Positions 1 to 64,000 of a stretch of DNA of 64,000 bases are shown piece after piece. The stretch is from Synechococcus sp. M44_DOE_062. GTDB taxonomy: Bacteria > Cyanobacteriota > Cyanobacteriia > Thermostichales > Thermostichaceae. How positions within the stretch are numbered: the stretch's first letter is position 1; every line of letters begins with the position of its first letter. The stretch spans positions 1 to 64,000 of the forward strand of contig DVDX01000018.1 of NCBI GenBank assembly GCA_015295985.1, in the 5' to 3' direction. Below the pieces are notes generated by a model. That model saw only the letters and a list, made by a program, of their open reading frames with translations. It did not search any database and was not told the origin of the DNA. Position numbers and translations under genes: made by a program.

Positions 1-100
1 CAGGACAGCGCTTAACTAGAATAGCACTCTTGGGTCAGAACTGCCCCTCAGAAAATCCCCTCAGCCCCCTTTTGGGAGAGAGTCCACAAACAGGCAATGC

Positions 101-1561
101 TTATCGGCAGGCCAGGGCAGCTTCATAAACCCGTCGGTTGGCCGCAAGAGACTTCTCCAAATCCACCAGTGGGCGAGGGTAGTCCACCCCCAATCGAACT
201 CCAAATTGCTTCTGCTCAGCAGTAGTGAGGCGATAGGGCTCGTGGATTTTATCCCCCGGGATCCCGGCCAATTCCGGCAACCAGTGGCGCAGATAGTCTC
301 CGTTGGGATCGTACTCGCGAGATTGCTTGGGGATGTGGAAGTAGCGGAAGCCACGGGCATCATTCCCTACGCCAGCGGTGTAGTTCCAATTGCCGTAGTT
401 GCTGGCCACGTCGTAGTCGATGAGCAGTGACTCAAACCACTCAGCGCCCATGCGCCAGTCGATGCCCAGGTTTTTGGTCAAAAAGCTGGCCACATTCTGC
501 CGTCCCCGGTTGGACATAAACCCAGTAGCCGCCAGCTCCCGCATGTTGGCATCCACCAAGGGGTAGCCCGTCTCACCTCGACACCAAGCCTGGAAGCGCG
601 GCCAATCCTGTTGCCAAGGGATAGGGATCCCTTGGATCCCAGAGGGACGGAACAGTTTAGCGCCGTGCTTGGCCAAGATAAACCGAAAATAATCCCGCCA
701 AAGCAGCTCAAACACCAGCCAGTAGGTGGACTCATTGCGCACCCGCTCCTGCTCATAACGCTTGACCTCGGCATAGACGGTGCGGGCCGAGATACAGCCC
801 AGCGCCAACCAAGCAGAAAGCCGGGAGCTATCGTCGGGATCCAGCATGCCGTTGCGGGTTTCTTTGTAGAGGCGCAGCCGATCCCGATCCCAAAAGTAGG
901 TTTGCAGGCGGGCATGGGCAGCGGTGCTCCCGCCAACGTAGGTGAAGCGAGCCCGCGGATCCCTGGCAGGTGGAGATAGCCCCAGCGAGGCCAAAGTAGG
1001 CAGAGGGCCGGGATCCAAACCCGACGGCAGGGGGGGGATCGAGGGAATGGGCAAGGGATCCCGGATGGGGATGCTTTCCTCGACTTGCTTTCGAAAGCGG
1101 GTGAACAGCTCCGGCAGTTGGGAGAGACAAAAGGGGAGATCCTCAGGGTGGTAGAGGGTATGGCCCCAATCAACCTGCAACCGGATCCCCAGGGGCTGCA
1201 AAGCCCGCTCAACCGCAGCCGCCACCTCCTTCTCCTCAGTGCCCACCTCTTCATGGGCGTAGACTGTCTTGACCCCCCACTCCCGTGCCAAGGTGGGGAT
1301 CACCTGTTCCGGCTGTCCCTGGCAGATCACCAGATCCGAGCCGCGCGACCGCAACTGCTGCCGCAGATCCGCCAAACTCTCCAGCAAAAACTGACCGCGG
1401 AAAGGGCCGGTTCTGGGGCGGAGCCCAAAGGAAGTCTGGCCAAACTGGCGGGGATCCAAGCAATACAGGGGGATCAGAGGGGATCCCTGTTGACAGGCCC
1501 GCGTCAGCGGCTGGTGATCCAGCAGGCGCAAGTCAGTGCGAAACCACAGCAGCACAGTCAT
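101..1561 (-). CDS. cry: CRY-DASH family cryptochrome/photolyase
   Basis: This 486-residue flavoprotein has the photolyase architecture: an N-terminal alpha/beta domain opening with LLWFRTDLRL, then a helical FAD-binding domain from about residue 200. In the second domain the motifs YKETRNGM, WLALGCIS and GFMSNRGRQNVASFL follow the order seen in cyanobacterial CRY-DASH (the Synechocystis sll1629 type) rather than class I CPD photolyases. Family members bind FAD and a folate antenna, repair single-stranded CPDs and may also signal blue light. The ATG overlaps the stop of the upstream HU-like gene by two bases (ATGA), so translational coupling is likely. Length is normal for the family. The family call is firm; the exact activity is inferred. 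Confidence 0.92.
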   Translation of the reverse strand: MTVLLWFRTDLRLLDHQPLTRACQQGSPLIPLYCLDPRQFGQTSFGLRPRTGPFRGQFLLESLADLRQQLRSRGSDLVICQGQPEQVIPTLAREWGVKTVYAHEEVGTEEKEVAAAVERALQPLGIRLQVDWGHTLYHPEDLPFCLSQLPELFTRFRKQVEESIPIRDPLPIPSIPPLPSGLDPGPLPTLASLGLSPPARDPRARFTYVGGSTAAHARLQTYFWDRDRLRLYKETRNGMLDPDDSSRLSAWLALGCISARTVYAEVKRYEQERVRNESTYWLVFELLWRDYFRFILAKHGAKLFRPSGIQGIPIPWQQDWPRFQAWCRGETGYPLVDANMRELAATGFMSNRGRQNVASFLTKNLGIDWRMGAEWFESLLIDYDVASNYGNWNYTAGVGNDARGFRYFHIPKQSREYDPNGDYLRHWLPELAGIPGDKIHEPYRLTTAEQKQFGVRLGVDYPRPLVDLEKSLAANRRVYEAALACR

Positions 1562-1866
1562 TCTGCAGCCACCCTACACGGATCCCGCGGACTCAGGCTT
1601 GGACGCCCCAGCTCAGGGCTGGGAACAAAATGAGGCACATCGGCAGCCGGGATGTGGATGGGGGCCTTGGTGCGCGGGTGATAGGTTTGCCGAGCGGGAC
1701 GATGGCGCAGCGAGAACGTGCCGAAGCGAGCCAGCCGCACGGATCCCCCCTGGGCCAGGCATTGGCTGATGCTATCCAGCATGGCCTCCAGAGCGGCAGC
1801 AGCCATCTCCACCGTCAGGCCATCCACCTGTGCGGCCATCTGGCGGGCCAGCAAACGGCGATTCAA
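1558..1866 (-). CDS. HU/IHF-family DNA-binding protein, divergent
   Basis: The 102-residue product has the HU fold order: two N-terminal helices (RRLLARQMAA to LDSISQCLAQG), the turn SVRLARFGTFSLR that matches the HU signature GFGTF, a beta arm, and the closing segment IPAADVPHF. The arm lacks the canonical RNPQTG tip and reads YHPRTKAP, and a short 15-residue tail follows, so it is a divergent paralogue rather than the main HU. I chose a TTG start (TTGAATCG) because it gives an HU-like N-terminus. The ORF-track ATG at 1956 adds 30 implausible Cys-rich residues that overlap the next gene. The stop overlaps the CRY-DASH start, so the two are probably cotranscribed. Confidence 0.75.
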   Translation of the reverse strand: MNRRLLARQMAAQVDGLTVEMAAAALEAMLDSISQCLAQGGSVRLARFGTFSLRHRPARQTYHPRTKAPIHIPAADVPHFVPSPELGRPSLSPRDPCRVAAE

Positions 1867-1922
1867 ATGGGGAGGAGAAGCCACCGACTGACCCTCCAGA
1901 CAACAGCAACACAGACAGGGGC

Positions 1923-2120
1923 CTAGAGCGCCTCCAGTTCGCTCTCGAAAAACCAATGTCGAGATCGATCGGGAAACTCCAGAATGTAGCCGACACCGCT
2001 GCCATCGACCACACGCCGTGCCAGCACCACAGCCTCTTTACCCACCAGAGCGCTGATGTTGTCTTGTCCGCGATCCCGGACAGAGCGAACTTTGACCTTA
2101 TTGCCAACTTTGATTGCCAT
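1923..2120 (-). CDS. DUF2862-type small cyanobacterial protein
   Basis: This is a 65-residue soluble protein starting MAIKVGNKVKVRSVRDR and ending in a FPDRSRHWFFESELEAL-like segment. It has the small beta-rich look (alternating V/K, one GKEAVVLARRVV strand) of the short DUF2862 proteins conserved in cyanobacteria, whose function is not established. The longer ATG at 2303 in the ORF track runs through a low-quality 61-residue leader that overlaps the opposite-strand gene, so the internal ATG was chosen. It lies 56 bases upstream of the HU-like gene on the same strand and may head the operon leading to the photolyase gene. Confidence 0.7.
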   Translation of the reverse strand: MAIKVGNKVKVRSVRDRGQDNISALVGKEAVVLARRVVDGSGVGYILEFPDRSRHWFFESELEAL

Positions 2121-2273
2121 AGCCGATTCGGCAAAACCGCGAAAAGATTTACCACTCAAGATGGTACGGCAAAAGTCCCCTTGCCGAGATCCCGCCGCAC
2201 CTCTGCTGGAGTTGACCCCGATGGGATTGCTAGAATGGAGCGAGAGTGCTGTGCCCCGGGGAAGACTGCCTCT

Positions 2274-2717
2274 GTGATTGCCCTCTCCCTCAAACCCGCC
2301 CACTGCTCCTGGAGCGTTATCAGCTTTCCCTCCACCCTCTACACCCAGCCCGTCCTTGATCTTCTGATCTCAAAAGTTCCCCCCGCCTGGAGAGCAGAAA
2401 TACGTTTGGGCTTACAAGAAGCGATCATCAATGCCGTCCGCCACGGCAACGGCCTCGATCCTAACAAGAAAGTAATTATCGAGTATGCCAGCTCGGAACC
2501 CTTTTACCAATGGCTGGTGCGGGATCAAGGGCCCGGCTTTCGCCCCCAATGTCAGCTCCACCTCTGCCAACACAGCATCTCGGAAACCCAAGAATCAGGC
2601 CGGGGAATGCTTCTGCTCACCCAAATCTTCGACTTTGTGGAGTGGAATGAAACGGGCAACCAGGTCTATCTGGCCAAGTACATCCATGCCAATTGTCGGG
2701 ATCCCTGGATAGTCTGA
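2274..2717 (+). CDS. RsbW-like anti-sigma/serine-kinase ATPase (HATPase_c_2)
   Basis: The 147-residue protein is a stand-alone GHKL ATPase. The N-box is visible as RLGLQEAIINAVRHGN and the G1 box as VRDQGPGF, with a final ESGRGMLLLTQIFDFVEW segment equivalent to the G2 box. This is the RsbW/SpoIIAB fold that phosphorylates anti-sigma antagonists in partner-switching systems; the partner is not visible nearby. The start was set at GTG 2274 (VIALSLKPAH), which matches the N-terminus I recall for cyanobacterial homologues and has a GGGGAAG ribosome site about ten bases upstream. The ORF-track start at 1830 is read-through. A TAGAAT hexamer at 2231-2236 could be the -10 box. It converges on the DUF3352 gene. 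Confidence 0.78.
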   Translation: MIALSLKPAHCSWSVISFPSTLYTQPVLDLLISKVPPAWRAEIRLGLQEAIINAVRHGNGLDPNKKVIIEYASSEPFYQWLVRDQGPGFRPQCQLHLCQHSISETQESGRGMLLLTQIFDFVEWNETGNQVYLAKYIHANCRDPWIV

Positions 2718-2720
2718 CCC

Positions 2721-4550
2721 TCAATACCACTGCCAGAACAGCTTGCCCATTTGGGTAATCTGACGGCCCTGATCCGGATAGGGAGCCTCAGAAACGGTGA
2801 GGGCTGTGGTGGCGAAGGCAAAGCGCGTGGATGACCAGCGGGATCCCTTTAGTTTGGGCAGCTCCCTTTCCAACAAGAACCCCAGGGATCCATATCCATA
2901 GCCCAGATTGCGGTGGGGCAGGGGAGCCACCAACTTGCGCCAGGCGCGGTCGGCACCCAAGGGGGGATCCGTAAGGGCCGCCTCCAGAGCCGCCAGAGAA
3001 GAAGCCAGGTAGGAATAGCCTTTGCGGTCGGCGTGATACACCTGCGCCGGCAACGGGATCCCCGGCGGCGACTGGGGAAGAGCCTCTGCCACCTGCAATG
3101 ACGGGGATCCTCCTTTCCCACTGACTTCCAGTGGCTCACCCGCCAACACAGGGATCTCCGGTCGATGGGTGGAGCGGTAAGGACTCCGTCCCGCTGTCGC
3201 GACCGGCTGGGGTTCTGACGGCAAGGATCCCGTCTCCCCTGCCGTTGGTTGGATCCATGCGGTGGCGGTGCCGCGCTTCGTTGCCAGAGAGACCACCTGC
3301 CAGCCTTGGGCGCGTACCCGCTCATCCAGATCAAAATATTGCTCCGCAACGCTAACGCGAAAAGGACTCCGTCCCGCTGTCGCGACCGGCTCATCCGGCA
3401 TCTTGCCGACCCACAGCCAGGCTGGATCCCCGTCGCCGGGCAAAAGGGCAAAGGCAAACTCTCCCCCTTCCGGCAACAGGTGCTGCCAGTCCAGCGCCAC
3501 CTGAGATTGCAAGCGCTGCCGCCACTGGCCAGGATCCACCCGCAATCCCAGCAGATTCAGGGGCTGGATCTGCCCCAGGCTTTGCCAAACCGAGGCCAGA
3601 TGGTTTCCAGAAACCAGCGCCAAGGTCTCATCCGGCAGATGCTGAAGGATCTGCGGGCGAAAGGCTTCTGCCATCGGCAAGGAGAACCCGGCAGGCGCAT
3701 GCCAGAGGGCCGCACTTTCGGCCACCAAGCCCTGGAAGTTCACTCCCAACCCCAGCCCTACCGCCTGCAACGTCAGCCCGTCCGGAGAAACCGCCTCTGG
3801 ATTTTGCCAGAAGGCCCAACCCACATGTGCCTCCCGCAGCGGCTGGATCACCTGCTGAAACAGAGGCTGAGCCACCAGAGACAACTGCGGCAATTGCCAA
3901 GCATCGATGGCGGCGCGAATGGCGGCAGGCTGCTCCGCCAACAACACGTATTGCTCGCCGAAAACGGCTGCCGAGAACCCCTGCAGATCCGGAAAAGCGC
4001 TCCGCGCCGCTGACGCGACCGGGCCGCTGGACACCACCTGAATGCCCTTGTAAGTGTCCACCTGTACCGGCCTCCCAGCCAAGCTCTGCCGTTCCCACAA
4101 TAGGTTCAGCTCAAACTGAGAGAGCGCCGCATCCCGTGTTTCCAGGGCAACCAAGGTGCCCCACTCCGGCAAACTGGCTAAGAGGGTGCTCTTTCCCAGC
4201 CAGGGCCGCACCTCCCGCTCAAAATCAAGGGATCCCCCGGCCAGCACGGATCCCAGCCAGCCTGGGCCGTCAGGGGAGAAAAACTTTCGCCATTGCTGAC
4301 GGGTAGCGCGTCGCTGGGGGGCAGGGGTTGCCGCCTGCCAAAACGCTTGCACCTCGTCAAGGGGAACGGCCAACACCAGCAGCGCTTGCGCCGAGCGGGG
4401 GGCCAAGCCCACAATGGGTGGCAGCTCCGGGTGGGCCAGCAACAAAGCCACCGGACTGCGGGTGAGCAGCCATACAACAACCCACACCATCAGGGCGGCC
4501 AGAAGACCCAACCCGATTAGGATCCCGCGCAAGAGTTGCCGTCGTTCCAT
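2721..4550 (-). CDS. DUF3352 domain protein, membrane anchored, with repeat insertions
   Basis: A 609-residue protein with one N-terminal transmembrane segment (LIGLGLLAALMVWVVVWLL) and a long extracytoplasmic part resembling DUF3352, a cyanobacterial family of unknown function. Oddly, three sites in the sequence are encoded by copies of the dispersed hairpin repeat: PVASAARSA (about residue 180), a double site PVATAGRSPFRVSVAEQYF near residue 395, and PVATAGRSPYR near residue 450. All four copies lie in the same orientation and reading frame, so the ORF stays open while Pro/Arg/Ser-rich segments are added. A GAGAG site precedes the ATG. It starts 18 bases after a small upstream ORF, so the two probably share a transcript. 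Confidence 0.8.
   Translation of the reverse strand: MERRQLLRGILIGLGLLAALMVWVVVWLLTRSPVALLLAHPELPPIVGLAPRSAQALLVLAVPLDEVQAFWQAATPAPQRRATRQQWRKFFSPDGPGWLGSVLAGGSLDFEREVRPWLGKSTLLASLPEWGTLVALETRDAALSQFELNLLWERQSLAGRPVQVDTYKGIQVVSSGPVASAARSAFPDLQGFSAAVFGEQYVLLAEQPAAIRAAIDAWQLPQLSLVAQPLFQQVIQPLREAHVGWAFWQNPEAVSPDGLTLQAVGLGLGVNFQGLVAESAALWHAPAGFSLPMAEAFRPQILQHLPDETLALVSGNHLASVWQSLGQIQPLNLLGLRVDPGQWRQRLQSQVALDWQHLLPEGGEFAFALLPGDGDPAWLWVGKMPDEPVATAGRSPFRVSVAEQYFDLDERVRAQGWQVVSLATKRGTATAWIQPTAGETGSLPSEPQPVATAGRSPYRSTHRPEIPVLAGEPLEVSGKGGSPSLQVAEALPQSPPGIPLPAQVYHADRKGYSYLASSLAALEAALTDPPLGADRAWRKLVAPLPHRNLGYGYGSLGFLLERELPKLKGSRWSSTRFAFATTALTVSEAPYPDQGRQITQMGKLFWQWY
3181..3206 (+). repeat. Dispersed hairpin repeat, copy 1 (in DUF3352 gene)
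   Basis: GGAC-TCC-GTCC hairpin followed by the tail CGCTGTCGCGACCGG. It is read on the minus strand as PVATAGRSP inside the DUF3352 protein. Confidence 0.85.
3339..3389 (+). repeat. Dispersed hairpin repeat, copies 2 and 3 in tandem
   Basis: Two units sit head to tail: TTGC-TCC-GCAA with tail CGCTAACGCGA, then GGAC-TCC-GTCC with tail CGCTGTCGCGACCGG. The different arms pair equally well. Both are in frame in the DUF3352 gene. Confidence 0.85.
3997..4022 (+). repeat. Dispersed hairpin repeat, copy 4 (in DUF3352 gene)
   Basis: GCGC-TCC-GCGC hairpin with tail CGCTGACGCGACCGG. It encodes PVASAARSA in the DUF3352 protein. Confidence 0.85.
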
Positions 4551-4568
4551 ATCTCATCTCTCATCTCT

Positions 4569-4865
4569 TCACAACCGTTCTTCCGGCCTATTCTGCAACA
4601 TCCAGGCCAGGTTGTTGCCTGTATCCGCCCCATTAGGCCAGCGTCGGTGGTGGACGGAAGAGGCCAACGTCCATTCAACCAAAACCTCTGGCGAAACGCA
4701 GCGCAGCCACAGTAGTCCTTCTTCTGGAAGGCCCTCATCACCAGCGACCCCCTCAGTCCGCAGCCAAACCGGTGAATTGGCAGGGGCAAGCACTGCCCAG
4801 TGGGGGTACTCTAGAAGGTGTTCTAAGGACTCCGTCCCGCTACTGCGATGAGTAAGTCCGTGCAA
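4569..4865 (-). CDS. Uncharacterised small protein, start disturbed by repeats
   Basis: I do not recognise this protein with certainty. The reading frame from about 4826 down to 4569 looks coding: a soluble, Trp-rich stretch (LLEYPHWAVLAPANSPVWLR, then LVEWTLASSVHHRRWP) with good composition, and its stop lies 18 bases before the DUF3352 ATG on the same strand. The 5' end is unclear because a repeat copy (4827-4852) supplies the residues before LEHLLEYP. The nearest in-frame start is a TTG at 4865, and an ATG at 4931 would lie inside the opposite-strand phosphatase gene. Length from TTG is 98 residues. A repeat insertion may have replaced the original start. Confidence 0.45.
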   Translation of the reverse strand: MHGLTHRSSGTESLEHLLEYPHWAVLAPANSPVWLRTEGVAGDEGLPEEGLLWLRCVSPEVLVEWTLASSVHHRRWPNGADTGNNLAWMLQNRPEERL

Positions 4866-4901
4866 GCAATGGCAAGGACTCCGTCCCGCTACCGCGACCA
4901 G
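4827..4901 (+). repeat. Dispersed hairpin repeats, copies 5 and 6
   Basis: Two GGAC-TCC-GTCC units (4827-4852 and 4876-4901) separated by 23 bases. The first has a degenerate tail (CGCTACTGCGATGAG). They form the 5' ends of the two divergent genes here, and the plus-strand ATG at 4848 lies in the tail of the first unit. Confidence 0.85.
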
Positions 4902-6287
4902 CCTGCCCTGCGCATCTTGATCGTGCGCCATGGTGAGAGCACCTTTAACCTGGAAAATCGTATTCAAGGCCGCTCCGATCTCTCTCGACTCACCCCCACC
5001 GGAGAAGTGCAGGCGCAGCGTGTAGCCGAGGCCCTAGCTGGGATCCCGCTGGATTGCGCCTACTGCAGCCCCCTGTCTCGCGCCCTCGATACAGCTCGCA
5101 TCATTTTAAAAGACCGAGAAGGGATCCCTCTGCACATCACCGATCAACTGCGGGAGATCGACCTGACGGCTTGGGAAGGGCTGACCTTTGCCGAGGTGAA
5201 GGAGAAATACCCCGAAGATTATCATCTGTGGCGGCACCATCCCGACGACCTGGAGCTGGAGGGCCGCTTTCCGGTGCGAAATCTCTGGCAGCAGGCGCAG
5301 GGGTTTTGGGAAATGCTGGCTTTCCATCTGCAATCGGCTTCGGGCCCCTGGAACCATGGAGCGGATCCCTCCCAGAGACAGACCCTCAATATCCTCATCG
5401 TGGGCCACAGTGGCATCAATCGCGCCCTGGTCAGCACCGCCATAGCGCTCCGCGCCGCTAACGCGACCGGACTGGGGCCACACCACTATCACTGTCTTGG
5501 GCAGGATAACTGCGCCATCAGCGTTCTCAATTTTCCCGAGGGCCTGCAGGGGCCCCCACAACTGGAATCTCTAAACATCACCGCTCACCTCGGCCAAGCC
5601 CTACCCAAGCGCAAGCAGGGGATGCGCATCTTGCTAGTGCGGCATGGGGAAACCCAATGGAACCGGGAGCGCCGTTTTCAGGGGCAGCGGGATATCCCCC
5701 TCAATGCCACCGGGGAGGAACAGGCAGCCAAGGTGGCAGAATGTTTGGCCACTCAACCCCTGCAACTGGCCTTCTCCAGCCCCCTAAAGCGCTCCTGGGC
5801 CACAGCCGATGCCATCTGCAGCAACCACAGCAACCTCATTTTGCGCCCAATGCTCGACTTGCAAGAGATCTGCCACGGCGACTGGGAGGGCAAGCTGCAA
5901 AGCGAAGTCGAAGCCGAATACCCCGGCGAGCTGGAGCGCTGGCAACGGGATCCCGCCAGTGTGCAGATGCCCAATGGGGAAAACCTTCACCAGGTGTGGG
6001 AGCGCACTCGCTCGGCCTGGCAGGAGGTTTTGGCGACCACCGCAGCCCAGTTTCCAACACAGGGCACAGCGGTTGTTGTTGCCCACGATGCCATCAACAA
6101 AGCCATCATCTGTCAGTTATTCAACCTTTCCCCCCAAGCCTTTTGGATCTTCAAGCAGGGGAATGGCGCCATTACGGTGATTGACTATCCAGAAGGCAAG
6201 GAGGGTGCCCCGGTTTTGAAGGTGTTGAACCTCACCACCCATCTGTCCGGTCAGATCCTGGACTGCACCACCGCCGGAGCTCTGTAA
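4848..6287 (+). CDS. Tandem histidine phosphatase (phosphoglycerate mutase family)
   Basis: The 479-residue protein contains two complete histidine-phosphatase domains. The first has RILIVRHGESTFN near residue 24 and a second catalytic His in IVGHSGINR near residue 190; the second has RILLVRHGETQWN near residue 260 and VVAHDAINK near residue 410. Two-domain PGM-like proteins occur in cyanobacteria; substrates are undefined, so the name phosphoglycerate mutase should not be taken literally. Shortly after the second His of domain 1, the segment ALRAANATG is encoded by a repeat copy and looks like an insertion relative to what I expect for the family. The first residues (MSKSVQAMARTPSRYRD) also derive from repeats, so ATG 4869 is an alternative start. 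The next gene begins two bases after the stop. Confidence 0.85.
   Translation: MSKSVQAMARTPSRYRDQPALRILIVRHGESTFNLENRIQGRSDLSRLTPTGEVQAQRVAEALAGIPLDCAYCSPLSRALDTARIILKDREGIPLHITDQLREIDLTAWEGLTFAEVKEKYPEDYHLWRHHPDDLELEGRFPVRNLWQQAQGFWEMLAFHLQSASGPWNHGADPSQRQTLNILIVGHSGINRALVSTAIALRAANATGLGPHHYHCLGQDNCAISVLNFPEGLQGPPQLESLNITAHLGQALPKRKQGMRILLVRHGETQWNRERRFQGQRDIPLNATGEEQAAKVAECLATQPLQLAFSSPLKRSWATADAICSNHSNLILRPMLDLQEICHGDWEGKLQSEVEAEYPGELERWQRDPASVQMPNGENLHQVWERTRSAWQEVLATTAAQFPTQGTAVVVAHDAINKAIICQLFNLSPQAFWIFKQGNGAITVIDYPEGKEGAPVLKVLNLTTHLSGQILDCTTAGAL
5445..5470 (+). repeat. Dispersed hairpin repeat, copy 7 (in phosphatase gene)
   Basis: GCGC-TCC-GCGC hairpin with tail CGCTAACGCGACCGG. It is translated as ALRAANATG in the first phosphatase domain. 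Confidence 0.85.
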
Positions 6288-6289
6288 AG

Positions 6290-7636
6290 ATGATCCGCGA
6301 GCTGGCAGGACAAAATGTGTGTCTCCAGAGAGTGCGCCTGTTGGATCCCTTGCGCCAGCGGGATGAAGTGACCGATGTGTGGTTGCAGGAGGGTCGCTTG
6401 CAGGCCACTGAACCAGCAGGGATCCCTGCCGATGTTCCCATCATCGATGGCTCGGGTTGGGTGGTGGGGCCGGGTTTGCTGGATCTGTATGCCTACAGCG
6501 ACGAGAGGGTTGGCAACGATCTGGCCCACAGCCGGGAGACCCTAACCTCTAAGGCCTCTGGCCCGCTGGCGCGACTGGCTGCAGCAGCTCTGGCGGGAGG
6601 CTTTACCCAGGTGGGGCTTCTGCCCACCCCCCTTCCCGGAACTGGCTTATTTCCGGTGCTGGATCACCCGGAGCACCTGAACCGCTACCCCCGCCAACTG
6701 GGGGATCCCCGCTGGCTGCCCTGGGCTGCCCTGAGCGTGGGTGGCCAAGGAGAAACCCCAACCTTCTGGGGAGAACTGGCGCAAGCGGGAGCAGTTGGCT
6801 TTGCAGAGGTTCGGCCACTGCGCTCCTTGGCTTTGGTGCGGCGGGCTCTGGAGTATCTGCGGCTGGAGAACAAGCCCCTACTGCTCTGGGCCTGGGATCC
6901 CACCTTGGCCGGGCAAGGCAGCCTTTATGAAGGGATCTGGGCACTGCGCCTGGGGCTGAAAGGGATCCCTACCAGTGCCGAAACTGCTGCTCTGGCCCGT
7001 CTCTTGGAGGTCATCAGGAGCGTTCCTTCCCCCCCACCCGTGCACATCATGCGCCTGAGCCAAGCCCGCAGCCTGGAGCTGATCCAACAGGCCCAAGCAG
7101 AAGGACTGCCGGTTACCGCCAGCACCACTTGGATGCACCTGATCTTGTCCGAAGAGGCCATCCTTGAGCACCACTACGATCCCCATCTTCGTCTCCTGCC
7201 CCCTCTTCCCAGGGCCAGCGACCGGGAGGCTCTGATTGCCGGGATCCGTTCCGGCAGCTTGGGGATCGCTACGGATCACCACCCCTACACCTACGAAGAG
7301 AAAACCCTGCCCTTTGCCGATGCTCCGCCGGGGGCGATGGGCCTGGAGCTGGCTCTGCCGCTGCTGTGGCACCATTTGGTAGAAACGGGATCCCTGACGG
7401 CGCTGCAACTGTGGTCTGCCCTCAGCCTGTACCCAGCCCGCTGCCTAAACCTAGATCCGCCCACCCTCACCCCCCACAGCGACTGGGTGCTGTTTGATCC
7501 CACCCACCCCTGGACGGTTTCTGCGGCCACCCTCCACTCCCGATCCCAAGCGACTCCCTGGCTGGAGAAAACCCTGTGCGGCAAAGTGCTGCACACCCAT
7601 GCTGAGGAGATCCCCTCCGGCAGCTCCACCCCTTGA
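6290..7636 (+). CDS. Dihydroorotase-like protein lacking the metal HxH motif
   Basis: A 448-residue amidohydrolase-fold protein. Where active dihydroorotases have the metal-binding DxHxH just after the first beta strand, this sequence reads GPGLLDLYAYSDE, so both histidines are absent. A later ATDHHPYTYEEK segment and the terminal barrel features (SALSLYPARCLNL) are kept. This is the pattern of non-catalytic DHOase-like proteins, which in some bacteria serve as partners of aspartate transcarbamoylase; cyanobacteria carry such a paralogue. Whether it has any enzymatic role is unknown. It begins two bases after the phosphatase stop, so the genes are translationally linked. A repeat copy lies 41 bases after the stop. 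Confidence 0.75.
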   Translation: MIRELAGQNVCLQRVRLLDPLRQRDEVTDVWLQEGRLQATEPAGIPADVPIIDGSGWVVGPGLLDLYAYSDERVGNDLAHSRETLTSKASGPLARLAAAALAGGFTQVGLLPTPLPGTGLFPVLDHPEHLNRYPRQLGDPRWLPWAALSVGGQGETPTFWGELAQAGAVGFAEVRPLRSLALVRRALEYLRLENKPLLLWAWDPTLAGQGSLYEGIWALRLGLKGIPTSAETAALARLLEVIRSVPSPPPVHIMRLSQARSLELIQQAQAEGLPVTASTTWMHLILSEEAILEHHYDPHLRLLPPLPRASDREALIAGIRSGSLGIATDHHPYTYEEKTLPFADAPPGAMGLELALPLLWHHLVETGSLTALQLWSALSLYPARCLNLDPPTLTPHSDWVLFDPTHPWTVSAATLHSRSQATPWLEKTLCGKVLHTHAEEIPSGSSTP

Positions 7637-7677
7637 TCCTGAAGAAGGCCGACAAGACCTGTCCGGCGGATGTTTAG

Positions 7678-7703
7678 GGACTCCGTCCCGCTAGCGCGAA
7701 CAG
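7678..7703 (+). repeat. Dispersed hairpin repeat, copy 8 (intergenic)
   Basis: GGAC-TCC-GTCC with tail CGCTAGCGCGAACAG, between the convergent dihydroorotase-like and ileS genes. Confidence 0.8.
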
Positions 7704-7785
7704 AGTCCGCTTGGAGAAAGAGCCAATTCAAAAAATAATGATCAAGACCGAGATCCGCTCGCCTCAGTGGGACGGAATCCTTAAC

Positions 7786-10590
7786 TCAAAACTCCCCCGC
7801 CAGAGCGGCTACGCAACGCTCACACAGCTCTGGATGCTCGGCAAATTCCCCCACACGGGTGGAATAGTTCCAGCAGCGCACGCACTTTTGGCCGTCAGCC
7901 GGAAAAACAGAGATCTGCAAGCCTTGACCTGAGGCCTTCTCCAGTTCCACCTGTGAGGTGATGAACAAGTAGCGCAACTCGGCAGACCGCTCCTGCAAAG
8001 GAGAGTACAGGCCGGGATCCGCCACCTTCAGAATGACCTTGGCCTCGGTGGAAGCGCCGATGAGCTTATCGGTACGGGCCTGTTCTAGAGCCTTGTTCAC
8101 CTCTTGGCGCACCTCTCGCAGTTGCTCCCAAATGGCCGCCAACCGGGGATCCCGCCAGTGCTCCGGCAGCTTCATCCACCCCCCCTCAAACACCGAACGG
8201 GTAGGCTTGGGATAGGGCAGATGGCTCCAAATCTCTTCGGCCATGTGGGAGAGAACGGGGGCAATGCCCTTGGCCAAGTTCTCCAGCAATAGGGATAGCA
8301 CCGTTTGACATTGACGCCGCCGTAGACTTTGGGCATGGCTGATGTAGAGGCGATCCTTGGCAATATCCAGGTAAAAGTTGGAGAGATCCACCACACAAAA
8401 GTTCTGAATCGCCTGGAAAAATCGGTAGAACTGATAGCTGGCAAAAGATTCGCTGATCTCGGATCCCACCTCGTGCAGGCGGTGCAGAATGTAGCGATCC
8501 AATTCCGTCAAGGCTGCAAAAGGAACGGCATCCTGAGCCGGGTTGAAATCGTAGAGGTTGCTCAGCAAAAAGCGAGCTGTGTTGCGGATTTTGCGATACA
8601 CATCCGCCATTTGCCCAAGAATGGTCTTGCCCAGCGGCACATCCCCGGAGTAGTCCACACTGGAGACCCACAGGCGCAGCACATCCGCCCCATAGGCGGG
8701 ATCCGTCTGGGGATCTTTCCCACCGTTAATTAACACCATCGGATCGATGACATTGCCCAGGGACTTGCTCATTTTCCGGCCCTTCTCATCCAGCACAAAC
8801 CCATGGGTGAGCACCGCTTTGTAGGGGGCATGGCCGTTGACGGCTACGGAGGTCAGCAAACTGGATTGGAACCAGCCTCGGTGTTGGTCGGAGCCTTCCA
8901 GGTACAGATCCACCGGGTAGCCCAATCCCTGTGCCTTGGCCACTGCCGCCCAGGAAGAGCCGGAGTCAAACCACACGTCCATGGTGTCCATACCTTTGCG
9001 GTAGGTGCGGCCATTGCGGCGGTACTTCTCCGGCAGCAACTCCTCCACTGGGCGCTTCCACCAGGCGTCGGATCCCTCTTGGGCGAAGATGGCCTTGATG
9101 TGGTCGAGGGTCTCGGCGGTGAGCAAGGGCTCGCCGGTTTCTTCGTCGTAGAAGACGGGGATGGGCACGCCCCAAGCCCGCTGGCGGGAAATACACCAAT
9201 CCGAACGCTCCGACACCATAGCGGTGATGCGGTTTTCCCCGATGGCCGGGATCCACTTCACGTTCTTAATGGCCTGGAGGGCCAGCTCCCGAAACCCCGA
9301 CACCGAGGCAAACCACTGCTCGGTAGCCCGGAAAATGGTTGGCTCTTTCGTGCGCCAGTCGTAGGGATATTTGTGGTTGTAGGGTTCTTCCTTGAGCAAA
9401 GCCCCCGCAGCCTGTAGAGCCTGGATCACGGCAGCATTGCCGCTGGTCTCCGGCTTTTTCGAGAGCACATCCAACCCGGCAAACTGGGATCCGGCCTCGG
9501 CGGTAAATCTCCCCTGATCGTCCACAGGGCTGAGAATGGGCAGACCGTACTTTTGGCCGGTTTTGAAGTCATCTTCCCCGTGCCCCGGAGCCGTGTGCAC
9601 AATGCCGGTGCCCGACTCGGTGGTGACGTAGTCCCCCAACACGCAGAGGCTGGTGCGGTTGAAGAGGGGGTGCTGTCCTTGACTGTACTCCAGAGCGGCT
9701 CCCGGCAGGGTAGCCTTGATCTCCAAAGGGGTCTCTAGAACCTTCTCCAGCCGCTCCCGCAGATCGGCTGCCATGAGCAAGAGGCCGAAGCGGGGAGAAT
9801 CGACCACGGCGTAGGTAAGCTTGGGGTTGAAGCAGAGGGCCAGGTTGGCCGGGATCGTCCAAGGGGTGGTAGTCCAGATAACCGCCCGCAGGCCCGGCAT
9901 GAAGGGCTCTAGAACCGGCTGCGCCGCCGCACTGAGGCTGTGCAGTGGGAAGGCCACGTAGATGCTGCGGGAGATGTGGTTGTCAGGATATTCCAACTCG
10001 GCTTCCGCCAGAGCCGTCTGGGAGCTGGGGCTCCAGTGGACGGGCTTGAGGCCGCGGTAGATGTAGCCCTTGAGGGCCATTTGCCCAAACACCTCGATCT
10101 GGGCGGCTTCGTACTCCGGCGACAGCGTCATGTAGGGCCGATCCCAGGATCCCCATACCCCCAAGCGCTTAAAACTGGCCCGCTGAACGTCGATGTAGTG
10201 GAGAGCATACTCCTTGGCTTTTTGCCGCAGTTGCAGAGGTGTGAGGTTGTCTCGCTCTTGGGCGGATAGGCTCTGCAACACCTTCAGTTCGATGGGCAGG
10301 CCGTGGCAATCCCAGCCGGGTACGTAGCGCACCTTGCGCCCTTGCAAGATGTGGTACTTGTTAACAATGTCCTTGAGGATCTTGTTGAGGGTGGTGCCCA
10401 TGTGGATATCGCCATTGGCGTAGGGCGGCCCATCGTGTAGCACAAAGGGATCCCCAGGATTGTTGTCGGCAAGGCGTTGGTAGATTTGCTCTTCCTGCCA
10501 AAAGGCTTGAATGGCGGGCTCTCTCTTAGCAGCCTCTGCCCGCATGGGGAACTGAGTTTGGGGCAGGTTGAGGGTACTTTTGTAGTCCAC
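7786..10590 (-). CDS. ileS: Isoleucyl-tRNA synthetase
   Basis: The 934-residue class I synthetase charges tRNA-Ile in the cytoplasm. The HIGH-type motif appears as GDIHMGTTLNK near residue 60 and the KMSKS loop as GRKMSKSLGNV near residue 600. The editing domain lies between them, and a C-terminal zinc-binding knuckle CVRCWNYSTRVGEF with a second Cys pair CERC closes the protein, as in bacterial-type IleRS. Length is normal. The start codon is GTG (VDYKSTLNLP). It is transcribed alone, with a gap of about 570 bases upstream that holds no recognised gene; no T-box leader motif was seen there. Confidence 0.96.
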   Translation of the reverse strand: MDYKSTLNLPQTQFPMRAEAAKREPAIQAFWQEEQIYQRLADNNPGDPFVLHDGPPYANGDIHMGTTLNKILKDIVNKYHILQGRKVRYVPGWDCHGLPIELKVLQSLSAQERDNLTPLQLRQKAKEYALHYIDVQRASFKRLGVWGSWDRPYMTLSPEYEAAQIEVFGQMALKGYIYRGLKPVHWSPSSQTALAEAELEYPDNHISRSIYVAFPLHSLSAAAQPVLEPFMPGLRAVIWTTTPWTIPANLALCFNPKLTYAVVDSPRFGLLLMAADLRERLEKVLETPLEIKATLPGAALEYSQGQHPLFNRTSLCVLGDYVTTESGTGIVHTAPGHGEDDFKTGQKYGLPILSPVDDQGRFTAEAGSQFAGLDVLSKKPETSGNAAVIQALQAAGALLKEEPYNHKYPYDWRTKEPTIFRATEQWFASVSGFRELALQAIKNVKWIPAIGENRITAMVSERSDWCISRQRAWGVPIPVFYDEETGEPLLTAETLDHIKAIFAQEGSDAWWKRPVEELLPEKYRRNGRTYRKGMDTMDVWFDSGSSWAAVAKAQGLGYPVDLYLEGSDQHRGWFQSSLLTSVAVNGHAPYKAVLTHGFVLDEKGRKMSKSLGNVIDPMVLINGGKDPQTDPAYGADVLRLWVSSVDYSGDVPLGKTILGQMADVYRKIRNTARFLLSNLYDFNPAQDAVPFAALTELDRYILHRLHEVGSEISESFASYQFYRFFQAIQNFCVVDLSNFYLDIAKDRLYISHAQSLRRRQCQTVLSLLLENLAKGIAPVLSHMAEEIWSHLPYPKPTRSVFEGGWMKLPEHWRDPRLAAIWEQLREVRQEVNKALEQARTDKLIGASTEAKVILKVADPGLYSPLQERSAELRYLFITSQVELEKASGQGLQISVFPADGQKCVRCWNYSTRVGEFAEHPELCERCVAALAGEF

Positions 10591-10603
10591 GGCAACTCGA
10601 GCA

Positions 10604-11164
10604 ACCTAAAGGGCGTCTTTCTATCCTACGCTGTCGCCTTATCCTCAGCAGTCCATCCCTCACCCCTCTTGTGGGACAGGGGATCCGAAGCCCACGGACA
10701 CCCAGAGCGCCTGGAGCTCTCAAAGGGATCCAACAAACCACCGCATGAACTTGCTGATCGAGAAAACAAGAAAAGCTTTGTGCTAGTCTCAGGGTGTCGT
10801 TTAGTAAGGGAGGTTCCTGCGGATGCCAGATAGTAGTAGTTGTAAGGGTCGTCAAGTTGGGTTCAGCCGGCTGTGCGCCGGGGCTGTTCTCTAACGGTCT
10901 GAACTTAGATCCTTCAGTCTGCTGAAGAGTCTTCACGTTCTGGCTCGCTTGGAGTTCCTCCCGGCAGTCAGGTTCCAGTTGAAGGCCCGCTAGACCGCTC
11001 TTTCCCTGACCGCCTGTTATCGCCTTGGAGGTGGGAGAGAGCGGATAGTTTTTGAGATGGTTGCGGATGAGCTTTCGACGGCAGCGAGGCTTGAAATCGA
11101 TGGCCAGATTGTTTGAGTTTGGTACGTTCAAGGCACTTCAATACGACCTTTTGAGCGTATTCGG
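10604..11164. other. Gene-free stretch with short hairpins
   Basis: I see no convincing protein here; the listed ORFs have poor composition. Short inverted repeats are present: CTTCAG-TCTG-CTGAAG at about 10911-10926 and a GC-rich AGCCGGC/GCCGGGGCT pairing at about 10872-10892. A structured RNA is possible but I could not match rnpB, tmRNA or SRP RNA. On the minus strand it forms the region upstream of ileS. Confidence 0.4.
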
Positions 11165-11284
11165 TCAACTACCTGCGGGGGTAGGGCGATCCACCACTGA
11201 GGCACCGAGAGAGTCACCGCCATTGCAGCCGCTCAGAAACAGAGCTGGCACCAGAAAGCAGAGCAGACAAGCTGGAGAGCGCAT
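11165..11284 (-). CDS. Small predicted lipoprotein (39 aa)
   Basis: This ORF is too short for the supplied track. It encodes a basic N-terminus (MRSPACLL), a hydrophobic run and a textbook lipobox, LFLSGC, followed by about 20 polar residues and a TGA stop. An AGGGTGG sequence sits a suitable distance before the ATG. Very short lipoproteins with only a signal peptide and a short tail occur in bacteria (entericidin-like), but no homology is claimed. It follows the 305-residue exported protein gene by about 73 bases on the same strand. Function is unknown, and the call rests on the lipobox and ribosome site only. Confidence 0.5.
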   Translation of the reverse strand: MRSPACLLCFLVPALFLSGCNGGDSLGASVVDRPTPAGS

Positions 11285-11357
11285 AGTTTCCCACCCTGGC
11301 AAGCTCAACTGCCTGCTCAGATTACCTTAAGGGCATCCCTCATCTTGTGAAGATTTC

Positions 11358-12275
11358 TTAAGGAAGTGGGGGAATAGCCAGGGATCCCTCGAGAGCCAAG
11401 CGATCGCTGACGGTGAGACGCCGGCTCTCCAGCGTGATGCCCGTTTGGTTAACCAACATCACCGAGATCCACTCAGCACCGGGTTCTTGGGGAGCATCCG
11501 CCTGCAGGAAGATCCCTCCGGCCTGTAGGGGTTCGAGAGCAAACGAAGTCACCTCTGGGTAGCCCACCCCGGCAACGGGTTGTTCGGCAACGGTGCCCAA
11601 CAGCAAAGAGTGGGTGAGAGGCTCGGCCACAATCGCCTGCAGCGAATAGGTGGATCCCGGTTTGACCACCTCTGGCAGGTTAAGGGTGACGGTGGGAGGA
11701 GCAGAGCCGGAGGTGAGGGTGCTGGCTTCCCGTAGCACTTCTTGGTCAATCAACAGCAGTTGCCCGGGATTGGCCGGATCTGGGCGATAGCGATTGCGCA
11801 CCAGGGCAGAGGCTTTCACCTGGAAGCCCCCCCGCACCGAGGATTGGGATCCCTCTACTTGGCTGAGAATATCGGCAACGATCTCAGGGCCCACCTGCCG
11901 CCAAGAGAGGATCTGGGCCGAATAGGTGAGTTCCGGATGAGAGCTCCACAGTTTGCGGATGGCACTTTCCACCCCTTCCCGATCCAGCCCATCTCGGTGG
12001 CGGAAGTCGGGGCTGTAGCCAGCCATCACCCCTGGCAAATCCCGCCGGTTGGCGGCGTCCATCTGTTGGTTTAGCCACTCCACCAGAGCGGCTGGCGGTG
12101 GGCTGGAAACTTGCCGTTGGATCCCGCTTTCCAGACGTGTGGGGGCTGCTTGGGCCCAAGCCCAGGACTCCGTCCCGCCGACGCAACCGGCTGTCAACCC
12201 AAGGGGGAGACCCCAGCTCATGGCCAGGGCCAGAGGCCAAAGCCGTTGTGGAAAGTAGTTGGATCGGGATCTCAA
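11358..12275 (-). CDS. Exported NTF2/SnoaL-like domain protein
   Basis: A 305-residue protein with an N-terminal signal peptide and, from about residue 62, an NTF2-like segment (LVEWLNQQMDAANRRDLPGVMAGYSPDF) typical of SnoaL-fold modules. A beta-rich C-terminal half follows that I do not recognise. The signal region contains AGCVGGTES, which is encoded by a dispersed repeat copy; the natural signal-peptidase site is probably the downstream AWAQA. The insert introduces a Cys in the context LTAGC, which is lipobox-like although the -3 residue is Thr. The start in the track is TTG; no better start lies upstream. It is divergent from the rhodanese gene. Confidence 0.65.
   Translation of the reverse strand: MRSRSNYFPQRLWPLALAMSWGLPLGLTAGCVGGTESWAWAQAAPTRLESGIQRQVSSPPPAALVEWLNQQMDAANRRDLPGVMAGYSPDFRHRDGLDREGVESAIRKLWSSHPELTYSAQILSWRQVGPEIVADILSQVEGSQSSVRGGFQVKASALVRNRYRPDPANPGQLLLIDQEVLREASTLTSGSAPPTVTLNLPEVVKPGSTYSLQAIVAEPLTHSLLLGTVAEQPVAGVGYPEVTSFALEPLQAGGIFLQADAPQEPGAEWISVMLVNQTGITLESRRLTVSDRLALEGSLAIPPLP
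12165..12190 (+). repeat. Dispersed hairpin repeat, copy 9 (in signal peptide)
   Basis: GGAC-TCC-GTCC with tail CGCCGACGCAACCGG, read on the minus strand as AGCVGGTES within the signal region of the 305-residue protein. Confidence 0.85.
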
Positions 12276-12424
12276 GCTGTGGGCCTCCAGTAGGCAAATC
12301 TGGATCCCAGTCTAGCCTCAGGGCAGTTGGGATCCCAAAGTCCAGACCACCAGATGCTCTCTAGCCAGATTAAGATCCACAGAGATGGGCTTTGGCCCAT
12401 AGCGCTTGTTTCACCCAGTTCTCT

Positions 12425-12799
12425 ATGGCTCCCCAGCACTCTCCAGCTTTCTTGGCCTTGGTCAACGATGCCAAAAGCCGCATCCAAGAGCTAACGGTCG
12501 AGCAGGTTCGGCAAAAGCAACTGCAAGGGGATCGCTTTTATTTTGTGGATGTGCGGGAAGAGTCGGAGTGGCAAGCCGGCCATGCTGCTGGAGCTATCCA
12601 CTTGAGCAAAGGGATCATTGAGCGGGACATTGAGAAGGTGATTCCTGACAAGGAAGCGGAGATCGTCCTGTACTGCGGCGGCGGGTTTCGTTCTGCGTTG
12701 GCAGCCGATAACCTCCAGAAAATGGGCTATCGCCGGGTGATCTCGATGGATGGGGGCATGCGGGCTTGGCGAGAAGCGGGCTTTCCTGAGGAGCGCTAA
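12425..12799 (+). CDS. Rhodanese-like sulfurtransferase
   Basis: The 124-residue single-domain rhodanese carries the features of the fold: YFVDVREESEWQAGHAAGAIHL in the first half and the active-site loop YCGGGFRSALAA with the catalytic Cys near residue 86. Such proteins move sulfane sulfur from a persulfide; the acceptor is not evident from context. I used the ATG at 12425 (MAPQHSPAF) because the extra 11 residues of the track start are not typical. It precedes pepP on the same strand by 113 bases, so shared transcription is possible, though a TAGAAT hexamer at 12881-12886 suggests pepP also has its own promoter. Confidence 0.88.
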   Translation: MAPQHSPAFLALVNDAKSRIQELTVEQVRQKQLQGDRFYFVDVREESEWQAGHAAGAIHLSKGIIERDIEKVIPDKEAEIVLYCGGGFRSALAADNLQKMGYRRVISMDGGMRAWREAGFPEER

Positions 12800-12912
12800 A
12801 CTCAGGAGCACTCTCGTTCTGATTGCAGCATTAGAAGCTTCCCTCTCCCCTTGGGACAAGGGAGAACTTCCAACCTTGTCTAGAATGACTACAGCTTTGC
12901 CCTACTCCTGCC

Positions 12913-14709
12913 ATGCTTCAAACCTTACCCCGCCTGGATATTGCCGCCCGTTTGCAGCAGTTGCGCCAGCTTCTGCAAGAACAAGACCTAGATGGCTTTT
13001 GGGTTCCCTCTGCCGATGAGCATCTCAATGAGTACTTGCCAGAACATCGCAAGCGGCGCCAGTGGGTCACAGGCTTTACCGGCTCGGTGGGGGATGCCCT
13101 GATCAGTCGGGACAGGGCTTGGCTTTGGGTGGATCCCCGCTACCACGAACAGGCAGAGCGGGAGGTGGATCCCAACCTGTTTACAGTGATCAAGGGAGGT
13201 CTGCCGAATCAGCCCAGCCTGCTGGAGATTGTGGAGGAGCTGGGATCCGGCTTTCGCCTGGGGGTGGATCCCTTTACGGTGGCAGTGGCCACCTACCGCC
13301 AGTTGCAGGCCCATGCCCAAGCGGGAGGGGTGCTCTTGATCCCGGTCATGGAAAACTTGGTGGATAAGCTGGCCCAGGGATCTACTGCTCCCTTTGACCA
13401 GCCCATTTACTCGGTACCCACCCACCTGAGCGGAGCTACCCCTGAAGAAAAGCTAGCCCAAGTGCGGCAAGAGATGCGCCGCAAACGGGTGGGGCTGTTG
13501 CCTCTGACCAAATTGGATCAGGTGGCCTGGCTGTTTAACCTGCGGGGATCCGACATCCCCTACAACCCGGTGTTTTGGGCCTATGCTTTGGTCAGCCTAG
13601 ATAGAGCGGCTCTATTCACGGATCTGGAGCGGCTCAGTCCCCCCTCTCGGCAACTCCTGGCAGAGGCTGGGGTGGAACTCTGGCCTTATGAGACCTACAA
13701 CGAACAACTGCCCCAATGGGCCAAGAGCTATGCACCGGTGGGCTTGGATCCCAAGCAGACCACCCAGGGTACCCAGGAGCTGCTGCAGGATGCGAGCTGC
13801 CGCGAGCTGGAGCACCCGGTGGAAGCCCTCAAGGCTGTGAAAAACCCCACCGAGCTGGAGCAAATGCGCCTCGCCAACTGCAAAGCCAGCCGGGCTAAGA
13901 TCCGCACCCTGGCCTGGATTGACCGGCAAATTCAACAGGGGATCCCCGTCAGCGAAGCCGACGTAGCCGCGATCATGGAGGCCCACTACCGGGAGGAAGG
14001 GGAGTGGGTGGGTCTGAGCTTCAACACCATTGCCGGGGCGGGGGCCAACAGCTCCATCATCCACTACGGCACTCCGGATCCCCAGAAGCGCCTGCAACCG
14101 GGAGAACTGTTCCTTTTGGATTCGGGATCCCACTACGAAGGGGGCACCACCGACGATACCCGCACCGTTTGGATTGGCCAGGAGCCGGCGGATCCCTTGT
14201 GCAAGCGGCGCTATACCGAGGTGCTCAAGGCCCACATTCAATGCGCCCGCCAGATCTTCCCCCCTGACACCTATGGGGTCTCGTTGGATGGGATCGCCCG
14301 CTCCACCCTTTGGCAGGCCGGGCTGGATTACGGCCATGGCACCGGCCACGGTGTCGGCGCCTTTTTGAATGTCCACGAGGGACCCAACGGGATCCACCGC
14401 CGCGCCAACACCCCTCTCAAGGTGGGCATGATCAACAGCATTGAGCCGGGCTACTACCAGCCGGGATGGGGTGGGATCCGCCTGGAGAATCTCTACGAGG
14501 TGATGGCCATTCCCGAGCCTGAAGGCTGGATGGGCTTTCGCTCCTTGACTTGGATCCCTTTTGATGGGCGCTTAATCGATTGGGAACTGTTAAACGAGGC
14601 GCAGCGGGCTTGGCTAGACGAGTATCACCGGCAGGTTTACGCCATGCACGAAGCCACCTTGCCAGAACAGGATGCTGCTTGGCTAAAACACGCCTGCGGC
14701 CTAAGCTGA
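12913..14709 (+). CDS. pepP: Xaa-Pro aminopeptidase (M24B, long form)
   Basis: The 598-residue metallopeptidase has the three-domain layout of the long aminopeptidase P type: two creatinase-N domains (residues about 1-310), then the pita-bread catalytic domain. Metal ligands are visible as [17 protein letters not shown] (two Asp), [18 protein letters not shown] (His) and [18 protein letters not shown] (Glu pair). It removes N-terminal residues preceding proline. The ATG at 12913 gives a normal N-terminus ([18 protein letters not shown]). Its last nine bases overlap the 3' end of the convergent rlmN gene. Codon use is that of its neighbours. Confidence 0.93.
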
Positions 14710-15780
14710 TGTACTCGCAAAAGCGTTGCGCCCTGGCAAAGAGCGCAGGAAGGATCCCTGCAGTTGACCACAGGCGGCATTGCCATCCAAGCCGCGGGTT
14801 TGGCGCACAGTGGCCCGCACCTGGTACTGTTCAAGCTGTCGGACGAACGCTTGGACTCGTGCCGGGTGGGGGCGTTGATAGTCGGCTCCAGAGATGGGGT
14901 TGTAAGGGATCAGGTTCACGTGCAGTTGCACCCCTGACCGGCTGGCCTGCTGCAGCAATTGCGCCAGTTGGCGGGCATGAATGGGCAGATCGTTGACCCC
15001 CGACAGCAGGGTATATTCAAAACTGACTCGCCGCCCGGTGCGCAGCATGTAGTCACGGCAATCCTGGATCAGAGCATCCAGAGGGTAGTGGGCTGCCGAA
15101 GGGATCAACTGCTGCCGCAGATCTTGATTGGGAGCATGCAGGCTAACGGCCAGGGTAATTTGCAGATCCTGCTGCGCCAGCCAGGCAATTTGCCGGGGTA
15201 CGCCCACCGTCGAGAGGGTGATGTGCCGTTGGCCGATGCCGATATCTTGATTCAGGCTACGGATGGCTTGCACCACCGTATCGCGGTTGAGCAGGGGTTC
15301 CCCCATGCCCATAAAGACCACGTGGCTGACGCGACGGCCAAAATCTTCCTGCACCGTCAACACCTGATCCAAAATCTCGTGCAGCTCTAGGTTGCGTCGG
15401 TAGCCCATCTTGCCGGTAGCACAGAAATCGCAGGCCATAGGGCAGCCCACCTGAGAAGAGACACAGACCGTCAGACGCTCAGCCGCTGGGATCCCCACCG
15501 TTTCGATCAACTGCCCATCCGCCAGCTCCAGCAGAAACTTCACGGTGCCATCGCGGGCTTCTGTCCGTTGCACAACGCGCGAGCGCCCCACCGGGTAGCC
15601 TTGCACCGCCTCTCGCCAAGCCTTGGGAAACACCGTCACCTGTTCCAGGGAGCGGATCCCTTTTTGATAGATCCAAGTGTGCAATTGTTGCCCGCGATAA
15701 GCCGGCTGTCCTTGGGCAACTGCCCAGTCTTTTAGAGCAGACAAGGATTGCCCCAGCAGAGGGATGGGTAGAGCCGACAT
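14701..15780 (-). CDS. rlmN: 23S rRNA (adenine-2503-C2)-methyltransferase
   Basis: A 359-residue radical SAM enzyme. The cluster-binding motif is [11 protein letters not shown] near residue 110, the flanking [10 protein letters not shown] is the SAM-binding segment, and a resolving Cys is present in the C-terminal [10 protein letters not shown], consistent with the dual-cysteine mechanism of RlmN/Cfr. It methylates A2503 of 23S rRNA and A37 of some tRNAs. Length and motif spacing are normal. It is a single gene on the minus strand, convergent with pepP and overlapping it by nine bases, so the two mRNAs share complementary 3' ends. Confidence 0.95.
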
Positions 15781-15893
15781 AAATCCATCTCAAACAAGAT
15801 CTCAAAAGGCAGAGGAGTCTGGCTCCTTTACTCTAGCCTGTCTCCGCGACCCCATCTCCTTGTCAGTGTAATTGTGTAAAGTGGGTCATGAAG

Positions 15894-15914
15894 CGCGCCA
15901 TCAGGACGGAGTCC
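15894..15914 (-). repeat. Dispersed hairpin repeat, copy 10 (upstream of cpcT)
   Basis: GGAC-TCC-GTCC hairpin on the minus strand with a degenerate tail, located about 80 bases before the cpcT start in the leader. Confidence 0.65.
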
Positions 15915-15991
15915 CCACTCATGGGGCAAAGTCTGCAGGATCAGGAGTGCTCGATCAGCATCTTCTCAATCTATTGAACCTATCTGAACCT

Positions 15992-16648
15992 ATGTCTGTT
16001 TCCCCGCAACTGGCTCGACTGGCCATCTGGATGGCAGGGCACTTCAACAACCTACAACAGGCGATTGCAGAGCCCGTCTGGTTTGCCAACATTCATGTGT
16101 ACCAATGCCCCTTGCCTTGGTCGGTGTTCCAGGGGGTGGGGTTTTACGTGGAGCAACTGTACGACATTTATCCTGAACAGCCCTACCGGCAGCGGGTGAT
16201 CCACCTCTTCGATACTCCAGATGGGATCCGGATTCAAAACTATGCTTTGACAGCTCCTGACTCCTACAGGTGCGCCGGTCGAGAGTTGTTGCTAAGCAAC
16301 GCTTACGCGAAGGGGAAATTGGCCGGTCTGACAGCAGCGGAGTTGGAACTTTTGCCCGGCTGTATCACCCAGGTGGAATGGACGGGATCTTGCTATCGGG
16401 GCCGCAGCCTGCCCGGCAAAGGCTGTATTGTTGAACGCAAAGGTAGAACCACCTATTTGTACAGCGAATTTGAGATCGGAGCTGACTATTTTCACAGCTT
16501 GGATCAAGGTCGGGATCCGCAGACCGATCAAGTAATCTGGGGATCCCTATCCGGGCCTTTTCGGTTTGTCAAAAAACAGGATTTTTCCCAGTACCTGCCG
16601 CAGTGGGCTGAAGTGCTGAACCATGAGGCTGTTGGAGCGACTGGTTGA
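15992..16648 (+). CDS. cpcT: CpcT/CpeT-type phycobiliprotein chromophore lyase
   Basis: The 218-residue protein matches the CpcT/CpeT family that attaches phycocyanobilin to the beta-subunit Cys of phycocyanin. Visible family segments are LARLAIWMAGHFNN at the N-terminus, GVGFYVEQLYDIYPEQPYRQRV in the middle, and LLPGCITQVEW with GPFRFVKKQDFS near the end. Between them, LLLSNAYAKG is encoded by a dispersed repeat copy and appears to be an in-frame insertion before LLPGC. ATG 15992 was chosen over the track start because it gives the family N-terminus. The last 26 bases overlap the start of the yihY-like pseudogene. Confidence 0.88.
   Translation: MSVSPQLARLAIWMAGHFNNLQQAIAEPVWFANIHVYQCPLPWSVFQGVGFYVEQLYDIYPEQPYRQRVIHLFDTPDGIRIQNYALTAPDSYRCAGRELLLSNAYAKGKLAGLTAAELELLPGCITQVEWTGSCYRGRSLPGKGCIVERKGRTTYLYSEFEIGADYFHSLDQGRDPQTDQVIWGSLSGPFRFVKKQDFSQYLPQWAEVLNHEAVGATG
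16289..16314 (+). repeat. Dispersed hairpin repeat, copy 11 (in cpcT)
   Basis: TTGC-TAA-GCAA hairpin with tail CGCTTACGCGAAGGG. It encodes LLSNAYAKG in CpcT. Confidence 0.8.
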
Positions 16649-17593
16649 GCCGCTGCGGGCGCTGGGGATCCCGTTCGCGTCGTCAGGACGGAGTTCCCGA
16701 CAAGAGTTGGTCTGGCTGACCCTGCGGTTGGCCTGGGAAAACGCGATGCGCTACCGGCTGTTTGGCCTAGCCTCTGAAATGGCCTATAGCTCGATGTTGG
16801 CGCTGTTCCCCTTCATACGCTCCTGACCGGGATTGGACTGTTTATCGGCTCCTCTGAGCAAGCCTTCGAGCGCTTGATGGAGCAATTGAGCCAAATTGCT
16901 CCCCAAGAGGCTCTGGCGCTTTTGGATCGGTATGTGCGCGAGCTCCGCTTTGGGCAAAATCGGGGGCTGTTGTCCCTTGGCTTCTTGGGCACCCTGTGGG
17001 CTGCTTCTGGAGCCATGGGGGCGGTAATGACCGCTTTGGATCTCAGCCATGAGATCCCTCAAGATAGGCGCCGTCCCTTCTGGAGACGCAAGCTGATCTC
17101 ACTGGTTTGGATGCTCGCCACCTTGGGGTTGACCGGACTGGCCAGCTTGATCTTTTTGTTCAGTGCCAGCTTTTTGCGCTTCTTGGCCATGAAAGCAGTC
17201 GCCTGAGCGCAAGAGGTTGGCGGGCCGACTCAGTTGGATCCCTGGCGAGAGCTGGGGTTGAACTTGTGGGGGATCCTCACCTGGCCGATTTCGTTGGGGT
17301 TGGTCATCTTCTCCTGCTGGGTGCTGTATCGATTTGGCCCCAGCTTGCGCCGACCCCAAATGCCGATTTGGCCGGGAGCCATCGTGGCCAGCCTACTGTG
17401 GGTTGGGGTGTCGTGGGGGCTGCGGATTTATGTGGAGCACTTTGGGCAGTTCAACCAAGTCTATGGAGCGGTGGGGGCGGTTATTGTTCTGTTGCTCTGG
17501 GTTTGGCTCACTTCCTTGGCACTGCTGTTTGGGGATCAGATCGACATCGCCCTCTACCAGGCGCGAAAATGGATTGAAGAAGGGGATCCCTAG
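16623..17593 (+). pseudogene. YihY/BrkB-family membrane protein, disrupted
   Basis: Three ORF fragments together give one YihY/BrkB protein: the N-terminus to ALFPFI (16623-16826), a middle starting LLTGIGLFIGSSEQAFERLM, and a C-terminus from WRELGLNLWGILTW to KWIEEGDP. Between the first and second there is a frame change near 16815, equivalent to one lost base. Between the second and third the frame is the same, but a TGA at 17204-17206 interrupts. Five or six hydrophobic segments typical of the family are otherwise intact. A repeat copy at 16672-16697 lies in the first fragment (PFASSGRSSRQE). Decay is the simplest explanation; a sequencing error would need two events. Confidence 0.72.
16672..16697 (-). 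repeat. Dispersed hairpin repeat, copy 12 (in yihY pseudogene)
   Basis: Imperfect copy with GGAACTCCGTCC and tail TGACGACGCGAACGG on the minus strand, inside the first fragment of the broken membrane-protein gene. Confidence 0.65.
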
Positions 17594-17618
17594 CCCTCAC
17601 TCCAAATCCGAGTTATGG

Positions 17619-18731
17619 ATGCAGACGGAAATTCTCTCACCCACTCCTGAGCACATTGCCGTAGCGGCTGCAGCCTTGCTGCGGGGCCAGTTGGTGGCCA
17701 TTCCCACGGAGACGGTTTACGGCCTGGCGGGCCATGGCTTGGATGAGCAGGCAGTGGAGAGCATTTTTGCCGCCAAGGAGCGCCCCCGCTGCGATCCCCT
17801 GATCCTGCATCTGCCGACTGGGGTGACCCTGGAGCAATTGCAAGGGTGGCTGGTGGATGTGTCAGCTTTTACTCCCACCGCCTGCGCTCTGCTGGGATCC
17901 CTGATCGACACCTTCTGGCCTGGGCCCCTGACCTTGGTGCTGCCCAAGTGTCCCACCGTGCCGGATCGGGTGAGCAGCGGGTTGCCCACTGTCGCCCTGC
18001 GGGTGCCTGCTCACCCGGTGGCTCAAGCTTTGTTGCAGGCGGTGCAAACCCCCCTGGCTGCCCCCAGCGCCAATCGCTTTGGTCGCATCAGCCCCACCTC
18101 GGCCCAGGCCGTTTATGCAGAGTTGGGAGGGCGGATCCCTTACATCTTGGATGGGGGAGAGTGTGCCGTGGGCCTAGAATCCACCGTCTTGAAGCTCAGC
18201 CCCGAAGGGATCCCAACGCTGCTGCGCCCAGGAGGGATCCCGCTGGAAGCCCTAGAAGCCCACCTAGGACTACCCATCCGGTTGTTTCCAGAACAGGCCC
18301 CTAAGGATGGCGAAATGGGCCCGCTAGAAGCGCCGGGACGGCTGAGCAGCCACTATGCCCCCAGTAAGCCCCTCTGGCTTTTGCCCACCGGCTTTGACCA
18401 GCTTCAGCCCGGCGATTGGCAACAGGTGCAGCACCTGACAACCGGTCATTCCCATCTGGGCATCCTCAGTTTTGCCACGGATCCCCAGGCTCTGCTGAAC
18501 ACCCTCTCCCGCCATTGGCCGGGGATTACTTTTAGTTTGGAGTGTTTGGGTTCAGAGCCCAAAGTAGCCGCCCGCACCCTCTTTGCCAGCTTGCGCCGTC
18601 TGGATGAAGGGGATGCCACGCTCCTGTTGGCGGAACCCCCACCCCTCTCGACAGGGTTGGGCTATGCGATGATGGATCGGCTACGCCGGGCCAGCAGCCT
18701 ATGGAACCTTCCCCTCTCGTTGCCATCGTAA
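17619..18731 (+). CDS. tsaC: L-threonylcarbamoyladenylate synthase (Sua5/YrdC type)
   Basis: The 370-residue protein has the YrdC domain at the N-terminus with IPTETVYGLAG near residue 27, KERPRCDPL, TFWPGPLTLVL and AAPSANRFGRISPT. A C-terminal Sua5 domain follows that begins with GRLSSHYAPSKPLW. It makes threonylcarbamoyl-AMP from threonine, bicarbonate and ATP for the t6A37 modification of tRNA. The track start at 17334 is read-through over the preceding pseudogene; ATG 17619 fits the family N-terminus. The 3' end overlaps purE by 31 bases, so the two are probably cotranscribed. Confidence 0.92.
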   Translation: MQTEILSPTPEHIAVAAAALLRGQLVAIPTETVYGLAGHGLDEQAVESIFAAKERPRCDPLILHLPTGVTLEQLQGWLVDVSAFTPTACALLGSLIDTFWPGPLTLVLPKCPTVPDRVSSGLPTVALRVPAHPVAQALLQAVQTPLAAPSANRFGRISPTSAQAVYAELGGRIPYILDGGECAVGLESTVLKLSPEGIPTLLRPGGIPLEALEAHLGLPIRLFPEQAPKDGEMGPLEAPGRLSSHYAPSKPLWLLPTGFDQLQPGDWQQVQHLTTGHSHLGILSFATDPQALLNTLSRHWPGITFSLECLGSEPKVAARTLFASLRRLDEGDATLLLAEPPPLSTGLGYAMMDRLRRASSLWNLPLSLPS

Positions 18732-19231
18732 TGGGCAGCGATTCCGACCTGCCCACCCTTGCACCCGCCGCCCAGGTGTGCGAGGCTTTTGGGATCCCTT
18801 ACCAAATGCAGATTCTCAGCGCCCACCGCACTCCCGAGGCGATGGTGGAGTTTGCCCGCTGCGCCCATACCCAAGGGATCCGCGTCATCATTGCCGGGGC
18901 AGGGGGAGCAGCCCACTTACCGGGGATGGTGGCCTCCCTTACCCCCCTGCCGGTGATTGGGGTGCCGGTGCTTAGCCCATCCCTGCAGGGGATCGATTCC
19001 CTGTACTCAATTGTGCAAATGCCCAAAGGGATCCCGGTGGCCACAGTGGCCATTGGCAATGGCTACAACGCAGGTCTGTTGGCGGTGCAGATCCTGGCCA
19101 GTGGGGATCCCAACCTGCTCCGGCGGGTGATTGCCTATCGGGAAAGCCTAAAACAGGCAGTGCAGGAGAAAAACGACCAATTGCAAGCCCAAGGGTGGAA
19201 AGCCTATCTCGACTCTATTGGCAAAGCATAG
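18701..19231 (+). CDS. purE: N5-carboxyaminoimidazole ribonucleotide mutase
   Basis: A 176-residue class I PurE. The signature VMGSDSDLPTL lies near residue 10, SAHRTPEAM near residue 40 and AGAGGAAHLPGMVAS near residue 66, the residues that hold and protonate the substrate. It converts N5-CAIR to CAIR in purine synthesis. The gene starts inside the tsaC coding region in another frame, which favours translational coupling. Length is ordinary for the family and no anomalies are seen. Confidence 0.95.
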   Translation: MEPSPLVAIVMGSDSDLPTLAPAAQVCEAFGIPYQMQILSAHRTPEAMVEFARCAHTQGIRVIIAGAGGAAHLPGMVASLTPLPVIGVPVLSPSLQGIDSLYSIVQMPKGIPVATVAIGNGYNAGLLAVQILASGDPNLLRRVIAYRESLKQAVQEKNDQLQAQGWKAYLDSIGKA

Positions 19232-19311
19232 GAGCATAATTTAGAGAGCGTTGACCTATCTAGCCGCCCTGCAAAGGGTCAGGTGCGACAGAGTTTTGGG
19301 AGTTGCCATCG

Positions 19312-20070
19312 GTGAAGCATCAATCGGGTCACCCTTCTTCCGGCCAGGGCTCCTGGTCAGAGTATCTGCAGCGGGTGGGACGTGGGGCAGTGGAGACGGG
19401 ATCCCAAGTTGCTCTGTGGATCCTATCGGGGCCGCAATGGCGGGTTTTGGCCCTGTCGGGCTTGGCGTTGGTGGGGCTGGCCTTCTGGAATGGGCGGCTG
19501 GCTCTCTCTTTGGGGGTGGGTACCTCAGTGATGTTGGGGCTACAGGGGATGCGCAGCCCTGAGTTCAACCGCCGCTGGCAGGAGTGGCGAGCTTGGTTTC
19601 GGCAGGCGGATCGCTCGCTTTTGCTGGCAATTGGTTCAGGAGCAGCCGCCACCTTCAGCACCTACACCCTCGTCTCCATCTGGGCAGAATCCACCCAACG
19701 CTGGCTGGCCACCGGTGCCATTCTACAGGGATTAGCCACTCTAGCCTTGTTGTCGCTGCTGTTTGGGGAGTGGCTCAGCCGCCGACAGGAGCGGCAGCGT
19801 TCTCAATTGGAGCGCGATCTCAGCGACATTGCCTCTCCCGATCCCTTCAGACGGCTGGCGGGTGTTCGCCGCTTGCAGAGTTTGATGTCCCATCTGGATC
19901 CTGAGCAAACCCGACTGGCAGTGGATTATCTGCGGCTGGCCCTCGACCAAGAAACGGTAGCCGTTGTGCGGGAAGCCCTGCTGGAAGCCCTACAGGGATG
20001 GGGGATCCTGCGCCGCCTCAACGAGTTGACGGATCTCAAATACCCCAGCAGGGATCCCTCTTCAAACTAA
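19312..20070 (+). CDS. Cyanobacterial membrane protein with helical repeat tail
   Basis: The 252-residue protein has several hydrophobic segments (VLALSGLALVGLAFW, SLGVGTSVMLGL, LLLAIGSGAAATFSTYTLVSIW, LQGLATLALLSLLFG). A soluble alpha-helical C-terminus follows (DPFRRLAGVRRLQSLM and later helices) that looks like a short armadillo/HEAT stretch. It resembles a conserved cyanobacterial family annotated only as armadillo-fold containing; the role is unknown. A GTG at 19312 with GGGAG nine bases upstream is preferred to the TTG start in the track. It stands alone between purE and the DUF3318 gene. Confidence 0.6.
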   Translation: MKHQSGHPSSGQGSWSEYLQRVGRGAVETGSQVALWILSGPQWRVLALSGLALVGLAFWNGRLALSLGVGTSVMLGLQGMRSPEFNRRWQEWRAWFRQADRSLLLAIGSGAAATFSTYTLVSIWAESTQRWLATGAILQGLATLALLSLLFGEWLSRRQERQRSQLERDLSDIASPDPFRRLAGVRRLQSLMSHLDPEQTRLAVDYLRLALDQETVAVVREALLEALQGWGILRRLNELTDLKYPSRDPSSN

Positions 20071-20260
20071 GAGGATGGCTGTCTGGGTTTTCAAGGGCTT
20101 GACCGGGATAAATCAGTCTCCTGGACAATCCGGCAAACGGATTGCCCGCCTCAGGCTCTACCCTAATGGCAGCATACCCCCTTTCCAGTTCGAACCACGA
20201 TGGCCCAGGGGCAGGCTTGTCCCTCTGCTGCTAGCCCTATCGCAGAAGGCTTTCTTGGAG

Positions 20261-20281
20261 CTAGCCTGCAAGGAAGGCTAG
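20261..20281. promoter_or_regulatory. Perfect inverted repeat upstream of the DUF3318 gene
   Basis: CTAGCCT and AGGCTAG, seven bases each, flank a seven-base spacer. A TATACT hexamer follows at 20288-20293, about 50 bases before the start codon. The layout suits an operator next to a promoter, or a leader hairpin. There is no T run, so it is not a usual terminator. Confidence 0.4.
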
Positions 20282-20341
20282 GATCCTTATACTATGGGGG
20301 TAATGATCTCCAGCCGCTCCTTACAACCGCACTGTGCCAGC

Positions 20342-21022
20342 ATGTATACCATTTCTGACTTTGACCGCCTGATCCAGTTTCTCCCGGTGGAGATCCGCCC
20401 TGAAGTGCAGATCGAGATCGGCACCCCTGACCAGTCTCGGATTGTGCAGCCGTTGTGGCGCTTCCCCTGGCAAAAGTACTCTCGCTTTGCCATTGACCTC
20501 AGCCGTTGGCAGAAGCTGAGCCCTGACCAGCAGAAGATCTACTTCTTGCGAGAAGCGGTGATGGCCACAGAGCTGGCTTTGGGGGATAACTGGTCGGCCT
20601 TGTTGCTGTATCCCGCCTTGATCGGGGCTGGCAGCATGGGCATCTTGGTGGAGCTGCAGATGGGAGACAACCTCGGCGTTGGCCTAGCAGCCGGCTTGGC
20701 CGCTTCCGCGGTGTTTCTGTTGCGCAAAGCGGAAAAGGGGCAAAAAGCACAAGTTGCAGCCGATGAATTTGCCGTGCGCTACGCCTCGCAAAACGGCTAC
20801 AGCTCTGAGCAGGCCGCTGCCATCCTGCTGAGCGCGCTGCAACAGGTGGCCATGCTGGAAGATCGCGTTAAAAATGACTACGACACCACCATGCGCCGCC
20901 GCAACCTGGAGTTTTTGGCGCAGCGGGGCCTGGGATCCGGCACTCTAACCATCAACCCCAAGTACCGCAACAAAGGCCAGAGCCCCAACCCCAATCCTTA
21001 CCAAAACCCCTTCCAGCGCTGA
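20342..21022 (+). CDS. DUF3318 domain protein
   Basis: A 226-residue cyanobacterial protein beginning MYTISDFDRLIQFLPVEIR. Two close hydrophobic segments in the middle (LLYPALIGAGSMGILVEL and LGVGLAAGLAASAVFLL) are followed by a helical region with FAVRYASQNGYSSEQAAAILLSAL and a Pro/Asn-rich end. This fits DUF3318, conserved in cyanobacteria and without an assigned function; the Glu/Leu-rich REAVMATELALGDNW segment may form a site but there is no HExxH motif. The internal ATG at 20342 was preferred over 20294. It is convergent with the asparaginase gene, four bases apart. Confidence 0.7.
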   Translation: MYTISDFDRLIQFLPVEIRPEVQIEIGTPDQSRIVQPLWRFPWQKYSRFAIDLSRWQKLSPDQQKIYFLREAVMATELALGDNWSALLLYPALIGAGSMGILVELQMGDNLGVGLAAGLAASAVFLLRKAEKGQKAQVAADEFAVRYASQNGYSSEQAAAILLSALQQVAMLEDRVKNDYDTTMRRRNLEFLAQRGLGSGTLTINPKYRNKGQSPNPNPYQNPFQR

Positions 21023-21026
21023 GTCT

Positions 21027-21980
21027 TCAAGGCATGCGCAGCTCTCCTTCTACCTCTAGGCGGGTGTAGGGGCCGACGTTGAGGAAGCGCTCTCCCAACA
21101 TCTCGGCGGCGGCAGGTTGGATCCAGCCCATGCGCTGCAGCAGGTGCAAAGCCAAGGCATATTTGGCCCGTGCAGCACCATCCTGAACCTTGATGGCCAG
21201 GCCCATGCCTTCCCCCACCCGGCCAATGCATTGGATCCCTTCAGCACCCGATTTGCTCACCAGATCTCCTTGAGTGGCCCGCATCAACTCCGTATCGAAA
21301 CACCCCTGTCCAGCCACCATCTCTGGGTGATGGGTCATAGCCCGTGCTACCGATTCCAAGTCGGGCCGCTCGCCGGCAGTCAGTTGGGCGAATAGAGAGG
21401 CCAGGTGGTTCAGTTGCAATTGGTAGGTGGGCACCCCACAGTCATCCCGCGCAAACAAAAACTCCTCTGAGGGTATTTGCAGCAAATCCGCCAACTTGGC
21501 CCGCACCAGCGCTTGCACTGGATGTTGCCGCTGGGCATAGTCCGACAAAGTCCAGTTTTGGGCGCGGCTGGCCATCAGCATGCCGGCATGTTTGCCGGAG
21601 CAGTTGTGGCAAAGGGGGCTGGGCTTGCCGGGTGGGGTGGGGCAGACCAGCAAATCGGGAGACAGATCGGCCCGCCACAGCATACTGAACACCTGCCGCG
21701 CATGGGCTGTGGTGCCCTGATGGGATCCGCACATGATGGCAATATCTTTCTCGCTGAGGCGGTAGCGCTCGCGGATGCCGGTGGAGAGCATGGCCAGCGC
21801 TTGGAAAGGTTTAAGCGCAGAACGGGCAAAAACGGGGGTGGTGCTGTTGCCAGCCATGGCCAGAGAACGCCCACGGCTATCGGCCACAACCGCTTGGCAA
21901 TGATGGATAGATTCGGTCAACCCCTCCCGCAAGACATGGATTAAGAGTTCGGGGGCGGTGGAACGATTCTCAAATGACAT
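21027..21980 (-). CDS. Asparaginase (AnsA/L-asparaginase II family)
   Basis: The 317-residue product matches the asparaginase family of the Rhizobium etli type found in many cyanobacteria. Visible segments are SRGRSLAMAGN, FARSALKPFQALAML, IMCGSHQGTTAHA, LCHNCSGKHAGML and RDDCGVPTYQLQL. The Ser/Lys pair in ARSALKP and the conserved Cys/Ser/Lys in NCSGKH are those used by this family, which has no sequence similarity to the classical E. coli AnsB. ATG 21980 (MSFENRSTAPELLIHVLREG) was chosen because the upstream 76 residues in the track are not conserved-looking. It converges with the DUF3318 gene. Confidence 0.85.
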   Translation of the reverse strand: MSFENRSTAPELLIHVLREGLTESIHHCQAVVADSRGRSLAMAGNSTTPVFARSALKPFQALAMLSTGIRERYRLSEKDIAIMCGSHQGTTAHARQVFSMLWRADLSPDLLVCPTPPGKPSPLCHNCSGKHAGMLMASRAQNWTLSDYAQRQHPVQALVRAKLADLLQIPSEEFLFARDDCGVPTYQLQLNHLASLFAQLTAGERPDLESVARAMTHHPEMVAGQGCFDTELMRATQGDLVSKSGAEGIQCIGRVGEGMGLAIKVQDGAARAKYALALHLLQRMGWIQPAAAEMLGERFLNVGPYTRLEVEGELRMP

Positions 21981-22123
21981 GAAAACCTGGGAAGGGGCTG
22001 ACGAAGCTGGGAAAGAGAGTGTGTACTTTATCAAATCATACGCGCAGATCCTACACGAGAAATTGGCGGGATCCCCTAAAGTAGCAAAATGGAGCCGTTC
22101 CGCTGGGATCCCTGACCTCTGCC

Positions 22124-22918
22124 ATGTCCCCCGATCCACTGGTTTTTTTGGTTTGTCACGGCAGCCGGGATCCCGATTATCAGCAGGCTTTGGCAGATTT
22201 GTTGGCACAGGTGCGGCAGCGGCTGGCCCCTCAACCGGTGGAGCTGGCCCAGTTGGAAGGTCAGCCTCTCACCTTGGCCGAGCAGATTCAGGGACGGCTG
22301 GCAGCTTGGCTGGGCGCAGGCCGATCTCCCAATCAGGTGGTGCTGCTGTCGCTGTTTATGGGGGGGGGATCCCACGTGGAAGAGGATTTGCCGGCTGCGG
22401 TGAAGCAGGTTCAAGCTCGCTGGCCGCACCTACCCATCCGGCTAACGCCCCCCATTGGCCAGCACCCAGCCCTCATGGATCTGTTAGTGGCTCGCATTCT
22501 GGCTCCACAGCCCTCTTGCTCCACAACGCTCAGGCGACCCAGCGAACGGGCCGATGCCTGGATTGTGCTTGGCCATGGCAGCCGTCGGCCAAGGTTTGCC
22601 GCCCAACTCCAAGCCGGGATCCAAGCTGTGCAACGGCGCTTGCCCGAGATCCCCTTGCATGTGGCTTTTGCTGCCCAGTCCCCCACCTTGGAAGCGGTTG
22701 TGATCCATTGCTTGCGCCTCAGCCAATGCCGCCTACGGGTGCTGCCGTTTTTTCTCTTTCCAGGCGGTCTGCTGCACGCTTTGCAAGAACAGGCTCAGCA
22801 ACTACAGCGGGAATGGCCTCTGCTCCAAATCCAGGTGGAGCCGCCCCTTTGGCGGGATCCCCAGGTGATGCAGGCCATTGTCGAGACACTCCAGGCTTTT
22901 AGCCCGGCACTGGAATAG
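22124..22918 (+). CDS. sirB: Sirohydrochlorin chelatase, two-domain CbiX type
   Basis: The 264-residue protein contains two CbiX half-domains, the first with FLVCHGSRDPDYQQA near residue 8 and the second with IVLGHGSRRPRFAAQ near residue 145. Each presents the metal-inserting His. The second conserved patch, LFMGGGSHVEEDLP and FFLFPGGLLHALQEQ, is also duplicated. It inserts Fe (siroheme) or Co (cobalamin) into sirohydrochlorin. The next gene, cobA, makes the precursor, so the pair covers both ends of that short pathway. The ATG at 22124 gives a normal start. Confidence 0.9.
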   Translation: MSPDPLVFLVCHGSRDPDYQQALADLLAQVRQRLAPQPVELAQLEGQPLTLAEQIQGRLAAWLGAGRSPNQVVLLSLFMGGGSHVEEDLPAAVKQVQARWPHLPIRLTPPIGQHPALMDLLVARILAPQPSCSTTLRRPSERADAWIVLGHGSRRPRFAAQLQAGIQAVQRRLPEIPLHVAFAAQSPTLEAVVIHCLRLSQCRLRVLPFFLFPGGLLHALQEQAQQLQREWPLLQIQVEPPLWRDPQVMQAIVETLQAFSPALE

Positions 22919-22994
22919 CGGTTTTGTGGCGGAATCTTTCCCGTTCCATCAAAATGGATATTTCCAGCAGGCAATAATGCGACCGGGACTTGAA

Positions 22995-23777
22995 ATGGGC
23001 AAAGTGTATTTGGTGGGGGCAGGGCCTGGGGATCCAGGGCTGCTGACGGTGAAGGGGAAGGTGCTGCTCGCCCACGCAGATGTGGTCATCTACGATGCCC
23101 TGGTGGGATCCCCCATCTTGGATTTGATCCCGCCGACGGCAGAACGGATCTACGCCGGCAAACACTGCGGTGCCCATACCTTGCCTCAGGAGCAGATCAC
23201 AGCCCTGCTGATAGAGAAAGCCCAGTCGGCAGCCGTGGTGGTGCGGCTCAAAGGGGGGGATCCCTTCATCTTTGGACGGGGGGGAGAGGAGATGTTGGCT
23301 CTGGTGCAGGCCGGGATCCCGGTGGAGGTGGTGCCGGGCATTACGGCAGGGATTGCCGCCAGCGCCTATGCAGGGATCCCTCTCACCCATCGCGACCTCA
23401 GCTCGTCGGTTGCTTTTGTAACCGGACATGAGGCGGCAGGGAAATACCGCCCTCAGGTCAATTGGCGGGCCCTGGCCGGGGCGGTAGAAACGCTGGTGAT
23501 CTACATGGGCATGCACAACCTCAGCCACATTGCCGCCGAATTGTTGGCCGGAGGAAAAGCTCCCGATACCCCGGTCGCCCTGATCCGCTGGGGCACCACC
23601 CCTGAGCAAGAGATTCATCTGCTCCGTCTGGAGACTCTGGTTGGACAGCCCTCACCCGTAGCACCGCCCTCGATTGTCGTGGTGGGAGCAGTGGTCAGCC
23701 TGGCCGGCTTGTTGCCCACCTTGCGTCCGCCAGTCTCGTATTGCTCTGCAACGCTTACGCAACCGGAATCTCCATGA
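22995..23777 (+). CDS. cobA: Uroporphyrinogen-III C-methyltransferase
   Basis: The 260-residue SAM-dependent enzyme methylates uroporphyrinogen III at C2 and C7 to give precorrin-2, the branch point to siroheme and B12. Motifs: VYLVGAGPGDPGLLTVKG at the N-terminus, VVVRLKGGDPFIFGRGGEE near residue 80, VPGITAG, and the LTHRDLSSSVAFVTGH stretch. The last 13 residues (after LRPPV) are encoded by a dispersed repeat copy, so the native C-terminus appears replaced. ATG 22995 was used; ATG 22977, 18 bases upstream, is equally plausible. The stop TGA overlaps the ATG of the next gene. Confidence 0.92.
   Translation: MGKVYLVGAGPGDPGLLTVKGKVLLAHADVVIYDALVGSPILDLIPPTAERIYAGKHCGAHTLPQEQITALLIEKAQSAAVVVRLKGGDPFIFGRGGEEMLALVQAGIPVEVVPGITAGIAASAYAGIPLTHRDLSSSVAFVTGHEAAGKYRPQVNWRALAGAVETLVIYMGMHNLSHIAAELLAGGKAPDTPVALIRWGTTPEQEIHLLRLETLVGQPSPVAPPSIVVVGAVVSLAGLLPTLRPPVSYCSATLTQPESP
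23741..23766 (+). repeat. Dispersed hairpin repeat, copy 13 (cobA 3' end)
   Basis: TTGC-TCT-GCAA hairpin with tail CGCTTACGCAACCGG. It supplies the final codons of cobA and ends seven bases before the next ATG. Confidence 0.85.
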
Positions 23778-24562
23778 ACGCCTTTTTTCGCAAGTTGGGT
23801 GCTCTCTTTTCTGCCTACTACGCCTACATGCTGGAGTACCGGGCGGAGCTGATCCTGTGGGTGTTGGCCGGATCCCTGCCCCTGATCATGATGGGGGTGT
23901 GGAGCGAGGCAGCCCGTTCAGGGGACTTCTCGCTGTCTGCTCTGGAGTTCATCCGCTACTTTCTGGCAGTGTTCCTGGTGCGCCAGTTCACCATCATCTG
24001 GGTCATCTGGGACTTTGAGCGAGAGGTAGTCGAAGGCAGATTATCTCCCCTCCTGTTGCAGCCTCTGGATCCCGCTTGGCACCATGTGGCCAGCCACCTG
24101 ATGGAGCGCTTGGCCCGTCTCCCCTTTACCCTGGTTTTAATCGCTCTTTTCTTCGTCCTCTACCCCCGTGCCCTTTGGATCCCCTCTTGGGCACAGGTGG
24201 GGCTGGGATCCCTGGCCATTCTCCTGGCCTTTGCCCTGCGCTTTCTCATGCAGTACACCCTGGCACTGCTGGCCTTTTGGGTGGAGCGAGTAACGGCCTT
24301 GGAGCAGTTCCATTTTCTGGTGTACTTGTTTTTCTCAGGGGTAATTGCCCCTCTTGAGGTGTTCCCACCCCCCGTGCGCCACTTCTTGGCCTGGACACCC
24401 TTCCCCTACCTGGTGTACTTTCCCGCCAACCTCTGGGTGGGGATCCCAGTGGATGCTCTGCGCGGCTTTGGCATGGGCCTGGCCTGGACGGGCCTGTTTT
24501 GGCTGGTCAATCGCTGGCTGTGGCGCAAAGGCTTGCAACAGTACTCAGGAATGGGAGCTTAG
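23774..24562 (+). CDS. ABC-2 type transporter permease
   Basis: A 262-residue integral membrane protein with about six hydrophobic segments (AELILWVLAGSLPLIMMGVW, FIRYFLAVFLVRQFTIIWVIW, LVLIALFFVLYP and others). It has the FEREVVEGRLSPLLLQPLDP loop characteristic of the ABC-2 permease group formerly called DUF990. These proteins pair with an ATPase and a second similar permease; neither is next to it, so the partners must be elsewhere. The ATG at 23774 overlaps the cobA stop (ATGA). The substrate is unknown. Confidence 0.82.
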   Translation: MNAFFRKLGALFSAYYAYMLEYRAELILWVLAGSLPLIMMGVWSEAARSGDFSLSALEFIRYFLAVFLVRQFTIIWVIWDFEREVVEGRLSPLLLQPLDPAWHHVASHLMERLARLPFTLVLIALFFVLYPRALWIPSWAQVGLGSLAILLAFALRFLMQYTLALLAFWVERVTALEQFHFLVYLFFSGVIAPLEVFPPPVRHFLAWTPFPYLVYFPANLWVGIPVDALRGFGMGLAWTGLFWLVNRWLWRKGLQQYSGMGA

Positions 24563-24760
24563 AGGGCCAGGTTCAGTCCCCCATCTTCACAGCTACCGTA
24601 GTCTTCAGCTTTCAACCAGACCACCTCTGAAACCACTATCATGGGTTCAGCCTCCGTAGCCAAATGACGAATCCTGCCCGTCTCTCTAAAATGAGTAGCG
24701 AAAAATAACGGGTGAATAGCGCTTTACTCTTTCCCCTGACACCCTTCTTCTCGAGTCCTC

Positions 24761-25450
24761 ATGAAGCGTGTACTGGTCGTGGATGACGATCCCCTCTCCC
24801 TGAAAGTGCTGAGCCGCCACCTGACTCGGCATGGCTATCGGGTTTGTACAGGCGCTTCGGGCGTGGAAGGATTGCGCCTGTTTGCCCAAGAGCAACCGGA
24901 TGTGGTGGTTTCAGATGTGGTGATGCCGGAAATGGACGGCTTTGAGTTTTGCCGACAACTGCGCCAGCAGCGCGGCGGTGAGCTCGTCCCCTTTATTTTT
25001 CTCTCTTCGCGGGGAGAGATTGACGACCGAGTTCAGGGCTACGAGCGGGGGGCGGATGACTACATCATCAAGCCCTTTGAACCTCTGGAATTGGTGGCCA
25101 AAATCGAGGCCCAGATTGAACGCTCCCGCCGCACCCAATCGGAAATTTTGCGGCTGATCCAACAGCAGTCTCAGCCAAAACCAGAAGCGGCCCCCCGACC
25201 CACCCCACCCGAATTGCCCCTGACCCCTGCCGAAGAGCGGGTCTTTCGGGAAGTCATTCGTGGCTTCACCAACAAGCAAATCGGCGAGAAGCTGTTCATC
25301 AGCCCGCGCACTGTGCAAACTCACCTGACCAACATTCTCAGCAAGCTCTCTCTGGAAAATCGCTCACAACTGGTGCGTTTTGCCTACGAACGGGGCTACA
25401 CCGCCCAAGAGGAGCCGGGCCAGAAGGGATCCCTCTCAGGCCAGGTGTAG
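24761..25450 (+). CDS. Response regulator, REC plus LuxR/NarL HTH
   Basis: The 229-residue protein has a receiver domain with the acid pocket DDD (residues about 8-10), the phosphoacceptor Asp in VVVSDVVMPEMDGFEF near residue 53, and Lys in IIKPFEPLELV near residue 105. A Pro-rich linker (PKPEAAPRPTPPELP) joins it to a LuxR-type DNA-binding domain (LTPAEERVFREVIRGFTNKQIGEKLFISPRTVQTHL). No histidine kinase is adjacent, so it is an orphan regulator of the Ycf29-like kind. Its 3' end overlaps the sulfiredoxin gene on the opposite strand by 15 bases. Confidence 0.88.
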   Translation: MKRVLVVDDDPLSLKVLSRHLTRHGYRVCTGASGVEGLRLFAQEQPDVVVSDVVMPEMDGFEFCRQLRQQRGGELVPFIFLSSRGEIDDRVQGYERGADDYIIKPFEPLELVAKIEAQIERSRRTQSEILRLIQQQSQPKPEAAPRPTPPELPLTPAEERVFREVIRGFTNKQIGEKLFISPRTVQTHLTNILSKLSLENRSQLVRFAYERGYTAQEEPGQKGSLSGQV

Positions 25451-25699
25451 CTTCAAAACAGCACGCGGTGCTTTTCGCACCCGACAGGGGATCCGCTCCT
25501 TGCCCAAGCGGACAAATGCCTCGTAGCGGTGGCAGCCGGAGAACCCGTAGTACTCCCCTTCCACTTCCAAAACCTCAATGGGCTCCTGTAGGCCGATGGC
25601 TTCGATAGAAGCCATCAGCGCCCGCACCTTATCCGGATCCGTTTGCCGTGGCAAAGGGCGACGAATTTGGGCAAGGGGAATCTCGCGAATCTGCGCCAT
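25436..25699 (-). CDS. srx: Sulfiredoxin
   Basis: The 87-residue protein carries the diagnostic FSGCHRYEAF motif, in which the Cys resolves the sulfinic acid of over-oxidised 2-Cys peroxiredoxins with ATP. The ParB-like fold signature VRALMASIEAIGLQEPIEVLEVEG precedes it. Length and motif spacing fit the short cyanobacterial sulfiredoxins. A PrxQ gene is in the same window, but the usual substrate is a typical 2-Cys peroxiredoxin, not seen here. It converges with the response-regulator gene, sharing 15 bases. Confidence 0.92.
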   Translation of the reverse strand: MAQIREIPLAQIRRPLPRQTDPDKVRALMASIEAIGLQEPIEVLEVEGEYYGFSGCHRYEAFVRLGKERIPCRVRKAPRAVLKLHLA

Positions 25700-25847
25700 G
25701 TTGAACTTTCTCCCTAGGCAAGCTTCTTAATCATACTCGTTATGACTTCGTTCTATCAAGGCTGGCAGAGGGGATGGATTCTCAGGCCGGGGCATGGCAG
25801 GATAACACCATTCCTTGCTGCTCTCTCGCTCAGAAGTCAACCCAGCC

Positions 25848-26294
25848 ATGTGGCAACTGCTCAAAGCCTTATGGGGAAAGATCGCCGGCCAAGCCCCCCC
25901 TGCACCCCTCGCTGCCGCGCCACGCAAGGCCCCACAAGCCCCCCTTGGCCAGAGACCGGTTCAGCAGCCTTCTCCTCAGAAGGCCCCTGTCCCGAAGGCT
26001 ACCCCCAAAGAAGAAGCCCCTGAGCCCACGCCAGACCATCCCGCCCCAAAAGTTGCAGCAGCCCAACCGAGTGAGGAACCTGTGGCGTGGATCCCTTCTC
26101 AGGAGAAATCCCCAGACTCTGAGGCAGTAGAATCCCCCATCGGCCCGGCTCAACCCACCTCTACGGCCAAAAGTATCAGCAGCTTCTGGGCCATGACCGA
26201 CACCGGATCCCGGATTTCCCGCATTGCCGCCACCACCGACAGTGGCCGTGCGGTCAGCTCCATTGCAGCCGCCAGGCTCCGCCAACCGGAATAG
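25848..26294 (+). CDS. Pro/Ala-rich protein of unknown function
   Basis: I do not recognise this 148-residue protein. It starts MWQLLKALWGKIAG, a possible short amphipathic or membrane-associated helix. A low-complexity Pro/Ala/Lys/Glu stretch of about 85 residues follows, then an ordered-looking end, SSFWAMTDTGSRISRIAATTDSGRAVSSIAAARL. The end contains a loose duplication (TDTGSRISRIAA and TDSGRAVSSIAA) that may form a short binding motif. The start at 25848 is preferred to the track ATG at 25815. It is isolated between sulfiredoxin and the ABA4-like gene. Coding status is reasonable from composition but not certain. Confidence 0.5.
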   Translation: MWQLLKALWGKIAGQAPPAPLAAAPRKAPQAPLGQRPVQQPSPQKAPVPKATPKEEAPEPTPDHPAPKVAAAQPSEEPVAWIPSQEKSPDSEAVESPIGPAQPTSTAKSISSFWAMTDTGSRISRIAATTDSGRAVSSIAAARLRQPE

Positions 26295-26431
26295 AGGCCG
26301 GGATCCCTTTAGCTTCAGAAAAAACTTCAGGGCAAGTCAGGAATAGCTCCTATCCATTCCCACCCGCCACTGCAGGGATCCCCAGGGGGCATTGGGCCGA
26401 TAATGGACAGGTAGCGTTGGGGGTTGCAAGC

Positions 26432-26914
26432 ATGCTGGAAATGATCTTTAACGGGGCCAACGGGTTTGCTTTGCCCTTTTGGGCCTTGATGATTCTGCTG
26501 CCAGGTTGGCAGGTAACCCGCAAAGTGATGGAATCACTTTTGCCCATTGCTATTTTAGCGGCGGTTTATTTGTATCTTTTGGTCACCGGGTTTAATGCCG
26601 ATGTTCTCAAGGAGTTTTCCAACCCTCAACTGTCTCTAACCAGCTTAACTGGCCTATTCAGTCAACCCGCCGTTATGGCAACGGGGTGGGTACACTACAT
26701 CGTCATGGATTTGTTTGTGGGCCGCTGGATCTTCTTGGAAGGGTGGGATAAGCGAGTATGGACAACCCATTCTCTGATTTTGTGCTTGTTTGCCGGGCCT
26801 GTGGGTCTACTCTCCCATCTGCTTACGGTGGCGATTGTACAAGCAACTCGCCAGAGCCGGCCCAGTGCTCCTCAACCTGACAAAGGCCCAGAAGTACCGC
26901 AAGAATCCATCTAG
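26432..26914 (+). CDS. ABA4-like (DUF4281) membrane protein
   Basis: The 160-residue protein has four hydrophobic segments and the ABA4-like pattern: FNGANGFALPFWALMILLPGW at the start, a Leu/Phe-rich loop, and GWVHYIVMDLFVGRWIFLEGWDKRVW in the third quarter, which matches the conserved HYxxxDLFxGRW signature of DUF4281. The plant member is needed for neoxanthin formation, while the role of cyanobacterial members is not settled. The ATG at 26432 replaces the TTG of the track. No operon partners. Confidence 0.8.
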   Translation: MLEMIFNGANGFALPFWALMILLPGWQVTRKVMESLLPIAILAAVYLYLLVTGFNADVLKEFSNPQLSLTSLTGLFSQPAVMATGWVHYIVMDLFVGRWIFLEGWDKRVWTTHSLILCLFAGPVGLLSHLLTVAIVQATRQSRPSAPQPDKGPEVPQESI

Positions 26915-27139
26915 CCTCTGCTTGGCTTTATGGCTCTTTCCGATGCACGGAGTGCAAGATGAGCAGTGTGGGATCATCCTCGACCTCAACGTTGCTGCCA
27001 CACAGCTCCCCAGCCCTACACACTCGTCACCACGCAGGGCGCTTCCCCAATGCTCTTAAGTACCGTTACAAACAACAACTGCAAAACCCATTAAGGTCGG
27101 ATTCAGTCGCCAAGCTGTTGGGTTTAGGGCCTACGACCC

Positions 27140-27310
27140 GTTTACGCGAATAGGGCATTCCGCGTCGCCGTAGGCGAGAGCGGCTGACTACCCTACCTCA
27201 GGCAGCATAGCACAAAGCCGCTTTGAAGGGCGGGGCTTTAGACCCAGTTTTTCGGTAACCGAATTCTTTTATTCTGATATTCTGAAACCCTGACATACTC
27301 CCCGCCCTAC
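27140..27310. mobile_element. IS200/IS605-like end remnant with inverted repeat
   Basis: AGGGCGGGG (27227-27235) and CCCCGCCCT (27300-27308) form a perfect nine-base inverted repeat around an AT-rich core. The adjoining TGACATACTCCC (27291-27302) is the same 12-mer that bounds the element at 37659-37879. The text around GGGCGGGGCTTTAGACCC is like sequence I recall after tnpB genes in cyanobacteria. A CGCC-GTA-GGCG hairpin and a TTTACGCGAA repeat tail lie at its left side. No transposase remains, so this is a relic or non-autonomous element. Confidence 0.45.
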
Positions 27311-27383
27311 TGGCTTGCTTCCGCGCAGCGATGGGACGGGGTCTTGGGCTCAGTCTTTGGGTAAACAGGAGTGCAAACCTCTC

Positions 27384-28004
27384 ATGACTACTACTTTTGT
27401 TCACACACCCTTGGCACAAACCGTTCTGCCTCGCCCTTCCCAAGTTCGGGATCTCCTGCTGATTCTGGGGGGAAGTTTGTTCGTAGCTGCCCTGGCTCAG
27501 GTGCGGATCCCTCTGCCCTTCACGCCGGTACCGATTACCGGGCAAACCTTTGGAGTAATGCTGGTGGGGGCAGGCTTTGGGGCACGGCTGGGCTTTCTCA
27601 CCCTGCTGGTCTACCTGCTGGAAGGGATCCTGGGATTGCCCTTCTTCAGCGGTGGCAGATCCGGGCTTAGCCATTTGGCGGGGGCGACGGGGGGCTACCT
27701 ATTGGCTTTTCCCCTGGCTGCAGGGCTGATGGGTTGGTTGGTGGAGCGCTGGGGCGTGGATCGCAACCCCTGGAAGATGGCGCTGGCGATGTTATCCTGC
27801 TCGGCTCTGATTTTTCTGCTGGGAGCCACTTGGCTGGGGGTGTGGCTGAACCAGAATGTTGAGCCCACCTCGATCTTGGCCGTCCTCAACAAAGGGGTCT
27901 TCCCTTTTATCCCAGGAGACTTGGTGAAGTGCGGACTGGCGGCAGTGCTGTTGCCCACCATCTGGCGCTGGGTGGGACGGGAAAGGCCACCGGCGGACTC
28001 CTAA
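27384..28004 (+). CDS. bioY: Biotin transporter BioY (ECF S component)
   Basis: A 206-residue membrane protein with about six hydrophobic segments and the BioY features VRIPLPFTPVPITGQTFGVMLVG and GRSGLSHLAGATGGYLLAFP, which line the biotin pocket. BioY can work alone or with the EcfA/T module; neither partner is nearby. ATG 27384 was chosen. An AGGAG about a dozen bases upstream is the likely ribosome site, and the track start lies in the preceding IS-like remnant. The gene may have been brought under a new leader by that element. Confidence 0.9.
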   Translation: MTTTFVHTPLAQTVLPRPSQVRDLLLILGGSLFVAALAQVRIPLPFTPVPITGQTFGVMLVGAGFGARLGFLTLLVYLLEGILGLPFFSGGRSGLSHLAGATGGYLLAFPLAAGLMGWLVERWGVDRNPWKMALAMLSCSALIFLLGATWLGVWLNQNVEPTSILAVLNKGVFPFIPGDLVKCGLAAVLLPTIWRWVGRERPPADS

Positions 28005-28230
28005 CCCCTTGGACAAGAGCAGCCATTCAAAGCTCACCCCAGCAAAACAGAAGGGGCTTGGGATTAGCCTCGGGCCGGAAAATCTAAAAAAAAGATAACA
28101 GCTCCGAGGATTTGGCCTTTTTTCTGAGATTCTAAAAACTGTGCTCAATACGGTGTTCAATACAGCCTATTTATGGAGCTTCTCTTTACATTGCTCTAGG
28201 GTTTCATAAGTCGCTGACTGGTCGCGACAG
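28005..28230 (+). other. Gap after bioY with direct repeat, possible small RNA
   Basis: No protein is evident. A tandem direct repeat of about 12 bases (GCTCAATACGGT / GTTCAATACAGC) lies near 28143-28166, and the stretch ends at a strong terminator. It is either a long bioY 3' UTR or an independent small RNA. Confidence 0.35.
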
Positions 28231-28258
28231 AGCCCCCTTGAGGGGCTTTTTTATTTTC
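28231..28258 (+). terminator. Rho-independent terminator
   Basis: AGCCCC and GGGGCT pair around a five-base loop and are followed by TTTTTTATTTTCTT. It reads on the plus strand about 230 bases after bioY, with no gene ending just before it. Confidence 0.85.
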
Positions 28259-28308
28259 TTGCCGACCAGAAAAAAAGCTGAACTCAACCCGCTGTAGGCA
28301 TTCCAAGC

Positions 28309-28314
28309 TATAAT
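28309..28314 (+). promoter_or_regulatory. Perfect TATAAT hexamer, candidate -10 box
   Basis: A consensus TATAAT stands about 50 bases after the terminator without a recognisable -35. Transcription from here would run antisense into the 3' end of gshB; a 65-codon ORF starts at 28343 but looks like a shadow. Confidence 0.3.
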
Positions 28315-28420
28315 CAGACTTATTTGACTTCACGGGATCTCTATGGATTCCCTAGATAGGCGGGATCCCTGTCAAGCAAAAGATGCGCCAGATCTCAAAA
28401 CCATCCCAGTGGGTAGTCAT

Positions 28421-29368
28421 TCAGTCCTTGACGGGCACCTTCTTTTCCAGCCACTGAGCCACTTGATCCGCCAGATCAACTCCTTCCAACTGACAGAGTT
28501 CTCGCAGCATTGTTGGGCTGGTCACGTTCACTTCCGTTAATCGCTCCCCAATAACATCGATCCCGACAAAGTACAGCTTCTCCTGCCTGAGCACCGGTGC
28601 CAAAGCCCCGCAGAGAGCCCGTTCTTTTTCGGTAATCTTGGTTTTTTCCACTCGACCGCCGGCAGCAACATTGCCCCGAAAATCTCCCTCTCCAGGGATC
28701 CGATTGACGGCACCCAAAGGTTCTCCTTCCAGCAGCAAAATGCGTTTGTCTCCTGCCGCCGCCTGTGGCAAATACTCCTGCACCATCACAGGCAGCCGAC
28801 CAAATTGGGTACTCATTTCAATCAACGAGTTGAGGTTTGGATCCCCAGCATTGACCCTTAGGATCCCTTCCCCACCTTTGCCACCCAAAGGCTTGAGCAC
28901 CGCCTGTCCTTCCTGTTCGACGAACTGGCGCAGCAGGCGTTTGTTGCTGCTGACACAGGTACGCGGGATCCACTCTTGGAATTGCAGGGCATAGAGCTTT
29001 TCGTTGGCCGAGCGGATCCCGGCAGGATGATTGAGCACCAGCGTGCGGCTGGGGGAGAGACGATCCAAAAGATATGTGGCATATAGATAGGCCGTATCCA
29101 CCGGCGGATCCTTGCGCATCCACACCGCCTGCATTTGGCTCAGGGGCAGCAGTTGCCGGTCTTTGACCTCATACCAGGGATCCGCCTTCAGATCCAAGCG
29201 GATTTCCTCAAGGGCTCCCCAAGTTTCCCCTTGATCCCAATAGAGATCCGCCAGGCCCAGGCAGAAAATGCGGTGCCCCCGTTTCTGCAGGGCTTCCATT
29301 AGGGCAACGCTGGTATCGTGGCCCACCTGCAACTGGGGCAACGGATCGACAATGAAAGCTACCTGCAT
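28421..29368 (-). CDS. gshB: Glutathione synthetase
   Basis: The 315-residue ATP-grasp ligase joins gamma-glutamylcysteine and glycine. The prokaryotic GshB pattern is clear: MQVAFIVDPLPQLQVGHDTS at the N-terminus, WMRKDPPVDTAYLYATYLLD, VLKPLGGKGGEGILRV (ATP-binding glycine-rich loop), VQEYLPQA, GDKRILLLEGEP, and FVGIDVIGERLTEVNVTSPT with the Mg ligand residues. Length is normal. It is a single gene, divergent from the pentapeptide-repeat gene. Confidence 0.95.
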   Translation of the reverse strand: MQVAFIVDPLPQLQVGHDTSVALMEALQKRGHRIFCLGLADLYWDQGETWGALEEIRLDLKADPWYEVKDRQLLPLSQMQAVWMRKDPPVDTAYLYATYLLDRLSPSRTLVLNHPAGIRSANEKLYALQFQEWIPRTCVSSNKRLLRQFVEQEGQAVLKPLGGKGGEGILRVNAGDPNLNSLIEMSTQFGRLPVMVQEYLPQAAAGDKRILLLEGEPLGAVNRIPGEGDFRGNVAAGGRVEKTKITEKERALCGALAPVLRQEKLYFVGIDVIGERLTEVNVTSPTMLRELCQLEGVDLADQVAQWLEKKVPVKD

Positions 29369-29603
29369 GGAAGGTGTGGTTTACGAACGAAAGACTGCCC
29401 CGAGTATGCAACAAATCGGAGCCGATGGCTCTCCCCCGGTAGGCCCTTTCTACAAGAGAAGGCCCCCTCTGGAAAGCTCGATGCAGGGTTGTCTTTATTA
29501 ACATCCTCTTAACCTCGGCAAGCGGCGCAAACGTTAGCTTGATAGGTGGGCTCCCTGTTGGCCCCCAGTTTACGGCTGGGTTGGCCGGGTTTCTGGCCTA
29601 ACT

Positions 29604-30350
29604 GTGAGGAATGCTCCATCCGTGAGTGCTCCCCCTTCTCAACCCTCAGAGCCGGTTCGCATTGAAACCACGCGGGATTTGCTGGAAGCCTTGCGTGAGG
29701 GACGCTCCCTGTTGGGTGCCAACCTGGAGAATGCCTATCTCTCGCGGGGCCTGTTCGACCGCATTCAGATGCCCAAAGCCAACTTGACGCGGGCTCACTT
29801 GCGCTCGATCAGCCTGCAGCAAGCGGATCTGCGTCTGTGCAACTTTCGCCGTGCCGAGCTAGAGCGGGCCAATTTTGCCGCCTCAGATCTACGGGGATCC
29901 AGCTTCAGTCAGGCGCTGGGAGACTACAGCAACTTTACCGCTGCCAAGCTGGACAAAAGCAGCTTTCAGGGGGGCCGTTTCAGCCATTCCATCTTTCGTG
30001 AAGCCAGCTTGGTGGCTGCCAACCTGACGGAGGGGAACTTCTTTGCCGCCGACTTCCGCCAGGCCAACCTATCTCGCTGCAACCTCTCCCAGGCTGCCTT
30101 GGTGAGTTGCCAGCTTCAGTTTGCCAACCTAGAACAGGCCATTTTGGTAGGGGCCAACCTGCAGGATGCTCAGATTGAAAACATGCTCTTTAGTGGAGCC
30201 GATTTTACCGATGCCAAGCTCTCCGATGAGATGCGCAAGCTCTTGATTGAGCGGGCTAGCGGCACCAACGAGCTTACCCAGCGGGATACCCTCAACACTC
30301 TGCTGGCAGGGTTGCAGCCCAAGTCCCGTAAGCTTTTTGGCCTGCTGTGA
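29604..30350 (+). CDS. Pentapeptide repeat protein
   Basis: The 248-residue protein has a disordered start, a short helix (TTRDLLEALREGRSLLG) and then roughly 28 A(N/D)LxX-type pentapeptides (ANLENAYLS, ANLTRAHLR, ADLRLCNF and so on) to about residue 205, predicting a right-handed quadrilateral beta helix. A helical C-terminus (SDEMRKLLIERA) caps it. Such proteins are abundant in cyanobacteria and mostly of unknown function. The track start is GTG 29604. A GTG at 29622 (VSAPPSQPSEP) with AGGA about eleven bases upstream is a good alternative. Confidence 0.88.
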   Translation: MRNAPSVSAPPSQPSEPVRIETTRDLLEALREGRSLLGANLENAYLSRGLFDRIQMPKANLTRAHLRSISLQQADLRLCNFRRAELERANFAASDLRGSSFSQALGDYSNFTAAKLDKSSFQGGRFSHSIFREASLVAANLTEGNFFAADFRQANLSRCNLSQAALVSCQLQFANLEQAILVGANLQDAQIENMLFSGADFTDAKLSDEMRKLLIERASGTNELTQRDTLNTLLAGLQPKSRKLFGLL

Positions 30351-30389
30351 GGCTGGAGCCAGCAAGGACAACCAGGCTGAGGAGAAAGC

Positions 30390-30626
30390 TCAAAACTGGT
30401 TGAGGTCGATCCCGGCTTCCCGGGCCATGGCTCCTATCCCTTTGGTCTTGAGGGTCTTCAGGGCTTTGGTGGAAAGGCGCAAACGAACAAACCGTTTACC
30501 CTCTTCCCACCAGATGCGCTTCCACTGCAAATTGACTTCCTGCAGGCGCTTGGTGCGCCGGTGGGAGTGGGAGATGGCAAAAGCGTTGTTGCGTTTCTTG
30601 TTGGTCAGTTGGCAGCGACGTGCCAT
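30390..30626 (-). CDS. rpmB: 50S ribosomal protein L28
   Basis: The 78-residue basic protein starts [27 protein letters not shown], the conserved L28 N-terminus of cyanobacteria and plastids, and continues with [29 protein letters not shown]. It lacks the zinc-binding Cys pairs seen in some L28 forms, which is normal for this lineage. It is a single gene between the pentapeptide gene and a small conserved ORF on the same strand. Confidence 0.96.
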
Positions 30627-30650
30627 GGGATCAAAGTAAACTCAGCCTAG

Positions 30651-31013
30651 CTATCGTAAGGCATCTTTTTGTTGGGCAGCAAGCTGAAGCTGACTCTGCA
30701 ACTGGGCCAGCTCTGCCTTCAGTCGGTCAAAGGTTTGTTGGCAGTGGTTAACACTTCTTAAGGGCAGCTCTTCGTTTTTGGCAATGCAGGTTACTTGTAC
30801 AGAGCCATCGCCAGCCTGACGGGTGCGATCCACGAACACTTCCACCGTGACCAGTTTGGTGTAGGGATTTTTTCCGGGAGGCTCACCGGCCACCCAGTAA
30901 TCAGGGCTGTTGTGGAGAACATTGAGTTGACAGCGCTCCAAGACGGCGCGGATCGACTCGCTTAGCTGCTCGGCTGAGCCCACAAGCTGGGTAACGCAAG
31001 AGTATCGAGCCAT
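30651..31013 (-). CDS. Conserved cyanobacterial small protein, coiled-coil end
   Basis: The 120-residue soluble protein has a mixed alpha/beta first part (CVTQLVGSAEQLSESIRAVLERCQLNVLH, then LVTVEVFVDRT and SVQVTCIAKNEEL). It ends in a heptad-like helix (TFDRLKAELAQLQSQLQLAAQQ). I cannot name the family; the composition and clean frame support a real gene. It lies 24 bases upstream of rpmB on the same strand, so cotranscription with L28 is likely. The single domain with a short coiled coil suggests a dimer. Confidence 0.6.
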   Translation of the reverse strand: MARYSCVTQLVGSAEQLSESIRAVLERCQLNVLHNSPDYWVAGEPPGKNPYTKLVTVEVFVDRTRQAGDGSVQVTCIAKNEELPLRSVNHCQQTFDRLKAELAQLQSQLQLAAQQKDALR

Positions 31014-31193
31014 AGGACAAGCAAGTCACCACGGCTATCCTACCATCAAGTTTTCCGCTCCTACAGCCAAAGGCGAACCGGCAGAATTGCGCTCAAGAGT
31101 ACTCTGCACCGGCTCGGCCAACCCTGCTGCGAAGAGGTGAATTACGTTAGAACATGAACAACGCCTTCCGGCTCTTTCCCCAGGAGAGTTGCA

Positions 31194-32306
31194 ATGTCTA
31201 GGGTCTCCCGTTGGGTTCACTCTCTCTTGCTACTGGGATCCCTTGGCCTGGGTTGGATAGGTGTGTCCTTTGCCCAAGCGCAGCCCTTTCAAGCGGGCGA
31301 TCTGGATGGGGATGGCCGCTTGACGGTGCAGGATCTCAACCTGTTGGGGGCCTATTTGCGTGGAGAACGGGGATTGACCGACAACCAGATCCGAGCTGCC
31401 GATGTCGACCAGGATGGACGGATCACAGAAGCCGATTGGCGGCTGTTGCAGCAGCGCATTCAGGCAGCAACGGATGTGTCCACAGGACAGGTGCAGTTGG
31501 ATTCCGCCTATTCGGGACAGGTGGTGGATCGGCTGACGGGGCAGCCCTTGGCCGGGGTGGAGGTGGCCATTCCGGGGGCAGGTATTTCGGTGCGCACCGA
31601 TGCCCAGGGTCGGTTTCGCCTGCCAGGGCCGCTACCGGCAGAGGAAATTTTGGTGGCGCGGCTGGAGAATTATTTGCCTTATTCCCAAAGTACAGGCAGC
31701 GGTCAAGCCGGTGGGGATCGGCCTTGGCAACTGCAGTTGGAGCGCTGGGATCCCAACACAACTTTGGTGCTGGAGGCAAATGTCATCCGCCTGGGCGATA
31801 ACCAGTACTCCCCGGAATCGGCTGCCGCCGGGCAATTTCTGGGCCCTGCCCAAGGGGTGGAGATGACCCGCTCCTTCACGCTGCAACGCCTGCCTTCCCG
31901 CCCACCGGTTTTGCGGATTGGATCCCTGATTGGGTTGGATACTGCCGCCGCCTATCGGGCCGGCCAATCCCGGATCCCCAGTGCCAACATGTCTCCCATG
32001 CAAGTCATCCTGAACGGGGTGGAGGTCGAACAGATTCACCTAGGGGGAGATAACTTACAAATTCCCCTGCCGCTGCAACATCTGCGCCTGGGCCTGAACA
32101 CTGTTACCCTGCCCACCGGCAAAACCCTGATTCAGCCCAGCAGGGTTACCCGCGGCCCCCAAGTGCCGATTAGCATTCCCCTTTTCGGGGGATCCCTGCA
32201 CATCTCGGTGCCGGTGGGAGGTGATACGGTCATCCAGCACGGCGGAGCCTGGGTAGATCATGACGATGTGCAGTTGGCCAATGTGACAATCGAAATCCCC
32301 AACTGA
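31194..32306 (+). CDS. Exported dockerin-like protein
   Basis: A 370-residue protein with a signal peptide (LLLLGSLGLGWIGVSFAQAQP) and directly after it a dockerin type I-like pair of EF-hand loops, GDLDGDGRLTVQDLNLL and ADVDQDGRITEADWRLL. A carboxypeptidase-regulatory-like beta domain follows (GQVVDRLTGQPLAGVEVAI to GRFRLPGP). The rest is beta-rich and unassigned. Dockerins bind Ca and normally dock to cohesins, and no cohesin is visible here. CAGGAGAG seven bases before the ATG is a good ribosome site. It stands alone. Confidence 0.75.
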   Translation: MSRVSRWVHSLLLLGSLGLGWIGVSFAQAQPFQAGDLDGDGRLTVQDLNLLGAYLRGERGLTDNQIRAADVDQDGRITEADWRLLQQRIQAATDVSTGQVQLDSAYSGQVVDRLTGQPLAGVEVAIPGAGISVRTDAQGRFRLPGPLPAEEILVARLENYLPYSQSTGSGQAGGDRPWQLQLERWDPNTTLVLEANVIRLGDNQYSPESAAAGQFLGPAQGVEMTRSFTLQRLPSRPPVLRIGSLIGLDTAAAYRAGQSRIPSANMSPMQVILNGVEVEQIHLGGDNLQIPLPLQHLRLGLNTVTLPTGKTLIQPSRVTRGPQVPISIPLFGGSLHISVPVGGDTVIQHGGAWVDHDDVQLANVTIEIPN

Positions 32307-32454
32307 CCCTGATCCGCCTAAGGTTCGCGCCCTCTGTAGCAAATGCTGGGATCCAGGCTGAGCAGGCCACAGGATCTGTTCTGTTAGCTAAAAGTTTGAG
32401 CCCGCTTTCGATAACTGAGTCATCTGATAACAAGGGGAATGGGTTTGTCCAACA

Positions 32455-32476
32455 ATTGGAAGATACCTCTTCCAAT
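32455..32476. promoter_or_regulatory. Strong hairpin in gap before the NYN gene
   Basis: ATTGGAAGA and TCTTCCAAT are perfect nine-base complements around TACC. No T run follows, so a terminator is unlikely; an operator or leader stem is possible. The rest of the 330-base gap 32307-32634 shows nothing else I can name apart from a six-base ATTTGA/TCAAAT pair near 32571. Confidence 0.45.
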
Positions 32477-32634
32477 AGTAGGCATACTGCAGTTGCTGAA
32501 TGGCTCCTCTTCGATACCTCCGTAAGTTCTGCACATCTCGATCTTCAAGAGGGATCCCTGAGGTGGCCCATTTGAGTGAGGTCAAATCCCGGCAACCGAT
32601 CAGACCGATTAACCCAAACCCAGGAGAGCTAACT

Positions 32635-33777
32635 ATGAGCATGAATAGGGCTTCTAGCTTCCCCTTAACCTGGCTGTGGACGGGATCCCTGGCCCTGGGA
32701 GTGACGGCCCTGGTGACCCGCCAAGCAATCTGGGGGCTTTTACCTTTGGCCGTGGCCTATCCTGCCATCCGCCGCCACGAAGAACAGCTTGGCCAAGCTC
32801 TGGAGCAAACTTGGATCCAGCAGCAGCAGACAGCAACCCGACTGGAGACCCTGCAGGCGCGGTTCGAGGCGTTGGAAGCTCGGCCCACGGCTGAACTGTC
32901 CCCCATGCAGCAGACCTTGGCTTCCCTGGCTGCAGCCATTCAACAGCTTGAGCGGAAAGCAAAGGTTTTAGAGTCCACCTGGGTACAGCAGCAGCAGACG
33001 GCGGCCCAACTGGAAACATTGCAAGGGCGGATCGACGCTCTCGAAGCTCGGCCTGTGTCTCATCTGTCCGTGCGGCAACAGCTAGCCCCCACCACCCAGG
33101 CCATCCAGCAAATCCAGCAGCGGTTAAAAGCCGTGGAGCTGCGGTTAAATGCTCTGCCGTCATCCCAGATCCAAGTGACTCTGGAGCAACTGGAGTCTGT
33201 ACGGGCGCAACTCCAACACCTGCAACAGCTTGTGGCATCCCAGCCGACCCCCGCTTTCCCCCGCAAGGCCCTGGGGGTGTTCATCGACACGGCCAATCTC
33301 CACGCCAGCGCCCAACAGTGGGGATCCCATCTCGACTACCCCAGTCTGCTGAACTGGCTGGCCCAGAGCAGATCCGAAATGGAAGTGCATATTTACACTG
33401 GGGTGGATCCCCACAACTTAGCTCAACGTCGTTTCTTACGGGAGTTGAGAAGGCAGGGCTATCGGGTAGTCCGCAGGCCGGTGATGGTTCGCGCCGACGG
33501 CAGCCGCAAAGCCAACCTGGATGGAGAGCTGATTGTGGATATGATGACGATGTGCTCCCGCTACGAGACAGTGCTGCTGCTGAGCGGGGAGGGAGATTTT
33601 GTGCCCGCTCTCAAGCATATCCGCCGCCAAGGCTGCCGGTTGGAGGTAGCCGCCTACAGGCCGAATACAAACCCGGAGCTAATTCGGATAGCCGATCGGT
33701 TTGTCGATTTGTGCGCTTGGCAGGGGACAGGAACGCTGGTGCCGCTACCTGCAAAACAGACTCCAGCCACCGGCTAA
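32635..33777 (+). CDS. Membrane-anchored coiled-coil NYN (LabA/DUF88) protein
   Basis: The 380-residue protein combines a hydrophobic N-terminus (residues about 11-43), a coiled-coil region (50-215) and a NYN nuclease-like domain (about 225-370). The NYN acidic residues are visible in GVFIDTANLHAS, KANLDGELIVDMM and LLSGEGDFVPALKHI, the PIN-like site of the LabA/DUF88 family. The coiled coil contains two copies of a 56-residue unit starting TWIQQQQTA (residue 59) and TWVQQQQTA (residue 115), exactly eight heptads. The ATG at 32635 has AGGAG eight bases upstream. RNA cleavage is inferred, not shown. Confidence 0.82.
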   Translation: MSMNRASSFPLTWLWTGSLALGVTALVTRQAIWGLLPLAVAYPAIRRHEEQLGQALEQTWIQQQQTATRLETLQARFEALEARPTAELSPMQQTLASLAAAIQQLERKAKVLESTWVQQQQTAAQLETLQGRIDALEARPVSHLSVRQQLAPTTQAIQQIQQRLKAVELRLNALPSSQIQVTLEQLESVRAQLQHLQQLVASQPTPAFPRKALGVFIDTANLHASAQQWGSHLDYPSLLNWLAQSRSEMEVHIYTGVDPHNLAQRRFLRELRRQGYRVVRRPVMVRADGSRKANLDGELIVDMMTMCSRYETVLLLSGEGDFVPALKHIRRQGCRLEVAAYRPNTNPELIRIADRFVDLCAWQGTGTLVPLPAKQTPATG

Positions 33778-33857
33778 ACCTTGCCATCTCAACGCCTGAG
33801 CTTCACTTGGATCAACCTTGTCCAAGAAGTTAACTTAACCCCAATCGGAGAATCCAG

Positions 33858-34475
33858 ATGTCAACGCAACTCACACAGCGGTTTGCGGAGGCAATGCACT
33901 ATGCTCACCGCTGGCACGCTTCTCAAACCCGCAAGGGAACCGGGATCCCCTACCTCAGCCATCTGTTGGCCGTAGCAGCCATCGCCCTGGAGCATGGGGC
34001 GGATGAAGATGAAGCGATTGCCGCTCTGCTCCACGACAGCTTAGAGGACGGCCCCCACAACACGGGCGAGCCCCGCGCCCAGATCGAGCAGCAGATCCGG
34101 GAGCACTTTGGAGAACGAGTGCTGCAGATCATTCTCGGCTGTACCGATACCCGCAGCGATGGCTCTCTGGGAACAGACAAAGAAGATTGGGCAGAGCGCA
34201 AAACTGCCTACCTGGAGCATTTGGAAACCGCAGATCCCTCGGTTTTGTTGGTGGCCGCCGCCGACAAGCTGCACAACGCCCGCTGCATCTTGCGGGATTT
34301 TCGCCAAGTGGGGGATGAACTCTGGCAGCGGTTTTCTGCCGGAAAAGAGGGATCCCTGTGGTACTACCGATCGTTGGCAGAGATTCTGGGGCGACGGCTG
34401 CCTGGCAGGCTATCAGCAGAGCTTCAAGAGCTGGTGGCTGAATTGCAATGCCAAGCTGGAGCAGCAATGCCTTGA
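33858..34475 (+). CDS. HD-domain hydrolase (SpoT/MESH1-like)
   Basis: A 205-residue stand-alone HD phosphohydrolase. The metal and substrate residues follow the RelA/SpoT hydrolase pattern: AMHYAHRWHASQTRKGTGIPYLSHLLAVA at the N-terminus, AALLHDSLEDGP for the HD pair, and VAAADKLHNARCIL for the later Asp. There is no synthetase or TGS domain, so it resembles small ppGpp or nucleotide pyrophosphohydrolases (MESH1 type); the substrate is inferred. GGAGA eight bases before the ATG is the ribosome site. The following prxQ gene starts 71 bases later. Confidence 0.82.
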   Translation: MSTQLTQRFAEAMHYAHRWHASQTRKGTGIPYLSHLLAVAAIALEHGADEDEAIAALLHDSLEDGPHNTGEPRAQIEQQIREHFGERVLQIILGCTDTRSDGSLGTDKEDWAERKTAYLEHLETADPSVLLVAAADKLHNARCILRDFRQVGDELWQRFSAGKEGSLWYYRSLAEILGRRLPGRLSAELQELVAELQCQAGAAMP

Positions 34476-34546
34476 CAGAGACAACCAGGGCTGAAGAAAA
34501 TGCTGAGGGCAGCCCTATTCATCGCACTTTATTGGGTCACGCACCT

Positions 34547-34984
34547 ATGGTTCTTGCTGTTGGCACCCCCGCTCCTGGTTTCAACACCACTGACACCCAG
34601 GGCAACCAAGTCTCTCTGGCTGATTTTGCCGGGAAAACTGTTGTTCTCTACTTTTATCCCAAAGACGACACCCCCGGCTGTACCAAAGAAGCCTGTGGAT
34701 TCCGCGACGCCTACGCCGATTACCAGAGCAAGGACGTGGTGGTGCTGGGGGTGAGCATGGACGACCAAGCCTCTCACCAAAGGTTCACCGAAAAATACAA
34801 CTTGCCTTTCCCCCTACTGGTGGATAGCAGTGGGGTGATTACCCGCGCCTACGATGTGGATGGGGGCGGCTACGCCAAGCGGGTGACCTACGTCATTGAT
34901 GGTGAGGGCAAAATTGCCAAGGTCTACCAGAACATCAATACCGAAACCCATGCCCGCGATATTTTGGCGGATTTGGGGTTGTAA
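34547..34984 (+). CDS. prxQ: Peroxiredoxin Q (Bcp type)
   Basis: The 145-residue thiol peroxidase has the PrxQ active site TPGCTKEACGFRD, where the peroxidatic Cys and the resolving Cys are five residues apart on the same helix. The family segments VVLYFYPKDD, VVVLGVSMDDQASHQRFTEKY and FPLLVDSSG follow. It reduces hydroperoxides with thioredoxin electrons. I used ATG 34547 (MVLAVGTPAPGF); the track start at 34448 overlaps the HD gene and adds an unlikely leader. Confidence 0.93.
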   Translation: MVLAVGTPAPGFNTTDTQGNQVSLADFAGKTVVLYFYPKDDTPGCTKEACGFRDAYADYQSKDVVVLGVSMDDQASHQRFTEKYNLPFPLLVDSSGVITRAYDVDGGGYAKRVTYVIDGEGKIAKVYQNINTETHARDILADLGL

Positions 34985-35033
34985 AGACTCTGCCTCTTTT
35001 CAGCACTCTTAGGTGGGTTCCCGACCTTTGCGC

Positions 35034-35861
35034 ATGAACGACGACATTCCGGTCGCGCGTCGCCAGTCCACTCCAGTGAAAAAAGCGCAAGGTTCGGTGG
35101 CTGCCTTGGGGTTGCGCCTGGGCTTGGGCCTGGTATTGGTTGGGCTGGTGCTCTTGGCGGGTTGGGGGATGGAGAAGTTACCGGGATCCCAGCAGGCGGC
35201 GGATCCCCAAGTTCTGGAAGAAGTCGGTCAGCCCCCTCTGCCGCAGCCAACTGTGCAGAATGGGCGAGCTTCCTTGCTGGGGCACTATGCCTATTCCGAA
35301 GCTCCTGTAGACAGCTTGCGGGTGGTAGGCCACTACCACGGTCGCGAGGTGCGCCTACGCCAGGCGGCTGCCGCAAGTTACCTTCGCATGAGCGAAGCAG
35401 CTCGGGCCGCTGGGATCCGCCTTGTCCCCATTTCGGGGTTTCGCTCCATTGCAGATCAGGAGTTTTTGTTTTTTCAATTGGCCCAATCGCGAGCCTTGCG
35501 ACCCGAGGAACGAGCTGCTGTCAGCGCTCCCCCTGGCTACAGCGAGCACCACACCGGTTATGCCATCGACATTGGGGATGCCGAGTTTCCCCAGTGGGAT
35601 ACCCAAGAAGCCTTTGAGACCACTCCCGCCTTCCGTTGGCTGCAGAGCCATGCAGCCCGCTTTGGCTTTGAGCTGTCTTTCCCCAGAAACAACCCTCAGG
35701 GGGTAAGCTACGAACCCTGGCACTGGCGTTTTGTGGGCGACCGTGACAGCCTGGAAACCTTCTACGCTCCCCAAATCAAACCATTCCCAAATCAGCACAA
35801 TCAAACCGAGACCCTTCCTCTCCCGTCTTCTAGAGGGAGAAGAGCTGAGAGCGAGGGCTAA
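35034..35861 (+). CDS. VanY-type D-Ala-D-Ala carboxypeptidase (M15B)
   Basis: The 275-residue protein has an N-terminal membrane anchor (LGLGLVLVGLVLLAGWGM) and a periplasmic zinc peptidase domain. The M15 signature is SEHHTGYAIDIGD near residue 165 with the second half EPWHWRFVGDRDSLETFY, giving His, Asp and His ligands plus the catalytic Glu/His region. It trims D-Ala from peptidoglycan stem peptides; cyanobacteria have several. The ATG at 35034 was chosen over the GTG at 35013. The extreme C-terminus is Ser/Arg-rich and probably disordered. Confidence 0.88.
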   Translation: MNDDIPVARRQSTPVKKAQGSVAALGLRLGLGLVLVGLVLLAGWGMEKLPGSQQAADPQVLEEVGQPPLPQPTVQNGRASLLGHYAYSEAPVDSLRVVGHYHGREVRLRQAAAASYLRMSEAARAAGIRLVPISGFRSIADQEFLFFQLAQSRALRPEERAAVSAPPGYSEHHTGYAIDIGDAEFPQWDTQEAFETTPAFRWLQSHAARFGFELSFPRNNPQGVSYEPWHWRFVGDRDSLETFYAPQIKPFPNQHNQTETLPLPSSRGRRAESEG

Positions 35862-35960
35862 CTCTTTCGGGGAAAGGGGTAGGTCTTTAGGACTACTGCA
35901 CTGCCCTCTTCCTTGCTAAGGATCTCGTTCCCCCTTGAATGGGATCAAAAGGCTGAGCAA

Positions 35961-36031
35961 GCGGATGACGCGATTCGAACGCGCGACCGTCTCGTTGGCA
36001 ACGAGAAGCTCTACCACTGAGCTACATCCGC
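35961..36031 (-). tRNA. tRNA-Gly (GCC)
   Basis: On the minus strand a 71-base cloverleaf runs from GCGGATGTAGC to CATCCGC. The acceptor stem GCGGATG pairs with CATCCGC, the anticodon arm is CTCGT-TGCCA-ACGAG with anticodon GCC, and the T arm contains GTTCGAATC. CCA is not encoded. Confidence 0.96.
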
Positions 36032-36183
36032 ATCGGGAAAACTATGATGGCAAGTTTTGCGGTGGTTTGTCAAGTCAGGGATCCCTGGCCCATTTTGTTC
36101 CAGAATGAGAGAAGTTCATCTTTCTTTGCAGTTGCGCAAAGTCTGGGTGGGATCCCGGGCAGCGCTTGTTTGAGGGTATCGCT

Positions 36184-37626
36184 ATGCGGGTAGCCATTAT
36201 TGGGGCAGGGTTGGCCGGGTTGGCGACGGCGGTCGATTTGGTCGAGGCAGGGCATGAGGTGCAGCTCTACGAGGCGCGACCTTTTGTCGGCGGCAAGGTG
36301 GGATCCTGGCAGGATGCCGATGGCAACCACATCGAGATGGGGCTGCACGTTTTTTTCTGTAACTACAGCAACTTGTTTGCTGTGATGAAGAAAGTGGGAG
36401 CCTACGAGAACCTGCTGCCTAAGCAGCACACCCACACCTTTGTCAACCGAGGCGGGCAGACGGCCAGTCTGGATTTTCGCTTTCCCCTGGGGGCGCCTTT
36501 CAACGGCCTCAAAGCTTTTTTCACCACCGAGCAGCTCTCTTGGGCAGACAAGCTGCGCAATGCTCTGGCGCTGGGCACCAGTCCTTTGATTCGCGGCTTG
36601 CTGGACTATGAAGGGGCAATGCGGCAAATTCGCGCCTTGGATCGGATGAGCTTTGCCGATTGGTTTCGGCGGCATGGGGGATCCGAGGGCAGCCTGAAGC
36701 GGATGTGGAACCCGATTGCCTATGCCTTGGGCTTTATCGATACGGAGCAGATTTCTGCCCGCTGTATGCTGACGATCTTTCAGATGTTTGCCAGCAAAAC
36801 AGAGGCTTCCAAGCTCAATCTCCTCAAGGGATCCCCGGACACCTACCTCACTCAGCCCATCGTCCGCTACATCCAAGCCCGCGGGGGCCAGATCCACACC
36901 CGCAGAGGGGTCAGCCGCATTGAAGTGAGCGACTCTCCTCCCTACCCGGTGACCGGCCTGCTTTTGGCCAATGGAGAGCGGGTAGAGGCAGATGTGTACG
37001 TGTGCGCAGCGGCGGTGGAAGGGGCCAAGCGGCTGATCCCGGAAGTGTGGCGGCAGTGGCCACAGTTCGCCAACCTCTACAAGCTGGAATCCGTACCGGT
37101 GGCCACGGTGCAATTGCGCTTCGATGGCTGGGTGACGGAGCTGAACCCCTCAGGCCAGGCCAAACGAGCCAGCGAACACCCGCAAGCTCTTGGCATCGAT
37201 AATCTCCTCTACACCGCCGATGCCGATTTTTCCTGTTTTGCCGATCTGGCCCTCACCAGCCCCGCCGACTACTACAAACCCGGCCAGGGGTCCCTTTTAC
37301 AATGCGTGCTCACACCGGGGGATCCCTTCATTTCCATGCCCAACGAGCAAATTGCCCAGCACGTGTTGCACCAAGTCCACGAGCTGTTTCCCTCATCCCG
37401 GCAACTGAACATGACCTGGTACAGCGTGGTGAAACTGGCCCACTCCCTCTATCGAGAAGCGCCGGGAATGGATCCCTATCGCCCACAGCAAAAGACCCCA
37501 ATACCCAACTTCTTTTTTGCCGGCAGCTACACCGCCCAAGACTACATCGACAGCATGGAAGGGGCCACCCTCTCCGGCCACCTGGCTGCTCAGGCCATTC
37601 TGGCTGCCCACAGGGATCCCCAATAG
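36184..37626 (+). CDS. zds: 9,9'-di-cis-zeta-carotene desaturase
   Basis: The 480-residue plant-type desaturase (CrtQ/ZDS) turns zeta-carotene into lycopene on membranes. The N-terminal dinucleotide fold [25 protein letters not shown] is followed by [14 protein letters not shown] and IEMGLHVFF, and the C-terminal FAD motif is [23 protein letters not shown]. These distinguish it from bacterial CrtI. ATG 36184 gives the classic start [10 protein letters not shown] tRNA-Gly gene is upstream on the other strand, and the MITE-like element begins 32 bases after the stop. Confidence 0.95.
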
Positions 37627-37658
37627 GAGGACTTTCACCTGATGGCACTTGACCCCTT

Positions 37659-37879
37659 TGACATACTCCCCGTCATAAAGGGCGAGGATTCCGGTTCCTG
37701 GTTCTGCTACGGCACTGCCTCTGTCGGGTTGCCCTCCCATTCGCGCCAGCGGGACGGAGTCCTTGAAGTCTGCACTCTTTATTGCTACGCAACGCGGCGC
37801 GACCGCTTTAGCGGCGCGGTTCCCGTCAGGGTGCCGTAGGCATAGCGCTTTGCGTCAGCATGAGTGCGGGAGTATGTCA
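37659..37879. mobile_element. MITE-like element with 12-bp terminal inverted repeats
   Basis: TGACATACTCCC (37659-37670) and its exact reverse complement GGGAGTATGTCA (37868-37879) bound 221 bases without a transposase gene. Inside are a minus-strand GGAC-type repeat (37741-37762), a TTGC-TAC-GCAA repeat (37782-37807) and a TGCC-GTA-GGCA hairpin near 37838. The same 12-mer occurs once more at 27291. No clear target duplication is visible. It is probably a non-autonomous derivative of a cyanobacterial IS. Confidence 0.65.
37741..37807. repeat. Dispersed hairpin repeats, copies 14 and 15, within the MITE
   Basis: GGAC-TCC-GTCC unit on minus (37741-37762) and TTGC-TAC-GCAA unit on plus (37782-37807), facing each other about 20 bases apart. 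Confidence 0.75.
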
Positions 37880-38026
37880 CAGTGGGTACCAGAAGTCTTG
37901 GACCAAAGTCGAGAGTTGGGTAGAAGTCCAGCCCTTCGCGCCCTTCGCCAAAAAATACGCTCCATCTTAGGGGATCAATGCGAGCCACAGGCCGCATACC
38001 CTGAGAGTCTTGCCCAGGAAGGATGA
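37874..38026 (+). CDS. Possible 50-aa protein coupled to Uma2 gene
   Basis: An ORF starting MSQWVPEVLDQSRELG, soluble and Arg/Leu-rich, whose TGA overlaps the ATG of the Uma2 gene (ATGA). Its ATG lies inside the right terminal repeat of the MITE-like element, so either the element supplies the start or it cut off a longer 5' part. I do not recognise a family. Many Uma2 genes have no such partner, so this may be a chance ORF. Confidence 0.35.
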   Translation: MSQWVPEVLDQSRELGRSPALRALRQKIRSILGDQCEPQAAYPESLAQEG

Positions 38027-38598
38027 TGATCGCCCTCAACCTGCAGCCGGCTGTGAATTTAACCGATGAAGTTTTCGAGCAGCTTTGTCGGCAGAATCCT
38101 GAGCTGCGCCTGGAACGCACTGCCCGAGGAGAACTGATCGCCATGGCCCCTGCAGGCAGCGAAAGTGGATTCCGCAATGCCGACCTACTGGGCCAACTTT
38201 GGCAGTGGAATCGACGCAAGAACTTAGGTTTTGTCTTTGACTCTTCCGCCGGTTTTGCCTTGCCCAATGGGGCCATTCGCTCTCCCGATGCCGCTTGGAT
38301 GGCCAAAGAGCGCTGGCAGCAGCTCACCCCAGAGCAGCGCCGTCGGTTTGCTCCTCTGTGCCCTGACTTTGTGCTGGAACTGAAGTCTCCTGCTGACGAG
38401 CTGGCCACCCTTCAGGCCAAGCTGCAGGAGTACCTGGACAACGGATCCCAACTGGGCTGGTTAATCGACCCGGAAAGCGGGAAGGTCTATGTCTATCGCC
38501 CAGGTCAGCCGGTGCAAGTTCTGGAGCGGCCTACCAGCTTGTCTGGGGATCCCGTTCTCCCTGGCTTTGTGGTGGATCTCACCTTAATCTGGGGATAA
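38023..38598 (+). CDS. Uma2-family (DUF820) PD-(D/E)XK nuclease-like protein
   Basis: The 191-residue protein is a typical Uma2 member: LRLERTARGELIAMAPAGSESG near the N-terminus and the nuclease core PDAAWMAKERW with PDFVLELKSPADELATLQAKLQEYLDNGSQLGWLIDP. The D-ExK residues of the fold are present. These genes are greatly expanded in cyanobacteria, and their target and biological role are not defined. ATG 38023 or 38026 may be used. It sits directly after the MITE-like element. Confidence 0.88.
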   Translation: MMIALNLQPAVNLTDEVFEQLCRQNPELRLERTARGELIAMAPAGSESGFRNADLLGQLWQWNRRKNLGFVFDSSAGFALPNGAIRSPDAAWMAKERWQQLTPEQRRRFAPLCPDFVLELKSPADELATLQAKLQEYLDNGSQLGWLIDPESGKVYVYRPGQPVQVLERPTSLSGDPVLPGFVVDLTLIWG

Positions 38599-38675
38599 TC
38601 GACCCACCTCTTTACCAGGTTGGGGAGAAATGCCAGGGATCCCCCCGCTGTTTCACTGCTCAAAATAACCCTGCT

Positions 38676-40040
38676 CTACTTCTTGGGGCTGAGCGCTGCC
38701 CCCACCTTCTCCATCAGGTCGTCCAGCTCGCTGTAGTCCGGCAAAGTGGTGTCGATGGCCTGACCCTGACGCAACACCACCCGGTCATGCTGGGGACGGG
38801 AAAGCAGCTCGTCAAAGCCACGTCCTTTGAACAACACCAGATCTGCCGGCAGCCCCACCCCAATTTGCCCTCGCTCGGTCAAGCCCATGATGCGGGCAGG
38901 GGTGGTGGTAATCGCCTGTGGCCAATCTCCATAGGGGGTATCCAGGTGCAAAAGGCGGGTGGCCTCCCGGAACACCTCCAGGCCGTCGTGATCCCCAAAG
39001 CCATAAAAGGGATCCCGGCAATTATCGCTGGCTATCATCACCGGCACGCCCAAAGCCTTCAGCTCATGCAACAGCGTCACTCCCCGCCAGCGGGGGGTAT
39101 GGCCGGGGTTACGGGCTTGCAAGTAGAGGTTACACATGGGCAGGCTGACCACGGCAATTCCCGCCTCTCTGACCAGAGCCATAGTCTTGTGGGCCACCTC
39201 CGGGGGTTGCACAGCCAGGCTACAGCAATGGCCACACACCACCCGATGAGGAAAATCGTTGCGCAAGGCTGCCGCTGCCACATGTCTCAACGTGAGGGAT
39301 CCCGGATCATCGGTCTCATCCGTATGAAAGTCCAGATCCAGGCCCCGCTCCTTGGCCAGGGCAAATACCCGATCCAACTGCCGATCCAGCTCCGGCCCCA
39401 TCGCCGCCACCCCACCCAGGATCCCACCCACTTCCGCCACCTTGTCTGCCAGCTTTTCCCCTGCAGAGGTGAGAAAGGCATCCAAGCTCAGAAGCGTGAC
39501 TGCCTGGAGTTCCAGCTTGCCCGCCCACTCTCGGCGCAACTGGACAAACACCTCCCAGTTGGCCTCCATAACTTGAGGGTTCTCACAGGCCAGATGGGTG
39601 CGCACCGCCTGGGATCCATGGGCATAGCTGCAGCGCAAACCAAAGCTGAAGCGGCGGTAGAGATCCTCCCGAAACCGCTCCGGATCCCTGCCATAGGCTT
39701 GCTCCATCTTCGCCCAATCTTCCTGGCCGGCCTGCCTCGCCCCGGCAAAGGTGCCATCGGGATTGGGGGTGCGCGGCCACACATGCCCCTTATCCAGGTG
39801 GGTATGGATATCCACAAAGCAGGGCCACACCTGACCTCGCCTTAGATCCACGCTGGGGATCCCTTGGGGCGGGATCCCTGTTGCCGCCCGGATTTGGCAG
39901 ATCTGCCCCCCTTTGATTTCCAGATCCAGCAACACCAGGTTATCGCGGTTGGGAACAGCCCCTGGCACCGCCTCCTTCAGTAGCGACAGGGGAACCTGAG
40001 CATTCAGCAGCCAATAGTGGGCAACGCCGGGGATCTGCAT
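38676..40040 (-). CDS. codA: Cytosine deaminase-like amidohydrolase
   Basis: The 454-residue metal-dependent amidohydrolase has the HxH motif in FVDIHTHLDKGHVWP near residue 80, later ligands in DLDFHTDETDD and VVCGHCCSLA, and the catalytic Asp in VMIASDNCRDPFYGFGDHDGLEVF. This pattern fits the cytosine deaminase / isopropylammelide hydrolase group, so pyrimidine salvage is likely but the substrate is not proven. I start at ATG 40040 because the track start at 40049 is TTG. The YggT gene lies about 75 bases upstream on the same strand. Confidence 0.82.
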   Translation of the reverse strand: MQIPGVAHYWLLNAQVPLSLLKEAVPGAVPNRDNLVLLDLEIKGGQICQIRAATGIPPQGIPSVDLRRGQVWPCFVDIHTHLDKGHVWPRTPNPDGTFAGARQAGQEDWAKMEQAYGRDPERFREDLYRRFSFGLRCSYAHGSQAVRTHLACENPQVMEANWEVFVQLRREWAGKLELQAVTLLSLDAFLTSAGEKLADKVAEVGGILGGVAAMGPELDRQLDRVFALAKERGLDLDFHTDETDDPGSLTLRHVAAAALRNDFPHRVVCGHCCSLAVQPPEVAHKTMALVREAGIAVVSLPMCNLYLQARNPGHTPRWRGVTLLHELKALGVPVMIASDNCRDPFYGFGDHDGLEVFREATRLLHLDTPYGDWPQAITTTPARIMGLTERGQIGVGLPADLVLFKGRGFDELLSRPQHDRVVLRQGQAIDTTLPDYSELDDLMEKVGAALSPKK

Positions 40041-40115
40041 GGTGGGCAAGGAAAAAAGCAGCTCTCCATCGTAAAGGGATCCCGGCCTATCCAGATGAAT
40101 CCAGTGCTACAGCAG

Positions 40116-40445
40116 CTAGGCAAACTGGCCCACCACCTGCATGGCGAAGCTAAGCAAAATGAAGGCCAACCAAGGGGAAAAGTCCAAGCCGCCAATGGGG
40201 GGAATGATGCCGCGGAACAGGTTGAGATAGGGATCGGTGAGTTGGCTGAGCACCGACAGGATGGGGTTAGACCAGTTCAGTTGCGGGAACCAGCTCAGCA
40301 AAATCCGCACGATCAGCAAAGCATTGTAAATGACGATGAACTGGTAAAGGGAGCGGAACAGCAACGACCCGGCAGTGCTGTAGACCAACCCCAGAGAGAG
40401 ACCGTCCATCCAAGTGAGAGGAGATAACAAGTGGCTAAGCATCAT
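40116..40445 (-). CDS. YggT-family (Ycf19-like) membrane protein
   Basis: A 109-residue protein with two hydrophobic regions flanking the YggT core LIVRILLSWFPQLNWSNPILSVLSQLTDPYLNLFR, the signature of YggT/Ycf19 proteins. In cyanobacteria and plastids these are linked to thylakoid or nucleoid organisation and to complex assembly. It ends near the C-terminal hydrophobic helix FSPWLAFILLSFAMQVVG. It is likely to share a transcript with the downstream deaminase gene. Confidence 0.88.
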   Translation of the reverse strand: MMLSHLLSPLTWMDGLSLGLVYSTAGSLLFRSLYQFIVIYNALLIVRILLSWFPQLNWSNPILSVLSQLTDPYLNLFRGIIPPIGGLDFSPWLAFILLSFAMQVVGQFA

Positions 40446-40623
40446 AGCGGTTCAGAGAAGGGAATGAACAAACACAACACAGATTAGATAGACCAAACGC
40501 CGTCAGCAGAGGCAAACCTTACATCCGATTGCAACCCATCCAAAGATGCAAAGCAGAAAGCCATTGCCGCCTCTAGTTTGACACGGACGAGAACCCCCTG
40601 AGGTTCCTTCTTCACGCTCAAGC

Positions 40624-40989
40624 TCAAGACTTCTCCTCAGCAGCAGGGGTGGGCACTTCCTTAACAAGCAACTGAGCCCGGGTGGCCTGAATCGCCTCAT
40701 TTAACTCGGCAATCTTGGCCTCTAGGGTGCGGCGGGCTTGGGCAATTCGTTCTGCCTCATTTTCCCACTTCTTCCAGTCGCCAGAGCTGGACTCGCCTGA
40801 AGCACTGAGGCGCGGTCGTTCAGGGGTCGCAGAGGTACCATTGAGGCGATCCGGATCCCGGCGTTGGCCTTCAGCGGATCCCTTGCTGAGTCGAGGGGCA
40901 AGCACAAACCCAATCACCCCGCCGATGATCCCTCCCAACACGGCGCCAGTCACCACACCCGCAATAAAATCACCTTTTTGATCTGCCAC
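40624..40989 (-). CDS. YtxH-like membrane protein with coiled coil
   Basis: The 121-residue protein begins with a Gly-rich hydrophobic segment (FIAGVVTGAVLGGIIGGVIGFVLAPRLSKG), the usual look of YtxH domains. A disordered linker follows and then a helical, Glu/Ala-rich C-terminus (WKKWENEAERIAQARRTLEAKIAELNEAI). The start is GTG. Members are common in cyanobacteria and uncharacterised. It lies 42 bases after the UbiB-type kinase gene on the same strand. Confidence 0.65.
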   Translation of the reverse strand: MADQKGDFIAGVVTGAVLGGIIGGVIGFVLAPRLSKGSAEGQRRDPDRLNGTSATPERPRLSASGESSSGDWKKWENEAERIAQARRTLEAKIAELNEAIQATRAQLLVKEVPTPAAEEKS

Positions 40990-41031
40990 GCTCTTGTCCA
41001 GCTCAACAAACTTAAGCCATCTTCTTCCGTT

Positions 41032-42804
41032 CTACCTTTGCTGCCCCACTCCTGCCAGCAAATCCGGCCAGGGTTGGGGTAGTCGCCAGCGGCCGAGATG
41101 TTCCAGATGGGCTTGCACCTGCTCCCTGAGCTCGGCAAACGTGTGTTGCAGATCGCCGGTCGAGGGTAGGGATCTCAGCGTCGCTTGCCAGAGGTAAGCC
41201 GGGGAAAGTTCAGGGCTGATCAACTGCCATAGGCGCTGCAGCTCCTCAAAGTGAAGGCGATCATCTTCTGTGAGGGAAAGCACCAACTGGCGGCGCAGAT
41301 CGCGGGCCTCTGCCGACATCAGGTAGCGCAAACCCATTTGGGCGGTGGGTAACCAATCCAGTCCCCCATCACTGCGGGCAATTTGAATCAGGTTCTCCAG
41401 GCGGTTCCAGCGGAACTTGCCATCCTTGATCAGCACTTGCAGCAGCCGTTGGCGAATGCGAGGTGATTCGTCCGTCAGCAAGCGCTTGGCCACATAGGGA
41501 TAGGCCACGCCAACGATGCGGAACTGGGGATAGAGGCTAAGGGCTACTCCCTCCTGGGTAACCAAAGAGCGAATCACCAGAGCAAAGTGGGAAGGCACTC
41601 GAAAAGGATAGCGATACATCAAGTCAGAGAACTGATCCGTGGCCGTTTTGAAGTTAAAGTTAATCACCTCTTGGGTCAACACGTCTGCTAGTACCTTTTC
41701 CAAGGCGGGGATCAGTTCTTGGCGGCTGACATCCGGCTGCAGAAAACCCAGGTGAATAAAGTCATCGATCAGGGCGTTGTAGTCACGATCCACCAGGTGA
41801 ACCAAAGCATCCACCAAGTACTCCTTCATTTCCTCGGTGAGCTGATCCATCATGCCGAAATCGATGTAGGCCAGGCGGCCATCGGTGAGGGCAAACAGGT
41901 TACCTGGGTGGGGATCCGCGTGGAAAAAGCCGTATTCCAGCAATTGCTTGAGGGCAGCGACCACCCCGATGCGCACCAGTTGTTTCACTTCCAGGTTGGC
42001 TGCTCGAATGCGCTCCACATCCGTCAGCTTGATGCCGTCGATCCACTCCAGCGTCAGAACCCGGCGGGTGCTGTAGGCCCAGAAGATGCGCGGCACGTAC
42101 ACATCCGGATCGTCGCGGAAGTATTCGGCGAAGCGCTCGCAGTTTCGCCCTTCGTGCAGGTAGTCGATCTCTTCAAAAAGCTTGCGGCCAAACTCGTCGA
42201 CCACCGCCGTCAAAGTACTGCCCAGGTTCAAGGGCAGCCAGGGGCCCAGCCATGTCGAGATCCAGCGAATCAGGTACAGATCCAGGCTCAACTGCTCTCG
42301 CAGATGGGGTCGCTGCACCTTCACCGCCACCCATTCGCCGCTGTGCAACTGCGCTTTGTAAACCTGGCCCAAACTGGCAGCAGCCACCGGCTCCGGAGAG
42401 ATCTGGGCAAAGATCTCGGCAATCGGGCGGCCCAACTCGGATTCGATGCGGGCAAATGCTTGCTCAGAAGGAAAGGGCGGCAGTTGATCTTGCAGTTGGG
42501 TGAGTTCTTCTAGGTAGTCTTTGCGCACCAGATCGGGGCGGGTGGAGAGGGCCTGCCCCACCTTGATGAACGTTGGCCCCAGGTCGGTGAGCAGCTTTCG
42601 CAACTGCACCGAGCGCCGTCCCACATTGCGATCGGCGTGTCCCCACAGTTGATCCCAGCGCAGACAGAGGACAAACCACAAGAAAGGCCAGAGAATGGCC
42701 AGCGCCCGACCGATCACTTGGGGCAGGCGCCAGCGGTAATAACGGCAGATGAATTGGGGATCGTAAACTTCCAAAGCGGCAATGGATGAAATCCTACTAA
42801 ACAC
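41032..42804 (-). CDS. UbiB/ABC1 (AarF) family atypical kinase
   Basis: A 590-residue protein with the ABC1 features: the KxGQ-type motif LGPTFIKVGQALSTRPDL near residue 75, the Ala-rich nucleotide loop PVAAASLGQVYKAQL, the lysine strand GEWVAVKVQRP, FEEIDYLHEGRNCERF, HADPHPGNL (catalytic) and YIDFGMMDQL (metal-binding). The C-terminal third is extra helical sequence, normal for the cyanobacterial and plastid ABC1K forms that affect prenylquinone metabolism. The start in the track is GTG. The exact target is unknown. Confidence 0.9.
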   Translation of the reverse strand: MFSRISSIAALEVYDPQFICRYYRWRLPQVIGRALAILWPFLWFVLCLRWDQLWGHADRNVGRRSVQLRKLLTDLGPTFIKVGQALSTRPDLVRKDYLEELTQLQDQLPPFPSEQAFARIESELGRPIAEIFAQISPEPVAAASLGQVYKAQLHSGEWVAVKVQRPHLREQLSLDLYLIRWISTWLGPWLPLNLGSTLTAVVDEFGRKLFEEIDYLHEGRNCERFAEYFRDDPDVYVPRIFWAYSTRRVLTLEWIDGIKLTDVERIRAANLEVKQLVRIGVVAALKQLLEYGFFHADPHPGNLFALTDGRLAYIDFGMMDQLTEEMKEYLVDALVHLVDRDYNALIDDFIHLGFLQPDVSRQELIPALEKVLADVLTQEVINFNFKTATDQFSDLMYRYPFRVPSHFALVIRSLVTQEGVALSLYPQFRIVGVAYPYVAKRLLTDESPRIRQRLLQVLIKDGKFRWNRLENLIQIARSDGGLDWLPTAQMGLRYLMSAEARDLRRQLVLSLTEDDRLHFEELQRLWQLISPELSPAYLWQATLRSLPSTGDLQHTFAELREQVQAHLEHLGRWRLPQPWPDLLAGVGQQR

Positions 42805-42941
42805 ACTCCAACGATCTCACAGTCTTTTGTTTTAAAGCTCTCGGTATCCATCTTAACAGAAAGAGCCTTGCTGTTCCTGCGCAAGGGCCCCTTTGCCCCC
42901 TCCAGCTCCGCTCTCAGCCAGAGCCAGCCTGTCTCCCCCCC

Positions 42942-44228
42942 TCAAATGATGGTGTTGTCCGGGATCACCGAGTCTTTGATGATGGTGACGATGCCGTTGC
43001 TGATCCAGATCCCCTCCTCTTCCCGCTGCGCTTCGGTGACGTGATCCTTGTTAAGAATGCGGACATTGCGCCCAATGCGGGCATTCTTATCCACGATGGC
43101 GTTGACAATGTGAGAGTTGGCCCCGATGCCCACCGGTGGGATCCCTTCCTCCAGCTTGGCCTGCCGCTCTTCTGCCGACTCGTAGTAATCCGCTCCCATC
43201 ACCAGGGTGTTTTCCACAATGGTGTTGGCCTCCAAGCGGCTGCGAATGCCGATGATGGAGTTGCGGATTTGGGCGTTTTTGATGATGCAACCATCGGCAA
43301 TCATGGAGTTGACGATCTGGGAGTCGAGGATTTTGTTGGGGGGCAAAAAGCGTGGGCGGGTGTAGATGGGCATTTCGCTGTCGAAGAAGCTGAAGGGCGG
43401 GTTGGGCTGCTGCACCAGTGCCAGGTTGGCCCGGTAAAAGGCCTCGATGGTACCGATGTCTTCCCAGTAACCCCTGAAGAGATAGGCCTGCAGATGGTAT
43501 TTGCCGATGGCTGCTGGCAGCACCTCTTTGCCGAAGTCAGTGTGCTCCTTGACCTTGAGCATCTCAATGAGGGCTTCCCGCCTGAATACGTAGATGCCCA
43601 TAGAGGCAATGTAGGGCTTGGCTTTGGCCTCTTCCGGGCTGAGGCCCAAGGTTTGGGTGTCCACCTGGCAGGTTTTCAGCAGATCTCCTGTTGGCTTTTC
43701 TTTGAAATCCACAATGCGACCGTTCTCGCCGAGCTTGAGCAAGCCAAAACCCGAAGCCACTTTTTCTTCACAGGGGAGCACCGCCAGCGTCACATCAGCT
43801 CCGACCTGCCGGTGATGGTGGATGAAGGGGCGGTAGTCCATGCGGTAGAGGTGATCCCCAGACAGGATGAGGAAGTCCCGCGGCTTCCAGGAGTCCATCA
43901 GCCAGAGGTATTGGCGGACAGCATCGGCGGTGCCTTGGAACCAATCGGGATTGTCAGGGGTTTGTTGGGCCGCCAAAACGTCCACAAAGCCGCCTGTAAA
44001 GGGGGACAAGCGGTAGGTGTTGACGATGTGGCGGTTTAGAGAGGCAGAGTTGAACTGGGTGAGGACGTAGATTTTTTCGATGTCGGAGTTGATGCAGTTG
44101 CTGACCGGGATGTCGATGAGGCGGTATTTGCCGGCCAGAGGCACAGCGGGTTTGGCGCGGCGCTTGGTCAGGGGATAAAGTCGGGTGCCACGCCCACCTC
44201 CGAGGATGATCGCCAGTACATCGCGCAT
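42942..44228 (-). CDS. glgC: Glucose-1-phosphate adenylyltransferase
   Basis: The 428-residue enzyme makes ADP-glucose for glycogen. The N-terminal catalytic domain holds [36 protein letters not shown] and GDHLYRMDY, and the C-terminal left-handed beta helix starts near residue 300 ([20 protein letters not shown]). Allosteric-site lysines and arginines typical of 3-PGA-activated cyanobacterial enzymes are present. ATG 44228 with GGAGGA upstream is clearly preferable to the track start, which adds 17 residues. It is divergent from the parA-like gene. Confidence 0.96.
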
Positions 44229-44352
44229 GGTTGTCCTCCACCAGGCTACACCCAATAGCATAGACTGCTGCGGGGCCACCTAAACGGCTGTCCTGTCGGA
44301 TCTGGCCGGGCTGCTCGAAAAGGGGAACCAGTTGGCAAAACGGGAGGAGCTG

Positions 44353-45135
44353 ATGGCGCGCATCCTGGCCTTTACCAACAACAAAGGGGGCACTGGCAAG
44401 TCCACCCTCTGTGTCCACGCGGCTCAGTTGACGGCCCAGCGGGGATACCGGGTTCTGCTCATCGATCTCACCTCCCAGGCCACCGCCAGCAACCTTTACC
44501 TGGGAGAGGCCGGATCCCTGCCAGCACCAGAAACGGCCTGGGCCAGCTTACACCCGCAGCACCAACGTCCTCTGGAAGAGGTGATCTACTGCACGGACAA
44601 GGGAGTGGATGTGGCACCCTCCCACAGCACCATGGCGGAAGTGGCGGCCCAACTGGCTGCTGCCGGAGAGGTGGGACAAGATCTGTTGCAGCGCCAACTG
44701 GATCCCTTGCTGCAGGACTACGACTTCATCTTTCTCGATACGCCGGGAGAACTGAATGCCCTCACCGCCAATGCTCTGCGGGTAGCCCAGCGGGTGCTGA
44801 TCCCGACACGGCTCAACCGCGCCGATTTCTCCTGCACAGAAGTAACTTTGCGCTACATTGAGGCCCTGAAAGGCCAGCTCAGCCACGCCCGCGCCATTTT
44901 GACGATGCTGGATGACCGCTATCTGCCGGGAGGCATTTGGTCGGGATCCCATACCGGCCAACTGTATGTGCAAGCGCAACAGATTTTTGCGGATGTGCTT
45001 TCACCCGTTACTATTCCAGATAGCAGCGATTTGCGCATCGCCTTTGACTACGGCTTGACGGTGATGGACTATCGGCCCGGATCGGCGGTGTGTCAGCGGC
45101 TACTGCAGTTTGCGGAACACGAGGTGCTCTTGTGA
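44353..45135 (+). CDS. ParA-family ATPase
   Basis: The 260-residue ATPase starts MARILAFTNNKGGTGKST, a deviant Walker A with the signature lysine, and has Walker A' LLIDLTSQATASNLYLG and Walker B FIFLDTPGELNALTANAL. There is no N-terminal HTH. GGGAGGAGC before ATG 44353 is a strong ribosome site. No ParB or HTH partner is present; instead a coiled-coil gene overlaps it by four bases (GTGA). That arrangement is like the ParA/adaptor pairs that position protein cargo. The signature lysine argues against the type 1 McdA known from S. elongatus carboxysomes. Confidence 0.85.
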   Translation: MARILAFTNNKGGTGKSTLCVHAAQLTAQRGYRVLLIDLTSQATASNLYLGEAGSLPAPETAWASLHPQHQRPLEEVIYCTDKGVDVAPSHSTMAEVAAQLAAAGEVGQDLLQRQLDPLLQDYDFIFLDTPGELNALTANALRVAQRVLIPTRLNRADFSCTEVTLRYIEALKGQLSHARAILTMLDDRYLPGGIWSGSHTGQLYVQAQQIFADVLSPVTIPDSSDLRIAFDYGLTVMDYRPGSAVCQRLLQFAEHEVLL

Positions 45136-45641
45136 CTGGATCTGACCGCAGCCTCTTTCCTTCGTCGGGGGAAACTTCCCGCCCCTCCAGCAGAATTCGG
45201 CGCAAGGCCAGTGCTAAAACCAGTTCAGAGCCCACCTCTGCAGAGTCTACTCCCACAGGCGAGGAGCCGACAACGATGTCTTCTCAGTCTCCCCCAGAAC
45301 CAGCCCCAGAGTCGCCGGAAATTGAAACTCTCAAAAGCCAACTGGCCGAAGCTCAACAACTCTTGCAGGACTACCAAAACAAAGTCTCTGCCCTGCAAGC
45401 TCAATTGCAGCAAGTCACTGCCCATCGGGACGAATTGCAGAAGGCGCTGGCGCAGTTGCAAGCGCTTGCAGACGAGCGGGCCAAAACCATCCAGGAGTTA
45501 CAGAACTCCCGAGGACAAGCCTCCATCCAGCCCAAACCTCAATCCCCACCTCTGCACGCGCAAAAGAAGATCATGAATCGGCCCATCTTCGACAACGTGT
45601 CAGCCACCGATGAAAGCATGCCTCCCTATCTGCTGGATTGA
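45132..45641 (+). CDS. Coiled-coil partner protein of ParA
   Basis: The 169-residue protein starts at a GTG that overlaps the parA stop (GTGA). Residues 1-65 are Ser/Thr/Pro-rich with a basic patch (SRIRRKASAK). Residues about 65-130 form a clear heptad coiled coil (IETLKSQLAEAQQLLQDY to QALADERAKTIQELQ), and the last 30 residues end in FDNVSATDESMPPYLLD. The layout of basic disordered N-terminus, coiled coil and short conserved-looking tail resembles adaptor proteins of ParA-type positioning systems such as McdB. It is not sequence-proven, and the terminal Trp of McdB is lacking. Confidence 0.65.
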   Translation: MTGSDRSLFPSSGETSRPSSRIRRKASAKTSSEPTSAESTPTGEEPTTMSSQSPPEPAPESPEIETLKSQLAEAQQLLQDYQNKVSALQAQLQQVTAHRDELQKALAQLQALADERAKTIQELQNSRGQASIQPKPQSPPLHAQKKIMNRPIFDNVSATDESMPPYLLD

Positions 45642-45792
45642 CTGGGATGGAAGGGATCCCTAAGGGCGTGATTTGGGTAGGGTCTCCATCTCCCTCCTGT
45701 TTTCAGCCCAACCTGGGCTTCCTTCCCTGCTTCCTGGGGATCCGATAGCCAAATATTGGATTTGGACAACCATCATTCTCACTGCCCTTCTC

Positions 45793-46989
45793 ATGAGCCC
45801 ATCTCAATCGACTCTCCCTGCTGGTGATGCCATTCCGCCCCACGGGGGCACCCTGGTCAACCGCATTGCGCCGCCTGAGCAGGCACAGGAGCTGCGTTCC
45901 AAAGCTGAACATTGCCCCATTCTTTATCTCGACGAGCGGGCCCAATCGGATCTGGAGATGCTCGCCATCGGGGGCTTCAGCCCGCTGACAGGGTTTATGG
46001 GACGGGAAGATTACCAGGCTGTTTTGGAAACGATGCACCTGGCCAATGGCTTGGCTTGGTCGCTGCCGGTCACCCTGCCGGTCTCCTCCGAAGTGGCAGC
46101 AGGTCTGAAAGAGGGGCAAATGATCGCCTTGGCCAGCTCCGCAGGCAAGATCCTGGGCTTACTGGAGCTGACCGAGAAGTTCACCTACGACAAAACCTAC
46201 GAAGCCCGGCAAGTTTATCGCACCACCGATGAGCAGCATCCAGGGGTAAAGGTGCTCTACGAGCAGGGATCCGTCTATTTGGCCGGCCCCGTCACCCTCC
46301 TGCAGCGGGATCCCCACCCTCTTTTTCCGGCCTACCAGATCGATCCAGCCCAATCGCGGCAACTGTTTCGGGAAAGAGGCTGGAAAACCATTGTGGGCTT
46401 TCAAACCCGCAACCCCATCCACCGCGCCCACGAGTACATCCAAAAATGTGCCTTGGAAATTGTGGACGGGCTGTTTCTGCACCCACTGGTGGGGGCTACC
46501 AAAAGCGATGACATTCCCGCCGATGTGCGCATGCGCTGCTACGAGGTGTTGATCGAAAAGTACTACCCCAAAGAGCGGGTAATCTTGGCCATCAATCCTG
46601 CGTCCATGCGCTACGCCGGCCCCCGCGAGGCCATTTTCCATGCCCTCATTCGCAAAAACTACGGCTGTACCCATTTCATTGTGGGACGGGATCATGCCGG
46701 GGTGGGGAATTACTACGGCACCTACGATGCCCAACACATTTTCGATGAGTTCCAGCCGGGGGAACTGGGCATCATTCCCTTGAAGTTTGAACATGCGTTC
46801 TATTGCACCGTCACCGGCACCATGGCCACGGCCAAGACCAGCCCCAGCCAACCCCACCAGCGCATTCACCTCTCGGGTACCAAGGTGCGGGAAATGCTGC
46901 AACGTGGTGAAGTGCCCCCGCCGGAGTTTTCTCGACCGGAAGTGGCCCGGCTGCTGGCCGAGGCCATGCGAGAACGGGGATCCCCCTGA
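45793..46989 (+). CDS. sat: Sulfate adenylyltransferase (ATP sulfurylase)
   Basis: The 398-residue enzyme activates sulfate to APS, the first step of assimilation. The catalytic motifs are [18 protein letters not shown] (QxRN and HxxH) and [10 protein letters not shown], with the C-terminal ISGT-type loop as [15 protein letters not shown]. There is no APS-kinase domain. ATG 45793 ([11 protein letters not shown]) was used; the track ORF starts 120 bases earlier in non-coding sequence. A GGGATCCC-rich gap precedes it. Confidence 0.96.
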
Positions 46990-47048
46990 GTGGCAGTCAA
47001 AAAGGGCCTGGCACAGACCAGACCCTCTGTGTTGAAAGTTATCGAGTA

Positions 47049-49049
47049 TCAGGCCGGTTCTGCCAAGTTGATCGTTGGGTTGCGGTCGAAGAAGCCCCAG
47101 GGTATCAGCTTAAAGCCCGTTCTGTGTACAGGCATGACCGGCCAATCCTCTGGGCGCGGCACATGAGAGACCCCCAAGGAATACCAAACCACCAGATCCT
47201 CCCCTTCTAGAGGTTGGTCGTCGCTGATCCACTTGGGCAATCCTTCCCCTGGCCCGCTCTGGTTGGGGTAAGGGCCAGCAGCATACAGTTCGCCGGGCTG
47301 GTAGTGGGTAGCCCAGAAGTGGTGGGTGGCAAATCCAGCCCGCTCCCGCACGTTGGATCCCTCGACCGGCAGGAACATGGCATTGGGGCCGGGCATGAGG
47401 GCATAGCCGGTGGGAGCGCCGAGGGCGTTGGTCTTGCTGGTGGAGACAATGACCCACTTACGGCTGCTGGCCATGTTCAAGTCCCGTACGGCCTCTTTTT
47501 CGCTGAGCAAACGCTTCTCCTCCATGATGAAGGCGTTGCCTGCCGGGTTCTCGGGGCTTTGGGGCAGGGGCCTGAGGTTCATCTCCATAACGGCATTGTT
47601 GGTGCCGTCCACATCCATATCCAGCCGGAAGCTGAAGTAGTGCTGGTGGTTGGTACCGCCCACGTTGGGCGCCATCAGGGGGGCAAAGGGATCCGCGTCA
47701 GCAGCCGCCACGGCGTCTGTACCCTTGGCCAAGACGATCCCGGTCAGATCTGCCTGCACTTCAAAGGTGCCATCCTGGTGGAACACCCAGCTAATGCCGT
47801 AGTCGTAATTGCCGATGGCGGCGGTCATGGTCATGACCAACTCACGGCTGCGGCGCACATCGTTGCGCTTTGTGTTGTACTCGTAGTGCTTCCAGAGCAT
47901 GCCGTTATCCCGCTCGTAGAGGCCAATCACCCCCGGCATCACGTAGGGCTCCCCATCGTTGTCAGCAAAAACGGCATCCAGCAACAGTCCATTTTCTGGC
48001 ACTTCTTTGCCCAGCTCCATGGTGTTGGCGAGCAAGCCAAAGTTGTATTCCCCCACATCAAAGGCATTGCGGAAATACCAGGTTTCATCGGGATCCCCGT
48101 AGGGCACCACCATCTCTGAGAGGCTCACTCGGTAGAACACAGGCCGTTCTTCTTCTCCCTCTTGGTAGCGAGCGGTGTAGAGCACCAATCCCTCGCGCGG
48201 GTGCATCAGGTAGCGGAACTTCCAGCCTTGCCAGGTAATCTCGTTACCCTTGATGTCGTAGCTGGCACCCTCGGGGTGGGTAATTTTTAGAGGTTTGGGA
48301 GCAGGGCGAACGCTACCCAGAGAAGCGAGGTCGTAGTCAAAGCTCTCTTTGGAGAAGGCTACAAGGGTGTCGTCGTCGATTAGCTTCGAGACTTTCCCCG
48401 TGTTCAAGTTCACAGTGGCCAAAACCCCTTCAATAGGGGCACCGTAGTAGTTCCAGTTATCGCCTTTGTAGTAGGAAATGCCGCGGCAGAAGCGATTTCC
48501 AGAGGCTTTTTCCTCTTCGCTTAGGTTGCCCGGCGCCCAACAATCCACAGCCACGCGGTCGAAATCGGTGATCCCCCGCTTGCGCATTGCCGCTTGCCAG
48601 CCAGGATCCGCCTTCACCACTTCTGCGGCCAACCCAAACTCGCTGCTCACCATCGCCGGTTGCACACCGGGCACTTCCGTCCAGCTAACCAGCTTGTTTT
48701 CCATCAGGTCGACAATGGCTTCGTAGGTGCGGTTGGCCTTCGGTTCGTAAACAACGGCAAAAGCTTCTCGGCGAAAGGGATCCCCCGGCTGAAAGCTGAG
48801 CACCTCGGCTTTATCCGGCTCCCGCAGATCAATCAGCACAAAGGTGGCATCTTCGGCCAAATTCTCAGCCTTGCGGATGACGCTGGCCGTTATCTTAATT
48901 TCCTCGGCAGTCAGGGGATCCAGCGGATGAGAGGCCCTGGGGGATCCCGGTGAACTGGCGATGGTTATAGCTACAACACCGACGCCAAATATAACCGTGA
49001 TAACCAATATCTTTAGCCAACGCGGCCACTGCTGCCCAATGTTCAACAT
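47049..49049 (-). CDS. Copper-containing primary amine oxidase
   Basis: A 666-residue protein with an N-terminal membrane or signal segment (WLKILVITVIFGVGVVAITIA). The TPQ-forming motif is AIGNYDYGISW near residue 415, the catalytic Asp lies upstream near DNDGEPYVMPGVIGL, two Cu ligands are in GGTNHQHYFSF, and the third His is in MPVHRTGFKLIPWGF. All residues needed for the topaquinone and copper site are present, so it should oxidise primary amines to aldehydes outside the cytoplasm. ATG 49049 follows a G-rich ribosome site. Such enzymes are uncommon in small cyanobacterial genomes. Confidence 0.92.
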   Translation of the reverse strand: MLNIGQQWPRWLKILVITVIFGVGVVAITIASSPGSPRASHPLDPLTAEEIKITASVIRKAENLAEDATFVLIDLREPDKAEVLSFQPGDPFRREAFAVVYEPKANRTYEAIVDLMENKLVSWTEVPGVQPAMVSSEFGLAAEVVKADPGWQAAMRKRGITDFDRVAVDCWAPGNLSEEEKASGNRFCRGISYYKGDNWNYYGAPIEGVLATVNLNTGKVSKLIDDDTLVAFSKESFDYDLASLGSVRPAPKPLKITHPEGASYDIKGNEITWQGWKFRYLMHPREGLVLYTARYQEGEEERPVFYRVSLSEMVVPYGDPDETWYFRNAFDVGEYNFGLLANTMELGKEVPENGLLLDAVFADNDGEPYVMPGVIGLYERDNGMLWKHYEYNTKRNDVRRSRELVMTMTAAIGNYDYGISWVFHQDGTFEVQADLTGIVLAKGTDAVAAADADPFAPLMAPNVGGTNHQHYFSFRLDMDVDGTNNAVMEMNLRPLPQSPENPAGNAFIMEEKRLLSEKEAVRDLNMASSRKWVIVSTSKTNALGAPTGYALMPGPNAMFLPVEGSNVRERAGFATHHFWATHYQPGELYAAGPYPNQSGPGEGLPKWISDDQPLEGEDLVVWYSLGVSHVPRPEDWPVMPVHRTGFKLIPWGFFDRNPTINLAEPA

Positions 49050-49195
49050 GGATACCCCCCCTTTTGGGTATGTGGATGAGGTGAGGATTTCTGGCCAAGC
49101 CCACCCCTCTGAAGTGGCCTCATTCAAGCATACCGGCGGGGTTACCAGTGCATCCAACGCTACCAAGTTCGCTGCTGGGCTCTGTCCTATCCCAT

Positions 49196-49222
49196 AAAAA
49201 AAACCCCGCCCAAAGGCGTGGG
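49196..49222 (-). terminator. Rho-independent terminator of the 58-aa gene
   Basis: On the minus strand CCCCACGCC-TTTG-GGCGGGG forms a stem with one bulge and is followed by eight T. It lies about 80 bases after the stop of the 58-codon gene. Confidence 0.75.
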
Positions 49223-49300
49223 GAGAATGCGCGACGGGGATCCTGCACTTCTACAGAACTCCCCCGCCGTCAAAAAGCCCTGAATAGGCAGCAACAGTCT

Positions 49301-49477
49301 TTATCCCGCCTCAAACCGGAGTTGTTCGGGATCCACATAATAGCAGCGGGCATTGTCCGCACAGATCAACGCCCAGCCGTTTTGGTCGGCCTCGACCAAA
49401 GTATACTCAGACTGGGGGATGAAATGGCCTTGGTGGTTTCGGGTATCGCTCTTAACCCAAACGGTCTGACGGTTCAT
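49301..49477 (-). CDS. Small conserved-looking protein (58 aa)
   Basis: The real gene is probably the last part of the 132-residue track ORF. An ATG at 49477 is preceded by GGAGGA at ideal spacing and gives MNRQTVWVKSDTRNHQGHFIPQSEYTLVEADQNGWALICADNARCYYVDPEQLRFEAG in outline. It is a soluble acidic polypeptide with several aromatic residues and two Cys, and no signal or membrane segment. A terminator follows. I cannot assign a family. The strong ribosome site and the terminator argue that it is expressed. Confidence 0.65.
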   Translation of the reverse strand: MNRQTVWVKSDTRNHQGHFIPQSEYTLVEADQNGWALICADNARCYYVDPEQLRFEAG

Positions 49478-49846
49478 CTTAAAGTTCCTCCAATTGCAGT
49501 CAAAAGGGTCAAAAAAGTGAGGTTCAAAGTGCAACTCGATCTCAGCGGCCATGGAAGCGGCAGAAACGCAACCCTCACTGCCATACAATGAAGTGCAGTG
49601 TAAAAAGTGCAGCCACCGCCAGGTTAAGCATCTCGCACCAACCCACAGCCCAATCTCATCAATCAACTGAGGCCGGAGAAGAGAGGTGACAAGAGCCAAT
49701 CCCTAATCGATAAATGGATTCCATCTTGCCATTGGGTACAAGAAGTTTAGCACCGACTCCATGAGGAAATCGCTAAGAGTTGTAGATTAAAATAACAAGC
49801 CCTAGATTTTCCTAAAATCTTGTTGCAAAACCAGGAATAGGGTCAC
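49478..49846. other. AT-richer gap without recognised gene
   Basis: This 370-base stretch holds the leader of the 58-codon gene and the 3' flank of the TPR gene. Apart from the AGATTTT-CCT-AAAATCT hairpin at 49805-49821 I see no gene; base composition is clearly lower in GC than the neighbours. Confidence 0.4.
49805..49821 (-). terminator. Hairpin after the TPR gene, possible weak terminator
   Basis: AGATTTT and AAAATCT are perfect seven-base arms with a three-base loop, 25 bases downstream of the TPR stop. No long T run follows on the minus strand, so termination is uncertain. Confidence 0.4.
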
Positions 49847-50272
49847 TTAATCTTCTTCAAAAAGCCAGTGGTAGAGCTTGCTCAGGTGGGGCCAAGCGGG
49901 ACGGCGGTTCCCTCCCTCTTTCAGGTTGGATTGGACACCCTCAATCTGCTCAGGATCCCGTGCCAAGATTTGCTTAATGGTCTCCACCTGCTGACGTACC
50001 CCTGTTTTTTTCAGCTCCAGCATGGCTAGGGTCAAATTTACGCGGGGCTGAGCATCCACCGGATCCAGCTTCACAGCCGTCTGAGCGGCCTTCAGAGCTT
50101 TTTCCGCCTGACCTTCCAGAAGATAAAGCCAGGACAAGCACGTCCAAGCCGCCGCTGCCTTTGGGGATCCCTTACAGATTGACTCAAAAGAGGGAATCAA
50201 CGTCTTGGCCGCTTCCCCGGATTCATAGCGGCGAATCCCTTCCTGAAACAATTCTTCAATTTTTTGGCTCAT
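49847..50272 (-). CDS. TPR-repeat protein
   Basis: A 141-residue helical protein. One TPR-like helix pair is clear at residues about 40-72 (AAAAWTCLSWLYLLEGQAEKALKAAQTAVKLDP), preceded by a degenerate one (IEELFQEGIRRYESGEAAKTLIPSFE) and followed by helices up to the acidic end WLFEED. TPRs mediate protein contacts, and the partner is unknown. The start MSQKIEE at 50272 is preferred to the track ATG three codons earlier. It lies 43 bases downstream of tlyA on the same strand and may be in its transcript. Confidence 0.78.
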   Translation of the reverse strand: MSQKIEELFQEGIRRYESGEAAKTLIPSFESICKGSPKAAAAWTCLSWLYLLEGQAEKALKAAQTAVKLDPVDAQPRVNLTLAMLELKKTGVRQQVETIKQILARDPEQIEGVQSNLKEGGNRRPAWPHLSKLYHWLFEED

Positions 50273-50315
50273 CTCCCCCAACCCAGCACATTAACCTATT
50301 GACAAAACCAAAAAG

Positions 50316-51143
50316 CTATGCATTTAGAATCGCTCTTGCTTGCTCGCTCATCTGTTGTAGCGCACTGCCGCTGGGGAGAGGGATCCCTTCTCCTTCAGCC
50401 AGCCAGAGCCAATACTCGATATTGCCGGCAGGGCCGGTAATGGGCGACCACGTGTAGCCTTGCACCTGCCAGCCCTGGGCCACAGCCGAGCGCATCACCG
50501 TCTCCAGCACGCGGGCATGGACAGCCGGATCCCGTACCACCCCCTTTTTGCCCACCTGGTCTCGGCCCGCCTCAAACTGGGGCTTCACCAGCAACAGGGC
50601 CTCCCGCGGGAAACGCAACAGGTTCCACAGCGGAGCCAGTACCTTGGTCAGGGAAATGAAGGACAGATCCACCACTGCCAAATCCGGCCAGCTCTGGGGG
50701 GGCACCTCGGTTCCGTACAGATCCTCCGGCTGCAGATGGCGCAAATTGGCCCGCTCCTTTAGGATCACCCGTGCATCCGTTCGCAAAGACCAGGCCAGTT
50801 GCCCATAGCCCACATCCACTCCGTAGACCCGCTGGGCTCCTCGTTTCAGCAAGCAGTCTGTAAAACCTCCTGTGGAAATGCCTGCATCCAAACAGATCCG
50901 GCCCTGCACCTGAACGGGAAAAGTCTGCAGCGCCCCCTGCAGTTTTTCTCCCCCCCGCGAGACAAAAGCAGGCCTAGCCTGGATTTGCACCGTCGGATCC
51001 CTGCTCACCCAAGTTCCAGGTTTTTCTACCCGCACCCCGTTGAGGAAGACTTCTCCCGCCAGAATGGAGCGCTGGGCTTGCTGGCGTGAAGGAAAATATC
51101 CGTGCTCCACCAACCAGCTATCCAGACGTACTCGCTTGACCAT
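50316..51143 (-). CDS. tlyA: TlyA-type rRNA 2'-O-methyltransferase
   Basis: The 275-residue protein has an N-terminal S4 RNA-binding domain (RLDSWLVEHGYFPSRQQAQRSILAGEVFLNG) and an FtsJ/RrmJ-like methyltransferase domain with the SAM loop CLDAGISTGGFTDCLLKRGA, the catalytic region VVDLSFISL and KPQFEAGRDQVGKKGVVRD. TlyA proteins methylate 16S and/or 23S rRNA; the older name hemolysin A is historical. Length is normal for the family. Confidence 0.92.
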   Translation of the reverse strand: MVKRVRLDSWLVEHGYFPSRQQAQRSILAGEVFLNGVRVEKPGTWVSRDPTVQIQARPAFVSRGGEKLQGALQTFPVQVQGRICLDAGISTGGFTDCLLKRGAQRVYGVDVGYGQLAWSLRTDARVILKERANLRHLQPEDLYGTEVPPQSWPDLAVVDLSFISLTKVLAPLWNLLRFPREALLLVKPQFEAGRDQVGKKGVVRDPAVHARVLETVMRSAVAQGWQVQGYTWSPITGPAGNIEYWLWLAEGEGIPLPSGSALQQMSEQARAILNA

Positions 51144-51251
51144 CCTGCCGCTGCCTCACCTTCCACAGGTCTTCCAACCCATCAGGATAGGCAACCGGGG
51201 TCCCAACTGGCCAGAATGTAGGCAACACCAATAGGGATCGCCAACAGCGGA

Positions 51252-52079
51252 TTAGCCGAACCTTCCGCTCACGTACTCTTCCGTTTCCCGGTGGGCAGGA
51301 GAGTTGAAGATCTTCTCAGTGCGGTTAAACTCTACCATCCGTCCGTAGCGGAGACCCTCGTCGTCGATTTCCGTGTTGAAGAAAGCGGTAAAGTCAGAGA
51401 CCCGCGCCGCCTGTTGCATGTTGTGGGTGACAATGATGATCGTGTAGCGACGGCCCAATTCCTTAAGCAGCTCCTCAATGCGCAACGTGGAGATCGGATC
51501 CAATGAGGCACAGGGCTCGTCCATCAGGATGACCTCTGGTTGGATGGCCAAAGTGCGGGCAATGCAGAGACGCTGCTGCTGTCCCCCAGAGAGGGAGAGG
51601 CCACTCATCTTCAGCTTGTCTTTCACCTCATCCCAGAGGACGGCCTGGCGCAATGTGCGCTCCACCAGCTCATCCAAGTCCCCTTGATAGCCGTTGACCC
51701 GTGGCCCAAAGGCAATGTTGTCGTAGATCGACTTGGGGAAAGGGTTAGGCTTTTGGAATACCAGGCCCACTCGCCGCCGCACTTCGGCAGGATCTACGTC
51801 GGGATCGTAGATATTTTTCCCGTGAAAAATCACGGATCCCTCTACTCTCGCCCCCGGAATTAGATCGTTCATGCGGTTAAAGCAGCGCAGCAAAGTGCTC
51901 TTACCACAGCCCGAAGGGCCAATAAAAGCGGTGATGTGATTCTTGGGAATCTTCAGAGAAACCTGCTTCACCGCTAAATGAGAGCCATAGTAAACGCTAA
52001 CCCCCTGCGTTTCCAGCTCAACAGTTAAGTTGGCAGACTTCTCAGAAGAATCGGGAGTGCCGGGAAATGGAGGGCGCAT
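51252..52079 (-). CDS. pstB: Phosphate ABC transporter ATPase PstB
   Basis: The 275-residue ATPase has Walker [20 protein letters not shown], the ABC signature [18 protein letters not shown] and Walker [14 protein letters not shown]. The FNRMND and [18 protein letters not shown] stretches are specific to PstB. It powers high-affinity phosphate import with PstA and PstC. The track start at 52115 is TTG; ATG 52079 was preferred. It is the last gene of pstSCAB. Confidence 0.96.
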
Positions 52080-52158
52080 AGGAATACCAGAGGTAAACGT
52101 CGCTTCAGAACCCAAACTCTAAATCGAATAGTGAGGCAAAAATCTCAGAAGAACCAGA

Positions 52159-53049
52159 TCAGATAGTAATGGTTTCCTGACGACGGCTCAGCAGCAGCCG
52201 GAAACTAACTGTAGTAATCAAAGCCAAAATCACCAAAGCTAGAGCTCCTCCCCAAGCAATTTTCTGCTGGTTCTCGAAAGGCACAATAGCAAAGTTGTAG
52301 ATCAGCACCGCCAACGAGGCTATTGGCTTCAGCAAACCATCCGGCCACAGGAAACTGAACAGGGCAGTGAAAATCAAAGGCGCCGTTTCACCCGCCGCTC
52401 GGGCAATAGCTAACGTCACCCCCGTCAGGATCACTGGCAAGGCAGCCGGCAGAACAACCCGAAACACGGTCTGCACTCGCGAAGCACCCAGAGCATAGGC
52501 AGCAGCTCGAGTATCCGCCGGCACCAAGCGCAGAGCCTCTTCGCAGGAAAGAATGATGATGGGCAAAGTCAGTACCGATAGAGCCACCCCACCTGCCAGG
52601 GCAGAAAAGGTCTTGGTGGAGAGCACCAGCACCCCGTAGGCAAACACCCCGGCAATGATAGAAGGAACCCCTGTTAAAACCTTGATGACAAAGCGCAAAG
52701 CCGAAGCCGTTGAACTGTTTTGCCCAAACTCCGAGAGGTAAATCGCAGCAAACAGACCAATCGGAAAGGAGATCGAGATGGCGATCGACACCACAATGAC
52801 CGTCCCCAGCACCGCGTTGCCAAAGCCGCCCACCTGATCCCCAGGAGGAGGAGGAAGCTGGGTTAAAGTCTGCCAATTAAAGCGCTCAATGCCATTGACA
52901 AAAACGTAGTAAAGGATGGAAGCAAGCACAACAATCGCAAAAATGCTGGAAGCAAAAGTCAGACCCGTCATCACCCAATCCAGCACAACGCGCTTGGATC
53001 TGGCTTTGCGTCTGAACAAATTGGCCTGTGCTGCCACTTGTGTCGCCAT
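52159..53049 (-). CDS. pstA: Phosphate ABC transporter permease PstA
   Basis: The 296-residue permease has six membrane segments and the EAA-type coupling loop EEALRLVPADTRAAAYALGASRVQTVFRVVLPAALP that contacts PstB. GVPSIIAGVFAYGVLVLS and the start VLDWVMTGLTFASSIFAIVVL fit PstA. GAGGAAC precedes the ATG, six bases after the pstC stop, so pstC and pstA are translated from one mRNA. Confidence 0.95.
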   Translation of the reverse strand: MATQVAAQANLFRRKARSKRVVLDWVMTGLTFASSIFAIVVLASILYYVFVNGIERFNWQTLTQLPPPPGDQVGGFGNAVLGTVIVVSIAISISFPIGLFAAIYLSEFGQNSSTASALRFVIKVLTGVPSIIAGVFAYGVLVLSTKTFSALAGGVALSVLTLPIIILSCEEALRLVPADTRAAAYALGASRVQTVFRVVLPAALPVILTGVTLAIARAAGETAPLIFTALFSFLWPDGLLKPIASLAVLIYNFAIVPFENQQKIAWGGALALVILALITTVSFRLLLSRRQETITI

Positions 53050-53055
53050 GTTCCT

Positions 53056-54024
53056 CTACTCCCGAGAAGCCGTCAAAGCAAACTTGACCCGACGAACCAT
53101 CAGCTCGGCGATGATGTTGGCCAGCAGTGTAATCGCCAACAAGATCAAAGCCACATACATTAGGGCCGAGATCTGCTCGTCAGAGGCTTCTGCAAATTCG
53201 TTGGCCAGCAGTGCAGGGATGTTGCTGGCAGGGGCCAAAAGCGAGACTCTGATACCCCGCGCGTTGCCGATCAGCATTGCCACTGCCATTGTCTCGCCCA
53301 GAGCACGCCCCAAACCGAGAACCACAGCCCCCAACATACCCCCAATCGCAGCCGGCAGTACCACTCCAAAAATGGCTTCCCACCGCGTAGCCCCCATTGC
53401 ATAGGCAGCCGCACGCAGCTCAGGAGGAACGGCCACCAAGACTTCTCTGGCAATGGCCGTGATAATCGGGATGATCATAATCCCTAAGACAACTCCTGCT
53501 GTCAGCATCCCCGGCCCAACCGGTGGTGTGCTGAAAATGGGAAGCCAGTTGAAGTTCTCGTACAGGAACATCTGAACGGGGCGGAAGAAGGGGATGAAGA
53601 CAAACAATCCCCAAATACCGAACACCACACTGGGAATAGCTGCCAGCAGCTCAACCACAATGATCAAAGCCAAACGCAGAGACTTCGGAAGAAAATCCTC
53701 GCTCAGAAAGATAGAGATGCCAAAGCTAAAAGGAACCCCCACAATCAGAGCGATGAGAGAAGTCACCAGCGTGCCGTAGATCTGTGGCCAGGCCCCATAG
53801 ATGCCCTCGACCGGATCCCAGGTGGTGTTCCAGAAAAAGCTCAGCCCAAACCTGCCTATAGCAGGCAAAGACTGAATGCCGATCTCTAGAGCAATCCAGA
53901 GCAGCAGGAAGGCCGAGAAAAACACAGCAATCCGCGTAGCCCAGATAAAGACCTGGTCGCGCCGGCGCTGGAAAACCGGTCGAGGCCGAAACAGAAGGCT
54001 GCCGCCAGAAGAAAGGGTGTTCAT
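53056..54024 (-). CDS. pstC: Phosphate ABC transporter permease PstC
   Basis: The 322-residue permease carries the PstC markers: WDPVEGIYGAWPQIYGTLVTSLIALIVGVPFSFGISIFLSE at the first periplasmic/membrane region, IPSVVFGIWGLFVFIP, and the coupling loop VPPELRAAAYAMGATRWEAIFGVVLPAA. It sits in the inner membrane with PstA. The gene starts 34 bases after the pstS stop. Confidence 0.95.
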   Translation of the reverse strand: MNTLSSGGSLLFRPRPVFQRRRDQVFIWATRIAVFFSAFLLLWIALEIGIQSLPAIGRFGLSFFWNTTWDPVEGIYGAWPQIYGTLVTSLIALIVGVPFSFGISIFLSEDFLPKSLRLALIIVVELLAAIPSVVFGIWGLFVFIPFFRPVQMFLYENFNWLPIFSTPPVGPGMLTAGVVLGIMIIPIITAIAREVLVAVPPELRAAAYAMGATRWEAIFGVVLPAAIGGMLGAVVLGLGRALGETMAVAMLIGNARGIRVSLLAPASNIPALLANEFAEASDEQISALMYVALILLAITLLANIIAELMVRRVKFALTASRE

Positions 54025-54058
54025 CTGCCCGAAGCTAGGAGTGGTTGGCTAAGAGTTT

Positions 54059-55135
54059 TTATGGGGTGATGCTGTCCAGGGCAGCCAGAGCTTTTTGCCG
54101 CGTTTCCTCCGGCAGAGGGACATATCCCAACTGCTCAGCGAAAGCCTGCCCATCGGTGAGGCCGTAGCGGAGAAACTCTTTAACGGCCTTGGAAGTCTCC
54201 GCTTTGGGGTAAACCTTGTAGGCAAGGATCCAGGTGTAGCCCACGATGGGATAAGAGTCCTCCCCAATGGGATCCGGATCAACCCCCAGCAAACGCTCGT
54301 TGAGCTGAATTCTGGCCAGTGCCGCTTTCTCGGTCTCAACGTTAGGGGTTACGAACTTACCTGCCCGGTTTTCCAGGCGGGCAATGTTCAAGTTGTTGAG
54401 CTTGGCAAATCCGACTTCTACATAGCCAATCGAGCCAGAAATCTGCTTGATCTGCTCGGAAACCCCTTCATTCCCGCGAGCCCCCACACCGGTCGGCCAG
54501 TTTACCGAAGCGCCACGGCCTACCTTTTGCTTCCACTCTGGGCTAATGGCATTGAGGTGGGTGGTGAAGATGTCGGTAGTACCACTTCCATCAGAGCGGT
54601 GCACCACAGTAATCGGCAAGTCTGGGAAAGTCACCCGTGGGTTAAGGCCGGCAAGCAGAGGATCGTTCCAGTTCTTGATCTTGCCTAGGAAGATATTCAC
54701 CAGCGCCAAGCGGGAAAGGCGAATTTCGGGGCCTACTCCAGGAATGTTGTAGGCTGCAACCACCGCTCCTCCCACCATGGGAATGGAGACCATCCCTTTG
54801 GGCGGGTTGGCTTCATTCTCAATTTGGTTGATCTCCTCAGCGCGAGGCACGCTGTCGGTAGCACCGAAATCAATGGTGCGAGCCACAAACTGCCGACGAC
54901 CTGCACCACTTCCCACCGACTGGTAGTTAATCTGAATGTTTGGGTTCTTGCTGGTGAACTCTTGAGCCCACTTCTGGTAAATCGGGGCAGGGAAAGATGC
55001 TCCGGCACCGTTTATGGTGATGGTCTGTTGAGCAAACACTCGCTGCCAATTCGCCTGGCTAGCCGCAAAGCCAGCAGCACTGGCAGACAAAAGCTTCAGA
55101 AAAGAACGACGATCCAAGGAGTGCAACGTCACCAT
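54059..55135 (-). CDS. pstS: Phosphate-binding protein PstS, Tat-type signal
   Basis: The 358-residue periplasmic binding protein starts with DRRSFLKLLSASAAGFAASQA, a twin-arginine signal (RRxFLK) rather than a Sec signal. The mature part has INGAGASFPAPIYQKWAQEF, YQSVGSGAGRRQFVARTIDFGATDS and VHRSDGSGTTDIFTTHL, the Ser/Arg/Asp phosphate site. It delivers phosphate to PstC/PstA. It is first in the operon and lies behind the Pho box at 55421-55450. Confidence 0.95.
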   Translation of the reverse strand: MVTLHSLDRRSFLKLLSASAAGFAASQANWQRVFAQQTITINGAGASFPAPIYQKWAQEFTSKNPNIQINYQSVGSGAGRRQFVARTIDFGATDSVPRAEEINQIENEANPPKGMVSIPMVGGAVVAAYNIPGVGPEIRLSRLALVNIFLGKIKNWNDPLLAGLNPRVTFPDLPITVVHRSDGSGTTDIFTTHLNAISPEWKQKVGRGASVNWPTGVGARGNEGVSEQIKQISGSIGYVEVGFAKLNNLNIARLENRAGKFVTPNVETEKAALARIQLNERLLGVDPDPIGEDSYPIVGYTWILAYKVYPKAETSKAVKEFLRYGLTDGQAFAEQLGYVPLPEETRQKALAALDSITP

Positions 55136-55394
55136 ACAGAATCTCCTCCCCCAGATGAACAGAATCTTAGCCCAGCTCTAAAAAAGGCTACTTCGCTCCA
55201 GAACCTTGCCCAACCCAATCAGAACTCATTAGACCAGGCAAACTGCTGCCGTCCAGAAGCTCAGAGGCAGCCTTCAAGCTAACCCTGCGATCCTCAGCCA
55301 GTCTTCAGCAAGCTAGAACGCCCCCAGGACACCTCGAATCACACGAGACTCCCCGCGGAACGCTCTATCGAAGACTTCACCAATTCGCCCAGAC

Positions 55395-55400
55395 ACTATA
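55395..55400 (-). promoter_or_regulatory. -10 box of pstSCAB promoter
   Basis: TATAGT on the minus strand, about 20 bases downstream of the last Pho-box unit, which takes the place of a -35 element. Confidence 0.65.
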
Positions 55401-55420
55401 ACGTAAAGGCCAGTTGTTTT

Positions 55421-55450
55421 TGGTTAAAACGAGGTTAAGCTCAGGTTATC
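55421..55450 (-). promoter_or_regulatory. Pho box (three 8-bp direct repeats)
   Basis: On the minus strand GATAACCT, CTTAACCT and TTTAACCA follow each other with three-base spacers, an exact 11-base period. This matches the CTTAACCT-type repeats bound by cyanobacterial SphR/PhoB. It lies about 290 bases before pstS. Confidence 0.85.
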
Positions 55451-55666
55451 TCTAGGGATATCCGCCAAATGTCGTAGACCTCTCAAGGGATCCCTTTCGG
55501 TGTCGGCCACTCTATACTCTCGGCTGAGTATTTCCTGAAACCAATAACTTCTGCGTTTTGGGTTTGGAAAAAGGTGGCTTCTTGTCTTCCACCAAGGTTG
55601 TGATCGGCAAGAGGGCTTCAGGGAGCTACCGAATCGGGAGTGAGGGATCCCCTATGTGAGGGCAAG

Positions 55667-55696
55667 CTGACGATGAACCTGCTGAGCCTCTAGAAT
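55667..55696 (+). promoter_or_regulatory. Candidate rplI promoter
   Basis: CTGACG and TAGAAT are separated by 18 bases, with the -10 box 33 bases before the rplI ATG. Confidence 0.5.
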
Positions 55697-55729
55697 GGAA
55701 GGCTGTCGAGAAAAGAAGTGCCTTCCCCG

Positions 55730-56194
55730 ATGTCAAAACGTAACATGCAGGTTGTGCTCCGCCAGGCGATCCCAGGGCTGGGCAAGCCGGGAGAGATCGT
55801 CAACGTCAAGCCTGGCTATGCTCGCAACTACCTCTTTCCGCGGCAGATGGCAGTGCGGGTTACCCCTGGCATATTGAAAGAGCAACAGATGCGTCTGGAG
55901 CAGGAGGCGGCTCGTAAACTGGCAGAAAGACAACGGGCGGAAAACTACAAGACCGCTCTGGAGACCATTGGCCGCTTTGTCATCCGTAAGAAAGTGGGAG
56001 AACACGACCTCCTATTCGGGCAGGTTACCACCAGCGATATTGCCGAGGTGGTGCTGGCTACCAGCGGCCTGGATATCGACCGCCGCAACATTCTCCTCAA
56101 CGAGGAAATCAAAAAAACCGGGGTTTATCCCGTGCAGGTCAAGTTACACCCCGAAGTTACTGCTACGCTGCGCATTCAGGTTACTCCCGAATGA
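55730..56194 (+). CDS. rplI: 50S ribosomal protein L9
   Basis: The 154-residue protein opens MSKRNMQVVLRQAIPGLGKPGEIVNVKPGYARNYLFPRQMA, the L9 N-domain signature. It continues with the long connecting helix (EQQMRLEQEAARKLAERQRAENYKTALETIG) and the C-domain (GVYPVQVKLHPEVTATLRIQVTPE). It binds domain V of 23S rRNA. It precedes dnaB by 250 bases on the same strand, the common bacterial rplI-dnaB order. Confidence 0.96.
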   Translation: MSKRNMQVVLRQAIPGLGKPGEIVNVKPGYARNYLFPRQMAVRVTPGILKEQQMRLEQEAARKLAERQRAENYKTALETIGRFVIRKKVGEHDLLFGQVTTSDIAEVVLATSGLDIDRRNILLNEEIKKTGVYPVQVKLHPEVTATLRIQVTPE

Positions 56195-56444
56195 GAACCC
56201 ACCTTTGAGGATCCCTGAGTTCCTGTAAGGGATCCCAGATGGAGCAGGGTACGTACTAGGTCTCAGACTTACTGAACTTTGCTGCGCAGCAGTTCTCAAC
56301 CGGCACAGCCCAGGCTAAGCTGAAGCCCTTGAGCGGCAAGCGGGTATGCTTAGCCTAGAGCTTGGCTTGCCTGCCGATTGGGCCTGCTTAGCTGAGAGGC
56401 CGGTTACCCTGGGGCTGGGTTGATTTTCCTACTCCTAGCTGCTT

Positions 56445-58223
56445 GTGGTGATCAACGATTACGACTTAACGGGTGGGGATCGGCTTCCTCCTCAAAACAT
56501 AGAAGCCGAGGAGGAGATCCTGGGGGGGATTCTCCTCGATCCGGATGCGTTGGTGCGGGTCGCGGAGTTTCTGCGACCGGAGATGTTTTACATCTCTGCC
56601 CACCAAGAGATTTACCGGGCTGCTCTCCAACTGCACAGCCAAGGCCAACCCACCGACCTGATGACTGTGTCTGCCTGGTTGGCAGATCATCACCTTCTGG
56701 AGCGGGTGGGGGGAACGGGGACAATCCGTCGTCTGCTGGAGCAAACCGTCAGCAGCGTCAACATCGACCAGTATGCCCGCCTGGTGATGGATAAATACAT
56801 GCGCCGCCAGTTGATCCAGGTGAGCAATACCTTGGCTCGTTTGGCCTATGATACCAGCCAGCCCCTGTCTCAGGTGATGGATCAAGCTGAGCAGCAGGTG
56901 TTTGGCCTCACCCAAGAGCGGGTACGGCGCAGTCTCATCCCGGCCTCCGAGGTTTTGGTCAATATCTTCTCCGACTTGGAAGAGAAGTTCCAGAGTGGGG
57001 CACAGCTTCCGGGGATCCCGACCAAATTCATCGACTTGGATAACCTGACCCAGGGCTTGCAGCGATCCGATTTGTTGATCTTGGCCGGTCGGCCCTCGAT
57101 GGGGAAAACCAGCCTTGCCCTCAACATTGCCCAGAATGTGGCTGCCTATGCCAAGCAGCCGGTCGCCATCTTTAGCCTGGAAATGTCCAGGGAGCAACTG
57201 GTGCAGCGGCTTTTGGCCAGCGAAGCCCGCATCGACAGCAGCCGCCTGCGTTCTGGGCGCATCAGCGAGCACGAGTGGCAGCGCCTGGGCCAAGCCATTG
57301 GTTTTTTGTCGCAACTGCCCCTGTTCATCGACGATACCCCCGACTGTACCGTTACAGAAATTCGCTCCAAAGCGCGGCGTTTGCAGGCGGAACAGGGGGG
57401 AACGTTGGGGATGGTGTTGATCGACTACCTCCAACTGATGCAGGGATCCGCCGCCGACAACCGGGTGCAGGAGCTGTCGCGCATTACCCGTGGCCTCAAG
57501 GCCATGGCCAAAGAGCTGATGGTGCCGGTGCTGGTGCTTTCTCAGCTCAGTCGGGCTGTCGAGTCGCGCTCCGATAAACGTCCACAACTGGCGGATCTGC
57601 GGGAATCGGGCTGTCTGGCCGGGGATACGCAGGTGATGGATGTGGATCGCGGCAAGATCTGGCGGCTGGATCAACTGGCGGCCCTGCCGGCTTCGGCGGA
57701 ACTGCCCCGCCTGCTCAGCTTGAATGGGCGCGGGCGCTTGGTGCCCCAACAGCCTGTGAAAGTGTTTTGCAGTGGTCGGCAGCCCACCTGTGTTCTGAGA
57801 ACCCGTCTCAATTTCTCCATTCAAGCCACCGGCAATCACCCCTTTTTCACCCAACAGGGTTGGAAAACCCTCGACGAACTGCAATTGGAGGAAGAGGTGG
57901 CGGTGGTGGTGCAGGAGGGACTGATCTGGGATCCGGTGGTGTTCATCAGCGAGCCGGGGGAGCCTCAGCCGGTTTACGACATCGAAATGCCCCGCCATCA
58001 CAACTTCGTGGCCAATGGCCTGCTGGTTCACAACAGCATCGAGCAGGATGCCGATCTGGTGATGATGATCTATCGCCCGGAATACTACGATCCCAACACC
58101 AGCGATCGCGGCATTGCCGAGGTCATCATCGCCAAACATCGCAATGGCCCCACCGGCACCGTGCGCCTGCTGTTCGAAAGTCAGTACACCCAGTTTCGCA
58201 ACCTGGCGGATCCCAACCGGTGA
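56445..58223 (+). CDS. dnaB: Replicative DNA helicase DnaB with mini-intein
   Basis: A 592-codon gene encoding a DnaB host protein of 451 residues interrupted by an intein (residues 390-530). The host has the N-domain (PPQNIEAEEEILGGILLDPDA), linker, Walker A GRPSMGKTSLALNIAQN, H2 region FSLEMSREQLVQRLLA, DYLQLMQG (Walker B) and the C-terminal arginine finger zone RPEYYDP to KHRNGPTGT. Start is GTG 56445 or 56448. Splicing of the intein is needed for an active hexamer. The stretch between rplI and dnaB shows no gene. Confidence 0.95.
   Translation: MVINDYDLTGGDRLPPQNIEAEEEILGGILLDPDALVRVAEFLRPEMFYISAHQEIYRAALQLHSQGQPTDLMTVSAWLADHHLLERVGGTGTIRRLLEQTVSSVNIDQYARLVMDKYMRRQLIQVSNTLARLAYDTSQPLSQVMDQAEQQVFGLTQERVRRSLIPASEVLVNIFSDLEEKFQSGAQLPGIPTKFIDLDNLTQGLQRSDLLILAGRPSMGKTSLALNIAQNVAAYAKQPVAIFSLEMSREQLVQRLLASEARIDSSRLRSGRISEHEWQRLGQAIGFLSQLPLFIDDTPDCTVTEIRSKARRLQAEQGGTLGMVLIDYLQLMQGSAADNRVQELSRITRGLKAMAKELMVPVLVLSQLSRAVESRSDKRPQLADLRESGCLAGDTQVMDVDRGKIWRLDQLAALPASAELPRLLSLNGRGRLVPQQPVKVFCSGRQPTCVLRTRLNFSIQATGNHPFFTQQGWKTLDELQLEEEVAVVVQEGLIWDPVVFISEPGEPQPVYDIEMPRHHNFVANGLLVHNSIEQDADLVMMIYRPEYYDPNTSDRGIAEVIIAKHRNGPTGTVRLLFESQYTQFRNLADPNR
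57612..58034 (+). other. DnaB mini-intein (141 aa), no endonuclease domain
   Basis: The intein begins with Cys in CLAGDTQVMD, directly after host residues LRESG. It has block B as TGNHPFFTQQGWKTLDEL and ends with block F/G PVYDIEMPRHHNFVANGLLVHN, followed by Ser of SIEQDADLV. The site is the one I recall for the Synechocystis DnaB intein. At 141 residues it carries only the splicing domain; no LAGLIDADG or HNH sequence is present. Confidence 0.93.
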
Positions 58224-58290
58224 GCAATCGATGCCCAAGAGGGATCCGGAGCTGCTGCCTCAGGAACAACTCTACAAAGTGTTAGCTTAG

Positions 58291-58319
58291 GATCGCTGCG
58301 GGCCGAAGCAGCGATCTTT
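58291..58319 (+). terminator. Terminator after dnaB
   Basis: GATCGCTGC and GCAGCGATC are perfect nine-base arms around GGGCCGAA, followed by TTT. It lies about 70 bases after the dnaB stop. The T run is short. Confidence 0.6.
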
Positions 58320-58354
58320 AGCTGGCCGCCCTCCTCTCTACTGCTCAAGACAGT

Positions 58355-59251
58355 ATGTTTAAAAACGTGTTAATTGCTACCGACCGCCAAGATGGTCTGC
58401 AGCGTTTTAGTAAGTGCCTAGAAGATTTGCACCTCAACGGAATCGAACGTATCTCTTTCGTCCACAGCATGGCTTGGCAGGATGACGACATCGGCATTCC
58501 CGAGGACATTACCCCGGAAGTCCAAGCGGAGCAGACCCAGCTGCAGAGGCTGCTGAGCCCAATTCCGGCGGGGTTAGAAGTCAAGATTTGGGTGCAGGTG
58601 GGCAAGCCGGCGGATTTGATCTTGAGAGGGATCCAAACCTATGGCTCTGATCTGTTGATCACAGGCATGGATACCCACAACCTGCTCACCGAAAAATTGT
58701 TTGGCAGCACCACCATGGCGCTGTTGCCGAAGCTGAAAATCCCCCTGCTGGTGATGCGTCCCCAACTGCTGGCTACTTTTACCCTGGAGGAATTGCGCCT
58801 GCGCAGCCGCCACCTGTTTCGCTGCCTCTTGGTGCCCTTTGACTTTGAACAGCCGCGTCAGCAGTTGCTCAACCATCTCGTCCATCTGCTGCCCGGCACT
58901 CCCCAGTGCCAGACGGTTACCCTGCTCTATGTGGTGGATCCCAGCGCCCGCCGCAACCAGGGAACTCCGGTGGAGGTGCTCCAACGCAAAGCTGAGGCCG
59001 ACCTGGCACAGGTGCTTGAACCGCTGAGCGAGCAGGTGAAGCCCGTGCAGTTGCGCACCTTGGTGCGGGTGGGATCCCCTCTCAAAGAGATCCTGGCTAC
59101 TGCTGCCGATGAAGATATGACGGCCATTGCCACTGCCTCCCCCCATGTGGGTAGCTTTTGGGAGTGGTCGGTTCGCAGCCTAACCGGCGAAATCTTGCGG
59201 CAAAGTTGGCATCCGGTGTTGTTTTTCCCGCGCGGATCCTTAGCGCCATAG
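58355..59251 (+). CDS. Tandem universal stress protein
   Basis: The 298-residue protein has two Usp domains. The first starts FKNVLIATDRQDG and closes with LLITGMDTHNLLTEKLFGSTTMALLPKLKIPLLVMRP; the second starts FRCLLVPFDFEQP and closes with AIATASPHVGSFWEWSVRSLTGEILRQSWHPVLFF. The ATP-binding G-2x-G-9x-G(S/T) pattern is only partly kept in either half, so nucleotide binding is uncertain. Its role is unknown. A gap of 46 bases separates it from larB. Confidence 0.85.
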   Translation: MFKNVLIATDRQDGLQRFSKCLEDLHLNGIERISFVHSMAWQDDDIGIPEDITPEVQAEQTQLQRLLSPIPAGLEVKIWVQVGKPADLILRGIQTYGSDLLITGMDTHNLLTEKLFGSTTMALLPKLKIPLLVMRPQLLATFTLEELRLRSRHLFRCLLVPFDFEQPRQQLLNHLVHLLPGTPQCQTVTLLYVVDPSARRNQGTPVEVLQRKAEADLAQVLEPLSEQVKPVQLRTLVRVGSPLKEILATAADEDMTAIATASPHVGSFWEWSVRSLTGEILRQSWHPVLFFPRGSLAP

Positions 59252-59297
59252 ATCCAAGCAAGATCCAAGCTGAGTGTTGCAGATTAACTCACCCTCC

Positions 59298-60131
59298 ATG
59301 ACCCCCCCTTCTACGACAGCGCTGCGGGATTTGTTTCAGGCGGTGGCCCAAGGGGAGCTCACCCCAGAGCAAGCCCTGCAAGCCTACCGCTTTCTGCCCT
59401 TTGAGCCGGTGGGAGACTTCGCCCACGTGGATCACCACCGTCCCTTGCGCACGGGCTTTCCTGAAGCCGTGTGGGGGCCTGGCAAAACCCCAGATCAGAT
59501 CGCCCAACTCCTGGAGCATCTCCACCAGCGGGGATCCCTGGCCTTGGCCACCCGCATCGAAGCCCAGGTGTATGCCGAGATCCGCAGCCGCCTGCCTCAG
59601 GCGCAGTATTCTGAGGTGGCCCGCTTGTGTTGGATCCCGTCCCAGCAGGTGGTCAGCCATCCTGGACAGGTTAGCGTGATCTCCGCCGGCACTGCCGATT
59701 TGCCGGTGGCAGAAGAAGCCGCCCTCACGCTCGAGCTTTGCGGGTTTCAGGTGAAGCGCCTCTGGGATGTGGGGGTGGCCGGGATCCATCGGCTGCTGCA
59801 CAACCGGGCGGCCCTGCAAGCAGACGTGCTGATCGTGGTGGCGGGCATGGAGGGGGCCTTGGCCAGTGTGGTGGCGGGTCTGGCGGATTGTCCGGTGATC
59901 GCTGTGCCCACCAGCATTGGCTACGGGGCCAGCTTCCAGGGCTTGGCTGCCCTACTCACCATGCTCAACTCCTGCGCAGCAGGGGTGGGAGTGCTGAACA
60001 TCGACAACGGTTTCGGGGCGGCAATTCTGGCAGGCCAGATCCTGCGTTGCGGACAACGGCTGGCGGCTCGATTGAGTTCATCCGGCCCCACTGGAGATCC
60101 AACAGAGAATCGCCAGATTTCAGAAGGTTAA
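59298..60131 (+). CDS. larB: LarB, nickel-pincer cofactor carboxylase/hydrolase
   Basis: A 277-residue protein with an N-terminal helical part and a C-terminal PurE-like AIR-carboxylase fold: SVISAGTADLPVAEEAALTLELCGF, DVLIVVAGMEGALASVVAGLADCPVIAVPTSIGYG and LNSCAAGVGVLNIDNGFGAA. In Lactobacillus LarB carboxylates nicotinate adenine dinucleotide for the lactate racemase cofactor; no larC, larE or larA is adjacent. Many cyanobacteria carry larB apart from the other genes. ATG 59298 gives the family N-terminus. Confidence 0.9.
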   Translation: MTPPSTTALRDLFQAVAQGELTPEQALQAYRFLPFEPVGDFAHVDHHRPLRTGFPEAVWGPGKTPDQIAQLLEHLHQRGSLALATRIEAQVYAEIRSRLPQAQYSEVARLCWIPSQQVVSHPGQVSVISAGTADLPVAEEAALTLELCGFQVKRLWDVGVAGIHRLLHNRAALQADVLIVVAGMEGALASVVAGLADCPVIAVPTSIGYGASFQGLAALLTMLNSCAAGVGVLNIDNGFGAAILAGQILRCGQRLAARLSSSGPTGDPTENRQISEG

Positions 60132-60337
60132 GAATTGTAAATAGATCCTGAGCCAAACAGGCTATACTCAGGCCAGAGTTCAGGCTTGGACTTTCTCTTT
60201 CCCATCCTCCGGGGGTTTGAGGGTTTTGCCCGTGGCCACCCAATTGGGTTAGTGCCTTTTTCAGGGGTACCTCATATCCGAAGATGGGGCGGGTTCCTAC
60301 GCTGGTTAACTAACTGGGGCGGATAAAACGCGCGAAT

Positions 60338-61291
60338 ATGCTAATTGATGCAACACTTGTTGATGCAACACTTGTCAAAAATGCCATAGAGGCGATGGGG
60401 GCAACCTTGATCCTGGCGCAGGGGATGACTCAGTCCTTCACTTGGACAGATATTTTCTTAGTGGTGGCTTTGGTGTTTTTGGAGGCCGCCCTCTCTGCGG
60501 ACAACGCCGTTGCCCTGGCGGCTCTGGTGAAGCATCTGCCCACCCCCCAGCAACAGAATCGGGCCCTGCGCTGGGGCATCATCGGCGCTTACGGCTTTCG
60601 CATCGCCATTGTTTTCGCGGCAGTTTGGTTGGTGGAATATCCACCCGCTCGGTTTTTCGGGGCTTGCTATCTGCTCTGGCTGGCCTGGCAGCATTTTCGG
60701 GGCGAAGAAGAAGGCTCAGAACAGGACATCACCCGCCACGCCAACTTTTGGCAGACCCTAGTGATGGTGGAACTGACGGATCTGGTCTTTTCTTTCGACA
60801 GTATCGCTGCTTCGGTGGGCGTCTCCCGCAAGGCTTGGGTAATCATCCTCGGTGGCATTCTCGGCATTACCCTGATGCGCTACATGGCTTCTCTGTTTTT
60901 GCGTTGGTTGGATGAGTTCTCTCACCTGGAAGATGCCGCTTTCGCCATCATCGCCCTGGTGGGGAGCACCATGTTGTTGGAAGTGTTTTTCCCCCAAATT
61001 CAGATCCCAGAGTGGGGGATGGTGGTGGCCGTGATCCCCTTATTTGTCTGGGGCTTCTCGCGGCGCGTGAAACTCCATTCAGAACAGGATAAGCAGCCGG
61101 AGCTGGCCGACGGAGGGCAGAGAGAAGAGAGAAGGGCAGCGCCTACAGATAAAACAGATAAAGTAGAGGTCATCCCCTCTGGGTGGGCGGCTGCCCTCGA
61201 GGAAGACCTGGCCCCTGAGCTGCAGAGCAGGGAGGATGGGGAAGAGAGGTACGGCTTGGGCTTATCGCCAGGGATCCCTGATTTGCCTTGA
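60338..61291 (+). CDS. TerC-family membrane protein
   Basis: The 317-residue protein has seven or so membrane segments with the TerC markers LEAALSADNAVALAALVKHLP, VELTDLVFSFDSIAASVGVSRKAWVII and the final membrane segment before FSRRVKLH; the conserved Asp residues in the membrane are present. A charged, disordered tail of about 75 residues follows. TerC/Alx proteins export Mn or help metallate exoenzymes. The first codons hold an exact 15-base tandem duplication giving DATLVDATLV, so the true N-terminus may be a later Met. I found no yybP-ykoY riboswitch upstream. Confidence 0.88.
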   Translation: MLIDATLVDATLVKNAIEAMGATLILAQGMTQSFTWTDIFLVVALVFLEAALSADNAVALAALVKHLPTPQQQNRALRWGIIGAYGFRIAIVFAAVWLVEYPPARFFGACYLLWLAWQHFRGEEEGSEQDITRHANFWQTLVMVELTDLVFSFDSIAASVGVSRKAWVIILGGILGITLMRYMASLFLRWLDEFSHLEDAAFAIIALVGSTMLLEVFFPQIQIPEWGMVVAVIPLFVWGFSRRVKLHSEQDKQPELADGGQREERRAAPTDKTDKVEVIPSGWAAALEEDLAPELQSREDGEERYGLGLSPGIPDLP

Positions 61292-61372
61292 TAGGGCTGT
61301 TGGCTGCTTCATTGCCTTGGCCCCCACTGACTCCTAAACTAGCAGTGAAGCTGACCTGAGGAGGGAAGCATC

Positions 61373-62302
61373 TTGACCCCGCAGTTCTGCTTGAAATCGT
61401 TGGTCAAGTGCTTCAGAAGCAGCATGGATAGCCCAAAGGAGCAGCAGGTGTCCGAAGATAGGCTCCAACCTTTGGCTAGGGCGGGGGTTCTGAGCACGCC
61501 AGCAGTGCAGAGTGCTACTCCCTTGGTGGAGTTGCGCCAAGTTTCCAAGCGCTTTGGCTCGACAGTGGTGCTTGACCACGTGGATCTGAAGGTGTATCGG
61601 GGTGAGGCCCTGGGCCTGGTGGGGCCTTCGGGCACCGGGAAATCGACGCTGCTGCGCATCATTGCCGGCCTAACGGAGCCAGATGCCGGAGAAGTGCTCT
61701 GGTGCGGGATCCCACTCCCGGAGATTCAAGCCCAACACGCAACTCCCCCTTTGCGGGTAGGGATGGTGTTTCAGCAGGCCGCCCTGTTCGACTCCCTGAC
61801 GGTGGAAGAAAACGTAGGGTTTTTGCTCTACGAGCACTCGCAGTTGCCCCGCTCCCGCATTCGGGAATTGGTGGCCGCCAAGCTGGAGGCGGTGGGGCTG
61901 GCGGGCAAAGAGCACAACCTGCCAGAAGAACTCTCAGGGGGGATGCGCAAACGGGCTAGCTTCGCCCGCGCCATTATGGAGGATCCCTCACTGCCCCAGG
62001 ATGAACCCCAATTGCTGCTGTACGATGAGCCCACTGCGGGTTTGGATCCCATTGCCTCGACGGTGATTGAAGATCTCATCCGGGAGCTGCAGCAGGTGAA
62101 AAAAGCCTGTGAGAGCTACATTGTGGTCACCCACCAGCACAGCACCATTTACCGCGCCACTGACCGCATTGTTTTGTTGGCTCAGGGGCAGGTGCAGTGG
62201 GAGGGATCCGTGCAGCAGATCGAAACGTGCGATAACCCCTTTGTGCGGCAGTTTTTCAGCGGTAGCGTAGAAGGGCCGATTCAAGTGGCAGGGCAGGTGT
62301 GA
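61373..62302 (+). CDS. MlaF-like ABC transporter ATPase
   Basis: A 309-codon ATPase with Walker A GPSGTGKSTLLRIIAG, signature LSGGMRKRASFARAIM and Walker B LLLYDEPTAGLDP. The LSGGMRKR form is that of MlaF/Ttg2A lipid transporters. The TTG start at 61373 has GAGGAGGG eight bases before it; ATG 61424 would shorten the protein by 17 residues. The stop overlaps the MlaD-like gene. The MlaE permease is not present in this window, so it must be elsewhere. Confidence 0.9.
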   Translation: MTPQFCLKSLVKCFRSSMDSPKEQQVSEDRLQPLARAGVLSTPAVQSATPLVELRQVSKRFGSTVVLDHVDLKVYRGEALGLVGPSGTGKSTLLRIIAGLTEPDAGEVLWCGIPLPEIQAQHATPPLRVGMVFQQAALFDSLTVEENVGFLLYEHSQLPRSRIRELVAAKLEAVGLAGKEHNLPEELSGGMRKRASFARAIMEDPSLPQDEPQLLLYDEPTAGLDPIASTVIEDLIRELQQVKKACESYIVVTHQHSTIYRATDRIVLLAQGQVQWEGSVQQIETCDNPFVRQFFSGSVEGPIQVAGQV

Positions 62303-63513
62303 TGCGTTCGCGAGCAGTGCGAGAAGGGGCAGTGGGCCTGTTGATCCTGGCGGGGGCGCTGGGCTTTGCCGGCCTGTTTTTGTGGATCTACAACCTGCGC
62401 TTCGGCAGTCGCGGCTTTCAATTTACCGTCACCTATACCAACGTGGCCGGGCTGGCCGAGGGATCCAGCGTGCGGCTGCGGGGGGTAACCGTAGGTCGGG
62501 TGGAGCGGATTGTGCCTCAACCCAGCCAAGTAGAAGTACAGGTGACCATCGACCAACCCCTAGTCATCCCCCGCGATTCCCTGTTTCTGACCAAACAGAC
62601 CGGGTTGGTGGGGGAAACGGTGATGGATATTCTGCCCCGGGGGAATATTCAGGGGACGGTGGGATCCCCTCTGGCAGCCGATTGCGACAGCAGCCAAATG
62701 GTCTGCGATGGGGATGTGGTGGAGGGCAGACCTGGGACAGATTTTGGCCAGTTATTGATTCGGCTGGATCAGTTGCTCACCCGGATCAACGACGATGAGT
62801 TCTTCGACACCCTTAACGCCACCCTAGAAGGGCTCACCCGCGTTGCCAATAGTGTGGCCAGTCTCTCAGAAACTGTAGAAGAGCGAGTAGCCCCTCTGCG
62901 CACGGAAGATCTGGACTTGTCGCAATTCACCACGGCTGCCACGGCCATCCAAGACGCGGCTGGGGCTGTGAGGGGAACTGCCCGCAGTTTTCAAGCGGCT
63001 GCCGATCAATTCACCGCCCTGGTGGATCAAAACCGCACTTCCCTCAACGCCGCCCTGGAGAACATTCAGCAGGTGAGCGCCGATCTGCAGGCCATGTCGA
63101 GCGCAGTGCGCCCACTGGTTACCGATCCACAACTCCAGGCCGATGTCCGCCAGATCCTGGCCGAGGTGCGAGCGGCTGCGGAGAACGTGGCCCAAGCTAC
63201 CGAAGATCTGCAGCAGATTGCCGCCAGCCTCAACGATCCGGGCACCTTGGCCACGCTGCGCCAAACCCTTGATTCCGCCCGCATCACCTTTCAGAATATG
63301 CAAAAAATTACCGCCGACATCGACGAGCTGACCGGAGATCCCCAGTTTCGCCGCGGCATTCGAGAGTTGGTATTGGGGCTGAGCAACTTGGTCTCCAGCG
63401 TCTCTGGGGAAGATGGGATCCAGCCCGCGGTGGCCGAAGGATATCACTTTCATTTTGCACCCGTCTCTTTTGCCCAGGGGATTGCCTCTGGATCCCAGGG
63501 ATGGCAGCCGTAG
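62302..63513 (+). CDS. MlaD-like (MCE domain) substrate-binding protein
   Basis: The 403-residue protein has one N-terminal membrane anchor (AVGLLILAGALGFAGLFLWIYNL) and an MCE domain (FTVTYTNVAGLAEGSSVRLRGVTVGRVERIV to KQTGLVGETVMDILPRG). A long helical region rich in Ala/Gln/Leu heptads reaches about residue 375. MCE proteins form hexameric rings that channel lipids across the periplasm. The start ATG overlaps the ATPase stop (TGATG), showing coupling. In cyanobacteria related systems (slr1045 group) move lipids between membranes. Confidence 0.9.
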   Translation: MRSRAVREGAVGLLILAGALGFAGLFLWIYNLRFGSRGFQFTVTYTNVAGLAEGSSVRLRGVTVGRVERIVPQPSQVEVQVTIDQPLVIPRDSLFLTKQTGLVGETVMDILPRGNIQGTVGSPLAADCDSSQMVCDGDVVEGRPGTDFGQLLIRLDQLLTRINDDEFFDTLNATLEGLTRVANSVASLSETVEERVAPLRTEDLDLSQFTTAATAIQDAAGAVRGTARSFQAAADQFTALVDQNRTSLNAALENIQQVSADLQAMSSAVRPLVTDPQLQADVRQILAEVRAAAENVAQATEDLQQIAASLNDPGTLATLRQTLDSARITFQNMQKITADIDELTGDPQFRRGIRELVLGLSNLVSSVSGEDGIQPAVAEGYHFHFAPVSFAQGIASGSQGWQP

Positions 63514-63639
63514 ACTTCCCCGTAAGTTGGCTGTCCTTCCCTCTCCCTCAAGCGGGATCCCTGAGATGAACCTGAACAACGGCGGCCAAAGCCGTTGAAG
63601 GGATCCCGAAGCTGGGGTAGGCTTTGCGGGTAAGGTGCT

Positions 63640-63684
63640 GTGCCTACGGCACCCCCTATGGCTACGCAACGCTGGCGCGACTGA
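63640..63684 (+). repeat. Dispersed hairpin repeat variants before glmS
   Basis: GTGCC-TAC-GGCAC hairpin (63640-63652) followed by GGCTACGCAACGCTGGCGCGACTGA, a TTGC-class tail variant. Both lie 17-61 bases before the glmS ATG. Confidence 0.65.
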
Positions 63685-63700
63685 GGTTGAGGTGTGAGGA

Positions 63701-64000
63701 ATGTGTGGCATTGTCGGCTACGTGGGTTTTCAGTGGGCTGCCCCCATCCTGTTGGAGGGCCTGCGCACCTTGGAGTATCGGGGCTATGATTCTGCCGGCA
63801 TTGCCACGGTGGATCGCGAAGAGGGATTGAGGATAGTCCGCGCTACCGGCAAGCTGCACAACCTGCTGGTGAAGCTGACGGCCAACATGCCCACCGCCAA
63901 GGTAGGGATTGGACATACCCGCTGGGCCACCCACGGCAGCGTAACGGAAGAAAATGCTCACCCCCACTGCGACGAGCGCGGGCGCATTGTGGTGATCCAA
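63701..64000 (+). CDS. glmS: Glucosamine-fructose-6-phosphate aminotransferase (partial)
   Basis: The N-terminal 100 residues of GlmS run off the right edge. The Ntn-amidotransferase start MCGIVGYVGF with catalytic Cys2, the segment LRTLEYRGYDSAGIATV and GIGHTRWATHGSVTEENAHPHCD are all present. The enzyme makes glucosamine-6-phosphate from fructose-6-phosphate and glutamine for peptidoglycan. GAGGTG is about nine bases before the ATG. The leader contains hairpin repeat variants; no glmS ribozyme was seen in the short gap. Confidence 0.95.
   Translation, partial: MCGIVGYVGFQWAAPILLEGLRTLEYRGYDSAGIATVDREEGLRIVRATGKLHNLLVKLTANMPTAKVGIGHTRWATHGSVTEENAHPHCDERGRIVVIQ

Follow-up and report, generated by a model that had tools for sequence, protein, structure and literature searches.

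The DUF3352 gene of Synechococcus sp. M44_DOE_062 encodes short peptides that are very probably insertions of a 24-nt mobile repeat, and this hairpin repeat has spread through the genome of the strain and that of a sister species (genome G004). The gene lies on the minus strand of the window (the whole stretch of DNA analysed, 64,000 nt), encodes a protein of 609 aa with an N-terminal membrane helix, and holds four units of a single repeat family at three sites, the units at 3337 and 3362 being counted as one site since they adjoin. The unit coordinates confirm the four copies at three sites reported in the preliminary description, as well as their freedom from stop codons. The same description had given all copies one orientation and one frame; the orientation is indeed common to the four units (plus strand, against the gene), and the frame to three of them (VATAGRSP twice and VASAARSA), FRVSVAEQ being read from another frame of the element. 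The gene, its units and further units in the window are as follows.

2721..4550, minus strand: DUF3352 host gene, matching Pfam PF11832 (E 1e-80), with a dN/dS of 0.19-0.21 across congeners
3995..4018, plus strand: site 1, one 24-nt unit of the GCGC/GCGC stem subtype, reading (GP)VASAARSA; private to this genome and empty in five congeners
3362..3385, plus strand: site 2, first unit, GGAC/GTCC stem, reading VATAGRSP; common to this genome and G004
3337..3360, plus strand: site 2, second unit, TTGC/GCAA stem, reading FRVSVAEQ in a different element frame; missing in G004, which is exactly 24 nt shorter there
3179..3202, plus strand: site 3, one unit, GGAC/GTCC stem, reading VATAGRSP(YR); common to this genome and G004, the other congeners being empty
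4825..4848, plus strand: further unit adjoining the DUF3352 gene
4874..4897, plus strand: unit at the 5' end of a histidine-phosphatase ORF
5443..5466, plus strand: in-frame unit (IALRAANAT) in the histidine-phosphatase ORF 4848-6287, with an exact 24-nt empty site in G004
6551..6574, plus strand: unit in ORF 6290-7636, empty in G004
7676..7699, plus strand: further unit
7759..7782, minus strand: further unit, on the opposite strand
37741..37764, minus strand: further strict unit

The origin of the peptides was scrutinized at the codon level by aligning the DUF3352 gene with those of five congeners (62-87% identical, tblastn) and three outgroups, which for this gene alone also served to polarize the differences as gains rather than losses. 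Site 1 is filled in the M44_DOE_062 genome only and empty in all five congeners, while sites 2 and 3 are filled in this genome and in G004 only, the latter having one unit fewer at site 2. G004 possesses in addition two private insertions at other places in the gene, which has thus kept units at five sites across two lineages. The alignment bears out the proposal that the peptides derive from the repeat and are absent from homologues, and no homologue among the five congeners and three outgroups has the insert residues without the repeat DNA, the observation that had been named as decisive against it. The dN/dS of the pair formed with G004 is 0.19, compared with 0.20-0.21 for other congener pairs; with values near 0.2, like those of the other pairs, the gene appears to be working with its inserts under normal purifying selection. 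Alignment with the G004 and G001 stretches ends right after the gene in both cases (window ~4561), close to the units at 4825 and 4874.

The inserts had been expected to fall in surface loops. The conservation percentiles of their flanks are low at two of the three sites (14 and 5) and intermediate at the remaining one (53), and reach 10 and 32 at the two private sites of G004, so that a lean towards variable segments is suggestive rather than strong. A single-sequence fold of the 609-aa protein (mean pLDDT 38) was too poor for loop placement, and a search for a relative of the protein in the PDB found none.

The repeat unit has the consensus 5'-(A/T/G)A-GGAC-TCC-GTCC-CGC-TNNC-GCG-A-3' (24 nt) and is comprised of two stems: stem 1, of 4 bp, with the layout NNNN-TMC-N'N'N'N', and stem 2, CGC-TNNC-GCG. 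Among 371 units chosen blind to the stem, stem 1 was fully paired in 295, compared with 119 in shuffles, and in a stricter set restricted to units having neither of the common arms 70 of 98 were fully paired. Changes on both sides of stem 1 occupied 50 cells against 14.8 after shuffling, in a 40-sequence alignment picked for its many stem types. Stem 1 is therefore kept by compensatory changes, with strong covariation. Stem 2 is nearly invariant, and is for that reason little informative; a subtype, TATGCCTACGGCACCCTGACGGGA, present at window 37821-37844 and at L054:7162-7185, has stem 2 changed on both sides (CCC/GGG), which suggests that this stem may also be maintained as a pair.

The matches to this family are not due to chance, since the genome contains 111 places with at most three mismatches from AAGGACTCCGTCCCGCTGTCGCGACC and 170 places with at most one mismatch from the core pattern GGACTCCGTCCCGCTNNCGCGA, while both reversed patterns gave 0. 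The core pattern at the same threshold occurs 204 times in G004, 17 to 60 times in four other congeners, and almost nowhere else in the class. Within 419 kb of the genome 225 units were found, against five in reversed sequence; this density is not a genome average, because the 419 kb consist of the window and of stretches chosen for repeat richness. The stretches of G004 were picked largely from forward copies, so that they carry no weight on strand bias against GC skew. Most sites (160 of 188) are occupied by one unit alone and lie at unrelated places, and tandem pairs on the same strand mostly have a spacing of 24 nt. Unrelated cyanobacterial families, and a Gloeomargaritales genome, also yielded units with the layout described above; covariance-model searches of genomes were used for presence only. 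No exact copies were found in viral contigs, and a search of genome contigs for related loci returned no relatives.

Neighbouring units within ~1 kb share strand and subtype above chance. Runs of units on one strand extend over several kb, beyond tandems, at window 3179-7676 and at L054:5138-8588, where the stem subtype is shared too. An array of at least 11 units, mostly in 24-nt steps, is located at G005:C2:181188-181468. Several contig ends of the M44_DOE_062 draft are made of units, some of them tandem (G000:C25:1-48, G000:C12:9-56 and G000:C79:30-55), so the repeat probably breaks the draft assembly and long arrays are probably undercounted. A different short sequence, GGGATCCC, occurs 92 times in the window (1-64000; reversed control 0), and the HIP1 sequence GCGATCGC only twice; such a replacement of HIP1 has been described for Synechococcus JA-3-3Ab and JA-2-3B (PMC4390886).

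DUF3352 is one of several genes that have gathered more than one copy, and three sites within one 1.8-kb gene are only mildly unusual at the measured repeat density. An alpha-2-macroglobulin ORF of 1677 aa (L054:5746-10776, minus strand) carries more, with seven units at seven in-frame sites; a CoA-ligase/ATP-grasp protein carries four units, homoserine dehydrogenase three and GAPDH one, and NFACT is also among the hosts. As these include cytosolic enzymes, the earlier idea that a long extracytoplasmic protein accounts for the copy number in DUF3352 is not needed. At 37 of the 91 sites that could be compared with G004 (~40%), a coding substitution pattern was accompanied by a frame that stays open across the unit. 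In coding use the unit is read in every one of its six frames; the avoidance of stops in frame F1 is circular and constitutes no evidence, the coding test itself requiring an open frame. The length of 24 nt appears to be a property of the element rather than the outcome of selection by the genes, since 18 of 40 empty sites with few mismatches had no coding signature and showed the same unit-length gap. As 24 nt equal eight codons and most of the six frames are free of stops, insertions inside genes stay in frame by virtue of the fixed length of the element and not of any property of DUF3352.

The repeat was compared with known families of small elements. Small dispersed repeats (SDR) of cyanobacteria, attributed to Elhai et al. 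(2008, Genome Res 18:1484), are reportedly REP-like, untagged and presumed mobile. The repeat described here is likewise dispersed and tandem (225 copies in 419 kb, spacing 24), and its clean filled and empty sites provide evidence of mobility. Of two papers that cite Elhai 2008, PMC2884548 and PMC3733652, the first presents SDR as repeats of ~20 nt, dispersed and also tandem. SDR are thus the nearest kind, matched by description and not by consensus sequence; the features measured here that can be set beside them are the in-frame load within genes and a TYRG target with base exchange (see below). With this nearest kind, and with units of the same layout in unrelated families and in Gloeomargaritales, any novelty is limited to three features: the load in genes, the target rule together with its base exchange, and a clustering by strand among neighbours.

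The preliminary description had invoked the Rickettsia palindromic elements (RPE), which measure ~150 bp and comprise several families with a conserved peptide in each (PMC10969869). The functional part of this analogy stands, the repeat being inserted in frame into unrelated protein genes that are kept; membership does not, given 24 nt against ~150 bp, and the repeat is cyanobacterial and used in all six frames, unlike the RPE ORF with its conserved peptide. With REP and REPIN-RAYT systems it shares the short hairpin, the high copy number and the partly tandem arrangement; however, AA and CGC border its stem, which has no GTAG or CGTC tag at its foot (REP tag tetranucleotides: PMC3733652), no intact RAYT was found in the genome, and the repeat is frequent in genes, with a coding signature at 37 of 91 comparable sites, which may depart from the mainly extragenic location of REP/REPIN. 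MITEs, with terminal inverted repeats, target duplication and a size of 70-300 bp, differ from a unit whose insertion adds exactly 24 nt without duplication. The ISSoc2-derived MITEs of thermophilic Synechococcus, as summarized in PMC10969869 from Nelson et al. 2012, are IS-derived and located in intergenic regions or genes of unknown function; they probably come from the same kind of host and are set apart from the repeat by description alone, as being IS-derived.

At the level of the junctions, the difference was exactly 24 nt at 25 single-copy units with both flanks present in the other genome, and 39 clean comparisons of filled and empty sites displayed a net gain of 24 nt with no target duplication. 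Immediately 3' of the insertion point, the 39 empty sites read T in 30 (position 0, p 9e-14), C in 25, G or A in 33, and G in 32 (position +3, p 6e-12). Of the 30 sites with this target T, 25 carry A or C instead when filled, and a T at the second target position is replaced by C in five of nine. Over all strict copies the same 3' rule holds (G at +3 in 83 of 91 and 128 of 145), only one of 236 is preceded by G, and the 3' side is preserved (ACGG, ACAG) in the rare copies from other cyanobacterial families. The unit thus sits directly 5' of T-Y-R-G (best TCGG or TCAG), with the T usually exchanged for A or C.

From the junctions we infer, as a possible rather than a probable step, priming by a single-stranded, hairpin-forming copy: its 3' end (...GCGA-M-C-R-G) would pair with the target YRG and be extended or joined there, its own base replacing the target T. 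Such priming would account for the target lying on the 3' side, the base exchange, the lack of duplication and the self-targeting, and tandems might grow because the 5' AAGG of an existing unit mimics the target. Selection, for its part, would remove only damaging positions and stop frames.

Host-driven copying, in which short single-stranded pieces of the repeat would pair through microhomology at the replication fork and become incorporated without the help of a dedicated enzyme, is a serious possibility, though we would put it below an even chance. It accommodates both the CRG microhomology on the 3' side with replaced bases and the likeness of units within ~1 kb in strand and subtype, as if they had been copied nearby; template switching at the fork should nevertheless vary in length, whereas the inserted unit is always the same and complete, at 24 nt, and its 5' end is fixed.

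Transposases of the Y1 class act on short hairpins, with a strand-specific, one-sided target and no target duplication. The repeat has these same properties, and a REP-type element moved as single-stranded hairpins by a RAYT or an IS200/IS605 Y1 transposase (for the class, see PMC3116915 and PMC6006769) would account for them, yet we consider it unlikely. No intact enzyme of this type was found in the genome, each of its four Y1_Tnp matches being interrupted or partial, and across the genus the number of repeats does not track that of Y1 matches (19 matches and 60 strict copies in G001, two and 204 in G004). Moreover, the stem foot bears no GTAG or CGTC tag, ~40% of the comparable sites fall within genes, and the target base is exchanged, unlike in precise Y1 insertion.

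Retention of the units for a function in the host gene, whether as peptide, as DNA site or as RNA hairpin, to which the stem covariation and the shared frame of three DUF3352 units might point, is very improbable: sister species differ in the units they possess, every one of the six frames is used, the flanks lean to variable segments, and covariation could also reflect correction templated by the hairpin, or a requirement of mobility. Simple tandem-repeat slippage, as in a minisatellite, would fit the arrays with 24-nt steps and the length difference of 24 nt at DUF3352 site 2 and may lie behind some array growth, and is rejected as a general cause, with next to no likelihood, by the solitary units at 160 of 188 sites, in unrelated places, and by clean empty sites.

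Beyond the insertion of a mobile repeat we tentatively put forward, as a rather doubtful extension, an unrecognised mechanism of movement for this 24-nt hairpin DNA: its 3' end would pick TYRG by pairing and overwrite the first target base, and the repeat would go on supplying proteins with insertions of eight residues. If this is right, a unit of eight codons would make insertion into genes tolerable and drive changes in protein length across the genus, and the TCRG target with base exchange and no duplication would provide a testable signature for the movement of very small repeats.

Follow-up and report, generated by a model that had tools for sequence, protein, structure and literature searches.

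The question raised by this locus is what is served by a ParA-type ATPase that is encoded together with a small coiled-coil partner. An earlier note on the window (the whole stretch of 64,000 nucleotides of Synechococcus sp. M44_DOE_062 that was analysed) had described the two genes as overlapping, and both were confirmed at the positions listed in Table 1. The parA reading frame is intact and has the signature lysine in KGGTGKST. Its product matches Pfam AAA_31 (4e-28), and the AlphaFold model (pLDDT 89.5) has the complete ParA fold, with Soj/ParA as the closest structures (TM about 0.8-0.86). Across six Thermostichus-type genomes, dN/dS was found to be 0.07-0.13 for parA and 0.08-0.23 (pairwise) for the partner, here called the adaptor, showing purifying selection on both; by this measure the adaptor reading frame is a real gene. 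Five further Thermostichus-type genomes were checked, and all of them have the 4-bp overlap too.

Table 1. Coordinates of the parA-adaptor pair, its sequence features and the divergent neighbour in the window.
Feature	Position	Strand	Basis or remark
ParA-type ATPase gene, 260 aa	44353..45135	+	ORF, Pfam AAA_31, AlphaFold
Deviant Walker A, KGGTGKS	44383..44403	+	signature Lys11 and Lys16 present
Walker A', D-L-T-S-Q	44464..44478	+	Thr40 replaces catalytic Asp of DxDPQ, family-wide
Walker B / switch II, D-T-P-G-E-L	44737..44754	+	PG[DE] for the usual PP[SAN]; exclusive to the family in the set examined
Adaptor gene, 169 aa	45132..45641	+	GTG start; overlaps parA stop as GTGA
Adaptor residues 1-30, basic disordered N-terminus with RSLF...RRK	45132..45221	+	proposed ParA-contacting region
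Adaptor residues 62-132, Gln-rich coiled coil	45315..45527	+	
Adaptor C-terminal M-P-P-Y-L-L-D	45618..45638	+	proposed cargo-docking motif
ADP-glucose pyrophosphorylase gene, presumably glgC-like, divergent neighbour	42942..44279	-	true start near 44230

The layout noticed earlier in the partner, i.e. a basic disordered N-terminus, a long coiled coil and a short tail, was also observed. Residues 1-30 hold 7 K/R against 2 D/E, and a ParA-contacting role is proposed for them from what is described for other ParA partners (PMC10241942, PMC12204374). Structure prediction gave a single 71-residue helix between disordered ends, in which 17 of the 20 a/d positions are hydrophobic, with a clean leucine heptad and 21% Q; everything outside the helix is predicted to be disordered, save a slight rise over the last ten residues. 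Neither Pfam profiles nor structure prediction revealed a recognisable DNA-binding domain or fold in the adaptor, and its Pfam, NCBIfam and PADLOC matches were set aside as coiled-coil noise. By eye only, NLARSLFSG of the N-terminus resembles NPLAQSIFSK of the partners at two other loci, L035 and L036.

The pair was found in all eight Thermostichaceae genomes examined; G386, the ninth genome from this order, lacks it. Among 386 genomes drawn across the phylum, 2 ParA matches passed 1e-30, and further relatives, with 48-57% identity, were found on GTDB contigs of Pseudanabaenales-like MAGs. Synteny is conserved, as the adaptor lies directly downstream of parA at every orthologous locus found in Thermostichaceae and some Pseudanabaenales. 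In all Thermostichaceae loci, single-contig genomes included, the pair diverges from a gene which we take, from reading its sequence, to be glgC-like; this is the only conserved neighbour there, and outside Thermostichaceae the neighbours vary. In one Pseudanabaenaceae MAG (L013:1-2162) the pair is divergent from minC-minD-minE, these names also coming from reading the sequences. A linked cargo gene was looked for beside the pair, and neither a carboxysome gene nor any cargo gene linked across the Thermostichaceae and Pseudanabaenales groups was found.

The profile search of the source genome (2.93 Mb in total) found no ParB above the cut-off. The single weak ParB_N match belongs to an 87-aa ORF at 25437-25700 of the window (minus strand; match about 25469-25690; also L020:1468-1731), which is probably a sulfiredoxin. 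No parS-like repeat array lies near the pair, and the lack of ParB, HTH and array remarked earlier was thereby upheld; a ParB elsewhere in the genome that could serve this ParA was also looked for, and none fits. In comparison to the Soj/ParA chromosome and plasmid partition ATPases, the window ParA is alike in fold and deviant Walker A, whereas it has no ParB or site and carries Thr in place of the catalytic Asp. An ordinary DNA partition (ParAB) system, which needs a ParB, HTH or ribbon-helix-helix partner with a site array, would be in line with the ribbon-helix-helix-like partners of L035 and L036, which are among the sequence-nearest outside ParAs. However, the adaptor without a DNA-binding fold, the missing array, the glgC synteny conserved in single-contig genomes too and the plasmid search (no close ParA, no copy above 34% identity) oppose this reading, which is already disfavoured and appears highly improbable. 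The always-adjacent partner with its basic N-terminus, coil and conserved tail, the absence of a DNA-binding domain in it and of a fitting ParB agree with the ParA and adaptor reading of the earlier note, and the pair is very probably an adaptor-type ParA pair.

By sequence and fold the window ATPase is a ParA, with a deviant active site. The KGGxGK[ST] motif with signature lysine and the fold of the ParA/MinD class are present, and the catalytic Asp of the Walker A' motif is lost. In the alignment, all 13 distinct ParA sequences of the window family have D[LM]TSQ at Walker A' and D[ST]PG[DE] at switch II. The roughly 70 other ParA proteins in the alignment all keep the second Asp of Walker A', and their switch II reads DxPP or DxPA with no acidic residue there. 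No change is seen in the signature Lys, the P-loop Lys or the Walker B Asp; the equivalent of Soj R189 is retained, and in place of R218 there is an Asp, followed two positions later by an Arg (Soj numbering follows the B. subtilis sequence, the key Walker A' column being confirmed on PDB sequences). The Walker A' column was placed with the help of 1WCV/2BEK and of the 6NOP and 8JML titles, and Thr40 falls on the position mutated to Ala in 2BEK (Soj), 6NOP (McdA D38A) and 8JML (Soj D41A). These Ala mutants hold the ATP-bound ParA dimer. For Soj, a Walker A' Asp mutant held in the ATP-bound form is described (PMC9178275).

As the catalytic Asp is replaced by Thr40, the usual ATP-driven ParA ratchet cannot be assumed, and such a ParA may not support a hydrolysis-driven ratchet. 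Judged from the sequence, the loss of this Asp together with the acidic gain in switch II suggests either a moved catalytic carboxylate or a poorly hydrolysing ParA. The family-wide loss and the locked dimers of the Ala mutants could also mean that the ParA is naturally hydrolysis-deficient, acting on any cargo as a static ATP-locked tether or signalling switch and not as a motor. This is unlikely, as the correlated acidic residue of switch II may restore hydrolysis and the two lysines and the Walker B Asp are intact; strong purifying selection also speaks against it, though a tether would be selected too.

The general plan of a ParA and a coiled-coil adaptor is also that of McdA/McdB type 1 of S. 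elongatus. The signature Lys is missing from McdA type 1, which is extended in mid-protein (PMC8262871), whereas the window ParA has this Lys; McdB type 1 ends with an invariant Trp, in place of which the window adaptor tail has Tyr. Both features by which the earlier note had set the pair apart from type 1 were seen. The lysine, however, does not separate the window ParA from McdAB generally, because type 2 McdA has it too (PMC8262871).

At locus L010 a second ParA pair lies beside a window-type pair, and it served as the seed for recovering beta-McdAB type 2 from other cyanobacteria. In the recovered pairs the ParA is short and has the signature Lys, and its partner mostly begins near KR-LSDLL.E and ends in W-F-D, W-L-Y-D or W-L-L-D; these pairs fit the published description of this type (PMC8262871, PMC11321042). 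One type 2 McdB (L010:6472-6978, minus strand) ends in IGYID, with Tyr where the Trp has been called invariant. The window pair resembles type 2 in that its ParA has the signature Lys and lacks a long insert, that the adaptor encoded next to it has a charged N-terminus, disordered ends and a central coiled coil rich in Gln, and that the adaptor C-terminus is aromatic-acidic (Y-L-L-D against W-L-L-D). It differs in ParA length (260 aa against about 210 aa), in the lost Walker A' Asp and in the C-terminal Trp, which is replaced by Tyr/Phe in the LPx[YF]L of the window family. In the tree the two ParA families form separate clades (100/100 support), which does not agree with orthology to McdA2. 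Since the window family is separate from McdA2 in the tree and McdAB2 was identified elsewhere, the window pair belongs neither to McdAB type 1 nor to type 2.

McdAB2 was not found in the Thermostichus genomes searched, three of which are 99-100% complete in 1-4 contigs. Matches to McdA2 of 36-39% in Thermostichus were rejected as divergent McdAB2, their partners being short, ribbon-helix-helix-like and without a coil. The order sister G386 carries a genuine McdAB2 without the window pair, and G389 (single contig, 100% complete) carries the window pair with both McdAB2 and the other lone ParA missing. Three Pseudanabaenales-type genomes (G394, G398 and G399) have the two systems together, because of which the window pair was rejected as a replacement of McdAB2 everywhere. 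Two McdA2-like genes, at G183:C1:486266-486757 and G147:C1:541225-541785, are interrupted by internal stops and seem to be decaying copies.

The other lone ParA of the source genome lies on contig C26 (C26:47552-48349 and downstream; L021:1480-3127); it has SGGSGKTT without the signature Lys and a 281-aa partner, and this pair is Thermostichaceae-specific (76-78% between genera). Without this Lys, as in McdA type 1, and with Cyanothece McdA as its best solved-structure match (E 3e-35), this second ParA might be the one that positions carboxysomes, the window pair being otherwise employed. Its pair is, however, absent from the complete genome G389, which has the window pair, and its partner has no C-terminal aromatic residue, which makes this explanation decidedly improbable. 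A third ParA (C64:49123-49733, L110) has a short ribbon-helix-helix-like partner; its frame appears to be broken by a frameshift in the source genome and is whole in some relatives.

All adaptors of the family carry [LM]Px[YF][LM] near the C-terminus, the Pro being invariant. The Thermostichaceae tails are MPPYLLD, MPTFLLD and MPSFMLD, and the Pseudanabaenales-type adaptors have LP[SA]FL followed by some 2-8 more residues. Among 526 distinct proteins from the loci, 14 have the motif in their last 16 residues; 13 are family adaptors and the remaining one is the partner of a Lachnospiraceae ParA (L017). The partner at a second Lachnospiraceae locus (L018), which ends in QLPVYLL, is not among the 14 and was probably removed by the overlap filter of the count. 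These two pairs (n=2) are encoded inside microcompartment operons with BMC shell, PduL, PduS-like and DeoR genes (the L017 genes and one L018 gene identified by Pfam, the rest read from sequence), which resemble the GRM5 glycyl-radical microcompartment description in PMC4207490. Like the window pair they have a small basic adaptor overlapping parA, with the L017 tail being ELPIYLM; unlike it, they stand in a microcompartment operon, the adaptors have 82-98 aa, and the ParAs, 24% identical to the window ParA, keep the Asp in DGDMQ. Kinship of the ParAs is not supported by the tree, in which they are not sister. The peptide AFTNNKGG shared by them is not independent evidence, because it was used in the search that retrieved the Lachnospiraceae ParAs.

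McdB-like proteins of non-carboxysome microcompartments are reported to have Y/F within the last five residues, and S. elongatus McdB W152Y to retain carboxysome localisation (PMC11321042). A Tyr/Phe within the last five residues was found in the window adaptor (PYLLD), L011 (TFLLD) and L016 (SFMLD), though not in all Pseudanabaenales adaptors. The source genome has only one cluster of BMC shell genes, on contig C10 and away from the pair; it is interpreted as a beta-cyanobacterial carboxysome cluster, and beta-carboxysomes are reported in all Thermostichus studied (PMC9120777).

The carboxysome is named as the likely cargo because the tail motif is shared with microcompartment adaptors and the only BMC cluster is that of the carboxysome; for Thermostichaceae, we give it about an even chance. 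The choice of cargo, left open in the earlier note, is narrowed by the Tyr/Phe tail motif common to adaptors of microcompartment operons. Against the carboxysome stand the lack of a linked carboxysome gene (the neighbour being glgC), the coexistence with McdAB2 in three genomes and the longer tails there, the Lachnospiraceae ParAs not being sister, and the other ParA pairs of Thermostichaceae. Some of these points would suit another cargo common to Thermostichaceae and Pseudanabaenales, e.g. a pilus, a chemoreceptor, or a thylakoid or glycogen-related body, with the tail likeness being short-peptide convergence. Coexistence with McdAB2, the conserved divergent glgC in Thermostichaceae, minCDE beside the pair in L013 and the same core motif in both groups, suggestive of one cargo, favour such a cargo. 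Yet very few proteins of the set carry the motif at their ends, those outside the family belong to microcompartment operons, and no cargo gene is linked across the groups, so that another cargo seems rather unlikely, though less so than the other alternatives.

The reading preferred here is that the pair positions or tethers a protein cargo in the manner of McdAB, with altered ATP chemistry and the carboxysome as putative cargo, and the probability of this reading is evenly balanced. The adaptor N-terminus would make contact with the nucleoid-located ParA dimer in its ATP-bound form, the coiled coil would oligomerise the adaptor, and the [LM]Px[YF][LM] tail would dock on a microcompartment shell, which here could only be that of the beta-carboxysome. 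In Thermostichaceae the pair would then take the place of McdAB type 2, which is missing there. Thr40 may lead to very slow ATP hydrolysis and a long-lived nucleoid tether; alternatively, the acidic residue gained by switch II (D-x-P-G-[DE]) may serve as a relocated carboxylate for hydrolysis. More tentatively, and with less than even confidence, the pair may represent a third kind of beta-carboxysome positioning that is orthologous to neither McdAB type, its docking tail carrying Tyr/Phe as in the glycyl-radical microcompartment adaptors and its ParA either having the carboxylate in switch II or working without hydrolysis.

Should the pair serve the carboxysome, not every carboxysome adaptor would be marked by the invariant Trp, and carboxysomes and other microcompartments would be linked in their positioning by one docking peptide. 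Moreover, the family-wide loss of the Walker A' Asp provides a natural test of whether the positioning of cargos by ParA-type ATPases requires this residue, and even ATP hydrolysis as such.
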